Shown here: piece after piece, positions 1 to 42,078 of the stretch
How the letters are laid out: every line of letters starts with the position of its first letter
How positions within the stretch are numbered: position 1 is the first letter of the stretch
DNA from: an uncultured Alistipes sp.
GTDB taxonomy: Bacteria; Bacteroidota; Bacteroidia; Bacteroidales; Rikenellaceae
DNA: 42,078 nucleotides
NCBI GenBank assembly: GCA_944321185.1
Contig: CALUKH010000016.1
Span: 1-42,078, forward strand
Direction: 5' to 3'
Translations under genes and position numbers: made by a program
The notes under the pieces: generated by a model
The model's input: the letters and a program-made list of their open reading frames with translations, nothing else
Database searches by the model: none
What the model was told of the DNA's origin: nothing

Positions 1-275
1 CTCCAGCGAGGGAAAAGAACCGCCCAAAATCGGACTCCAAACCCGAGTTTTACATTTTTCCGAGAATATCGGACCTCAGAAATGAAGCGTCAAACAAGGT
101 TTTGCCGCCTCTTTACAGTGCGTCTTTTTGCGCCATCGGTTAACACCGTAACTAACAGAAAATTAACGAGTTACAACACTTTTCTGCATCGGAAAGTACA
201 ATCCGACATCACAACACCACGCTAACACACTCACGCTGAGTGAAATCACACCGATTTCTACCTTTCCCCGCCACA
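1..275. other. Left edge, no gene seen
   Basis: I see no credible coding frame here; short open frames lack family features and run into the terminator at 276-315. The stretch is lower in GC than the genes around it and probably holds the upstream region of a gene outside the window. No clear TAnnTTTG box was found on either strand. Confidence 0.5.
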
Positions 276-315
276 AAAAAATCGGCCTTCCCCAAACAGG
301 GGAAGGCCGATTTTT
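276..315. terminator. Bidirectional intrinsic terminator after tatC
   Basis: A perfect long stem (AAAAATCGGCCTTCCCC paired with its complement) with loop AAACA is flanked by A-tract and T-tract, so it can stop transcription on both strands. It lies 16 nt after the tatC stop and ends the tatA-to-tatC operon. Confidence 0.9.
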
Positions 316-331
316 ATCAAACGTCAAACTC

Positions 332-1171
332 CTAATTTTCCTCTTTCTCCTCCTCGTCATCCGCTTCGGGTTTCTCCTCCTGCACGAAACGAATGCTCAA
401 CTCATAAAGCAGATAGAGCGGCAGAAACACAACCATCAACGTGAAGGGGTCACCCGAGGGCGTAATGATGGCAGCCAGGACCACCAGCACGACAACCGCA
501 TAACGCCGGTATTTGCGCAGGGTCGCCCGCGTCAGAAGCCCCAACTTCGACAACAGCCAGGCCAGCAGCGGCAGTTCGAAAACGATTCCCATGACGAAAA
601 TCATCAACAGGAAATTGCTCATATAAGAGTTCAGCGAGATCTGATTGGTGATCATGCTGCTCAGCTGATACTCCGTCAGGAATCGGAACGTAAAGGGAAA
701 GACGAGGAAATAGCCGACGAAACACCCCAGGAAAAACATGATCGTCCCGAAGAAGAAGGCAAACCCGACGCTTCTACGTTCGTTGACAAACAAGGCCGGC
801 TGGACGAAGTGCCAGATCTCGAAGACCAGATAGGGAAACGCCAACACCAGCGCAAACCAGAACGACGTACTGATGTGCGTCATGAACTGCGAAGCGACAT
901 TGATGTTGATGATCTCGACCGAGTAGGAGTCGTCGCTGAAGTCGGGGAAGAAGGAGCTGATCTCTCCGAGCCGCGACAGCCACCTGTACAGTGGGAAATG
1001 GGAGGTCGTGGGGGCCAGCACGAAGTGTTCGAACAGATAGGGCATGCAGCAGAAGCAGACGATCATGAAGACAAGCAGAACGCCCGCCACACGCATCAAG
1101 GCCCAGCGAAGATTCTCGAGATGGCCCCAAAAGGACATCATTTGGGGATCTTCGGGTTGTTTTTCTTCCAT
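332..1171 (-). CDS. tatC: Twin-arginine translocase subunit TatC
   Basis: TatC is the polytopic inner-membrane receptor of the Tat pathway. It binds twin-arginine signal peptides so that folded proteins can cross through TatA assemblies. The 279-residue product has the family's N-terminal cytosolic motif (SFWGHLENLR, with H17 and E19 of the signal-binding region), six hydrophobic segments, and the conserved FEIWHFVQPAL stretch after the second helix. The acidic C-terminal tail (EEEKEEN) is cytosolic. It is the last gene of an operon that starts with tatA and carries a Tat substrate (3106-4578) in between. No tatB is present, so this is the minimal TatA/TatC type. A hairpin (1199-1234) sits just upstream and may set its expression level. 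Identification is firm. Confidence 0.97.
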   Translation of the reverse strand: MEEKQPEDPQMMSFWGHLENLRWALMRVAGVLLVFMIVCFCCMPYLFEHFVLAPTTSHFPLYRWLSRLGEISSFFPDFSDDSYSVEIININVASQFMTHISTSFWFALVLAFPYLVFEIWHFVQPALFVNERRSVGFAFFFGTIMFFLGCFVGYFLVFPFTFRFLTEYQLSSMITNQISLNSYMSNFLLMIFVMGIVFELPLLAWLLSKLGLLTRATLRKYRRYAVVVLVVLAAIITPSGDPFTLMVVFLPLYLLYELSIRFVQEEKPEADDEEEKEEN

Positions 1172-1198
1172 GTTTCGATTGAGGGTTGTAATTTCAAA

Positions 1199-1234
1199 GA
1201 GACATCCGGCTACCCGCGGATAACCGGATGTCTC
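1199..1234 (-). promoter_or_regulatory. Intercistronic hairpin before tatC
   Basis: An 11-bp perfect stem (GAGACATCCGG with CCGGATGTCTC) lies in the gap between the isomerase-like gene and tatC. In the minus-strand RNA it is followed only by TTTGAAATT, a weak U-run, so it resembles a partial terminator or an RNA processing/stability element rather than a strong stop. Effect on tatC is inferred. Confidence 0.55.
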
Positions 1235-1252
1235 CGATAAAAGGATTCAGAT

Positions 1253-2158
1253 TCACTGCTCGTACGTAGCCGGCACAAACGGAGCCTGACGCAGGTAGTC
1301 GATGCATTCGTCGACGCTGCGCAGCATGTCGTTGTAGCTCGAGGCCTCGATTTCGACGATGATGTTTTCGACACCGGCCTTGGCGGCGTTGCGGAAGATG
1401 GCGTCATAGCCGACCATGCCGCTCTGACCGATTTCGCGACGGTCCTTGATGTGAAGCAGGCGGAAGCGGCCCGGATACTTCGTGAAGTAGTCGACGGGGC
1501 TGGCCTGGCCCATCACGGCCCAATAGACATCCATTTCGAAGAAGACCTTGTCGGCATCCGTATGTTCGATCATGTAGTCGTAGACGACCTGATCGTCGAT
1601 CTTGCGGAATTCGCCCGAATGGTTGTGGTATCCGAACTTGAGTCCGGCGGCGTTGCAGCGGGCGCCGACCTCGTTGAAGTAGCGGCAGTAGGTCTGCAGA
1701 TCCTTCAGGTTGTCGACACGCGGCATCGAGGGTACGACGATGTACTTCATGCCGGCCTGCTTGTGAGCGGCGATGCAGACGTCCCACCACGAGAGGGCCC
1801 GTGTGAGGTCACCGCTGGCCAGCTCCTCGTCCGAGAGGTTGGTCGTGCAGTGCGACGACAGCACCTCGAGTCCGGCCGCCTCGACATCCTTGCGGAACTG
1901 GTCGGGCGTCTGGCCGTAGAGTTTGCCGTCGGCGTAGCTGGCGGCCTCGATCGAGGTATACCCCATCCCGGCCAGCTTCTTCAGCACGTCGTTGTAGTCC
2001 TGACTGTTCTGCCCGAAGGCACCGATCAGACCGCGCACCGAATAGAGCTGAATGCTGACCTCTTTGCGGGGCAGCTGCTCTCCGTCGGGAGCGGCACCAC
2101 ACGCAGTGAGGCCGCCTCCGACGAGCAGCATGGCAATTGCCAGAAGTTGTTTTTTCAT
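1253..2158 (-). CDS. Sugar phosphate isomerase/epimerase-like lipoprotein
   Basis: The product is a TIM-barrel protein of the xylose-isomerase-like / AP endonuclease 2 family, 301 residues. Residues 1-20 form a lipoprotein signal (LLVGGGLTAC, lipidated Cys20), so it acts outside the cytoplasm, which excludes a sugar-phosphate role in its literal sense. The expected metal and substrate residues are visible: QLYSVR near the start of the barrel, HNHSGEF, HIKD and a late VEIEA. Related secreted proteins occur next to Gfo/Idh/MocA and DUF1080 genes in gut Bacteroidota, where they are implicated in elimination chemistry on 3-keto-glycosides. The gene follows DUF1080 by 22 nt and is co-transcribed with it. 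Family assignment is sure; the exact reaction is inference. Confidence 0.88.
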   Translation of the reverse strand: MKKQLLAIAMLLVGGGLTACGAAPDGEQLPRKEVSIQLYSVRGLIGAFGQNSQDYNDVLKKLAGMGYTSIEAASYADGKLYGQTPDQFRKDVEAAGLEVLSSHCTTNLSDEELASGDLTRALSWWDVCIAAHKQAGMKYIVVPSMPRVDNLKDLQTYCRYFNEVGARCNAAGLKFGYHNHSGEFRKIDDQVVYDYMIEHTDADKVFFEMDVYWAVMGQASPVDYFTKYPGRFRLLHIKDRREIGQSGMVGYDAIFRNAAKAGVENIIVEIEASSYNDMLRSVDECIDYLRQAPFVPATYEQ

Positions 2159-2180
2159 ACGCTGAAAATGCGGCTATCGA

Positions 2181-3062
2181 TTAGTCCAGCACCTTGATCC
2201 GGATGTTGCGGAACCAGACGTCGTCGCCGTGGTCCTGCATACCGATGTAACCTTCGTGGTTCGGGCCGCCGCAGTTGTTGAGCAGTTCGAAAGCCAGCGG
2301 CCACTTCTCCTCGCTGAACTTGCTCTTCTGGAGCATGTCGGTCCACTGGGGCGTCCAGAGGTGGTACTCCAGCACGTTGGCATCGTTCTGAGCGTGTACG
2401 ACCGTACCCTTGTAGACGAGGATCTTGGCCTTGTTCCACTCGCCGTAGGGCTTGGCATTCTGCGGAACGGCGGGGATCATGTCGTAGAGCGACGCAGCCT
2501 TGCGGTTACCGTCGACACCGAGTTTGGCATCGGGATGGTTCTCGTTGTCGAGCACCTGATACTCCGGGCAGGAGATGTAGATCGGCTCGATGCGCTGCTG
2601 GCCCTTGTCATCGGTCGTAGCGACCTCCTGAGCCAGGTAGAAGAGACCCGAGTTGCCGCCCTTGGAGACTTTCCATTCCAGTTCGAGTTCGAAGTTCTTG
2701 AACTTGTGGGCGAAGATCAGGTCGCCGCCCTCGCTGGTCTGAGCTTCGCCGCCGCCCGTTCCGTTGAACTTGATGGCGCCGTTGTCGATCGTCCAGCGCG
2801 AAGGCACGTTGTCCTTGCCGTAACCGCGCCAGCCGTTGAAGCTCTTGCCGTCGAAAATCACGTAGTAACCGTCCTTGTCCTGCGGGAAGGCCGACAGATC
2901 GACCTGCTCCTTTTCGAGGACCGTATATGCGGGAGCCGCTTTGGTTTGGGCATCGGCCGACTCCGTCTGAGCGGTCTTGGCCTTTTTGCCGCTCTGGCCG
3001 CCGCACGCGGCGAGCGTTGCGGCGAGAGCGATGCATGCGATGGACAATAATCTCATTTTCAT
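2181..3062 (-). CDS. DUF1080 (3-keto-disaccharide hydrolase family) lipoprotein
   Basis: The start was placed at the ATG at 3062, which gives 293 residues beginning with a clean lipoprotein signal (MKMRLLSIAC..., LAAC lipobox, Cys20). The frame remains open further upstream but that part has no signal peptide and overlaps the gap after the oxidoreductase. From about residue 60 the chain is a DUF1080 domain, starting YYVIFDGKSFNGWRGYG, a concanavalin-like beta-sandwich family that includes 3-keto-disaccharide hydrolases. Characteristic stretches NSGLFYLAQE, EYQVLDNENHPD and the C-terminal GYIGMQDHGDDVWFRNIRI are present. It lies between the Tat-exported oxidoreductase and the isomerase-like lipoprotein, which supports a periplasmic keto-sugar pathway. 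Substrate is unknown. Confidence 0.9.
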   Translation of the reverse strand: MKMRLLSIACIALAATLAACGGQSGKKAKTAQTESADAQTKAAPAYTVLEKEQVDLSAFPQDKDGYYVIFDGKSFNGWRGYGKDNVPSRWTIDNGAIKFNGTGGGEAQTSEGGDLIFAHKFKNFELELEWKVSKGGNSGLFYLAQEVATTDDKGQQRIEPIYISCPEYQVLDNENHPDAKLGVDGNRKAASLYDMIPAVPQNAKPYGEWNKAKILVYKGTVVHAQNDANVLEYHLWTPQWTDMLQKSKFSEEKWPLAFELLNNCGGPNHEGYIGMQDHGDDVWFRNIRIKVLD

Positions 3063-3105
3063 AGGTTTGATAATTTTAAAGGTTTGTTTCTCGGTTGCGG
3101 AAGGT

Positions 3106-4578
3106 TTAGCGGGGCATGTCAGGCAGCTTCCACCCCTCGCGGTAGTTGTGCTTGATGAGCTCCTGAGCGAACTGCTGGGCATTGACCGGATCGGTCCAGG
3201 TCTTGTCGAAGGTCGGATGACCGTCCGTGATGTGGAAACCGTCCTTGATCACCGTGCGGATGGTCAGGTCGTCGGGGATGTTCGTGAATCGCATGTTCTC
3301 GCCGTCCCACTCCAGTTCGCGGTTGAGGCTCTGCAGGCGCACGGCCAGCACACCCATGACCACCATTTCGTTGAACGGACCGGCCTCGCTGAAGTCCGAA
3401 GCCGACGGGATGCGGTCTTCGGGATCCTCCTTGCAGGCACGCACCCAGTCCATCTGGTGCGACTCCTTGACTTCGCGCAGCACCTTCGGGGCGTTGGGCA
3501 CGCGACCCGAAACCAGATAGGGATCGACCCCGTAGCAGCCGCAGATGAGCGTATCCTTCGTACCGTAGAAGATCACGCCGCCGCCGCTGACATTGAGATC
3601 CTTGCCGGCGGGCAGACCGGCCGGACGCTCGGGCAGCAGACCGCCGTCATACCAGTGCACCTCGACTTCGGGCATGGCGACTTTGGGCATGTTGTCGCGG
3701 GCCGGGAAGATGAACTTCACGTGCTGGGCCATCGGGGCCGATTCGGTGAGCAGCAGCGTCGAACTGCCCTGCACCTTGGTCGGGTAGCCGAGCTTCAGGG
3801 CCTTGAACACCGGGTGGAGGATATGGCAGGCCATGTCACCCAGGGCACCGGTACCGAAGTCCCACCATCCGCGGAAGTTCCACGGCGTATAGATCGAGTT
3901 GTAGGGGCGCCAGGGGGCCGGGCCGATGAATGCATCCCAGTTGAGGGTCTTCGGCACGCGCATGTCCTTTTCGGGACGGGCCAGACCCTGCGGCCAGATG
4001 GGACGGTCGGTGAAGGTTTCGACCTTGCGGACCTCGCCGATTTCGCCGTTCCAGATCCACTCGCAGATCTTGCGCACGCCCTCGCCCGAAGCACCCTGGT
4101 TACCCATCTGGGTGGCCACCTTGTATTTAGCGGCGAGTTTGGTCAGCAGACGCGATTCATAGACGGTGTGCGTCAGAGGCTTCTCCACATAGACGTGCTT
4201 GCCGGCGGTGATGGCGTCGGCGGCGATGATCGCGTGCGTATGGTCGGCCGTAGCGACCATGACGGCATCTGCCTGGTTGAGCAGTTCATCGTACATCTTG
4301 CGGTAGTCGTTGTACTTCTTGGCAGCGGGATAGCGCTTGAAGACGTGGTCGGCATAGGCCCAGTCGACGTCGCACAGACCGATGATGTTCTGGCTTTCGA
4401 GACCCTGGAGCACGGCGGCGCCGCGGCCTCCGATACCTACGCCCAGGATGTTGAGTTTGTCACTGGGAGCCGTGTAACCGAATTTCTTGCCCAGCACCGT
4501 ACTGGGTACGACCGCCAGTCCGAGCGCGGCGGCAGCTCCTGTTTTCAGGAACTTTCTTCTTGACATTTCGTTTGCCAT
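3106..4578 (-). CDS. Tat-exported Gfo/Idh/MocA family oxidoreductase
   Basis: This 490-residue NAD(P)-dependent oxidoreductase starts with a classic twin-arginine signal: SRRKFLK with the arginine pair at residues 7-8, then a weakly hydrophobic Ala-rich segment to about residue 30. The Rossmann motif GVGIGGRG lies at 46-53 and the catalytic EKP (Lys133) follows GKHVYV. The C-terminal half is the substrate domain of the family. Export through Tat makes sense because the enzyme must fold around its tightly bound nicotinamide cofactor before leaving the cytoplasm. Members of this family oxidise sugar hydroxyls, often at C3. It sits directly after tatA and before DUF1080, in the same operon. An alternative start at Met5 would not alter the signal. 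Function is confident at family level only. Confidence 0.93.
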   Translation of the reverse strand: MANEMSRRKFLKTGAAAALGLAVVPSTVLGKKFGYTAPSDKLNILGVGIGGRGAAVLQGLESQNIIGLCDVDWAYADHVFKRYPAAKKYNDYRKMYDELLNQADAVMVATADHTHAIIAADAITAGKHVYVEKPLTHTVYESRLLTKLAAKYKVATQMGNQGASGEGVRKICEWIWNGEIGEVRKVETFTDRPIWPQGLARPEKDMRVPKTLNWDAFIGPAPWRPYNSIYTPWNFRGWWDFGTGALGDMACHILHPVFKALKLGYPTKVQGSSTLLLTESAPMAQHVKFIFPARDNMPKVAMPEVEVHWYDGGLLPERPAGLPAGKDLNVSGGGVIFYGTKDTLICGCYGVDPYLVSGRVPNAPKVLREVKESHQMDWVRACKEDPEDRIPSASDFSEAGPFNEMVVMGVLAVRLQSLNRELEWDGENMRFTNIPDDLTIRTVIKDGFHITDGHPTFDKTWTDPVNAQQFAQELIKHNYREGWKLPDMPR

Positions 4579-4629
4579 GGTAATCGCGATATTTAGGTTT
4601 GGTGTAGTTTTCAGCAGGCGGGTGAAGGG

Positions 4630-4839
4630 TTACTGTTTGGGCGAGGGTTTGTTGTCCTGGTCGGTATTTTCAATATCGCGCTCGATATTGTTGACACCGT
4701 CCTTGAAGCTGCGGATACCCTTGCCGATACCCTTCATCAGCTCGGGGATCTTCTTGCCGCCGAAGAGCAGCAGGACAATGAGAGCGATGACGATGATCTC
4801 ACCAGCTCCGATGTTGCCGAGGAATAAGAAATGATTCAT
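4630..4839 (-). CDS. tatA: Sec-independent translocase protein TatA/E
   Basis: The 69-residue product has the whole TatA pattern: a short periplasmic N-terminus, one membrane helix (about residues 10-26), the conserved Phe26-Gly27 hinge, an amphipathic helix ([20 protein letters not shown]), and a charged, flexible tail. TatA oligomers make the passage for folded proteins selected by TatC. It is the first gene after the promoter at 4892-4899; the Tat-signal oxidoreductase follows about 50 nt later and tatC closes the operon. Confidence 0.96.
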
Positions 4840-4891
4840 CTTGGTCTGCGTTTTTAGTGATTACGATTTTCGGTTTCTTTCAAAATGTTTT

Positions 4892-4899
4892 CAAAAATA
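4892..4899 (-). promoter_or_regulatory. -7 box of the tatA operon promoter
   Basis: The minus strand reads TATTTTTG, a match to the Bacteroidota -7 consensus TAnnTTTG. A TTTT run about 18-20 nt upstream may serve as the -33 element. The predicted leader to the tatA ATG (4839) is about 48 nt and AT-rich. Confidence 0.65.
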
Positions 4900-5031
4900 C
4901 GAAAATATTGCGGAAAAGATGCTTTTTCGGGTGCGGGAATCGACTCAGCGGGTTGATTTTTGATCATCCGTTTCGGAGAGGGAGCAACGCCACCCTCCGC
5001 AAAACGTTCCCCGCGGGGGTATCCGGCCGCA

Positions 5032-6105
5032 TCAGTTGTGCTTGTGTAACAATCCGTAACCGTTCGTCATGGTCCGTCGCCGTTCGCGGATGGCGTCAAG
5101 CTCCTGCGGGGTACCGATGGCGGGCATGTCGTGGTTGCGGGCATCGTCGAGGAACCGCCACGCATACTCCGAGGCGATGGCGGCATCGCGGAACTGGGGC
5201 AGATGCCGGTCGCGGACGCCGCTGCGCAGCGATTCGGCAAAACGGCGGCACAACGTGTCGATGTTCTTTCCGCCGTAGGGTTTTTCGATGCGCTGGGTCT
5301 GGGTGACGCCGTGCAGTTCGACGACGGCCGTCTTGAAGTCGTGCGTCATCCGTGCGATGCCTTTCGAACCGATAATATCAATATAGGAGTTGTGGGTCTG
5401 ATCCTTGGCCAGCTGCCCGTAGACGTGGCCCTGGGTGATGTCGAAGACCACGCCGTTTTCGAACGTTCCGTGACACTGCAGCCACCACGGGTCCTTGTAG
5501 CTCCACATGCGCAGGGCCTGTGCGTGCCAGGTTCTGAACTCCGAGTTGGCATACCAGCGGGCGATGTCCACGTAGTGCATGCCGCAGTCGTGGAATGCCG
5601 GACCTTCGTATTCATGACCTTCGCCGGGGGCCAGACCGGGGGTCATGTGGCAGACGCGGATGATGGCCAGTTCGCCGATTTCGCCCCGGGCGATGAACTC
5701 CCGGATGGCCTGGTGATACCACGAATTCCGCAGATAGAGGTTGACCGTCGACAGGAGCCCGCTCTTTTCGGCCAGATCGACAACCTTCCATTCGCTGACC
5801 TGATTCTCGGCAATGGGTTTTTCGGCAATGACATGCTTGCCGGCGGCAAAGGCCCTCTCGATCTGCTCCCGGCGCGAATCGGCCAGCGCAAAGAGGCCAA
5901 CCACCTGCACCTGAGGATCCTCGAAGATCTCCCTCTCATCGGAGACGATTTTTGCCTCCGGGGCCTTTTTGTGTGCATATTGACGGGACTCGGCCGAGGT
6001 ATCGCAAATATAGGCAACCTCCCAGTCGGGGCTTTTCTGCATCTGCTCGAGATAGAATCCGCCCATTCTGCCGAATCCGATCAGTCCTACCTTTATAGGA
6101 TTCAT
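5032..6105 (-). CDS. Cytosolic Gfo/Idh/MocA family oxidoreductase
   Basis: The product (357 residues) has no signal peptide and begins at once with a Rossmann fold: KVGLIGFGRMG, glycine motif at 10-15, then the catalytic EKP (Lys96) after GKHVIA. It belongs to the same superfamily as the Tat-exported enzyme next door but is shorter and diverged. A cytosolic partner could reduce the keto-sugar product after uptake, completing an oxidation-cleavage-reduction route; that is inference from proximity. It has its own promoter (6203-6210) and a leader of about 95 nt containing a nine-base C run in the RNA (6171-6179). The 192-nt gap to tatA carries the tatA promoter. Family is sure, substrate unknown. 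Confidence 0.9.
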   Translation of the reverse strand: MNPIKVGLIGFGRMGGFYLEQMQKSPDWEVAYICDTSAESRQYAHKKAPEAKIVSDEREIFEDPQVQVVGLFALADSRREQIERAFAAGKHVIAEKPIAENQVSEWKVVDLAEKSGLLSTVNLYLRNSWYHQAIREFIARGEIGELAIIRVCHMTPGLAPGEGHEYEGPAFHDCGMHYVDIARWYANSEFRTWHAQALRMWSYKDPWWLQCHGTFENGVVFDITQGHVYGQLAKDQTHNSYIDIIGSKGIARMTHDFKTAVVELHGVTQTQRIEKPYGGKNIDTLCRRFAESLRSGVRDRHLPQFRDAAIASEYAWRFLDDARNHDMPAIGTPQELDAIRERRRTMTNGYGLLHKHN

Positions 6106-6170
6106 CGTGTCAAAGAAATTAGGTTATTCAGGGTTCGTTTGAGTCGTTACCGGCCGGGGTCAGCCCTCAA

Positions 6171-6179
6171 GGGGGGGGG
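6171..6179 (-). repeat. Nine-base G/C homopolymer in leader
   Basis: Nine consecutive G on the plus strand (C9 in the transcript) lie between the predicted promoter at 6203-6210 and the ATG at 6105, about 66 nt before the start codon. Such tracts are prone to slippage. Confidence 0.6.
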
Positions 6180-6202
6180 CCGTTCGGCCATTTTCATCCT
6201 TA

Positions 6203-6210
6203 CAAAGATA
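6203..6210 (-). promoter_or_regulatory. -7 box for the cytosolic oxidoreductase
   Basis: The minus strand reads TATCTTTG, an exact TAnnTTTG match. The -33 region is only a T/C-rich stretch (TTTCTTTTC), so strength is uncertain. It predicts a leader of about 95 nt. Confidence 0.6.
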
Positions 6211-6381
6211 AGGAAAGCAATTCAAAAAGAAAAGAAATTTAAAAACAAACCTCTGAAAAAGAAATTTCCGTTCTGATCGACACCCCCGTCCGACCCGTAT
6301 GTCAGCATGAATTTCAGGAGGAATCCGCCGATCGGAGCGATAAAAACCCGGTGAAGATTCCATTTTCCCGGCAGAAAACCG

Positions 6382-6389
6382 TATCTTTG
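6382..6389 (+). promoter_or_regulatory. -7 box of the purC promoter
   Basis: TATCTTTG matches TAnnTTTG and lies 23 nt before the purC ATG. The -33 region has TTTTC at slightly short spacing. Confidence 0.65.
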
Positions 6390-6412
6390 CGGACAATAAA
6401 CCAGCAAACACC

Positions 6413-7369
6413 ATGAACGCAATCACTCGAACCGATTTCACCTTCGAAGGTCAGAAAAGCAAGTATACGGGCAAAGTCCGCGACGTGTACGACATCAACG
6501 ACGAATACCTGGTCATGGTCGTGACCGACCGCATCTCGGCCTTTGACGTGGTCCTGCCCGAGGGCATTCCCTACAAGGGCCAGGTCCTGAACCAGATCGC
6601 CGCCAAGTTCCTCGACGCGACGGCCGACATTCTTCCGAACTGGAAACTCGCCGTGCCGGATCCGATGGTCACCGTCGGCCGCAAGTGCGAGCCCTTCAAG
6701 GTGGAGATGGTCATCCGCGGCTACCTTTCGGGCCATGCCTGGCGCGAATACAAGGCCGGCAAACGCACCATCTGCGGTGTGGAGATGCCCGACGGGATGG
6801 TCGAGAACCAGAAATTCCCCGAACCGATCATCACCCCGACCTCGAAGGCGGCCGAAGGCCACGACGAGGACATCTCCCGGGAGCAGATCATCGCATCGGG
6901 ACTGGTGAGCCGCGAGGATTACGAGCAGCTCGAGCAATACACGCGTGCCATCTATCGCCGGGGCAGTGAGATTGCCGCCCGCATGGGGCTGATCCTCGTC
7001 GACACGAAGTACGAATTCGGCAAAAAGGACGGCGTAATCTACCTCATGGACGAGATCCACACGCCCGATTCGTCGCGCTACTTCTACGCCGAGGGTTACG
7101 AAGAGCGCCTGGCCCGGGGCGAGCGTCAGAAGCAGCTTTCGAAGGAGTTCGTACGCGAATGGCTGATGGCCAACGGATTCCAGGGTCAGCCGGGGCAGAA
7201 GGTTCCCGAGATGACGCCGGAGATCGTGGCAGGCATCACGGAGCGCTACATCGAGCTCTACGAGCACATTACGGGCGAAAAGTTCGTCAAGGCCGAGTCG
7301 GCTGATACGCAGGCCATCCTGGAACGTATCGAGAAGAACGTCTCGGCCTGCCTGAAGAGCCTCCGATAA
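6413..7369 (+). CDS. purC: Phosphoribosylaminoimidazole-succinocarboxamide synthase (SAICAR synthase)
   Basis: PurC joins CAIR with aspartate using ATP to make SAICAR in purine synthesis. The 318-residue protein shows GKVRDVYDI (ATP site), [18 protein letters not shown], the [13 protein letters not shown] segment, and the signature [12 protein letters not shown]. It is longer than the roughly 240-residue enterobacterial enzyme, as in the longer PurC subtype. It stands alone: own promoter at 6382-6389 and a terminator about 120 nt downstream. Another purine gene, purB, lies at 37689-39035 but is not linked to it. Confidence 0.97.
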
Positions 7370-7487
7370 CGGGGCCGGAGGGCCGGAGGGCCGGAACGGA
7401 GAACGGAGAACGGGGTGGAGGCGGCCATTCGTCTTTGCCCCAACGATCCATCGCTCCCGCCCGAAACAAACAAATCCAATACAACCC

Positions 7488-7517
7488 AAAAAGCGACACC
7501 GAAACGTGTCGCTTTTT
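7488..7517. terminator. Bidirectional terminator after purC
   Basis: AAAAAGCGACAC pairs with GTGTCGCTTTTT across loop CGAAAC. T-runs on both sides let it work for purC (+) and, about 280 nt past its stop, for the minus-strand flavin-reductase gene. Confidence 0.88.
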
Positions 7518-7603
7518 TTGGGCATCTGCCTGACCCGCCGGCGTCCGGAATCTGCCGCATCTCCGAAAGCCCGCCAATCCTCGAAAATCCACCGCCGCCC
7601 GGA

Positions 7604-7768
7604 ACCCAACGTTCCCGAAACTCTCCGCCGCCCGGAGTTACCGTCCCTTGCAACTCGCCGGTCCCCGGAACCCGCCGACGCCCGAAACCCAACGTCCCGA
7701 AACTCTCCGCCGCCCGGAATCCGCCATCCCTTGCGACCCGCCGGCGTCCGGAATCCGCCGACCCCGGG
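7604..7768. repeat. Two degenerate tandem copies of about 83 bp in the purC 3' intergenic region
   Basis: Two neighbouring copies begin ACCCAACGT at 7604 and 7687 and share CCCGAAACTCTCCGCCGCCC and CCCTTGC(A/G)AC(T/C)CGCCGG blocks. An older partial copy (CCGCCGGCGTCCGGAATC) lies at about 7535. The whole gap 7370-7796 otherwise holds only the terminator at 7488-7517 and a GGCCGGAGG-rich run at 7370-7410. No coding frame here has family features. Confidence 0.7.
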
Positions 7769-7796
7769 CTACAAGCCCGCAGAGCCTCCGACAAGA

Positions 7797-8807
7797 TCAA
7801 CGCATGAAGTTGCGGATCTGATTGTCGGCATTGAGCGGCACCTGATCGGCCAGCACGAGCGATTTGACCATGTGCAGCGTTTCCTGCTTGTAACGCCGGA
7901 AGTGTTCCGAGGCGATGTGCCGGTCGTAGGCCGCACGACTTGCATAGGTCTCCAGAATGGTGATCCGACAGGGATTCTCCTTTTCGGCCAGGGCATACAT
8001 GGTCAGCACACCCGGTTCGGTCCGCAGCGACGTCTCGCCCACCTCGACAGCCCGAGTCAGATAGGCTTCGCGGTATTCGGGATAGACCTCTATTTTCGAG
8101 AGGCGCACGAAGCCATCCGCCGCCATCGGCTCCTTGGCACACATGCCCGGCTCGCGGTCCAGACGCTGACAACGGCCCAACACCTCGCCCGTCGCCAGAT
8201 AGGAGTAGGTCGGGAATTCGAACAGGACGGGCTTCAGACGCGTGTAGTCGAGCCGTCCGGCGCTGTCCAACACCGCCGGATCGGCATAGGTGTTGACCAC
8301 CGAACAGACGAAATTGTCAAACCCCGGCGTCTCGTAGATATCCTCGACCCGACACTCCATGGCCAGCGGCGAACCGTCGATCACCGGCGAGCCGTCGGCA
8401 CCCCAATGGTACTCGAAAGCGTGCGACTTGTCGACTTCGGCACCGCTCACACGGCCCACATAGTCGGCCGTCGGGAGCATCTCCCGGCTCACGAGATTCA
8501 CCGAGAGGCGGCCCTGCGCACGAATGCCCCGATTGGTGTAGTGGCTGCGGCTCATGCTGACGAGCAGCCGGTCGTGGCCGATGATTCCCACGTGGGCTAC
8601 CATCAGCCAGTTGGTACGCCCCTCGACCTGCGCGCCGACGACCGTCACCGGCATCGGATAGAGGGCCACCTGATTTCCGATTCGTCTTTTTTCCATCTCC
8701 GTTTCATTTTGCGGGTTGACCGCCGGACGCGGCTCCCGACCGCACGCACTCATCATGCAGAGGAGCAGCACTCCCATTCCCCATTTCACAAGACCGTTTC
8801 GTTTCAT
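7797..8807 (-). CDS. Lipoprotein with flavin-reductase-like and antibiotic-biosynthesis-monooxygenase (ABM) domains
   Basis: Starting at 8807 the protein has 336 residues. The N-terminus is a lipoprotein signal (GVLLLCMMSACG, Cys22). Residues about 38-220 resemble FMN-binding flavin-reductase-like proteins of Bacteroidota (YPMPVTVVGAQVEGRTNW; VSMSRSHYTNRGI; FSVNL-like RLSVNLVSREM). Residues about 240-336 form an ABM/YgiN-type ferredoxin-like fold (VRLSKIEVYPEYREAYL; ILETYASRAAYDRHIASEHFRRY). The fusion and its export are unusual because flavin reductases are normally cytosolic. The start overlaps the stop of the 80-residue gene by ATGA, so the two are translationally coupled. A cytosolic form from Met38 is possible. 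It faces an AraC regulator across a shared promoter region. Substrate is unknown. Confidence 0.82.
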   Translation of the reverse strand: MKRNGLVKWGMGVLLLCMMSACGREPRPAVNPQNETEMEKRRIGNQVALYPMPVTVVGAQVEGRTNWLMVAHVGIIGHDRLLVSMSRSHYTNRGIRAQGRLSVNLVSREMLPTADYVGRVSGAEVDKSHAFEYHWGADGSPVIDGSPLAMECRVEDIYETPGFDNFVCSVVNTYADPAVLDSAGRLDYTRLKPVLFEFPTYSYLATGEVLGRCQRLDREPGMCAKEPMAADGFVRLSKIEVYPEYREAYLTRAVEVGETSLRTEPGVLTMYALAEKENPCRITILETYASRAAYDRHIASEHFRRYKQETLHMVKSLVLADQVPLNADNQIRNFMR

Positions 8808-9046
8808 GCTTCGTTCGTCTCCAAAGGTTTCGTACCGAGGGCCTTTTCGGCCAGCCCCCGCAGAATTTCCATCTCGTTGGCCTCGAGCCGGAAGGCGGCC
8901 GGAGGCTCCCCACCCGCCGGGACCATGCCCGCCTGATACAGATAGCGGTTCAGAAGCTGCCGTGTCGAGGTGTGGTAGCGGTCCGCCAGGAAGCACACCG
9001 CCTCATCGTCATACAACGCAGCGGGTATCACAACCGTTTGATCCAT
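8804..9046 (-). CDS. Small uncharacterised protein, 80 residues
   Basis: I do not recognise the family. The protein is soluble and acidic, with no signal peptide. Residues 12-36 (LYDDEAVCFLADRYHTSTRQLLNRYL) look like two helices with a turn and could form a helix-turn-helix-like unit; a second helical segment (LEANEMEILRGLAEKAL) follows a Pro/Gly-rich linker. It is judged real because it has a -7 box TACCTTTG 23-30 nt upstream, ends in an ATGA overlap with the next gene, and stands opposite an AraC gene. A regulatory or adaptor role for the downstream enzyme is conjecture. Confidence 0.72.
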   Translation of the reverse strand: MDQTVVIPAALYDDEAVCFLADRYHTSTRQLLNRYLYQAGMVPAGGEPPAAFRLEANEMEILRGLAEKALGTKPLETNEA

Positions 9047-9068
9047 CGTTTCCGAATTTTCTACCCGA

Positions 9069-9076
9069 CAAAGGTA
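9069..9076 (-). promoter_or_regulatory. -7 box for the 80-residue protein / flavin-reductase operon
   Basis: The minus strand reads TACCTTTG, matching TAnnTTTG, 22 nt before the ATG at 9046. No TTTG -33 element is visible, which fits a promoter that needs an activator such as the divergent AraC protein. Confidence 0.6.
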
Positions 9077-9175
9077 GCCTCTTCCGCCGCGTCCGGCCTA
9101 CCGATAAACGGGCAGTTCGTATCGTTTTTACGGATTTCGCGGCCCGTGCATGAGGCGATTTGCCCGAAAAAGATG

Positions 9176-9183
9176 TATTTTTG
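9176..9183 (+). promoter_or_regulatory. -7 box of the AraC-family gene
   Basis: TATTTTTG matches the consensus and lies 21 nt before the ATG at 9205. A TTTG at 9159-9162 is closer than usual (13 nt). The divergent -7 boxes are about 100 nt apart. Confidence 0.55.
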
Positions 9184-9204
9184 TAGAACACCCCCCTGTA
9201 CGAC

Positions 9205-10116
9205 ATGAGCAAAATTCTGAAAATACGCAACGTCAGCGACTACAGCCGCTGGGTCGGACACACGGACCGTCATCCGCTGATCAGCGTCATCGACTATGCC
9301 GAGTTGCCGCCCGTCCGCCACAGCCTGAACAACTACGACGTCTACGGCATCTTCTTCCACGACGAGGCCGAGATCGATCTGGACTACGGCTGCGGGAAGT
9401 ACGACTACCGCAAGGGTACGGTCATCTGCGTGGCGCCGGGGCAGATCGGCGGCAAGGAGGACAACGGCGAGGAGGTCCGGCTCACGGGCTGGGCGCTGCT
9501 CTTTCATCCCGACCTGCTGCGCGGCACCCCGCTCGAGAAGCGGATCCGCAGCTACTCGTTTTTCGACTATCGGGTCAACGAGGCGCTGCACATGACCGAC
9601 GAGGAGCACGACATCTTCGTATCGCTGATGCGGCAGATGCGGGACGAGCTGGCGAATCGTCCCGACGAACTGCAGGATACGATTCTCGTCGGGTACATCG
9701 GTCTGATGCTGAACTTCTGCCAGCGTTTCTACAACCGGCAGTTTCTCACGCGCAAGCTCGAGAATTCGGACATTCTGGCACGGTTCGACACGCTGTTGCG
9801 AGACTATTACGAATCGGGGCGTCAGTTCGAGCTCGGCCTTCCGGGCGTACAGTACTGTGCCGACCATCTCTGCATGTCGCCCAACTACTTCGGCGACCTG
9901 ATCAAACGCACGACCGGCGACACGGCCGGCAACCACATTCGGCAATATGTCATCCGCCGGGCGCAGGATGCCCTGGCGGCGGGTACCGGCATTGCCGAGA
10001 CGGCCGACCGCCTCGGGTTCGAATATCCGCAGCACTTCAGCCGGATGTTCCGCAAACAGACCGGACTTACCCCGACGGAATATGTGGCCCGATTCCGGAA
10101 AAAAGCGACGGAGTAG
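9205..10116 (+). CDS. AraC-family transcriptional regulator
   Basis: The product has 303 residues. The first two thirds are a cupin-like sensing domain (VYGIFFHDEAEIDLDYGCGKYDYRKGTVICVAPGQ region). The C-terminal ~100 residues hold the two AraC helix-turn-helices: GVQYCADHLCMSPNYFGDLIKRTTG for the first and GIAETADRLGFEYPQHFSRMFRKQTGLTPTEY for the second, with the family signature. It is divergent from the operon at 7797-9046, with about 160 nt between start codons, and is the obvious candidate to control it, perhaps in response to a small molecule the lipoprotein handles. It is single-gene and ends before the terminator at 10281-10322. Confidence 0.94.
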   Translation: MSKILKIRNVSDYSRWVGHTDRHPLISVIDYAELPPVRHSLNNYDVYGIFFHDEAEIDLDYGCGKYDYRKGTVICVAPGQIGGKEDNGEEVRLTGWALLFHPDLLRGTPLEKRIRSYSFFDYRVNEALHMTDEEHDIFVSLMRQMRDELANRPDELQDTILVGYIGLMLNFCQRFYNRQFLTRKLENSDILARFDTLLRDYYESGRQFELGLPGVQYCADHLCMSPNYFGDLIKRTTGDTAGNHIRQYVIRRAQDALAAGTGIAETADRLGFEYPQHFSRMFRKQTGLTPTEYVARFRKKATE

Positions 10117-10280
10117 CGATCTTCCCTGAAGCGGATGCAGGGACCCGGGCGTGTCAGTTGGCCACTTGCGGCGGAGTTCCTCCGGGAAGGGGATCTCTCA
10201 CACCCGGGGCAGGATCCGCCCGTTGCCGCCTGGAATACACCGTTCCGAATCGGTCCTCTCCACGCGAGCCAACCGCCCGA

Positions 10281-10322
10281 AAAAGGAAGGCCTCTCCTGC
10301 CGACAGGAGAGGCCTTCCTTTT
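10281..10322. terminator. Bidirectional terminator between AraC gene and PUL
   Basis: A 19-bp perfect stem (AAAAGGAAGGCCTCTCCTG with its complement) around loop CCGA carries A- and T-tracts on both sides. It serves convergent transcription from the AraC gene (+) and the GH20 end of the PUL (-). The rest of the 10117-10346 gap shows no gene. Confidence 0.92.
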
Positions 10323-10346
10323 AAATCAATACGGCCGAACGACACC

Positions 10347-12638
10347 CTACTCCGCCTCGTGGCAGAACCACTCGCCCGTCAGGGGTTGGCGCCGACCCTG
10401 CTCGTCGACCAGTGCCAGCGTCACGCGTCCGCCGTTGTAGTCGAAGTAGCGCAGTTCGAGCGGATGCAGACCGGCCGAGAGAGCCGCCTGGCCCGTCTTT
10501 TCGATCAGCGTATGCTCGCCGTCGTTGTCGATGACCACCCGGCCGTCGATCCGCAGCAGGCTACCGTCGTTCGAGGCCAGCGCGAAGGTGTAGATCCGAT
10601 CCTCCGGCACACGGATATACCCCCGGAAGACGATACCCGTGGCACGACGTCCCTGAGCCACCTTCGGGAACTGCACCGAATCGACCACACAGCCGCCGTC
10701 GGCCTTGGCACCGCCGATGGCATCACACTTCGGGAAGCGGCGGAAGAACCACTCCGCCTCCAGACCGGGACGGGTCTCGGCCACCTCGGTCGGAGCAGCG
10801 AAACCGCACTTCTCGTAGCGGATCTTGACCCAGTCGCCCGTGCGGCCGTCGGGATGGAAGGCCCGCACCTGCAGCAGCGCATTGTCCCGGAAGGTGATCG
10901 GACCGGTGTAGACCGGCGAGGAGACCGTCGGCACCGAACCGTCGAGCGTATAGCGCAGGATGGCTCCCGGCAGCGGGCAGGTCACCGTCGAGCGGATCGA
11001 ATCGGTGAAGACGCAGAATTCGTGGAAATTCTCCAGCGACGGGATCCGGTAGTTGACCCCTTCGGCATCGAGCCGCGCGCAGTAGCGCATCAGACGCGGC
11101 ATCAGCTCCTGCTCGCGGACCTGCTCCTCGGGGCGCCATCCCTTCTCGGCCACGATCAGCAGCCGCGGATAGAACAGATACTCGGCACGCGACAACGTCG
11201 GCACCTTTTCGGCCCAGACGTTGCCCTGCACACCCAGGATACGGGCCTTCTGCTCCTGCGGGAGCGAATCGGGAACCAGCCGGTAGTTGCACGTACGCTT
11301 CAACGAGCCGGCATCCTCCTCGAGCGAGAAGTAGAACCACGTCTGCGGACAGAGGATCAGATCGCAGCCCTGACGCGTTGCCAGATCGACCGATTCGGGG
11401 ACCCACGGACGCCACCACATGATGGTCGTCGAGGGTTTGACCTCGCCCTGCAACAGTTCGTCCCAGCCGATCATCCGGCGGCCGTTGGCCTCGAAGAAGC
11501 GCTCCATGCGGTGGGTGAACCACGCCTGCAGGGCGTGACCGTCGGCGAGCCCCTCCCGGCGCATGCGGGCCTGACAGCGCGGGCAACGGTTCCAGTTCTT
11601 CATGTTGACCTCGTCGCCACCGATGTGGACGTATTCATAGGGGAAGAGTTCGAAGACCTCGCGCCAGATCTCCTCGCAGAAGTCCAGCACCTCGTCCTTG
11701 CCCAGGCACAACGGCGACGAGAAGGCCTCGCCGCTCCACGTCTCGGGTTCGAAGCAGGTCATTTCGGGATAATGCTCGATGGCCTGCAGGAAGTGGCCCG
11801 GCATGTCGATCTCGGGGATGACGTCGATACCGCGACGGGCAGCATAGTCCACCACCTCGCGAATCTCCTCCTGCGTGTAGTAGCCGCCGTAGAGCGTATC
11901 GGTGCCCTCGACGCGCAGGTACTTCTCCGGGAGCAGGAAATCGGCATTCTTCTCGCGCGCGGCACGCCCCATACAGATCGTATCGTGCTTGTTGTAGTGC
12001 CGCCATCCGCCCTTTCCGGCCAGATCGGGATAGGCCTTGATCTCAATGCGCCAACCCTGATCGTCGGTCAGATGCCAATGGAACTTGTTGAGTTTCAGAC
12101 GGGCCATCTGGTCGAGCAGCGAGCAGATCTCCTCCTTGTCGAAGAAGTGGCGGCTCACGTCGAGCATCACGCCACGCCAAGCGAAGGCCGGTGCATCCGA
12201 TACCTCCGCGCAGGGAATCACCCCTTCGGCCCCCTTGCCTGCGGGCAGCAGCTGCCGCAACGTGGCGATTGCGTTGACCACGCCACGGGGCGATCCGCCC
12301 GTGATCCGGACACCCGATCCGGTGACCGCCAGCCGGTAGGCCTCGTCGGCCAACGCTGCGGTATCGAGCCCCAGTTCGATGTCACCGGACGCTGTTTCGC
12401 TCCGTACGGCCTCCGTATAGGGGGCGAGGGCCTCCGTCAGATAGTCGGCCTGCGGGGCAAGCAGCGGATCGGTGATCCCGATGCGCGTCTGCGCCGGGAG
12501 ACGGTATGTGCCGCGGCTCCACGCCACCTCCTGCGGTTGGGGGATCAGCGTGGGAAGGGTCTCGGCCGAAGGCGCTGCACAGCTGCCCAGCAGCAGCGCA
12601 GCCAGAACGGCCGGTATGAAAAATTTTCGTCGGTTCAT
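10347..12638 (-). CDS. GH20 beta-N-acetylhexosaminidase lipoprotein
   Basis: This exo-acting enzyme removes terminal beta-GlcNAc or GalNAc by substrate-assisted catalysis. It has 763 residues: lipoprotein signal (LLLGSC, Cys20), GH20b-type domain to about 150, the catalytic barrel 155-500 with HWHLTDDQGWRIEI and the catalytic pair Asp342-Glu343 in HIGGDE, then a chitobiase C-terminal fold (TVTCPLPGAILRYTLDGSVP) and a PA14-like domain (about 635-760; FRGYIRVPEDRIYTFALASNDGS). The PA14 module suggests carbohydrate binding. As last gene of the PUL, 6 nt after the sulfatase, it would act on GlcNAc ends after desulfation, or on sulfated GlcNAc directly. Identification is firm; linkage preference is inferred. 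Confidence 0.95.
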   Translation of the reverse strand: MNRRKFFIPAVLAALLLGSCAAPSAETLPTLIPQPQEVAWSRGTYRLPAQTRIGITDPLLAPQADYLTEALAPYTEAVRSETASGDIELGLDTAALADEAYRLAVTGSGVRITGGSPRGVVNAIATLRQLLPAGKGAEGVIPCAEVSDAPAFAWRGVMLDVSRHFFDKEEICSLLDQMARLKLNKFHWHLTDDQGWRIEIKAYPDLAGKGGWRHYNKHDTICMGRAAREKNADFLLPEKYLRVEGTDTLYGGYYTQEEIREVVDYAARRGIDVIPEIDMPGHFLQAIEHYPEMTCFEPETWSGEAFSSPLCLGKDEVLDFCEEIWREVFELFPYEYVHIGGDEVNMKNWNRCPRCQARMRREGLADGHALQAWFTHRMERFFEANGRRMIGWDELLQGEVKPSTTIMWWRPWVPESVDLATRQGCDLILCPQTWFYFSLEEDAGSLKRTCNYRLVPDSLPQEQKARILGVQGNVWAEKVPTLSRAEYLFYPRLLIVAEKGWRPEEQVREQELMPRLMRYCARLDAEGVNYRIPSLENFHEFCVFTDSIRSTVTCPLPGAILRYTLDGSVPTVSSPVYTGPITFRDNALLQVRAFHPDGRTGDWVKIRYEKCGFAAPTEVAETRPGLEAEWFFRRFPKCDAIGGAKADGGCVVDSVQFPKVAQGRRATGIVFRGYIRVPEDRIYTFALASNDGSLLRIDGRVVIDNDGEHTLIEKTGQAALSAGLHPLELRYFDYNGGRVTLALVDEQGRRQPLTGEWFCHEAE

Positions 12639-12644
12639 AAAGGG

Positions 12645-14225
12645 TCAGTTTTTGGATTGGAAGTTTCCGTTCATGCGCAGGGCCAGCGTATCGTCGTACT
12701 GACGCTGCAGGCGGAGGAGTTCATCGATCATCCGGGCCCGCTGGTCGGCACATGCCGGATCGTCGTAGCGGTTGTTCAGCTCGTGGGGGTCCGTCTCCAG
12801 ATCGTAGAGCTCCCAGTGGTCGATGTCGTTGTAGAAATGGATGAGTTTCCAGCGGTCGTCGCGCACGCCGTAGTGGCGTTTGACCATGTGTTCGGCCGGA
12901 TACTCGTAGAAGTGGTAGTAGAGCGAGCGGCGCCAGTCATCGGGCTGTTCACCGCGCAGCAGCGGCAGCAGCGAGCGACCCTGGATGTCGTCGGGAACCT
13001 CAACGCCGGCCAGTTCGAGGAACGTCGGCGCATAGTCGATGTTCTGCACCATCGCATCGATGTCGCCCCGCACACCGCCCGGAAGGCGCATGACCAGCGG
13101 CGTGTGCATCGACTCCTCGTACATGAATCGCTTGTCGAACCATCCGTGTTCGCCGATGTAGAAGCCCTGATCCGAGGTGTAGACCACCAGCGTATTTTCG
13201 GCCAGCCCCGTGCGGTCGAGGTAGTCGAGCAGACGTCCCACGTTGTCGTCCAGCGACTTGAGCGTCTTCAGATAGTCGCGCACATAGCGCTGGAACTTCC
13301 ATTCGGCCCGAGCGCGTCCCTGCGGATTGGTGCGGTAGAACTCCTCGATGATCGGATCGTAGAACCGGTCCCAGGCGGCACGCTGCGAAGGGTTCATCCG
13401 CCCGACCATGCGTTCGAGCCAGTCCTTCAGCCGGCCCTGCTTGTCCTCGCGGTACATCTTCAGGTCGTAGATCGGATCCATGTCGTGGTCCGAGGCGATC
13501 GACATCTCCTGCGCTGCAGCGGCCGGACGCCCCTCGTAATCGTCGTAGAAGGTCTCCGGAACGGGGAACGTCCGGTCCTCATACAACGTCAGGTTGCACG
13601 TGTCGGCCATCCAGTTACGGTGCTGCGCCTTGTGGTGGACGAGCAGGCAGAAGGGCTTCTCGGGATCGCGCTCGCGGTCGAGCCACGCGAGGGCCTTGTC
13701 CGTAATGAGGTTCGTGATGTAGCCTTCGTTGCGGAGCGTATCGCCGGTCTGCAGGATGAAGTCCGGGTTGTAGTAGTCGCCCTGATCGGGGATGATCTCC
13801 CAGTGGTCGAAGCCCGTCGGGAGGCTCTCCAGATGCCATTTGCCGATGATCGCCGTCTCGTAGCCCGCCCCGCGCAGCAGCTTCGGGAAGGTCTGTTGCG
13901 AACCGTCGAAGACACAGGTCGTATTGTCGTAGAAACCGTTCTTGTGCGAGTGCTTGCCCGTGAGCATGCAGGCACGGCTCGGGCCGCTCAGCGAATTGGC
14001 CACGAAGCTGTTTGTGAAGCGGACGCCCTCGGCGGCAATCCGGTCGAGGTTGGGTGTCGAGGCGTAGCGGCGGTCGTAACAGCTCATCATCTGGGCCGTA
14101 TGGTCGTCGGTCATGATGTAGAGGATGTTCATCGGGCGCGCCGCCGGCTTGCGGTCCGAGCAGCCGGCCAGCGACAGCGTTGCCAGACCGCCCAGCCCCA
14201 ACCGATAGAGGTCTTGTTTTTTCAT
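12645..14225 (-). CDS. Sulfatase, serine-type (S1 family), lipoprotein
   Basis: Start taken at 14225 (MKKQDLYRLG), which gives a lipoprotein signal with SLAGC, Cys22; the frame is open slightly further upstream but without a signal. The 526-residue enzyme shows the calcium-binding MNILYIMTDDHT and the sulfatase motif S80-G-P-S-R84, so the nucleophilic formylglycine would come from serine, which needs an anaerobic sulfatase-maturating enzyme encoded elsewhere. The following MLTGKHSHKNGF and the C-terminal WELYDLETDPHELNN resemble the GlcNAc-6-O-sulfatase branch of S1 sulfatases. Next to GH20 and GH18 genes this suggests removal of 6-O-sulfate from GlcNAc in mucin, keratan sulfate or N-glycan antennae. 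Substrate is inference. Confidence 0.93.
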   Translation of the reverse strand: MKKQDLYRLGLGGLATLSLAGCSDRKPAARPMNILYIMTDDHTAQMMSCYDRRYASTPNLDRIAAEGVRFTNSFVANSLSGPSRACMLTGKHSHKNGFYDNTTCVFDGSQQTFPKLLRGAGYETAIIGKWHLESLPTGFDHWEIIPDQGDYYNPDFILQTGDTLRNEGYITNLITDKALAWLDRERDPEKPFCLLVHHKAQHRNWMADTCNLTLYEDRTFPVPETFYDDYEGRPAAAAQEMSIASDHDMDPIYDLKMYREDKQGRLKDWLERMVGRMNPSQRAAWDRFYDPIIEEFYRTNPQGRARAEWKFQRYVRDYLKTLKSLDDNVGRLLDYLDRTGLAENTLVVYTSDQGFYIGEHGWFDKRFMYEESMHTPLVMRLPGGVRGDIDAMVQNIDYAPTFLELAGVEVPDDIQGRSLLPLLRGEQPDDWRRSLYYHFYEYPAEHMVKRHYGVRDDRWKLIHFYNDIDHWELYDLETDPHELNNRYDDPACADQRARMIDELLRLQRQYDDTLALRMNGNFQSKN

Positions 14226-14310
14226 GCAGTTATGAATGAATGGATGAAGGAGCGCAGGACGCCGCGGCACGTCGATCCGTCCGACGGCGCCCCGCGCTTC
14301 CCGAAGCCTG

Positions 14311-15561
14311 TTACTCGTCCATCTTTTCGGAGTTCTCGACCCACTTCAGCCCCGTAGCCGGACCGGTGAAGGTCTCGGGCCAGGCGGCGGCACCGATTTC
14401 CTGGGCCGACGAGTACTGACACGTACCGAGATGGCCGTTGCCCGTAGCGTCGTTGAACGTGTAGCCCGAACCTTCGTCCATCTTCCAGTAGCCGAGCAGG
14501 CCTTCGCTCTTCGGGTCGACGCTCGAGGCGTTGTTGGTCAGTTGGGCCGCCGTGCGGGCCACGTTCCACAGACGCACCTCGCGGAACGAAATCGTCTGCG
14601 TGAAGTAGGACGGCTGCGGCAGCAGCGAGAAGTAGCGGAAATTGATCGACGCATTGGGGGCATCCTTCGTGGCCACCTCCACGCCGTCGAGATAGAGACG
14701 CGTCTTGCTGCCGTCGAAGGTGATGGCCACATGCTGCCACGTTTTGGCCTGGTTGGGCGTCGTGGCATCGACGGCCGGCTTGACCATCGAGTTGACCTGC
14801 ATCCACTTCTTCGGATCGTTGTTCTCGAAACGTACCCACATGCGGTTGGCCAGCGAACGCGACGTACCCTCCAGACCGACGATCATCTGGTTGTTCGTCG
14901 TCGAGAAGTCATCCATGTACATCAGGAATTCGAAGGTGTAGGCCGTGAAGTTGATATCCTCGTCGCCCATGTCGAACATGATCCGGTTCTTCTTCGAGCG
15001 GTCGCCGGTCTCGGCAAATTCGGAGTTGAAGACCGGTGCGGGCACGATGCGCTGCCAGTTGCAGATGACCAGGAACTGCGAATTGTCGTTCAGCACGCGC
15101 ATGTCGCCGTCGGCGCTGCAGAGCCGCACGGGCAGGGCATAGGTCACGCCCGACTCCTTCATCTCGTCGCTGTAAGGGAGAATCTCGACCTGCAGCGGAG
15201 CCGCCGAAGCCGCCCCCGCCGCAATCGATACGGGATCTGCCGGGAGGTTGTAGCTACCGTCGGGGAGCTGCACGTAGGAGGTTCCGTTGAGCGAGTTGTA
15301 ACGGGTCAGCACCTCGGGATCGACCTCGAAACGGAAGCTCACCTCCGAGGCTGCGCGATCGCCCAAACGAGCCGTCAGCGTGGTCTGCGCGCCTTCGTCG
15401 TTCGAGAACGAGAGCAGCGTGCTGGTCGCATCGTAGGCCTCGGCGATGTAGGCCGCATTGTCGATCGGCTGGAATTCGGCGTCGTTGCACCCGGCAGCGG
15501 CCGCCATCAGCAAACCTGCCATCAGTCCCCGGCAGGCCAGGTTCATCACGATCTTTTTCAT
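14311..15561 (-). CDS. DUF1735 and LamG domain surface lipoprotein
   Basis: The product has 416 residues: lipoprotein signal (AAAAGCND, Cys25), a DUF1735 beta-sandwich (about 35-165; FRFEVDPEVLTRYNSLNGTSY), then a LamG/concanavalin-like domain (about 185-400; FTAYTFEFLMYMDDF; TWQHVAITFDGSKTRLYLDG; SFREVRLWNVARTAAQL; GYWKMDEGSG). Proteins with this architecture stand beside SusD and GH18 genes in N-glycan PULs of Bacteroides, where they act as surface glycan-binding proteins. It is 13 nt from the GH18-like gene and separated from the sulfatase by 85 nt without visible signals. Confidence 0.9.
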   Translation of the reverse strand: MKKIVMNLACRGLMAGLLMAAAAGCNDAEFQPIDNAAYIAEAYDATSTLLSFSNDEGAQTTLTARLGDRAASEVSFRFEVDPEVLTRYNSLNGTSYVQLPDGSYNLPADPVSIAAGAASAAPLQVEILPYSDEMKESGVTYALPVRLCSADGDMRVLNDNSQFLVICNWQRIVPAPVFNSEFAETGDRSKKNRIMFDMGDEDINFTAYTFEFLMYMDDFSTTNNQMIVGLEGTSRSLANRMWVRFENNDPKKWMQVNSMVKPAVDATTPNQAKTWQHVAITFDGSKTRLYLDGVEVATKDAPNASINFRYFSLLPQPSYFTQTISFREVRLWNVARTAAQLTNNASSVDPKSEGLLGYWKMDEGSGYTFNDATGNGHLGTCQYSSAQEIGAAAWPETFTGPATGLKWVENSEKMDE

Positions 15562-15574
15562 AGGTAGTCGTTTT

Positions 15575-16702
15575 TTATCGGTTGGTTTGTGCCGGGTTCA
15601 TCGTCGCGATGATCTGGCGATAATATCGGTAGCAGTCGTTCTTGAAGTCGTTCTGCATCTTGTAGGCGCCGACGCCGCCCTTGCCGACACCGGTGTAGGG
15701 TTCCCAGAGGGCCATGCCCAGCAGCGAATTGACCTTCGAGCCGTCGTCGAGCGTCCAGGTGATGCCGCCGTTGCCGGCCACATCGGCCGGTTCGAAATTC
15801 TCGGTCACGATCAGTTTGCGGGTGATTGTTTCGGCATCGACCTTTCCGTCGAACGTCGTCACGAGACGCTCCAGACGGGTATCCAGCATGCTCATTACCG
15901 ACAGGCTGTAGGTCTGCAGGATATAGTAGTCGAAGCAGTCGATCGTTTCGACGGGCATCGAATGGACCTCACCGTCGACGATCAGCATCTTGTCGCTGCC
16001 CGACTTGGGGCCCAGACGCCGGCTGCACTCGTCGACAAACCAGTTCACCCGGTCGTCGGCCGTCGTACCGGCAAAGATGTCGCCCTGTTCGGGGACCCGG
16101 GAGGGCTCGCTGGCGATATTGCCCATATGGCCGGCATTGGGTTCGAAGTCGATGTCCAGGCCGTCGTAGCCGTTGGCCAACACCAGATCGACCATTGCGT
16201 TGGCATACTTGCGGATGGCGGTTTCGATCTCCTCGGCCGAGGCGTCGTCGGTCCACCCCCAGTAGAGGCGGCGCAGACGGATGATTTCATCCTCGGAGGC
16301 GGCATCGGCCGTCACTTCGTCGGGCGTGGCATTCAGTCCGATGTTGGTCAGCAGCGTCGTCACCACGACCTTCGTGCCCTTCTTCTCGCGCACGGCCCGC
16401 ATGTCGGCCTTCTGCTCCTCGTTCGGCGTGAAGGGCGACCAGATGGCCACCAGATCCACGCTGTCGGGAATCCCCATCAGGCTTGTAGCCGTCGAGGCCG
16501 ACACGGGGTTCCAGCCGTCGAACCAGCCGAAGGCCAGCGTATGTTCCGAAGCCTTGTAGGCCTTCAGATCGGCATAATAGGAGTCCGGGAAGGGTTGGGT
16601 CAGATCGCGGGGTTCGGGTTCCGTCCACTCGCTGCAGCTGCAGAAGAGCGCCACCGCTACGGCCGTCAGGGCCGGGAATATCTTTTTACGATTCATTTTC
16701 AT
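15575..16702 (-). CDS. GH18-like endo-beta-N-acetylglucosaminidase lipoprotein
   Basis: The 375-residue product has a lipoprotein signal (VALFCSC, Cys21 or 23) and a GH18 barrel. The hallmark DxxDxDxE is intact as DGLDIDFE at 180-187, with Glu187 as acid/base, so catalysis is likely preserved; several PUL-encoded GH18-like proteins have lost it. Other barrel strands are recognisable (LAFGWFDGWNP, KVVVTTLLTN, YILQTYS). GH18 enzymes of this EndoF/BT_3987-like group cut between the two core GlcNAc residues of N-glycans. It lies directly after susD and may work at the cell surface with SusD and the LamG lipoprotein. High-mannose versus complex-type preference cannot be told from sequence alone. 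Confidence 0.88.
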   Translation of the reverse strand: MKMNRKKIFPALTAVAVALFCSCSEWTEPEPRDLTQPFPDSYYADLKAYKASEHTLAFGWFDGWNPVSASTATSLMGIPDSVDLVAIWSPFTPNEEQKADMRAVREKKGTKVVVTTLLTNIGLNATPDEVTADAASEDEIIRLRRLYWGWTDDASAEEIETAIRKYANAMVDLVLANGYDGLDIDFEPNAGHMGNIASEPSRVPEQGDIFAGTTADDRVNWFVDECSRRLGPKSGSDKMLIVDGEVHSMPVETIDCFDYYILQTYSLSVMSMLDTRLERLVTTFDGKVDAETITRKLIVTENFEPADVAGNGGITWTLDDGSKVNSLLGMALWEPYTGVGKGGVGAYKMQNDFKNDCYRYYRQIIATMNPAQTNR

Positions 16703-16722
16703 GGTTTTTCAGTGTTTGAAGG

Positions 16723-18306
16723 TCAGTTTTTCTTGGCCCACCATACATCGGTGCCATACTCGTCGGGACCGCCCAGCAGCTGAACGCCGCCGCGCAGGTT
16801 GTCGCCGTTGTTGTCGTACTCCGACTGCGGGTAGTGCAGACGCCGCATGCCGCGGTCGCTGTCGACCGTCCCCCACATGTTGCCGGCGCTGAGGTTGTTG
16901 ACCGCCATGAGCATCTTGGGGAATCCCGTCCGGCGGAAATCGGCCCAGGCTTCGTGACCAATCATGTGGTTGGCGATCCACTTCTGGATGATGATGCGTT
17001 CGAGCTCCTGTCCGTCGTTGGCCCAGGCCACCGAGGGGGCCTCGCCGAAATTGGCCGAGCTGTGGCGTCCGAGCGGATCGGTGTAGGAGAGCGTGACGGC
17101 ACCGGTCTGCATGTAGGTGTTGAACGACGAGGAGCAGCCGGCCTCCTCGAACGACGTTTCGATTCCCTTGTTGTAGAGGTTCTCGGCCGTGTCGCCCATG
17201 GCCCAGCCCAGCAGGGCGCCTTCGGCCCGCAGGAACCAGCTCTCGGCTGCGTACATCACCGGCACGGGATCCGTCTCGCCGTAGAGCGGATAGGAGAAGA
17301 GCGTGTAGTCGGTCACGGCGACATCCTGAATGCCCGAGCGGGCTCCGGCATAGGGCTGATCGGCATACCCCGACACCGAGAAGTAGGCGCTGCACCGCGG
17401 ATCGGCATAGGCGTTCATGTACATCGTGATGTTGGCGTTCGAGCGCAGATCCTGCCACGAGGAGCTGGTGGCCTGGGTGTAGAAGGGGTTTCGGCGCGAC
17501 GTCGAGACGAAATAGAGCGACTGGGCCGTCGATTCGATCAGGCCGTAGGTGTCGCGGGCGGCCACGGCCTCTTCGGCAATCGTCTGCGCCGAGCTCTCCA
17601 CGCCGCTCATGCGGATGGCCATGCGCAGCTTGAGCGTGTTGGCGAAGCGGATCCACGAGCGCACGTCACCGGCATAGTTGCTGATGTCGAAATCGGCGAG
17701 CAGCGTCGTGTTGCCGGCCGAAACGAAGGTGTAGAGTTCGGCCATGGCGGCATCCAGGTCGTCGATCATCGCCAGATAGACGTCACGCTGGCTGTCGTAG
17801 GGCACCGAGAAGGTACCGTTCTGCATCTGCTTGTAGGGGATCGGACCGTAGGCGTCGGTCACGCGGAGCATCGAGGCCACGCGGATGATCTGTGCCAACT
17901 GATAGACGGCCCCTTCGCCGCCGGTGCTCGACAGCACCTGGAAGTAGTTGCCGTAGAAGTTCGAGAAGCAGTTTTCGAACAACGGGTCGTTGAAGTCGTC
18001 CGAGGGGTTGTAGGTCGAGATGTTCTGACCCTGGTAGGGCTTCACGGCCGAGCAGTATCCGCCCAGTTCGTCGCCGAGCAGCACGTCCTGATACTGCGAG
18101 GCGTTGACCTGGTAGTGGGTCATCCACTCCATCATCGACGGGAAGAGGATGCCGATACCCACGTTGTCACCGACGAGATCCTCGTCCGTCGGGCGGTAGG
18201 GTTTGGTGTTGTACTCTTCGAAGTTTCCGGTGCAGGCCGCAGCGGCGAGCAGTGCCGTGCAAAGCACTCCGCGACCGAACAAACGTTTGATAGTATGCTG
18301 TTTCAT
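16723..18306 (-). CDS. SusD/RagB family nutrient-binding lipoprotein
   Basis: SusD-like proteins form the outer lid of the SusC transporter and capture glycans at the surface. The 527-residue product has a lipoprotein signal (LLAAAACTGN, Cys25), the alpha-helical TPR-like scaffold (YQLAQIIRVASMLRVTDAYGPIPYKQ, a typical SusD stretch) and the RSWIRFANTLKLRMAIRMSG segment seen in SusD-like family 2. It starts 16 nt after the end of susC, the invariant pairing of the family. The C-terminal half carries the usual IQKWIANHMIGHEAWADFRRTGFP motif. Ligand is predicted to be a host-type N- or O-glycan from the neighbouring enzymes. Confidence 0.95.
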   Translation of the reverse strand: MKQHTIKRLFGRGVLCTALLAAAACTGNFEEYNTKPYRPTDEDLVGDNVGIGILFPSMMEWMTHYQVNASQYQDVLLGDELGGYCSAVKPYQGQNISTYNPSDDFNDPLFENCFSNFYGNYFQVLSSTGGEGAVYQLAQIIRVASMLRVTDAYGPIPYKQMQNGTFSVPYDSQRDVYLAMIDDLDAAMAELYTFVSAGNTTLLADFDISNYAGDVRSWIRFANTLKLRMAIRMSGVESSAQTIAEEAVAARDTYGLIESTAQSLYFVSTSRRNPFYTQATSSSWQDLRSNANITMYMNAYADPRCSAYFSVSGYADQPYAGARSGIQDVAVTDYTLFSYPLYGETDPVPVMYAAESWFLRAEGALLGWAMGDTAENLYNKGIETSFEEAGCSSSFNTYMQTGAVTLSYTDPLGRHSSANFGEAPSVAWANDGQELERIIIQKWIANHMIGHEAWADFRRTGFPKMLMAVNNLSAGNMWGTVDSDRGMRRLHYPQSEYDNNGDNLRGGVQLLGGPDEYGTDVWWAKKN

Positions 18307-18322
18307 GATTGGTCGGCTGATT

Positions 18323-21300
18323 TTAGAATTGGAATTTCACGGAGAAACCGAGGTTGCGCAGGCTGGGCAGCATGAAGTAGTCCACGCCCTGGAGGAAGTT
18401 GTCGGAGGTCGAGGTCGTCAGTTCGGGATCGAACGGCGCCTTGTTGTAGATCATCCACAGGTTGCGGCCCACGAGCGAGACGGTCATCGACATCTTGTTG
18501 CGGAACCACTTGCGCGGCAGCGAGTAGCCCACCGACAGCTCCTGCAGACGGACGTTCGTGGCCGAATAGATGTAGTAGGCCCCGGCGCCCGTACCGGCAC
18601 CGATTGTCTGATAGTAGTTCTTGGCGTCGACCAGGCCGTTGTTGATCCGCACGCCGCCGGCATCGCGCGCCGCGGCCGAACGCTCCGACACACCGTAGTA
18701 GTCGAGGATCGCCTCGGTGTTCGAGACGACCGATCCGCCCAGACGGGCCGCGATCATGGCCGTCAGCGTCACGCCCTTGTACGAGAAGCTGTTGTTCCAG
18801 CCCAGATTGCCCTTCGGCAGCAGCGAAGCCACCTTGCGGCGTTCGGTCGTCGTCAGCTCGACCTGATTGGTCGACGGATCGACATAGATGTTACCGTTTC
18901 CGTCGGTGCGCAGTTCGCGGTTGATGTAGAGGTCACCCATCGTGCCGCCCTCGTAGAGGATCACCTGCGGCGAACCCGTATTGCCGAGGGTGGCCTTCTC
19001 CAGATAGGGCATCTCGATCGGCTGACCGTCGACGGGGCTGATCACGCCGTCGGCCAGACGGATGATCCGGTTGCGGTTGGTCGTGTAGGTGAGGCTCGTG
19101 TCCCAAGAGAACTCCTTCCAGGTGTTGTGGTAACCGAGCAGCAGCTCCAGACCCGAGTTGCGGACCTGTCCGGCCTGCACCAGTACGGACGAATAACCCG
19201 ACGTCGACGAAGGGGTCGACTCGAAGGTCTGGTTGTAGGTATCCGAGCGGTACCACGTGGCGTCGAGGTTCAGCTTGCCGCCGAAGAAGCGGGCATTCAG
19301 ACCGACCTCCCACGATTTGGTCTTTTCGGGTTTGAGGTTGTCGTTCGGGAAGCGGTGGTTCGAGTCCCACTCGTGGTTCTGGGCGCGGTACTCGTAGTAG
19401 GGGCTGGTCAGATAGGCCGCATAGGAGGAGCCGACGGCCGAATAGGAGGCGCGCAGCTTCAGGAACGAGAACCAGTCGGGAAGATCGACCATCTCGGAGA
19501 TCACGCCCGACAGACCCACCGACGGATAGAAGAACGAGCTGTACTTCGAGAAGGCCAGAGCCGATTCCCAGTCGTTGCGGCCCGTGACGGTCAGATAGAG
19601 CATGTTCTTCCAGCCCACCTCGACGTTGGCGAAGACGCTCTGCGACTGAACCCGCGACCCATCCTCGCGTTCGCGGTACGAGGTGGTCGAGATGTTGGTG
19701 ATCGAGAAGAAGTTGGGGATCTTGCGCAGGTCACCGCCCCACCCCATCAGATCCATCTGCACGTCCTTGATCGAGGCACCGATGTTGGCCGTCAGGTGCC
19801 AGTCGTCCGAGAAGTAGTGGTCGATGTTGGCGATGGCATCGGCATAGATCTGACGGTCGTTGCGCTTGGTGATGTTGTAGAGGCCCTTTTCGCCGGCGAA
19901 GTTGGTATCCGTACCGGCATAGCGTTTGTTGGTGATGTCCATGTCCGAGTTGTCGACCTTCACGCGGCCCGTCAGGTTGAGCCACTTCGTCAGGTCGTAC
20001 TTCAGGCTGGCCGAGAGCATGTAACGGCGCTTCTTCGACTCGTTGATCATCTTGTGCATGATCCAGTAGGGGTTCTGGAACGACATGTCGCCCGAACCGT
20101 AGGTCCAGTTCTGCGTATAGAGGTTGCGCGACTCGTCCCAGATCTGGTACATGCGCACGTTGTCGAAATCCTCGCCGCGCGGGAAGAGGTAGAGGGCCGG
20201 CAGCGGGTTGAAATACTGACCCGAAGCGATCATGTTCTTGTTGCTCTGGAGGATGTAGCTGGCGCTCAGGTCGAGCGTCATCTTGTCGTCGAGGAACGAG
20301 CTGACGTCACGGATCGTGAAGTTGTAGCGGTTGTAACCGCTGTTGGGCAGGATGTTCCGGGCATTGGTCGTGGCGGCCGAGAAGTAGGTCTGATGGCGCT
20401 TCGTACCGGTCGAGAACGAGACCGAGTTGTTGACGTTCGAACCCGTATTGAAGAAGCACGACGGATCGAAGCGGCGCGACGTCCGGGCGCCCCAGCTCTG
20501 ATAGGAGCCGACTTCGTTGCCGTAGGTGTTCTGGAAGCGCGGCATGATGAACGGCATCGAGAAGGTCGTGCTGTTCGAGACGCTGACCGTCGTTTTGCCG
20601 GCCTCGCCCTTCTTCGTATTGATCAGAACGACGCCGTTGGCGGCATCCGAACCGTAGAGGGCGGCGGCCGAGGGGCCCGTCAGCACCGAGATCGACTCGA
20701 TGTCGTCGGGATTGATGTCGGCCACGCCGTCCGATCCGAGGTAGTTGCCCTGCAGGCCGTCGTCCGAGGAGCCGAACGAAACGTTGGTCATCGGCACACC
20801 GTCGATCACGTAGAGGGCGTTGTTGTCCTTGTAGATGGACTTCGCGCCGCGCATCACCACGCGCACGGCACCGCCCACACCGGCTGCCGAGGAGTTGATC
20901 TGCACGCCGGCGACCTTGCCGTTGAGCGAGTTCATGAAGTTGGCATCCTTGACCGTCATGATCTCTTCGGCCTTGACCTCCTGGACGTTGTACGAGAGGG
21001 CCTTCTCCTGGCGTTTGATACCGAGGGCCGTCACGACGACGTTCTCGACGGCCACGGCCGACTCCTGGAGCGTGATGTCGAACTGCGTACGTCCGTCGAC
21101 CGCCACCTCCTGCGACTCATAGCCCAGGTAGTCGAAGAGCAGCGTCGGCTGCTGTGTCCCCTCGGGGATGCGCAGCGTGAAGCGGCCGTCAATATCCGTA
21201 CTGACGCCGATGGTCGTTCCCTTGAGGATGACCGAGGCGCCGATGACCGGCAGTCCGTGGGCATCGAGGACCGTACCGGAGACCTCTCCGGGGGTTGTTG

Positions 21301-21652
21301 CGGCGGCCTTGGCGGCCGATGCACCTTGTGCCGCAGCGGTGAGGATGATGTTCGAACCGTTGATTTCGTAGGAGAGACCCGTTCCGCGGAGCATCTGCGA
21401 GAGGGCGTCGCTCACCGGAAGGTTGTCGGCCACGACACTGACCGTATGATCGATATCGAGACTTTTGTCGTAGATGAACAGGTAGCGGGTCTGTTTTTCG
21501 ATTTCGTCCATGACCCGTTCCATTTTGACTTGCCGCATGTCGATGGTGACACGGGCCGTTTGAGCGGCGGCCGGGCGTGCCGGGAGGCACAATACGGCCG
21601 CAAACAGGAAGGTTATCAGGCATTTGATTTGGCCTGACACTTTTTTCTTCAT
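18323..21652 (-). CDS. SusC/RagA TonB-dependent outer-membrane transporter with STN domain
   Basis: The 1109-residue protein imports oligosaccharides with energy from TonB. Domains: signal peptide to Ala30, STN secretin/TonB signalling domain (about 37-108; MERVMDEIEKQTRYLFIYD), carboxypeptidase-regulatory-like domain (124-200; GEVSGTVLDAHGLPVIGASV), plug (about 203-330; MTNVSF; IESISVLTGPSAAALYGSDA), and the beta barrel ending in the aromatic FSVKFQF. The STN domain is the feature that links to the adjacent FecR (21851-22798): on substrate binding it signals through FecR to release the ECF sigma factor. It is the first structural gene of the PUL. A promoter on the opposite strand overlaps its start codon (21628-21659). 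Confidence 0.97.
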   Translation of the reverse strand: MKKKVSGQIKCLITFLFAAVLCLPARPAAAQTARVTIDMRQVKMERVMDEIEKQTRYLFIYDKSLDIDHTVSVVADNLPVSDALSQMLRGTGLSYEINGSNIILTAAAQGASAAKAAATTPGEVSGTVLDAHGLPVIGASVILKGTTIGVSTDIDGRFTLRIPEGTQQPTLLFDYLGYESQEVAVDGRTQFDITLQESAVAVENVVVTALGIKRQEKALSYNVQEVKAEEIMTVKDANFMNSLNGKVAGVQINSSAAGVGGAVRVVMRGAKSIYKDNNALYVIDGVPMTNVSFGSSDDGLQGNYLGSDGVADINPDDIESISVLTGPSAAALYGSDAANGVVLINTKKGEAGKTTVSVSNSTTFSMPFIMPRFQNTYGNEVGSYQSWGARTSRRFDPSCFFNTGSNVNNSVSFSTGTKRHQTYFSAATTNARNILPNSGYNRYNFTIRDVSSFLDDKMTLDLSASYILQSNKNMIASGQYFNPLPALYLFPRGEDFDNVRMYQIWDESRNLYTQNWTYGSGDMSFQNPYWIMHKMINESKKRRYMLSASLKYDLTKWLNLTGRVKVDNSDMDITNKRYAGTDTNFAGEKGLYNITKRNDRQIYADAIANIDHYFSDDWHLTANIGASIKDVQMDLMGWGGDLRKIPNFFSITNISTTSYREREDGSRVQSQSVFANVEVGWKNMLYLTVTGRNDWESALAFSKYSSFFYPSVGLSGVISEMVDLPDWFSFLKLRASYSAVGSSYAAYLTSPYYEYRAQNHEWDSNHRFPNDNLKPEKTKSWEVGLNARFFGGKLNLDATWYRSDTYNQTFESTPSSTSGYSSVLVQAGQVRNSGLELLLGYHNTWKEFSWDTSLTYTTNRNRIIRLADGVISPVDGQPIEMPYLEKATLGNTGSPQVILYEGGTMGDLYINRELRTDGNGNIYVDPSTNQVELTTTERRKVASLLPKGNLGWNNSFSYKGVTLTAMIAARLGGSVVSNTEAILDYYGVSERSAAARDAGGVRINNGLVDAKNYYQTIGAGTGAGAYYIYSATNVRLQELSVGYSLPRKWFRNKMSMTVSLVGRNLWMIYNKAPFDPELTTSTSDNFLQGVDYFMLPSLRNLGFSVKFQF

Positions 21653-21659
21653 ATCTTTG
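21628..21659 (+). promoter_or_regulatory. Antisense promoter at the susC start
   Basis: On the plus strand TTTG (21628-21631) and TATCTTTG (21652-21659) are 20 nt apart, the same layout as the gapA and 33678-33709 promoters here. It points away from susC into its leader, with a predicted start near 21663-21665. Confidence 0.7.
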
Positions 21660-21663
21660 CAGG

Positions 21664-21757
21664 TTGGTTTAAGGATAATAATTCAAGGTTGTCCCAATGC
21701 GCGGGAGCGACCGTTATCCGACCGGCCCGGGGTTGTTGGCGCAGCTCCGGGCCTTTC
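21664..21757 (+). ncRNA. Candidate cis-antisense sRNA opposite the susC leader
   Basis: From the promoter at 21628-21659 a plus-strand RNA of about 90 nt would end after the hairpin GGCCCGG...CCGGGCC (21724-21753), followed by TTTCG. It would be fully complementary to the leader of the susC mRNA. In Bacteroides, ECF-controlled PULs for host glycans carry cis-encoded antisense sRNAs in this position (DonS of B. fragilis is the known case) that repress the PUL. The short U-run makes the 3' end uncertain; the RNA could run on into fecR. The rest of the 21653-21850 gap has no gene. Confidence 0.5.
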
Positions 21758-21850
21758 GTATGGGAATCCGGACAACGGTGGGTGGCAGGATGTACGGATC
21801 ACAAAATCATAGGCAGGCGTTGGTTTTAAGGTTCGGAAGAAGGGGTTTTA

Positions 21851-22798
21851 TCAATAGATCGTTATCACGTTGGTCTGTGCGTCGTAGTCGTATCGGAAGT
21901 CGCAGCCGCGCTGCAGAATTCCCAGGGCGTGTTCTATACCGTCCGAGATGCGGATCTTGCCGATGGCCTCGATGCGGGGCATCCGCGACAGACGCACGTC
22001 GAAACGTACGCCGTAGCAGCTTTCGAAGCGTTCGAGAATCTCCCCGAACGTGCAGCCGCTGACGGAGATCTGCCCCTCGGCCCAGAGGTAGTCGTTCGGG
22101 TCGTCGGCCGCCTCGACCATCAGCAGACCGTCCTGCAGCGAGACCTTCTCGTTGGGGCGGAGCGTCACCTGCTGCCGGTCGCCGCGGGACATCACGCGAA
22201 CCTTTCCCTGGAACAACGACGTCGAGAATTCACCGTTGCTTTCATCGGCACTGACGTTGAAACGGGTTCCGAGCACCTCCACCCGACAGGCGTAGGTCTC
22301 CACGACGAACGGGTGCTGCTCATCGTGCGTGACGTCGAAGAGGGCCGTACCCTTGAGACGCACCTCGCGCGTCGAACCGGCAAACAGAGCCGGATATTCG
22401 AATTCGGCTCCGGAGTTGAGCCACACCGAGGTACCGTCCTGCAGCGTGAGGTTGATACGCTGCCCGGCGGGGACAACGATTCGGTTGGTCAACGCGGCCC
22501 AGTTCCGCTCGTGATAGGAGGTGACGCCCCATCCGATGCCCAGCGCCAGCACGATCACGGCGGCCAGACGCACGGCATAACCGGCCAGACGACGAATCCG
22601 CCCCCGTACGACGGGCCGTGCGGCGGGTTTTGCGGCCGGAATCGGGGCAAAGAGCTGCAGGGCCGTAAACAGGGCCCGTTCGCGGTCGAACGTCCGACGG
22701 TTCTGCGCATCGGCATCGAGCCACTCCATCACACGGCGCTCCTCGTCGGGCGAGGCTTCGCCTCTGAAAAAACGGTACAGGGTCTCCTTTTCCATCAT
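21851..22798 (-). CDS. FecR-family anti-sigma factor
   Basis: FecR proteins hold an ECF sigma factor in the cytosol and sense the STN domain of the transporter in the periplasm. Start at 22798 (MMEKETLYRFFRGEASPDEERRVMEWL) matches the usual family beginning and gives 315 residues; a start at 22861 is possible but adds an atypical tail. Visible parts: N-terminal sigma-binding segment to about 70, one membrane helix (VRLAAVIVLALGIGWGV), the FecR domain (IVVPAGQRINLTLQDGTSVWLNSGAEFEYP; VRLKGTALFDVTHD) and the C-terminal DUF4974 (CTFGEILERFESCYGVRFD). It lies between the sigma gene and susC, the standard order for this signalling trio. Confidence 0.94.
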   Translation of the reverse strand: MMEKETLYRFFRGEASPDEERRVMEWLDADAQNRRTFDRERALFTALQLFAPIPAAKPAARPVVRGRIRRLAGYAVRLAAVIVLALGIGWGVTSYHERNWAALTNRIVVPAGQRINLTLQDGTSVWLNSGAEFEYPALFAGSTREVRLKGTALFDVTHDEQHPFVVETYACRVEVLGTRFNVSADESNGEFSTSLFQGKVRVMSRGDRQQVTLRPNEKVSLQDGLLMVEAADDPNDYLWAEGQISVSGCTFGEILERFESCYGVRFDVRLSRMPRIEAIGKIRISDGIEHALGILQRGCDFRYDYDAQTNVITIY

Positions 22799-22870
22799 GT
22801 CTCTTTTGCTCTTTGCGGTTTCTGTTTTCCGGGGCAGCCACCCTTCCGGGCGGTCATTCACTATATAAGC

Positions 22871-22900
22871 ACTTCAGCCGGGCGTTTTCCCGGCTGAAGT
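22871..22900. promoter_or_regulatory. Perfect 12-bp hairpin between sigma and fecR genes
   Basis: ACTTCAGCCGGG pairs with CCCGGCTGAAGT around a six-base loop (CGTTTT). T-runs follow on the plus strand (TTTTTTT GAA TTTTTTTT), so in form it is a plus-strand terminator, although both flanking genes are on the minus strand. On the minus strand it would be an intercistronic stem-loop preceded by A-runs. Confidence 0.6.
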
Positions 22901-22925
22901 TCGAATTTTTTTGAATTTTTTTTCG

Positions 22926-23519
22926 TCAGGGTCTGGAAAGACGCTCCAGAAGGGCTGCGGCGAGGAAGGCCGGCAGGTAATCGTGCAGGGCATGGCGCAG
23001 TTTGGCCAGGGCCTTTTCGAGTTCCGAACCCACGCGGCGTTCGCTGATGCCGAACTGTTCGGCCACCTCGCGGTAGGAGCGGCCGCGGAAGCGTTGCTCG
23101 GTGAAGACGCCCCGCGTCAGGGCGGGCATCTCGTCGAGGCTTTCGCGCACGAGGCGCTCGATCTCGCCCTCGAACAGCTGCCGGGGATCGCACAGCTCCA
23201 GCGAACGGATATTCTCGCGCAGCACCCGGTTTTCGAGCGCCTCGATCTCGCTTTGGGCCCGCTGGCGGATCAGCCGGGCCCTGAGATGGTTGAGACACTT
23301 GTGTCGCAGCGTCGTGAAGAGATAGGCGACCACGTTGCCCGAGGTATCGATGCGGCCGCGGTTCTCCCAGAAATAGAGGAAGGTGTCGGTCACCAGATCC
23401 TCAGCCACGAGGCGGTCGCGGACATATCCGCGGGCGAACTCGACAAAACGCGGGCGGTACTCGTCATAGAGCCGTCCGAAATCCACGTCATCGTTCTTAT
23501 TGACAGGGATGTGTCTCAC
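22926..23519 (-). CDS. ECF-type RNA polymerase sigma-70 factor
   Basis: The frame is open far upstream, but the promoter box at 23539-23546 means the first usable start is the GTG at 23519, giving 197 residues (MRHIPVNKNDDVDF...). Region 2 is clear (FARGYVRDRLVAEDLVTDTFLYFWENR; VVAYLFTTLRHKCLNHLRA) and region 4 ends the protein (LDEMPALTRGVFTEQRFRGRSYREVAEQFGISERRVGSELEKALAKLRHAL). It is the Bacteroidota FecI-like type, controlled by the FecR encoded next. It should drive the susC promoter and so the whole PUL. A later GTG (at DVDF) is an alternative start. Confidence 0.92.
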   Translation of the reverse strand: MRHIPVNKNDDVDFGRLYDEYRPRFVEFARGYVRDRLVAEDLVTDTFLYFWENRGRIDTSGNVVAYLFTTLRHKCLNHLRARLIRQRAQSEIEALENRVLRENIRSLELCDPRQLFEGEIERLVRESLDEMPALTRGVFTEQRFRGRSYREVAEQFGISERRVGSELEKALAKLRHALHDYLPAFLAAALLERLSRP

Positions 23520-23538
23520 GGAGTTGCGTTTAGCCGTA

Positions 23539-23546
23539 CAAATATA
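23539..23546 (-). promoter_or_regulatory. -7 box of the sigma-factor gene, decides its start
   Basis: The minus strand reads TATATTTG, an exact TAnnTTTG match, ending 19 nt before the GTG at 23519. The -33 region holds TTTTTTC. Any start upstream of it would not be in the transcript. Confidence 0.65.
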
Positions 23547-23643
23547 CGATTTTTTGAAAAAACGCCGACGCCGGGCAACAAAAACCGACATCCGGAAAAT
23601 CGGTTTTCGGTTCGTAACGGAGCATGATTTTCGGACTGCGGCT

Positions 23644-23673
23644 TGCCCGAACGGCGAAAAATCCGCATCTTTG
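23644..23673 (+). promoter_or_regulatory. Promoter of the nucleoid-associated protein gene
   Basis: TTG (23644-23646) and CATCTTTG (23666-23673, one mismatch to TAnnTTTG) are 19 nt apart. The ATG follows 22 nt later. It is divergent from the sigma-factor promoter. Confidence 0.6.
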
Positions 23674-23695
23674 CACAACCCAAAATTCCGAATGA

Positions 23696-24736
23696 ATGCT
23701 CCATACCGACGATACGCGCATCGAGGCCCTGGCCATCCACGTGGTGGGCAACCAGTCGAAGGACGAGCCGCTGCTGGCCTCGCCCGGTCTCTCACCCCAG
23801 AGCGACGACGAGGCGCTGATGCAGACACTGACGGCCTATTTTCTGGACGGTTTCAAGGATGAATCGTGCTACAACCTCTACCACGAAAGCGACCTTGCGT
23901 GCAACGAGGTGTGGAACTTCGTCGGGCGGATCTTCGACGATCCGTCGACGCTCTACGACAACTCGCTGAGCCTGGCCCGCCACCTCTACGCCTGCGGGAC
24001 GCTGCCGCAGATCAAGGGCGGCGAGTTCTACGTCGTCCATTTCCGCGACTGCCGTTTCGGCGGTGAGACGGTCGATGCCGTGGGGCTCTTCAAGTCCGAG
24101 ACGCGCGACACCTACCTCGACGCCCGCACGGACGACGACGGCGTGCATCTGTCGACCCGCGAGGGTATCGACATCAAGCGGCTCGACAAGGGTGCCGTGA
24201 TCTTCAACCTCGATCGCGACGAAGGGTTCGTCGTGCGGATCGTCGACAACACCAACCGCACCGAAGCCCGCTACTGGATCGACGACTTCCTGCACGTTCG
24301 CGAGCGTCAGGACAGCTATCACAACACGCACAACGCCATGGCCATGTGCAAGAAGTATGTCACGAAGCACCTGGCCCGGGAGTTCGACGTCTCGAAGGCC
24401 GATCAGGCCGAACTGCTCAACGAGACGATGAACTACTTCCGCGAGCAGGACAACTTCTCGATGGAGGATTTCTCCGAGAAGGTGATCCGCCAGCCGGAGG
24501 TGGCCGAGAGCTTCGCCCGCTTCAAGCAGGCCTACGAAGAGGAGCGCGACATCCGCATCGAGGACGGGTTCGACATCTCGGATGCGGCGGTCAAGCGCCA
24601 GGCCCGCGCCTACAAGAGCGTCATCAAGCTCGACCGCAACTTCCACATCTACATCCACGGCAACCGTGACCTAATCGAGCAGGGCCAGGACGAAAAGGGC
24701 AAATACTACAAGGTCTACTATCAGGAGGAGGAGTGA
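23696..24736 (+). CDS. Nucleoid-associated protein (NdpA/YejK, 37-kDa family)
   Basis: The 346-residue protein matches the NA37/YejK family of nucleoid-associated proteins, found with the folded chromosome and of unclear exact role. Recognisable stretches are ALAIHVVGNQSKDEPLLASP near the start, LARHLYACGTLPQIKGGEFYVVHF, VGLFKSETRDTYLD, EARYWIDDFLHVRERQDSYHNTHNAM and a C-terminal HIYIHGNRDLIEQG. Length and motif order agree with Bacteroidota members. It is soluble, with no signal peptide. The next gene, yjbQ-like, follows after 180 nt without an obvious promoter of its own. Confidence 0.9.
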   Translation: MLHTDDTRIEALAIHVVGNQSKDEPLLASPGLSPQSDDEALMQTLTAYFLDGFKDESCYNLYHESDLACNEVWNFVGRIFDDPSTLYDNSLSLARHLYACGTLPQIKGGEFYVVHFRDCRFGGETVDAVGLFKSETRDTYLDARTDDDGVHLSTREGIDIKRLDKGAVIFNLDRDEGFVVRIVDNTNRTEARYWIDDFLHVRERQDSYHNTHNAMAMCKKYVTKHLAREFDVSKADQAELLNETMNYFREQDNFSMEDFSEKVIRQPEVAESFARFKQAYEEERDIRIEDGFDISDAAVKRQARAYKSVIKLDRNFHIYIHGNRDLIEQGQDEKGKYYKVYYQEEE

Positions 24737-24860
24737 CCCCCTCCACAGGTCCGGCTCCGCCGCGACACAACAAAGAGCGCTGATCCGAAACCCGCCGTCC
24801 CGAAACACCCGGCAACGAAACCCGTCCCCGGAATTCCTGTCCCGGAGCCCGCTGCTCTGA

Positions 24861-24918
24861 ACCCGTCCAACAAATACCGCCGCAACGAAACCCATTCGAC
24901 AAACACCGCCGCAACGAT
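24861..24918 (+). repeat. Two tandem 29-bp direct repeats before the YjbQ gene
   Basis: Copies begin ACCCGTCCAACAAATACCGC at 24861 and ACCCATTCGACAAACACCGC at 24890, both ending CGCAACGA; the second runs into the ATG of the YjbQ gene (24917). The preceding part of the gap (24740-24860) has similar C/GAAAC-rich sequence. No gene or promoter box is apparent in it. Confidence 0.7.
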
Positions 24919-25330
24919 GATTCAGCAACGCATCTTCACGCTCCGGCCCCGCCGCCGGGGATTCCACCTGGTGACGGACGAGATCCGCAGCCACCTGCCG
25001 GAGCTTCCCGCCACGGGACTGCTCCACCTGTTCATCCGCCACACGTCGGCCGGACTTTCCCTCAACGAGAATGCCGATCCCGACGTACGGAGCGACCTGG
25101 AGGCCATCTTCAACCACCTGGTCCGCGAACGCGAGAGCTATTATGCCCATACGCTCGAGGGCGACGACGACATGCCGGCCCATGCCAAATCGACCCTCGT
25201 GGGGGCCGACCTCACGATACCGATCGTCGACGGCCGTCTCGGACTGGGAACCTGGCAGGGCATCTACCTGTGCGAATTCCGCAACCGAGCCGCGGGACGA
25301 CAGATCGTCGCCACGATCCTCGGAGAGTAG
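24917..25330 (+). CDS. YjbQ family protein (UPF0047, secondary thiamine-phosphate synthase type)
   Basis: The 137-residue protein is a small beta-barrel-like enzyme of the YjbQ/UPF0047 family; some members show weak thiamine-phosphate synthase activity, though the physiological role is unsettled. The conserved core is present: GLLHLFIRHTSAGLSLNENADPDVRSDLE with the His-Thr-Ser site, and the second half HAKSTLVGADLTIPIVDGRLGLGTWQGIYLCEFRN with the family signature. Its start codon lies within a 29-bp repeat copy (24890-24918). Probably co-transcribed with the nucleoid-associated protein gene upstream. Confidence 0.93.
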   Translation: MIQQRIFTLRPRRRGFHLVTDEIRSHLPELPATGLLHLFIRHTSAGLSLNENADPDVRSDLEAIFNHLVRERESYYAHTLEGDDDMPAHAKSTLVGADLTIPIVDGRLGLGTWQGIYLCEFRNRAAGRQIVATILGE

Positions 25331-25436
25331 CCGCAGCGCCCGTTCTGACCGCATCCGCCGGCCGGGCCCCGCGAGAAAACGGATTCGGCAGGACTTCCGA
25401 AGAGATTCCGGACAACCTCCGCAGCGAAATTTTCCG

Positions 25437-25444
25437 TATCTTTG
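25437..25444 (+). promoter_or_regulatory. -7 box of the YqaA-like gene
   Basis: TATCTTTG matches TAnnTTTG. The start codon is 43 nt downstream. No exact TTTG -33 is present at normal spacing. Confidence 0.55.
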
Positions 25445-25487
25445 ACCACCGGACCGTCTGTCGAAACGGATCCGAAAACAAAACACG

Positions 25488-25946
25488 ATGGAAGCAATTA
25501 CCGAATTTCTGATCGACTGGGGCTATTGGGGGCTCTTTCTCTCGGCGTTCGTGGCCGGGAGCATCCTGCCGTTCAGCTCCGAAGCGGTGATGGTCGTATT
25601 GGTCCGCATGGGGCTCGACCCCGTGGGGTGCGTGGCGGCCGCTGCGCTGGGCAACACCCTCGGCGGCATGACCTGCTACTGGATCGGGACGCTCGGACGC
25701 ACGGAGTGGATCACCCGCCTGGGGGTTTCGACGCGTCAGCTGGCCCGGGCCCGAAAATTCCTCTCCGGGCGCGGCGCCCTGATGGCCTTCTTCGCCTTCC
25801 TGCCCACGATCGGCGAGGCCATTGCCATCGTCCTGGGGCTGATGCGCAGCAATGTCTGGCTGACGGCCGGCTCGATGCTCGTGGGCAAGACGCTGCGTTA
25901 TGTCGTCATTCTGGCCTCGTTCGAAGGGGTCGTCTCGCTCTTCTGA
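25488..25946 (+). CDS. YqaA family membrane protein (DedA/VTT superfamily)
   Basis: The 152-residue protein has about four hydrophobic segments and the VTT-domain pattern of the small YqaA branch: SAFVAGSILPFSSEAVMVVL with a reentrant-type acidic residue, the glycine-rich AALGNTLGGMTCYWIG, FLSGRGALMAFFAFLPTIGEAIAIVLGLM with a conserved Pro-Glu pair, and a last helix. DedA-superfamily proteins move lipid carriers or phospholipids across membranes; the role of YqaA itself is not established. The GNAT gene follows after 55 nt and is likely co-transcribed. Confidence 0.92.
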   Translation: MEAITEFLIDWGYWGLFLSAFVAGSILPFSSEAVMVVLVRMGLDPVGCVAAAALGNTLGGMTCYWIGTLGRTEWITRLGVSTRQLARARKFLSGRGALMAFFAFLPTIGEAIAIVLGLMRSNVWLTAGSMLVGKTLRYVVILASFEGVVSLF

Positions 25947-26001
25947 CGCCCCGCCATCCGAACCGACTCGCCCTGGTCCACCCTCGCCAAACACCTCCGT
26001 T

Positions 26002-26454
26002 ATGGAAATCCGCCCTACCGACACCCCTTCCCGTGAATTGCTGCTGCTGGCCGACGAATCCGAAGCCTCCGTGGCCGATTACCTGCCGCGCAGCCGCTGT
26101 TACGCCGCTTTCGCCGACGGACAAATCGTCGGACAATACCTGTTGCTACATACACGTCCCTTCACGGCCGAGGTGGTGAACATCGCCGTCGTGCCGGCGT
26201 ATCAGCGCCGGGGTATCGCAACTGCCTTGCTGCAACACGCGATCCGAACGGCTCGCAAAACGGGATTCCGCATCCTCGAAATCGGAACCGGTGACACGGC
26301 TACAGGACAGATTGCCCTTTACGAACGTTGCGGATTCCACCGCTGCGGCCTCGACATCGATTATTTCCGCAAACACTACCCCGCCCCGATCGTCGAAAAC
26401 GGGGTGGAGTGCCGCCATATGGTCCGCCTGCGCATGGAGCTGACCGGAGAATAA
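26002..26454 (+). CDS. GNAT-family N-acetyltransferase
   Basis: Start chosen at 26002 (MEIRPTDTPS); the frame is open earlier but inside the YqaA-like gene. The 150-residue protein has the GNAT fold with the acetyl-CoA loop VVNIAVVPAYQRRGIATALL (QRRGIA for Q/RxxGxG/A) followed by ILEIGTGDTATGQIALYERCGFHRC, as in many small-molecule acetyltransferases. The acceptor is unknown. Its C-terminus (ENGVECRHMVRLRMEL) is a typical closing strand. Confidence 0.9.
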   Translation: MEIRPTDTPSRELLLLADESEASVADYLPRSRCYAAFADGQIVGQYLLLHTRPFTAEVVNIAVVPAYQRRGIATALLQHAIRTARKTGFRILEIGTGDTATGQIALYERCGFHRCGLDIDYFRKHYPAPIVENGVECRHMVRLRMELTGE

Positions 26455-26574
26455 TCTCCCGCAACAGCCCCTGCCATCCACCCGCTTCGGTCCGGAGGGC
26501 CATGCCTCCGCAAGAGCGCGGGTCTGCTCGAAACGGACTTCTCCCCCAAAGAGCCCGCCCCGCAGAAGACGCCC

Positions 26575-26610
26575 AAGAAAAAATCCGGTCCCGACCTTCG
26601 GAACCGGATT
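26575..26610 (-). terminator. Terminator of the ferritin gene
   Basis: AATCCGGT (26582-26589) pairs with ACCGGATT (26603-26610); in the minus-strand RNA the stem is followed by six U. No strong plus-strand stop was seen for the GNAT gene in 26455-26702, which otherwise looks empty. Confidence 0.7.
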
Positions 26611-26702
26611 CCACTACTGAAATCTACTATGACAAAAACTTTTTCGGACGGAAGGTCCATCCATCCTGCCGACAAACGTCGGGCAGAGTCGTCCCGTCGG
26701 AA

Positions 26703-27227
26703 TTATTCGTTCGACGAGGCGAGCTGGGCCGCCAGCGTGTAGGTGCGCGCAGCCATCTCCTTGTCCAGCATGTAGAGGCCGAACTTGTTCCCCTCGACAG
26801 CTTCGCAGGCCTGGATCTTCTCGCGGGCAGCCTCCTCCTCTTCGACCTGCTCGTTGACGAACCAGACGAGCATGTTCGACGAAGCGTAATCGTGATCCTC
26901 GGCGGCAATGGCCACCAGATTGTCGATCATGGCCGTCACCTCCTTCTCGTGCTTCAGCGTATCCTGGAACATCTCCAGCGGCGAGGCCCATTCGGTCCGC
27001 ACGGCCTCAATCGGCTGCAGCGAAACCCGTCCCTCGCGCGAAAGCAGGTAGTTCATCAGGATGCGGGCATGATCCTGCTCCTCGCGGAACTGCACGTAGA
27101 ACCAGTTGGCAATGCCCTTCAGCCCCTTGGCCTCGGCATCCACCGACATCGACAGGTAAAGATACGCCGACCACAACTCGGCATTGATCTGCGCATTGAG
27201 CGCCTCATGCAATTTTTGACTCAACAT
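26703..27227 (-). CDS. ftnA: Ferritin (FtnA-type iron-storage protein)
   Basis: Non-haem ferritin oxidises Fe(II) and stores ferric mineral inside a 24-subunit shell. The 174-residue sequence has the four-helix ferroxidase pattern: NAELWSAYLYL with Glu17, FREEQDHARI with the ExxH pair, LKHEKEVTAMI and the QVEEEEAARE helix. Length is standard. Single gene with its own promoter (27269-27302) and terminator. Start at ATG 27227 leaves a leader of about 40 nt. Iron and oxidative-stress control is expected from the family, but no Fur-like site was identified. Confidence 0.96.
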   Translation of the reverse strand: MLSQKLHEALNAQINAELWSAYLYLSMSVDAEAKGLKGIANWFYVQFREEQDHARILMNYLLSREGRVSLQPIEAVRTEWASPLEMFQDTLKHEKEVTAMIDNLVAIAAEDHDYASSNMLVWFVNEQVEEEEAAREKIQACEAVEGNKFGLYMLDKEMAARTYTLAAQLASSNE

Positions 27228-27268
27228 GGCGGTAACTTTTTGGTTGGTAATGTTTCTGCTTGTGAGAG

Positions 27269-27302
27269 CAAATATACGATCGTTTTACGTGATTCACACA
27301 AA
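27269..27302 (-). promoter_or_regulatory. Ferritin promoter
   Basis: The minus strand has TATATTTG (27269-27276) with TTTG at 27299-27302, spaced 22 nt, slightly longer than the usual 19-21. Confidence 0.6.
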
Positions 27303-27339
27303 AATATCGATCACATTATTTTATACGCCCATCAGCAAA

Positions 27340-27377
27340 AAACATAGCGGCATCCAACCATGCAATTCGGATGCCGC
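27340..27377 (-). terminator. Terminator of the PepSY-like gene
   Basis: GCGGCATCC (27347-27355) pairs with GGATGCCGC (27369-27377) across a 13-nt loop; in the minus-strand RNA the stem is followed by UAUG and six U. A nine-base G run (27391-27399) lies between it and the gene end. Confidence 0.75.
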
Positions 27378-27423
27378 AATGCCATTTGACGGGGGGGGGA
27401 AAATCCGCCGGGCGGGCCGGCAA

Positions 27424-27867
27424 TCAGTCGTCGATATCGACCAGGCGGAACGAGCGGTCGAACTCCAGATCCAGACCGTTGTCCAGTTCGATGTCATAGC
27501 CGCGGCGGTCCCGTTCGATGCCGACGACCTTACGGCCCTTGAAACTGGCGTTGACATAGTCGAGAATCGGTTGCGGGACAATGCCGGCGGGCACCTCCCC
27601 GTAACGGCAGTCGACCTGCTTCCAGTCGCCGTTCTTCACGAATTCGACCTTCGAACCGTTGACAAACAGGACCTTGTACTCCTTGTCGAACCACTCCTCC
27701 TCGACCCGCGCATAGGAGACCTCCATCCCCTTGAAGTAGGTGTCGATGAATTGGCGCGAGGCGGCGGGAAGTCCGTCGACGGTGATGATGCGGCTATTGT
27801 CGGCCGAAGCCGGGAAGATCGTGAGCGAAGCGAAGAGCGATGCCAGAAAAATCGTAAGCGTTTTCAT
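27424..27867 (-). CDS. Secreted PepSY-like domain protein
   Basis: The 147-residue product starts with a Sec signal peptide (IFLASLFASLTIFPASA, cut near residue 22) and then shows two repeats of the PepSY-like fold common in Bacteroidota periplasmic proteins: LPAASRQFIDTYFKGMEVSYARVEEEWFDKEYKVLFVNGSKVEFVKNGDWKQV and VPQPILDYVNASFKGRKVVGIERDRRGYDIELDNGLDLEFD. Such proteins often stand beside two-component systems, as here, and may sense or inhibit in the periplasm. It has a separate promoter (27908-27935), so it may be a target of the kinase/regulator pair upstream rather than part of the same unit. Confidence 0.88.
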   Translation of the reverse strand: MKTLTIFLASLFASLTIFPASADNSRIITVDGLPAASRQFIDTYFKGMEVSYARVEEEWFDKEYKVLFVNGSKVEFVKNGDWKQVDCRYGEVPAGIVPQPILDYVNASFKGRKVVGIERDRRGYDIELDNGLDLEFDRSFRLVDIDD

Positions 27868-27907
27868 AAAGATGTGTTTTTTATTGTTTCTACTGAGTTT
27901 CGTACAG

Positions 27908-27935
27908 CAAAGTTGCGGCCCGAAACTGAAACAAA
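27908..27935 (-). promoter_or_regulatory. Likely promoter of the PepSY-like gene
   Basis: The minus strand has CAACTTTG (27908-27915, one mismatch to TAnnTTTG) and TTTG at 27932-27935, spaced 16 nt. It lies between the kinase stop (27950) and the gene. Confidence 0.45.
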
Positions 27936-27949
27936 TCTGAAAAAGGCCT

Positions 27950-29230
27950 CTATTTTGAAAAATTCACCGTAAAAACGTGTCGTCCGTCGCGGAAGGCATA
28001 GACGATCCGCACGCCGTAGAGGCGACACACGGCATCGACGATGGCCAGTCCAAGCCCCGTGGATCCCTTCTTGCGGCTGCCCTGATAGAAGCGGTCGAAG
28101 ATACGCGTGGCATCGAGCGGTCCCTCGGCAGCCGTATTGGCGACCTCGAACGCGCGGTCCGAGATCCGCACCGCGACCTCGCCCCCCTGAGCGCCGTGGA
28201 CAAAGGCATTCTTCACCAGGTTGGCGACCAGACTCCCGGCCAGCGAGGGGTTCATCCGCACATGCAGCGGAGCCTCCTCGCGCAGCGTGAAGTGCATGCC
28301 GCGATAGGCATAGATCTCCTCGAGATCCTCACCCGTGCGGCGAAACAACGCTCCGAGATCCACCTCTTCCATCTCGGGGAACTGCCCGTTGTCGATCTTC
28401 GAGAGCAGCAGCAGCGAACGATTCAGCCGCACGAGGTAATCCAGCGTATGCTGCACCTTGACGATCTCGCCCAACTGCTCCTCGCTGAGCCCGCGGGGGT
28501 CGTCGACCAACATTTCGAGCCGGTTCCGGCAGACGGCCAGCGGAGTCTGCATCTCGTGCGAGGCGTTGCCGATGAACTGCTTCTGCCGTTCGAACGACAT
28601 CTCGGCCCGCTCGGCCGAACGGATGGCCGCCTCGTTCAGCCGGCGGAACTCCACCACCGACGTCTCGACCTCGAGCGGAGGGGTCGGCTGCCCGATGCGG
28701 TATTCGTCGAGCCACCGCAGCAGGGCATACAGCGGCCGCATCGTCCGGTTCAGCACCACGACCGTCACCAGCAGCACCGTCACCAGCAGAAAGAGATACA
28801 GATAGAGGATGCCGTAGAAGATCGCCTCGGCCAGATCATCCTTCTCGATGCTCGGGGTCATCACCGTCAGTTCGTACCAGTGCCCCCCGGCGTCGCGGAA
28901 GGTCTTGCGCAGCACGCGGGCCTCTTCCCGTTCGTCGCGTTCGGCGATGTAGATCTTCTCGTCGCTGTAACGCTCGTCCGACCGTCCGCGGGTCTCCTCG
29001 GCCGGGATCTCGCGCAGCAGATAGTCCGAAGAGTGTTCCCCGCCGGTCCCGGGCACTACACGTCCGGCCAGCACCCGTTTGACGATCACCTCGGCACGCG
29101 CCTCCAGGGCGTTGTCCACCTCGTCGTTGACCTCGTCGACGAGCGTGAAGTAGAACAGCGCCGCCCACCCCGCCAGCAGCAGCGTGAGGACCCATGTCAG
29201 GTGCAGCAGAATGCGATAGACCAGCTTCAT
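27950..29230 (-). CDS. Sensor histidine kinase
   Basis: The 426-residue membrane kinase has two helices (about 9-29 and 137-160) around a periplasmic sensing domain of about 105 residues, a linker, then the HisKA segment FIGNASHEMQTPLAVCRNRLEML with phosphorylated His225, and the ATPase domain with LVANLVKNAFVHG (N box) and KKGSTGLGLAIVDAVCRLYG (G box). It phosphorylates the response regulator encoded just upstream; the two genes overlap by ATGA. The signal is unknown, but the neighbouring secreted PepSY protein suggests an envelope or metal cue. Confidence 0.95.
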   Translation of the reverse strand: MKLVYRILLHLTWVLTLLLAGWAALFYFTLVDEVNDEVDNALEARAEVIVKRVLAGRVVPGTGGEHSSDYLLREIPAEETRGRSDERYSDEKIYIAERDEREEARVLRKTFRDAGGHWYELTVMTPSIEKDDLAEAIFYGILYLYLFLLVTVLLVTVVVLNRTMRPLYALLRWLDEYRIGQPTPPLEVETSVVEFRRLNEAAIRSAERAEMSFERQKQFIGNASHEMQTPLAVCRNRLEMLVDDPRGLSEEQLGEIVKVQHTLDYLVRLNRSLLLLSKIDNGQFPEMEEVDLGALFRRTGEDLEEIYAYRGMHFTLREEAPLHVRMNPSLAGSLVANLVKNAFVHGAQGGEVAVRISDRAFEVANTAAEGPLDATRIFDRFYQGSRKKGSTGLGLAIVDAVCRLYGVRIVYAFRDGRHVFTVNFSK

Positions 29231-29904
29231 GGCCGGACGAGTTTGTAACCGAAGCCGTAGACGGCCCGGATTTCGATATCGGCCCCCGCATCATGGAGTT
29301 TGCGGCGGAGGTTCTTCATCTGCGCATAGACGAAGTCGAAGTTGTCCACCTGATCGATGTGGTCGCCCCAGACGCCTTCGGCCAGCGCCGCCTTGTCGAC
29401 CGTATGGTTCGGACGCGCCATGAAATAGTGCAGGATGTCGTACTCCTTGCGCAGCAGTTCGAGCGGGCGCCCGTCGACCTCCACCCGGCGGCTGTCGGGC
29501 CACAGACGGACGTTGCCGGCCTCGAGACACTCGTAACCGTCGCGCTGATGGCGGCGCAGCACGCTGCGGATCCGCGCACTCAATTCGGCCAGATGGAACG
29601 GCTTGGGCAGATAGTCGTCCGCACCGAGCTCCAGCCCCTCGATCTTGTCATCGAGCGAATCGCGCGCCGAGATGATGATCACCCCGGCCCGGTTGCGTCG
29701 TTTCTTGAGCTCCTCGAGCAGCCGCAGGCCGCTTCCGTCGGGCAGCATGATGTCGAGCAGGATGCAGTCGTAGTCGTACGCCGCGATCTTGTCCGACGCC
29801 GAGGCGTAATCGGCGGCCTGCTCGACGACGTACTGTTCGCGCGTGAGCGTCCGCACCATGATCTCCCGCAGGGAGGGTTCATCTTCGACAATCAATATCT
29901 TCAT
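29227..29904 (-). CDS. OmpR/PhoB-type response regulator
   Basis: Start at 29904 (MKILIVEDEPSL) gives 225 residues; the open frame upstream crosses the GNAT gene and is spurious. The receiver domain has the acidic pair near residues 8-9, phosphoacceptor Asp51 in ILLDIMLPDG and the conserved Lys in LPKPF. The winged-helix DNA-binding domain follows (LELLRKEYDILHYFMARPNHTVDKAALAEGVWGD...VYAQMKNLRRKLHDAGADIEIRAVYGFGYKL). It forms an operon with the kinase. A weak -7 box GATCTTTG lies at 29928-29935. Confidence 0.95.
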   Translation of the reverse strand: MKILIVEDEPSLREIMVRTLTREQYVVEQAADYASASDKIAAYDYDCILLDIMLPDGSGLRLLEELKKRRNRAGVIIISARDSLDDKIEGLELGADDYLPKPFHLAELSARIRSVLRRHQRDGYECLEAGNVRLWPDSRRVEVDGRPLELLRKEYDILHYFMARPNHTVDKAALAEGVWGDHIDQVDNFDFVYAQMKNLRRKLHDAGADIEIRAVYGFGYKLVRP

Positions 29905-29977
29905 AGGTATACTCCATTTTCCGGAGGCAAAGATCGCCCGCAAATCCGAAAGGAAACCGAAATGCCGCCATAGCCGT

Positions 29978-30454
29978 TCAACGCAGTTCACAGCGCATGA
30001 TCCACTCCCCGTCGCGCTCCTCGACCACGCGGAATCCGAGCCTCGGATAGAGCCTTGCGGCCGGATTGGCCCGCTGAACGGAGAGTGATACCGCAGCAAC
30101 GTGACGTCTGCGCAGCTCCTCCAGCATGGCCCGCAGCAGTTGTGTTCCGATCCCGCGTCCGCGCCACTCGGGACGGAGCGCCACGGCCAGTTCGGGCGTC
30201 GACTCGTCGATCCAGCCGTACCCGTGCAGGCAACGGCACCAGACGGCACCGACCACCCGTCCGCCAATCTCTCCCACCAGGCAGCAATCCCCCTCCCGTT
30301 CGCCGAACGCCTCGACATAGGGACGCAACGCCGGGCTGTGGACCACCTCCCGTGGCAAACGCTCCCCTGCAACGGGTTGCCAGATCGCCTCGTAAAGGAA
30401 CTCCTCCAGCAGCGGGATCTCCCGTTCGCGAATAGGTCGGATCTGTACCTCCAT
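29978..30454 (-). CDS. GNAT-family N-acetyltransferase
   Basis: The 158-residue protein shows the GNAT core: IRPIREREIPLLEEFLYEAIW at the start, GGRVVGAVWCR, the acetyl-CoA motif LRPEWRGRGIGTQLLRAML (RGRGIG) and the closing LSVQRANPAARLYPRLGFRVVEE. Acceptor unknown. It is single-gene, ahead of the two-component genes. The -7-like TATCTTTA at 30459-30466 ends only four bases before the ATG, so its mRNA may lack a leader. Confidence 0.9.
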   Translation of the reverse strand: MEVQIRPIREREIPLLEEFLYEAIWQPVAGERLPREVVHSPALRPYVEAFGEREGDCCLVGEIGGRVVGAVWCRCLHGYGWIDESTPELAVALRPEWRGRGIGTQLLRAMLEELRRRHVAAVSLSVQRANPAARLYPRLGFRVVEERDGEWIMRCELR

Positions 30455-30458
30455 GAGG

Positions 30459-30466
30459 TAAAGATA
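30459..30466 (-). promoter_or_regulatory. -7-like box abutting the GNAT start
   Basis: The minus strand reads TATCTTTA followed by CCTC and the ATG at 30454. One mismatch to TAnnTTTG and no visible -33 TTTG, so it is the weakest of the three leaderless candidates. Confidence 0.4.
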
Positions 30467-30501
30467 CGAATTTTACGGGGAGGATGCACGGTTCGCCCGA
30501 C

Positions 30502-30537
30502 AAAAAAGCGATGCCCTCCATCGCGGAGAGCATCGCT
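30502..30537 (-). terminator. Terminator of the fabH operon
   Basis: AGCGATGC (30507-30514) pairs with GCATCGCT (30530-30537), with an inner CTCC/GGAG stem; six U follow in the minus-strand RNA. It lies about 80 nt past the fabH stop. Confidence 0.85.
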
Positions 30538-30613
30538 CGATCTTCAGACGGCGGGGTGCTCAGGATCGGGGCCGGCGAAACCTCCATTCCTCCCCCCCTC
30601 ACTCGCCTCGGGG

Positions 30614-31618
30614 TCAGGCCTTCGAACCGTCGTAGGCCCACTTCACGTAGATGGCGCCCCAGGTATATCCACCGCCGAATGCAGCGAGGATCAGGTTATC
30701 GCCCTTGCGGAGCTGGCTTTCGTAGTCGTAGAGGCAGGTCGGGATCGTGGCGGCCGTCGTATTACCGTTGCGGTCGATGTTGATCATGCACTTGTCCTGC
30801 GTGATGCCCATGCGGCGGGCCGTAGCGTCGATGATACGCAGGTTGGCCTGGTGAGGCACCAGGAAGCGGATATCATCGCCCGTGAGGTGATGGCGTTCCA
30901 TCATCTCCACCGAGACGTCGGACATCTTCGACACGGCAGCCTTGAAGACGGCGTGACCGTCCCACGTAATTGTGTGCCAGTTGTTCTGCACGGTCTCGAT
31001 CGAGGCCGGGTAGCGCGAACCGCCGGCTTTCATGTAGAGTTGCAGCTCGCCCGAGCCGTCGCTGTGCAGGATCGAATCGATCACGCCGTAGCCTTCGGTA
31101 TTGGGCTCCAGCAGCACGGCGGCTGCGGCATCGCCGAAGAGCGGGCAGGTCGAACGGTCCGTATAGTCGATGATCGACGACATCTTGTCGGCGCCCACGA
31201 CGATGACCCGTTTGCTCGTGCCGGCCTCGATGAACTTGGCACCCGTGGTCAGCGCGAAGAGGAAGCCGCTGCAGGCTGCCGAGACGTCGTATGCGAAGGC
31301 ATTCTTGCAGCCGGCCTGGTCGGCAATCAGGTTACCCGTCGAGGGGAAGAACATGTCGGGGGTTACCGTTGCGCAGATCACCGCATCGATCGACATCGGA
31401 TCCACACCCGTCTTGTCGAGCAGGTTCATGACGGCGCGCGCTCCCATGTAGGAGGTACCGATGCCCTCGCCTTTGAGAATATGACGGGTCTTGATGCCCG
31501 TATGCGACATGATCCACTCGTCGTTGGTGTCGACCATTCGGCTCAACTCATCGTTCGTGAGGATGTAATCGGGGAGGTATTGACCCACCCCCGTGATTGC
31601 TGCAGTTATCTTACCCAT
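30614..31618 (-). CDS. fabH: 3-oxoacyl-ACP synthase III (FabH)
   Basis: FabH condenses acetyl-CoA with malonyl-ACP to begin fatty-acid synthesis. The 334-residue protein carries the whole triad: Cys116 in [13 protein letters not shown], His256 in [10 protein letters not shown], and Asn286 in [12 protein letters not shown]. The N-terminal [27 protein letters not shown] is standard. It is the last gene of yceD-rpmF-plsX-fabH, 28 nt after plsX, a gene order widespread in bacteria that couples the start of fatty-acid and phospholipid synthesis. Confidence 0.97.
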
Positions 31619-31646
31619 TACTTAACTTTTGCTTGTCTGATACATT

Positions 31647-32594
31647 TTAATTTTTGAACGCCTGGCGGAGTTTGTCGGTCAGGCCGGCCTTGATGACCTG
31701 TTCCGTGGAGAGGATCATGCTTCGGATGGCCTTCGGCGACGAGCATCCGTGGCCGATAACGACCGGAGCGTTGACGCCCAGCACGGGCGTACCGCCCACG
31801 TTCTCGTAATTCATGGCATCCCAGAAGGCGTTGTGACCTCCCAGGGCCAGATTGATCCGGTAGAGGCCCTCGGCCATCTTCAGCACCGTATTGCCGACGA
31901 ATCCGTCGCAGACGATCACGTCGGCCACCTTGCCCGAGAAGATGTGCGAGCCCTCGACGTTACCCACGAAATGGAGCCGCGGATCGGCTTTCAGCAGTTC
32001 GTGCGCCGCCTTGACCTGGGCATTGCCCTTCGTATCCTCCTCGCCGATGTTGAGCACCGCCACGCGGGGCTTGGCAATTCCGAGCACCGACTCGGCATAG
32101 ATCGAGCCGATCAGGCCGTACTGGGCCAGCACTTCGGGTTTGCAGTCGACGTTCAGTCCCACGTCGAGCAGCAGGGCGGGATGTCCTGCGATCGTGGGGA
32201 CGATGGAGGAGATCGTGGGTCGGATGACCCCTTCGATCGGTTTGACGGCATACATCGATCCGACCATCATGGCACCGGTCGACCCGGCGCTTGCGAAGCC
32301 GTCGACGGCTCCCTTGGCCAGGTATCCGAAGCCCACCGTGATGCTCGAATTACTTTTGCTCTGGAACGCCTTGGCCGGGTGGTCCCCCATTTCGATCACC
32401 TCGGTCGTAGGCACGAGGTCGAACCGCTCGGCAGGGCATCCTTCCGAAGCGAGTACGGACCTGATTTTCTGTTCGTCGCCGAACAGTACGATCCGGCTGT
32501 CCGCGCCGATCGCGTCGAGCGCCATGACGGCTCCCTTGACGGCCGCTTCGGGGGCGTAATCGCCGCCCATGGCATCTACACCAATCTTTATCAT
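31647..32594 (-). CDS. plsX: Phosphate acyltransferase PlsX
   Basis: PlsX makes acyl-phosphate from acyl-ACP for glycerol-3-phosphate acylation by PlsY. Start at 32594 (MIKIGVDAMGGDYAPEAAVKGA) matches the family exactly, giving 315 residues; the longer open frame upstream is not conserved-looking. Further motifs are GDHPAKAFQSKSNSSI, GFASAGSTGAMMVGSM, LLDVGLNVDCKPE, GFVGNTVLKMAEG and a late VIGHGCSSPKAIRS. It is a peripheral membrane enzyme. The 130-nt gap to rpmF has no clear promoter box. Confidence 0.97.
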   Translation of the reverse strand: MIKIGVDAMGGDYAPEAAVKGAVMALDAIGADSRIVLFGDEQKIRSVLASEGCPAERFDLVPTTEVIEMGDHPAKAFQSKSNSSITVGFGYLAKGAVDGFASAGSTGAMMVGSMYAVKPIEGVIRPTISSIVPTIAGHPALLLDVGLNVDCKPEVLAQYGLIGSIYAESVLGIAKPRVAVLNIGEEDTKGNAQVKAAHELLKADPRLHFVGNVEGSHIFSGKVADVIVCDGFVGNTVLKMAEGLYRINLALGGHNAFWDAMNYENVGGTPVLGVNAPVVIGHGCSSPKAIRSMILSTEQVIKAGLTDKLRQAFKN

Positions 32595-32724
32595 ACTCGT
32601 GGAGTTGGTTGAAAACTTCAGGCCCTGAACGTCCGGACGCCGCAATCAACGTTCGGCGGAACGGGTCCGTTCATAAACTCAAAAGAGGCCTCCCGCACGG
32701 GGACGCACTCTTTCGGTACCGAAT

Positions 32725-32910
32725 TTATTCGGCTGCTTTCTTCTCGATGGCGAGCTTGCCGCGATAGAAGCCGCACTCCGGGCATACACGGTGGTAGAGC
32801 ACCGCTGCACCGCAGTTCGAACACGTAACGACCGTAGGAACGGTTGCCTTGTAGTGAGTTCTGCGCTTGTCGCGTCGCGTCGACGAGATTTTGTGTTTAG
32901 GATGTGCCAT
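32725..32910 (-). CDS. rpmF: 50S ribosomal protein L32
   Basis: The 61-residue protein begins MAHPKHKISSTRRDKRRTHY, the L32 signature, and has two Cys pairs (C30/C33, C43/C46), the zinc-ribbon (C+) form. A basic N-terminus and short acidic tail are usual. It is the second gene of the yceD-rpmF-plsX-fabH cluster, 35 nt after yceD. Confidence 0.98.
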   Translation of the reverse strand: MAHPKHKISSTRRDKRRTHYKATVPTVVTCSNCGAAVLYHRVCPECGFYRGKLAIEKKAAE

Positions 32911-32945
32911 TTTACAACTGTATTTTTATAAGTTCGTAGATTCCG

Positions 32946-33560
32946 TCATTTTTCCGCCGGCCCCTCCTCCTTTGCATCACGGGACTGGGTTCGACTCTTT
33001 TCGCGGGCCTCTTCGGCCTCCATGCGTTCGCGCAGGGCAGCCAGTTTAGCCCATTCGCCCTCGCTGTGGACGTGAGCGGCGGCCTTCTGCTCCAGGGCCT
33101 CGAACTCGCCTTCGGAGATGATCCGGAAGCGTTCGAGCATTTCGGGGTTACACTCCCCCTCGGGATGCACCCGCTGATAGGGCAGCGACAGCACGATGCT
33201 CTCGTAGATGTACTGCTTCAGATCCACGCGATCCTCGCCCGGGAGCAGCCAGATGACCTCACCGTCGTATTCGTGCACCTGGTCGGAGAATTTGACCAGC
33301 ACCTCGCCGGCGAAATCGATCGGCACGCGGCAATCCTCCAGACAGCGGTCGCACTCGACGACCACATAGCCCGAGATCGAGATCCGGAGCGTGAGCTGCG
33401 TTTCGGCGCGATCGAGGTCGACCACCACCTCACAGGCGCCGTCCTTGATCTCCGAGCTTTCGTACTCTTCGAACAACGACCGATCGACCGCGAACCGGAA
33501 TTCGTGGCGGCCGTTTTTCAGCCCCTTGAAGACGATGGAATATCGCTGTGCTTCCTCCAT
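32946..33560 (-). CDS. yceD: YceD family protein (DUF177)
   Basis: YceD/DUF177 proteins are linked to 23S rRNA accumulation and nearly always precede rpmF. Start at 33560 (MEEAQRYSIVFKGLKNG) gives 204 residues; an upstream start at 33608 would overlap the promoter. The conserved Cys region VVVECDRCLEDCRVPIDF and the acidic GEVIWLLPGEDRVDLKQYIYESIVLSLPYQRVHPEGEC block are present. The tail is charged and probably disordered. Confidence 0.94.
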   Translation of the reverse strand: MEEAQRYSIVFKGLKNGRHEFRFAVDRSLFEEYESSEIKDGACEVVVDLDRAETQLTLRISISGYVVVECDRCLEDCRVPIDFAGEVLVKFSDQVHEYDGEVIWLLPGEDRVDLKQYIYESIVLSLPYQRVHPEGECNPEMLERFRIISEGEFEALEQKAAAHVHSEGEWAKLAALRERMEAEEAREKSRTQSRDAKEEGPAEK

Positions 33561-33578
33561 TTGAACACATTTAGTGCG

Positions 33579-33609
33579 CAAAGTTACTAAAAAATAAGAT
33601 AATTGCAAA
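33579..33609 (-). promoter_or_regulatory. Promoter of the yceD-rpmF-plsX-fabH operon
   Basis: The minus strand has TTTG (33606-33609) and TAACTTTG (33579-33586), 19 nt apart: the textbook Bacteroidota layout. The leader to the ATG at 33560 is about 15 nt. Confidence 0.8.
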
Positions 33610-33677
33610 GAAAACCGCGAGTTTTAGCACCCGACGCGCTCATCGGCTGAATCCGTAACGGGCTCGCGGAACGAAAA

Positions 33678-33709
33678 TTTGCTTTTCCACGCGGCATGTA
33701 CTATCTTTG
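33678..33709 (+). promoter_or_regulatory. Promoter of the 133-residue protein gene, adjoining its start
   Basis: TTTG (33678-33681) and TATCTTTG (33702-33709) are 20 nt apart. Only six bases separate the -7 box from the ATG at 33716, so the transcript probably begins at or next to the start codon. A TTG start at 33707 would lie inside the box and was rejected. Confidence 0.75.
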
Positions 33710-33715
33710 TCCGAC

Positions 33716-34117
33716 ATGAAGGAGCAAGGATTCAAAATCGAGCTGAAATGCCGCTACGACGAGTGGTGGCGCTACAACGCCGACCTGATGTGCGGATGCT
33801 TCGATGTGGACGACAACCGCATCGGATTCGCATCGACGGCCTCGGACGTTGCCGACGTGGGGTCGAATCTGCGGGCCTGCCCCGAGGGTACGGCCGCCAA
33901 CCGGAGCGTCACGCTCCAGACACCGCCGTGCGACCACCTCGTGCTCTACGTCTACATCATCCCCCACACGCTGCCCGCGGGCAATGACATCGATGCCTCG
34001 CGTCCGTTCGAGGCCGAGATCCGCATCTCGTACAACGGCCGCCATCTGCGCACCGAGAAGCGCATGATCAACCAATGGTCGGGGGCTTCCATCGAGATGA
34101 AGGTCGCCAACCAGTAG
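33716..34117 (+). CDS. Uncharacterised cytosolic protein, 133 residues
   Basis: I do not recognise a named family. The protein (from ATG 33716) has no signal peptide or membrane segment and alternates short hydrophobic strands with polar turns (FKIELKCRYDEWWRYNADLMCGCFD; HLVLYVYIIPHTLPAGNDID; FEAEIRISYNGRHL), suggesting a small beta-sandwich. Trp pairs and the C-terminal MINQWSGASIEMKV may be conserved. Convincing promoter, proper codon use and a following terminator (34203-34238) support a real gene. It is divergent from the yceD operon. Confidence 0.75.
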   Translation: MKEQGFKIELKCRYDEWWRYNADLMCGCFDVDDNRIGFASTASDVADVGSNLRACPEGTAANRSVTLQTPPCDHLVLYVYIIPHTLPAGNDIDASRPFEAEIRISYNGRHLRTEKRMINQWSGASIEMKVANQ

Positions 34118-34202
34118 CGCTGCCAGGGAGAGGGAGGCGTCGCACCGTTCTGCGATTCGGTCCGTCGCGACACATCCTCGTCCCGCCCCCCCCCAAACAC
34201 AC

Positions 34203-34238
34203 AAAAAAGGGAAGCCCGTAAAGGCTTCCCCTTTTCTT
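34203..34238. terminator. Bidirectional terminator between the 133-residue protein gene and gapA
   Basis: GGGAAGCC pairs with GGCTTCCC across loop CGTAAA, with an A-run before (six U for gapA on the minus strand) and CTTTTCTTTC after. A nine-base C run (34186-34194) precedes it. Confidence 0.88.
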
Positions 34239-34254
34239 TCGAGGTGTCTTACAA

Positions 34255-35286
<1,032 letters not shown>

Positions 35287-35326
35287 TTATTTGTTAATAA
35301 AAACTTGCGTTATTTTTTTCACAGCG

Positions 35327-35358
35327 CAAAAGTACATACTTTAAATATTATACGCAAA
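35327..35358 (-). promoter_or_regulatory. gapA promoter
   Basis: The minus strand has TTTG (35355-35358) and TACTTTTG (35327-35334) exactly 20 nt apart, within a very AT-rich stretch. Confidence 0.8.
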
Positions 35359-35428
35359 TAAAAATTTAATTTTTTCACAATCTCCCTCCGACAGGCCTCC
35401 AACAGGGCTCTGAAGGGCATCCGCGGGG

Positions 35429-35527
35429 GTCAGACGGGTGCCTGACAAGAGCCTGACAAGAGCCTGACGGGTGGCTGACGGGTGGCTGACAGGAGCCTGA
35501 CGAGTGCCTGACGGGTGCCTGACACCC
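35429..35527. repeat. Nine tandem 11-bp repeats (GCCTGACRGGW type)
   Basis: Eight units in perfect 11-bp phase run from 35440 to 35527 (GCCTGACAAGA twice, GCCTGACGGGT, GGCTGACGGGT, GGCTGACAGGA, GCCTGACGAGT, GCCTGACGGGT, GCCTGACACCC), preceded by a degenerate unit at 35429. The array is between the gapA promoter and the end of mlaF. It does not resemble a CRISPR (no spacers) and is not in a coding frame I believe in. Confidence 0.9.
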
Positions 35528-35553
35528 TCTGCGCAGCATCTCTGCCGGCCGCT

Positions 35554-35648
35554 CCTCTTCGGACGCCGGCCCTACTCCGAGGCAGCCCTACTCTGAGCCG
35601 GACCTCTTCTAAGCCGACCCTCTTCGGACGCCGACCCTACTCCGAGGC
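35554..35648. repeat. 30-bp direct repeat including the mlaF stop codon
   Basis: CCTCTTCGGACGCCGGCCCT... at 35554-35583 recurs at 35619-35648 with one mismatch, 65 bp apart. The second copy includes the last codons and stop of the MlaF-like gene (ASE-stop), so its 3' end appears duplicated downstream. A more decayed copy (CTACTCTGAGCCGGACCTCTTC) lies between. Confidence 0.8.
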
Positions 35649-36392
35649 GGCCTTGGCACGTTTGGCCATGGCCGAGGCGAAGACGAACTCGTTCAACTCG
35701 CGGTTGTCGGCATGGAGAATCTCCTGCCGGGTACCCTCCCACCATTTGCGGCCGTTGTGGATATACACAATTTTCTCGCCGATCTCCATCACGGAGTTCA
35801 TGTCGTGCGTGTTGATGATCGTCGTCATGCCGTATTCGTGGGTGATTTCGTGAATCAGGTTGTCGATGACGATCGAGGTCTGCGGATCGAGTCCCGAGTT
35901 GGGTTCGTCGCAGAACAGGTAGCGGGGATTCATCACGATGGCGCGGGCGATGGCCACACGCTTGATCATACCGCCCGACAATTCGGCCGGATAGAGGTGG
36001 TTGGCATTTTCGAGCCGCACGCGGTTCAGGCAGAAATTCACGCGTTCGAGCTTTTCGCGTTCGCTCTGCGAGGTGAAGAGGTCGAGCGGCAGCTTGACGT
36101 TCTCCTCGACGGTCGACGAGTCGAGCAGCGCACCGCCCTGGAAGATCATGCCGATGTCCTTGCGGATGCTCTTGCGCTGGCGGAATCCCAGGCGCGAGAA
36201 GTTCACCTCGTCGTACCACACGTCGCCCGAATCGGGTTCGTGCAGCCCCACGAGGGTCTTCAGCAGCACGGTCTTGCCCGAGCCGCTGCGTCCGATGATA
36301 AGGTTCGTGCGTCCGGTCTCGAACTCCACCGAGATGTCGTCCAGTACGACCCGTCCGTCGAACGACTTGACGATATGTTCGGCGCGTATCAT
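35637..36392 (-). CDS. mlaF: ABC transporter ATP-binding protein, MlaF-like
   Basis: This is the ATPase of an Mla-type phospholipid transporter that moves lipids between the membranes. Start at 36392 (MIRAEHIVKSFDG) overlaps the permease stop by ATGA, giving 251 residues. Walker A is GRSGSGKT (34-41), the signature LSGGMIKRVAIARAI and Walker B YLFCDEPNSGLDP follow, with the MlaF-like ITHEYGMTTIINTHDMNSVMEIGEKIVYIHNG. It partners with the MlaE permease encoded just upstream; an MlaD-type binding protein is not in the window. Confidence 0.94.
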   Translation of the reverse strand: MIRAEHIVKSFDGRVVLDDISVEFETGRTNLIIGRSGSGKTVLLKTLVGLHEPDSGDVWYDEVNFSRLGFRQRKSIRKDIGMIFQGGALLDSSTVEENVKLPLDLFTSQSEREKLERVNFCLNRVRLENANHLYPAELSGGMIKRVAIARAIVMNPRYLFCDEPNSGLDPQTSIVIDNLIHEITHEYGMTTIINTHDMNSVMEIGEKIVYIHNGRKWWEGTRQEILHADNRELNEFVFASAMAKRAKAASE

Positions 36393-37132
36393 ATCAGCAG
36401 TACTTGAGTCAGAATGAGGTCGAAGAGCAGGATCACCACGCAGCTCACGACCACGGCCCGAGTCGAAGCGGCACCCACCTCGAGCGAATTGCCGCGGGCG
36501 TTGTAGCCGAAGAAGGCCGAGATCGAGGTGATGATGTAGGCGAAGAAGACGGTCTTGATGAGCGTGTAGGTGATCGAATAGGGTCGGAAGTCCATCAGCA
36601 GGCCGTCGACGTAGTCGGCCGGGATCATGATGCCCGTGGCGGCGGCGATGAGCCATCCGCCGAGGATGCCGATCAGGATCGAGAGGATGGTCAGAAAGGG
36701 GAAGAAGATCATCGCGGCGACGATCTTCGGCAGAATGAGGTACGAGGCCGAATTGACGCCCATGATCTCCAGGGCATCGATCTGCTCGGTGATGCGCATC
36801 GTGCCGATTTCGGAGGCGATGCTCGATCCGACCTTGCCGGCCAGAATCAGCGCCACGACCGCCGACGAGAACTCCAGGATCATCGTTTCGCGCGTGGCAT
36901 AGCCGATCAGCGACTTGGGGATGAACGGCGAATCGAGGTTGATGGACATCTGCAGGGCGATCACCGCGCCGATGAAGAGCGAGATGATGGCCGTCAGTCC
37001 GATCGAGTTGACGCCCAGGGCATCCATCTCGAAGATGATGCGCCGGCGGTAGATCGCGGCCTTTTCCGGACGGGAAAAGACCTTTCCCATCAGGATGAAA
37101 TAACGTCCGATCAGTCCGAAAATCCGCAGCAT
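36389..37132 (-). CDS. mlaE: ABC transporter permease, MlaE family
   Basis: The 247-residue inner-membrane protein belongs to the MlaE permease family, with about five helices and the conserved GVNSIGLTAIISLFIGAVIALQ, LILAGKVGSSIASEIGTMRITEQIDALEIMGVNSASYLILPKI (the cytosolic loop signature) and a C-terminal GAASTRAVVVSCVVILLFDLILTQVL. It works with the MlaF-like ATPase (4-nt overlap) in lipid transport across the envelope. It starts one base after the DUF4834 stop. Confidence 0.95.
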   Translation of the reverse strand: MLRIFGLIGRYFILMGKVFSRPEKAAIYRRRIIFEMDALGVNSIGLTAIISLFIGAVIALQMSINLDSPFIPKSLIGYATRETMILEFSSAVVALILAGKVGSSIASEIGTMRITEQIDALEIMGVNSASYLILPKIVAAMIFFPFLTILSILIGILGGWLIAAATGIMIPADYVDGLLMDFRPYSITYTLIKTVFFAYIITSISAFFGYNARGNSLEVGAASTRAVVVSCVVILLFDLILTQVLLI

Positions 37133-37133
37133 G

Positions 37134-37535
37134 TCAGTTCTTCTCCTCCTCGAATTCGACGTAGTCGCCGACCTTGTCCGAGACGCGTTTCTCGGGCACG
37201 CCGGAGGTTTTGTAGATTTTGACTTCGCCTTCGCGGTCCTCGCCGCGGGTTTCCCGGCGCGAGAAGGGGGATCCGAAGCCCTCGCGGGGATCGAACCCCG
37301 AGCGGCCGAACTGCTCCTCCATCTGCTTGCGGGCGCGGTAGATGCGCCAGCGGAAGGCCAGCGTCAACACCACAATCAACAGAATCAGTCCCATGATGAA
37401 ATACAATATGAAGAGTGCGATGCCCTTCAGCACCGCGGGGGCGGCGATTGCCAGAAACAGGATGATGAACGTCGTGAACGGATTGCGCCGCACGAAGCCC
37501 GCCACCGAGTCGATGATCGCCATCAGGAAATTCAT
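37134..37535 (-). CDS. DUF4834 family membrane protein
   Basis: The 133-residue protein has two close hydrophobic segments (about 19-36 and 37-61) and then a basic/acidic cytosolic tail (RIYRARKQMEEQFGRSGFDPREGFGSPFSRRETRGEDREGEVKIYKTS...), the DUF4834 pattern found in Bacteroidota. Function is unknown. It is the first gene of the operon with mlaE and mlaF, with one base between it and mlaE, so it may be an accessory of the lipid transporter. Confidence 0.85.
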   Translation of the reverse strand: MNFLMAIIDSVAGFVRRNPFTTFIILFLAIAAPAVLKGIALFILYFIMGLILLIVVLTLAFRWRIYRARKQMEEQFGRSGFDPREGFGSPFSRRETRGEDREGEVKIYKTSGVPEKRVSDKVGDYVEFEEEKN

Positions 37536-37612
37536 TTCTTTTTCGGTTTCAAGGTTTGCTCGTCACCTCCGCAAAGAGCGTGCAATCCGCCCGCGGGGGA
37601 AGTTTATCAGTG

Positions 37613-37642
37613 CAAAGGTAGCGAAAAATATGCGTAATTCAA
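37613..37642 (-). promoter_or_regulatory. Promoter of the DUF4834-mlaE-mlaF operon
   Basis: The minus strand has TTG (37640-37642) and TACCTTTG (37613-37620), spaced 19 nt. The leader to the ATG at 37535 is about 75 nt. Confidence 0.68.
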
Positions 37643-37652
37643 TTAAATGTCG

Positions 37653-37660
37653 TAAATTTG
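37653..37660 (+). promoter_or_regulatory. -7 box of the purB promoter
   Basis: TAAATTTG matches TAnnTTTG; the ATG is 28 nt downstream. No TTTG at -33 spacing; that region overlaps the divergent mla promoter. Confidence 0.6.
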
Positions 37661-37688
37661 GAGCTCGAAAACAAATCTCAACCCAAAT

Positions 37689-39035
37689 ATGTTAACGCCA
37701 CTCACAGCCATCTCGCCCGTCGACGGGCGCTACAGAAACAAAACGGAAAAACTGGCGGATTATTTTTCCGAACAGGCACTGATTCGCTATCGGATCCGCG
37801 TCGAAGTGGAGTACTTCATCGCGCTGTGCGAGCTGCCGCTGCCGCAGCTGGCCGGCATCGATCCGGCCCGGTTTGCCGATCTGCGGGCGCTCTACACCTC
37901 GTTCACCCCGGCCGACGCCGAACGCGTCAAGCAGATCGAATCGGTGACCAACCACGACGTCAAGGCCGTCGAGTACATCATCAAGGAGAAGATGGATGCG
38001 CTGGGGCTGGGTGCCTACAAGGAGTTCGTGCACTTCGGCCTCACGTCGCAGGACATCAACAATACGGCCATTCCGCTCTCGCTCAAGGAGGCGATGACCG
38101 GCGTCTACTACCCGGCTGTCGAGGAGGTGCGCGACAAGCTGGCGTCGTTCGCCCAGGAGTGGCGTTCGATCCCGATGCTGGCCCGCACCCACGGACAGCC
38201 CGCCTCGCCCACGTCGCTGGGCAAGGAGTTCTCGGTATTCGTCGAGCGCCTCGAGAAGCAGCTGGTCATGCTTCACGACATTGCCGTGCCGGCGAAGTTC
38301 GGCGGCGCGACGGGCAACTTCAACGCCCACCACGCAGCCTACCCCGAGATTGACTGGGTGGCCTTCGCCAACCGCTTCGTCAACGAGACGCTGGGGCTCT
38401 GCCGCTCGCAATACACCACCCAGATCGAGCATTACGACAACCTGGCGGCCATCTTCGACAACATGAAGCGCATCGACACCATCCTGATCGACCTTTCGCG
38501 CGACATGTGGACCTACATCTCGATGGAGTACTTCAAACAGCAGATCAAGGCCGGCGAAGTCGGTTCGAGCGCCATGCCGCACAAGGTCAACCCGATCGAC
38601 TTCGAGAATGCCGAGGGCAACTTCGGCATCGCCAATGCCGTCTTCGAACACCTCGCCTCGAAACTTCCCGTTTCGCGTCTGCAGCGAGACCTGACCGATT
38701 CGACCGTGCTGCGCAACATCGGCGTTCCCGTTGCCCATGCCGTGATCGCGCTGCAGTCGCTGATGAAGGGGCTCAACAAGGTGATCCTCAACCGCGAGGC
38801 ACTGGAGCATGACCTGGAGCAGAACTGGGCCGTGGTGGCCGAGGGCATCCAGACGATCCTGCGCCGCGAGGGCTATCCGAAACCCTACGAGGCGCTGAAG
38901 GCCCTCACGCGTACCAATACCCACATTACGCGTGAAGCGATTGCCGCCTTCATCGAGACGCTCAACGTGTCGGAGGAGGTGAAGAAGGAGCTGCGGGCCC
39001 TTTCGCCGATGACCTACACGGGCGTCTTCCGCTAA
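37689..39035 (+). CDS. purB: Adenylosuccinate lyase
   Basis: PurB cleaves SAICAR to AICAR and adenylosuccinate to AMP, releasing fumarate. The 448-residue protein has LTAISPVDGRYRNKT at the start, HFGLTSQDINNTA, ARTHGQPASPT and the superfamily signature SSAMPHKVNPIDFENAEG with the mobile catalytic loop. This is the E. coli-like length and type. Single gene, divergent from the mla operon, followed by a terminator at 39081-39119. Confidence 0.98.
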   Translation: MLTPLTAISPVDGRYRNKTEKLADYFSEQALIRYRIRVEVEYFIALCELPLPQLAGIDPARFADLRALYTSFTPADAERVKQIESVTNHDVKAVEYIIKEKMDALGLGAYKEFVHFGLTSQDINNTAIPLSLKEAMTGVYYPAVEEVRDKLASFAQEWRSIPMLARTHGQPASPTSLGKEFSVFVERLEKQLVMLHDIAVPAKFGGATGNFNAHHAAYPEIDWVAFANRFVNETLGLCRSQYTTQIEHYDNLAAIFDNMKRIDTILIDLSRDMWTYISMEYFKQQIKAGEVGSSAMPHKVNPIDFENAEGNFGIANAVFEHLASKLPVSRLQRDLTDSTVLRNIGVPVAHAVIALQSLMKGLNKVILNREALEHDLEQNWAVVAEGIQTILRREGYPKPYEALKALTRTNTHITREAIAAFIETLNVSEEVKKELRALSPMTYTGVFR

Positions 39036-39080
39036 ACCGCCTGCAGAGACACCCCACACGGGCTCAAAGATAGACCGAAG

Positions 39081-39119
39081 AGCCGCCGACGGATTCGATC
39101 CGCCGGCGGCTTCTGTTTT
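39081..39119 (+). terminator. purB terminator
   Basis: GCCGCCG (39082-39088) pairs with CGGCGGC (39104-39110), the stem continuing inward after one mismatch; TTCTGTTTT follows. Confidence 0.8.
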
Positions 39120-39146
39120 GGCACGGACTTTGTTTTGATACGGGCA

Positions 39147-39265
39147 ACTGCGGGTCAGCAACCGCAGTGAGGTTTCTTCATTTATTTAAGTTTGGGTTAG
39201 TAGTTTAGGAGGGCAACCTCCAAGGGCGGCAGGCAATCGCGAGATTCCCTGCTGTCTCTTTTTTT
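39147..39265 (+). ncRNA. Possible small structured RNA
   Basis: Three stems follow each other on the plus strand: ACTGCGG/CCGCAGT (39147-39168); GGAGG-GCAA-CCTCC with a GNRA loop (39208-39221); and a 13-bp imperfect stem with GCGA loop (39225-39256) followed by TCTTTTTTT, a good terminator. An AT-rich linker (39170-39206) joins the first two. A second terminator this strong after purB already has one suggests an independent transcript. A promoter was not clearly found (GGACTTTG at 39125-39132 is a poor match). I could not match it to 6S, SRP or tmRNA. Downstream to 39382 I see nothing else. Confidence 0.4.
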
Positions 39266-39382
39266 GTGGAAAAATTCCACAACTCCCCGACAGATTCCCC
39301 AACAGTCCCGACACCACCCCATTCCCGGAGATCGCATCCGTTGGGAAACAGTCAAAATTCGCATGCCGGTTGCGGGGGCCGG

Positions 39383-41779
39383 CTAAAACTCGATCGTCAG
39401 CCCCAACGTCGGCAGCAGCGTACCGCTCACCTGCTCGATCTCTTTCATTTTGTAGCGTTGCTGCTCGACCGGATCCCCCGGATTTTCGATCTCCCCGGTC
39501 GGCATCCAGACGGAGGGCGAACGGAACTTGCTCACCGTAACGTTCTGCAGGTCGATGTAGAAACCGAGCATGAACCGCTTGAAATAGAAGATCTTGTCCA
39601 ACCGGACATCCAACTGGGCAAAGGCATCGAGGCGTTCGGCGTTGTAACGGTCATAGTCGTAGTAGGGACGGCCCTGGGCATCCCAGGCCGTCACGAGCGA
39701 CGACGTCGCCAGGTCGTAGGGCGTATAGGGGGCACCCCCGATGGCACTCAACTTGGCGCCGAAACTCCAGTTGCGCGGGAAGTCGTACGTACCGCTGAGG
39801 TTGACGACGAAGCGGTTGTCCCAGGCCGAGGCGATCCACGGAGCCGAGGCATTGTTGCGGTATTCCGAACGGTAGAGCGTCACCGACCCCACGACGTTGA
39901 GCCGCCCGGGGATCTGCCACCGTGCCATCGCCTCCACGCCGTAGGCACGCCCCTGGGCCGAGGAGACCAGCGCCTCGTTGCCCACCGTACCGTAATCGGC
40001 CCCCTTGCACGAGAGGGGGATGTCATCGACGAGCGACAGCGGCACCTTGCCGTAGCGTTTGTAGAAGCCTTCGAGCGTCACGATCAGCCGGTCGGCATGG
40101 CGCCAGTCGAAACCGCCGCTGACCGTCCCGACGTGCATGTAGTCCAGCGAACGGTTGACCAGTTGTCCCTCCTGCTTGAATCCCAACGCCGTGTAGGGCG
40201 GCAACTGGTAGTAGAGCCCGGCGGCACCGCTCACCGACCAGGCGTCGCTCAGTGCATAGGAGATCGAGGCCCGGGGCGAGAGCTGCTCCCAGAAGCGGGC
40301 CATGCGCCCCGAGTAGTCGCAGCCGTCGGTCCGCAATCCGACCGAAGCCTTCAGCCGCTTGTCCAGCGAGACGTATTCGGCCGAGACAAAGGCGCCCCAG
40401 CCGAGAATTCCCAGCCGCGTGTTGTAATCGGAGAGCACCTGTTCGCGATGGACGTAGAGGCGTTGCAGCGTGCGGTTCGTATAGGAGGACCAGGTCACCT
40501 CGGCCCCCTCGCGCACGGTCCAACGACCGAGATAGGTGCGGTTTTCGGCGCGCAGCGTGCTCTTCTGCTCGACGGAACGCAGCCGCAGGTTGAGATTCTC
40601 CTCGCTCGACGAATCGTTGTTGCGGTACTTCAGGTTGCGGTTGTTCAGGTAGTTGTGGCTCAGCGTCACGGTCTGTACGTGACGGCCGGCGTAGTGACGC
40701 CACGAGGCCCCGACCGTAAAGGTCTCCTGCTGGATGCGCGGCAGATAGCTCAACAGATACTGGGCATTTTCGCCCTCCTCGTCGACGTTGAGCTTCATGT
40801 TGTCGATGCCGGCCAACGCCAGCACGGTCAGTTCGTCACGCTCCGAAAGACGCGTCTTGACCTTCACCTGCCCGTCGATGTAGTTCGGCAGAAAAGGCAG
40901 CCCCAGCATCTTGAACAACAGCTGCAGGTAGGACTGCCGCAGCGAGAAGAGATAGGTCGTCCGGTCACCGATGTGACCGCTGCCGCTCACCCCCACCTCC
41001 GAGGCACCCAGCGTTGCCTTGAAGGTCTGCTTTTCGGGGTTGCCGTCGCGCAGCTGGAAATCGAGCACCGAGCTCATCGCTCCGGCCCTATCGGCGGGAA
41101 AGGCACCGGTATAGAAGCTGATTTCGCGCACCAGATCGGCATTGACAATGCTCACCGGACCGCCCGTGGCACCCTGCGTGGCGAAGTGGTTGATATTCGG
41201 GATCTCGATGCCGTCCATGTAGAACTTGTTCTCCGAGGGTCCGCCGCCGCGTACGATCAGATCGTTGCGGTAGCCCACGGGCGAGAACGACACGCCCGGA
41301 TAGGAACGCACGATGCGCGAAATGTCGCGGTTTGCGCCGGGGCTCTTCTCGATCTCCTGCAGCCCGATGACCTTCAGACTGACGGGGCTCTCGGTCGTCA
41401 CGCGGAAGGGGGTCGGGCGCACCGTCACGGCCTCGACCTGCGTGGCATCCTCCTCGAGTTCGACCTCGATGAAGGGAGTGGCGGCCGAAACCCGGTATTC
41501 GGCCGTGGTCTGCGTCTTGTAACCCACCGACGAGACCGTCAGCCGCCAGATGCCGGGTTTGACATGCGCAAGGTGGAAGCGACCGAGCGAATCGGTCGAG
41601 ACACCCGTGCGCTCCTGCCCGGCCAGCACCACGGCCGCATAGGGCACCGGCTGACGGCTCAGACGGTCGATCACCCGACCGTCGACCGAATAGGAGTTCG
41701 ACTGTGCCCGGACACCCGATCCGAGCAGGGAGAGCAGACAGGCTGCAAAGGTCAAAAGATGGATTTTATACGGAATCAT
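39383..41779 (-). CDS. TonB-dependent receptor with carboxypeptidase-regulatory-like domain
   Basis: Start at 41779 (MIPYKIHLLT) gives a proper Sec signal (to Ala25) and 798 residues; the open frame continues upstream of the promoter box and is not used. After the signal come a CarboxypepD_reg-like domain (about 30-115; VDGRVIDRLSRQPVPYAAVVL), the plug (about 120-240; VRGGGPSENKFYMDGIEIPNINHF; GAFPADRAGAMSSVLDFQL) and a 22-strand-type barrel ending LGLTIEF. No STN domain, no SusD and no regulatory genes are nearby, so it is not a PUL transporter; it may take up a metal complex or cofactor. Substrate is unknown. Confidence 0.93.
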   Translation of the reverse strand: MIPYKIHLLTFAACLLSLLGSGVRAQSNSYSVDGRVIDRLSRQPVPYAAVVLAGQERTGVSTDSLGRFHLAHVKPGIWRLTVSSVGYKTQTTAEYRVSAATPFIEVELEEDATQVEAVTVRPTPFRVTTESPVSLKVIGLQEIEKSPGANRDISRIVRSYPGVSFSPVGYRNDLIVRGGGPSENKFYMDGIEIPNINHFATQGATGGPVSIVNADLVREISFYTGAFPADRAGAMSSVLDFQLRDGNPEKQTFKATLGASEVGVSGSGHIGDRTTYLFSLRQSYLQLLFKMLGLPFLPNYIDGQVKVKTRLSERDELTVLALAGIDNMKLNVDEEGENAQYLLSYLPRIQQETFTVGASWRHYAGRHVQTVTLSHNYLNNRNLKYRNNDSSSEENLNLRLRSVEQKSTLRAENRTYLGRWTVREGAEVTWSSYTNRTLQRLYVHREQVLSDYNTRLGILGWGAFVSAEYVSLDKRLKASVGLRTDGCDYSGRMARFWEQLSPRASISYALSDAWSVSGAAGLYYQLPPYTALGFKQEGQLVNRSLDYMHVGTVSGGFDWRHADRLIVTLEGFYKRYGKVPLSLVDDIPLSCKGADYGTVGNEALVSSAQGRAYGVEAMARWQIPGRLNVVGSVTLYRSEYRNNASAPWIASAWDNRFVVNLSGTYDFPRNWSFGAKLSAIGGAPYTPYDLATSSLVTAWDAQGRPYYDYDRYNAERLDAFAQLDVRLDKIFYFKRFMLGFYIDLQNVTVSKFRSPSVWMPTGEIENPGDPVEQQRYKMKEIEQVSGTLLPTLGLTIEF

Positions 41780-41783
41780 GCTG

Positions 41784-41791
41784 CAAAGATA
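41784..41791 (-). promoter_or_regulatory. -7 box abutting the TonB-receptor start
   Basis: The minus strand reads TATCTTTG, then CAGC, then the ATG at 41779. Only four bases separate box and start codon, predicting a leaderless mRNA. No clear -33 TTTG is present. Confidence 0.6.
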
Positions 41792-41964
41792 GGTTTTTTC
41801 AGACCGTATTGTCCCGAAGAAGTCCGATTCGGGCGAAATCCGGGATCGGTCATCCCGCAGCAAAATCGCTGCCACGATCCGCCGGTTGAGGCGGCAGACC
41901 GGGCATCGGTCGGGAGCCCTGGCCGGCACCGGGGACTTTCAACGCCCGAAAAAACGACGGTCCG

Positions 41965-41996
41965 AAAAACAGACAGCCACCTCGATTGAGGTGGCT
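41965..41996 (-). terminator. Terminator after tRNA-Val
   Basis: AGCCACCTC pairs with GAGGTGGCT around a four-base loop (41975-41996); in the minus-strand RNA GTCTG and five U follow. It is 8 nt from the tRNA 3' end. Confidence 0.8.
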
Positions 41997-42003
41997 GACG
42001 GTG

Positions 42004-42078
42004 TGGGAGCTGAGGGATTCGAACCCCCGACCCTCTGCTTGTAAGGCAGACGCTCTGAACCAGCTGAGCTAAGCTCCC
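42004..42078 (-). tRNA. tRNA-Val (anticodon UAC)
   Basis: The minus strand folds as a full 75-nt tRNA: acceptor GGGAGCT/AGCTCCC, D arm GCTC...GAGC, anticodon stem TCTGC/GCAGA with loop CTTACAA (anticodon TAC), T arm with TTCGAAT, discriminator A. CCA is not encoded. The 5' end coincides with the window edge, so other tRNAs of the same transcript may lie beyond. Confidence 0.95.

Follow-up and report, generated by a model that had tools for sequence, protein, structure and literature searches.

An operon of an uncultured Alistipes quite probably represents a BT2159-BT2156-type oxidative operon equipped with a minimal TatAC translocase of its own. The window, i.e. the whole stretch of DNA analysed (42,078 nucleotides), is contig C16 (labelled G000:C16). 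The genome is 79.1% complete and comprises 1.97 Mb on 42 contigs. Judged by sequence, the unit is the known BT2159-BT2156 gene order, into which tatA has been inserted and to whose end tatC has been added. The strongest new result concerns relatives of this genome. Here a relaxed, natural Tat system appears to be present, probably one that works with a single arginine, as suggested by the signals and TatC residues of a second lineage.

Gene content and predicted pathway

The operon is read from the minus strand. The first gene encodes a putative BT_2159-family disaccharide 3-dehydrogenase (5032..6105; NF058563, 680.5 bits, cut-off 650; Gfo/Idh/MocA in Pfam), in which no export signal is seen by eye. 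It is followed by tatA (4630..4839; TIGR01411, 63.8 bits, cut-off 53.9) and by the gene of a BT_2158-family glycoside 3-dehydrogenase (3106..4578) with the Tat signal MANEMSRRKFLKTGAAAALGLAVVPSTVLG, a PF10518 match and an equivalog match to NF058561 (899 bits, cut-off 750, model positions 1-487 covered). Two proteins with lipoprotein-type N-termini come next (lipoboxes LAAC and LTAC, by eye): a BT2157-like 3-keto-disaccharide hydrolase (2181..3062) consisting of a single PF06439 (DUF1080) domain (156.7 bits, cut-off 26.8), and a BT2156-like protein with a xylose-isomerase-like TIM barrel (1253..2158; PF01261, 65.3 bits). The last gene is tatC (332..1171; TIGR00945, 159.6 bits, cut-off 132.7). 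The gaps, in order of transcription, are 192, 51, 43, 22 and 81 bp. A sequence-only reading had described five of these genes, at 4839-332 of the minus strand, and gene calls, Pfam and NCBIfam agree with it in location and content. It missed the BT_2159-type gene (6105-5032), 192 bp 5' of tatA, so that the operon is one gene larger.

That reading had also proposed an oxidative route of glycoside breakdown, an assignment that gains support from the NCBIfam equivalogs and from close PDB homologues of three enzymes: 8tdf for the BT_2158-type enzyme (1010 bits), 8v31 for the DUF1080 protein (528 bits) and 8tcd for the isomerase-like protein (414 bits). The PDB search gave no close solved homologue of the BT_2159-type dehydrogenase. 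The 8TC*, 8TD* and 8V31 entries presumably are the enzymes of the study on non-classical glycoside cleavage; three window enzymes match them, and tat linkage is absent from the structure records examined. The nearest named locus to the BT_2158-type enzyme is from an uncultured Alistipes (97% identity).

What might the operon do? For BT2158 of Bacteroides thetaiotaomicron, the published function is that of a periplasmic glycoside 3-dehydrogenase required for disaccharide and glucosinolate metabolism, and its deletion mutant reportedly fails to use trehalose, leucrose or palatinose for growth (PMC11300592). BT2157 is cited as a 3-ketotrehalose hydrolase (PMC9007349), and a review gives the operon as BT2159-BT2156 (PMC12385236). 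On raffinose-family sugars, deletions of BT2157 and BT2158 caused no defect according to a further study, which counts against a wide role (PMC11501099). The reaction steps in the window operon can be predicted from homologues. While still in the cytoplasm, the BT_2158-type enzyme would fold with its nucleotide cofactor, and the TatAC whose genes bracket its own would export it in the folded state. Once in the periplasm, it would oxidise the C3 position of glycosides; cleavage and processing of the keto-glycoside would fall to the two lipoproteins (DUF1080 and TIM-barrel). Co-regulation of the operon products, like their export and catalysis, is a prediction.

Compared with BT2156-BT2160 of B. 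thetaiotaomicron, the homologues of BT2159, BT2158, BT2157 and BT2156 stand in the same order, where the order in that species is taken from locus numbers and papers, and where the BT2156 homologue is assigned by fold family and position. The window differs in that tatA separates the homologues of BT2159 and BT2158 and tatC comes after that of BT2156, and the next gene on the 5' side is a divergent SAICAR synthetase gene and not a BT2160-like regulator. In Bacteroides bouchesdurhonensis the operon has no tat genes within 10 kb on either side, and tatC is about 0.8 Mb away.

Two 17-bp hairpins on the minus strand flank tatC. The one 3' of it (277..315) resembles an intrinsic terminator with a U tract (-36.5 kcal/mol, z -6.49); a terminator scan of the window, which found no excess (7 against 7.0 expected), does not have it on its list. 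The other, with a weak U tail, lies in the gap between the isomerase-like gene and tatC (1199..1235; -32.5 kcal/mol for the stretch, z -3.77). It is a possible attenuator or processing site, and a strong hairpin at this place may lower tatC expression; tatC may thus be partly uncoupled from the operon. Across nine relatives with the window's arrangement, the distance between these two genes ranges from overlapping open reading frame calls to 840 bp.

Linkage of tat genes to the pathway

In the source genome one TatC was found, and the tatA of the operon is the sole PF02416 match above cut-off; there is thus a TatC equivalog with one TatA-type protein and no TatB in this 79% complete genome. 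Substrates were counted with a Tat-signal profile built from 16 rows with and without the second arginine, 7 of them from the second lineage. PF10518 or TIGR01409 alone counted poorly and were rejected, and a DNA pattern for SRRxFL was dropped, as it gave 20 matches against 34 in a reversed control. The profile finds four Tat-type signals in the source genome, all RR: those of the BT_2158-type enzyme, of a second Gfo/Idh/MocA protein in another DUF1080 cluster (contig C9), of an aldo/keto reductase with a 4Fe-4S domain (contig C26) and of a protein with weak DUF3604/CehA similarity (contig C1). The contig C9 cluster (L197) consists of DUF1080, Tat-Gfo, HEAT-DUF1080 and Gfo genes and has no tatA-tatC in the source genome. 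In two large relatives this second cluster holds its own tatA-tatC pair: G128/G590 (L184/L208) and G101 (L172), where G590, from an Alistipes montrealensis locus, shares its TatC coordinates with G128 and appears to be the same genome. The first operon of G101 has kept tatA and has no tatC.

From the signals, Tat apparently serves sugar-oxidising clusters, yet other substrates too, and the operon TatC would also serve a few further proteins, including other Gfo/Idh/MocA enzymes. The sequence-only reading had suggested that Tat is dedicated to, or co-regulated with, this catabolism. The packaging holds up, as the linkage is a repeated one; exclusivity does not, as the aldo/keto reductase and the weakly CehA/DUF3604-like protein also bear Tat-type signals, which makes four in the source genome. 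Many unrelated Tat substrates together with a second tatAC locus were not found in this genome (79% complete).

How regular is the linkage? Of 200 genomes of the window's family (taken as Rikenellaceae), 139 have tatC and 56 have the BT_2158 enzyme. tatC occurs in 55 of the 56 genomes with the enzyme and in 84 of the 144 that do not have it (Fisher p 1e-9, kinship ignored). It lies near the enzyme in 32 of the 56, in two arrangements of 16 genomes each: 3' of the enzyme on the same strand at 1.9-2.9 kb, as in the window, or 5' of it at 1.0-4.1 kb. In 23 it is elsewhere or on another contig, and in one none was found. Of the 16 window-type genomes, 15 have a single tatC. Eleven upstream-type loci that were mapped have the order tatA-tatC-isomerase-BT2158-DUF1080, with weak isomerase matches in most. 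TatC was not found in 61 of the 200 genomes, several of them 98-99% complete, and Tat seems to be dispensable in the Rikenellaceae. The order-level co-occurrence (94/101 against 235/292 among the matches listed, by eye; p 0.003) is weak because tatC is common in the order.

Named loci were surveyed as the best 80 of 503 BT_2158 relatives. Within these 80, tatA before and tatC after the enzyme are found in 30 (with tatC 6.2 kb away in one), a tatA-tatC pair 3' of the enzyme in 5 (four Dysgonomonas and one Azobacteroides MAG), tatA only in 4 and other layouts in 2. In 39 of the best 80, tat genes are absent from the stretch examined, which in 23 of these extends at least 5 kb to both sides (by eye). 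The arrangement thus recurs, with the bracket of tatA and tatC in 30 of the best 80 of 503 loci and with tatC 3' of the enzyme on the same strand in 16 of the 56 family genomes, and is not due to chance. It is also not required, as 39 of those best 80 loci have no tat gene nearby and tatC is elsewhere in 23 of 56 genomes. In the titles and part texts searched, with subscription papers outside the search, no tat genes were found described in a BT2159-BT2156-type operon.

Trees were calculated quickly, with SH-aLRT support only. That of TatC (82 rows, with long-branch warnings) joins the bracket TatC of Rikenellaceae, Bacteroidaceae and Cryptobacteroides with the linked TatC of Dysgonomonas and the unlinked one of B. 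bouchesdurhonensis (41 rows, SH-aLRT 99), at a distance from the remaining TatC of the window's family; the upstream-type TatC form a clade of their own (11 rows, SH-aLRT 99). The BT_2158 tree (121 rows) has a similar main split, with 84 rows on one side (support 98) and 30 rows of the window's family on the other (97). The two arrangements, tatC downstream and tatC upstream, are on separate lineages. As both trees show the same main split, the linkage of tatAC to the pathway probably arose at least twice. The window type has probably either passed from one family to another or long formed a lineage of its own, and the trees fit both. The module would have its own evolutionary history, apart from that of the family's other Tat genes.

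Might TatAC be simply a general exporter whose genes settled beside a frequent substrate, so that the operon is a neighbourhood and not a module? The 84 genomes with tatC and without the BT_2158 enzyme would fit this, as would the four Tat-type signals of the source genome and the tatAC pairs that stand beside other substrates. Such a reading is unlikely, since the same gene set is found on one strand in at least two orders, and since bracket TatC and BT_2158 share their main split across families. The link of Tat with the pathway that the sequence-only reading had drawn is strengthened by the recurrence in different gene orders and by the single tatC of 15 of 16 window-type genomes.

Two further neighbourhoods may be mentioned. 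A tatA-tatC pair adjoins an aldo/keto reductase with an RR signal in G110 (L147) and G038 (L158), genomes without BT_2158. In G067 (L180), tatA-tatC precedes two Gfo/Idh/MocA genes with Tat signals and one DUF1080 gene, a set that differs from the window operon.

Signals and TatC residues in a second lineage

The window has the canonical state, with the signal SRRKFLK and E103 in TatC; the loss of the second arginine thus belongs to relatives. The equivalents of H12, F94 and E103 are all kept in the window TatC, and the E15 position is N. The second lineage comprises the 16 upstream-type genomes and G141, 17 in all (loci L133-L142, L145 and L220-L226). In G141 the enzyme is at a contig edge and tatC on another contig; this genome was included before its signal was inspected. 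The BT_2158 signal of the lineage is SRADFLK, or SRGEFLT in two genomes, against SRRxFL elsewhere. In the BT_2158 tree set the second arginine is lost in 19 rows, from the 17 genomes, and kept in all 102 others, two of which are from the source genome; the loss needs two changes on the tree, and one origin is possible.

TatC has changed as well. At the E103 position the 17 second-lineage proteins have Q (11), V (3), A, L or M (1 each), and E is kept in 113 of 114 other distinct TatC. The exception, G138 (L349, L238), has A, and no Tat-type signal was found around its tatC. E15 is E in all 17, against 29 of the 114 others; H12 and F94 are kept in all 17, and the Y100 position is P, T or S in the lineage and variable in other TatC too. 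A cryo-EM study describes a contact of the first arginine with E15 through water and a salt bridge of the second arginine with E103, where this arginine also packs against Y100 (PMC13323110). A mutant study regards F94 and E103 as almost entirely invariant across the three domains of life (PMC5539426). With E103 and the second arginine lost, and E15 and the first arginine kept, the second pair of partners is gone and the first is retained.

Other substrates show the same tendency. The mixed profile finds 4-15 Tat-type signals per genome in the 17 second-lineage genomes and 4-6 in five window-type genomes, against 0-1 in five genomes with tatC and without BT_2158 and 0-1 in six tatC-negative genomes, two of which have one match. 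The second lineage gives 144 matches, of which 19 are BT_2158 copies and 125 are others. The residue that follows the first arginine was read in 66 of these 125, for the most part the stronger matches: K 26, R 18, G 8, L 8, S 3, A 3. In the five window-type genomes, 10 of 21 non-BT_2158 matches were tallied, with 9 R and one K. These shares are estimates because 7 of the 16 profile rows came from the second lineage.

Orthologues can be compared directly. The isomerase signal is RL in 17 of 17 second-lineage genomes and RR in the 10 other copies that have a Tat-type motif; the motif is absent from the isomerases of the window type and of most other loci. The Gfo signal of the second cluster is RK in 12 of 12 in the second lineage, against RR in 8 rows elsewhere, where G128 and G590 are apparently the same genome and a ninth row (G101) is cut at the edge of its stretch. 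The aldo/keto reductase signal stays RR in 3 of 3. Seven proteins with altered signals belong, by Pfam, to Gfo/Idh/MocA (4), TIM-barrel isomerase-like (2) and enolase-like (1) families. Upstream-type isomerase signals read DRL or NRL, and the isomerase open reading frame of L137 is about 90 residues longer than that of the window. A signal MDRLEFLK adjoins a tatC that keeps E103 in G156 (L333) and G137 (L339). The idea that genomes without tatC lose RR was rejected: seven usable BT_2158 rows keep RR. Rows came from six of the seven order-level tatC-less genomes among the matches listed, the G352 fragment being excluded; RR is kept in the G075 row.

On balance, these comparisons favour a single-arginine Tat without twin-arginine recognition, packaged with the sugar-oxidising operon, in which E103 and the second arginine of several substrates would have been lost together while E15 and the first arginine stayed fixed. 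The genome counts for the two losses are not independent, as one or two branches may explain them. Could the lineage-wide change of RR to RX be drift, after TatC had grown less choosy in some other way and with residue 103 not the cause? Each of the two traits changes on one or two branches, which brings the association close to a single event; RL signals stand beside E103-keeping TatC in G137 and G156, and a window-type genome has one RK signal. Drift is nonetheless a doubtful explanation, since several orthologous families changed, and since the two positions that changed contact each other directly in the cryo-EM structure (PMC13323110). That SR(A/G)xFL is no longer a Tat signal (the enzyme being cytoplasmic or Sec-exported) and that TatC is decaying would agree with the transport-inactive, binding-negative E. 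coli TatC E103A control (PMC13323110) and with the poor tolerance of E103 changes, even to lysine (PMC5539426), and is improbable in view of the first arginine, F and L of the BT_2158 signal and H12, E15 and F94 of TatC being conserved in 17 of 17 genomes, tatA and tatC adjoining the enzyme in 11 mapped cases, 4-15 Tat-type signals per genome against 0-1 in the six tatC-negative controls, and the persistence of RR signals (18 of 66).

Relation to known Tat systems

Through this operon, a route of sugar breakdown in the gut is linked to one specific export machine. The contact that defines Tat can be studied in the second lineage as in an experiment of nature: which of the arginines, and which glutamate of TatC, is needed? 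It also bears on whether signal and receptor can change together, and predictors based on RR would miss many Tat substrates of these bacteria. In the titles and part texts searched, with subscription papers outside the search, neither a natural TatC without E103 nor a paired loss was found.

Minimal TatAC systems are known, e.g. Bacillus TatAdCd, which is encoded next to its substrate. The window resembles these in that a substrate gene is accompanied by single genes for TatA and TatC. It differs in that the putative substrate is a catabolic Gfo/Idh/MocA enzyme, and a further difference is the TatC without E103 of the second lineage. In E. coli, TatC E103K and twin-arginine mutants and their suppressors show that Tat function can be retained when the arginine pair, or the TatC site for it, is lost, rescue being by raised hydrophobicity of the signal (PMC5539426). 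In the second lineage, by comparison, both partners have changed naturally, and in several substrate families.
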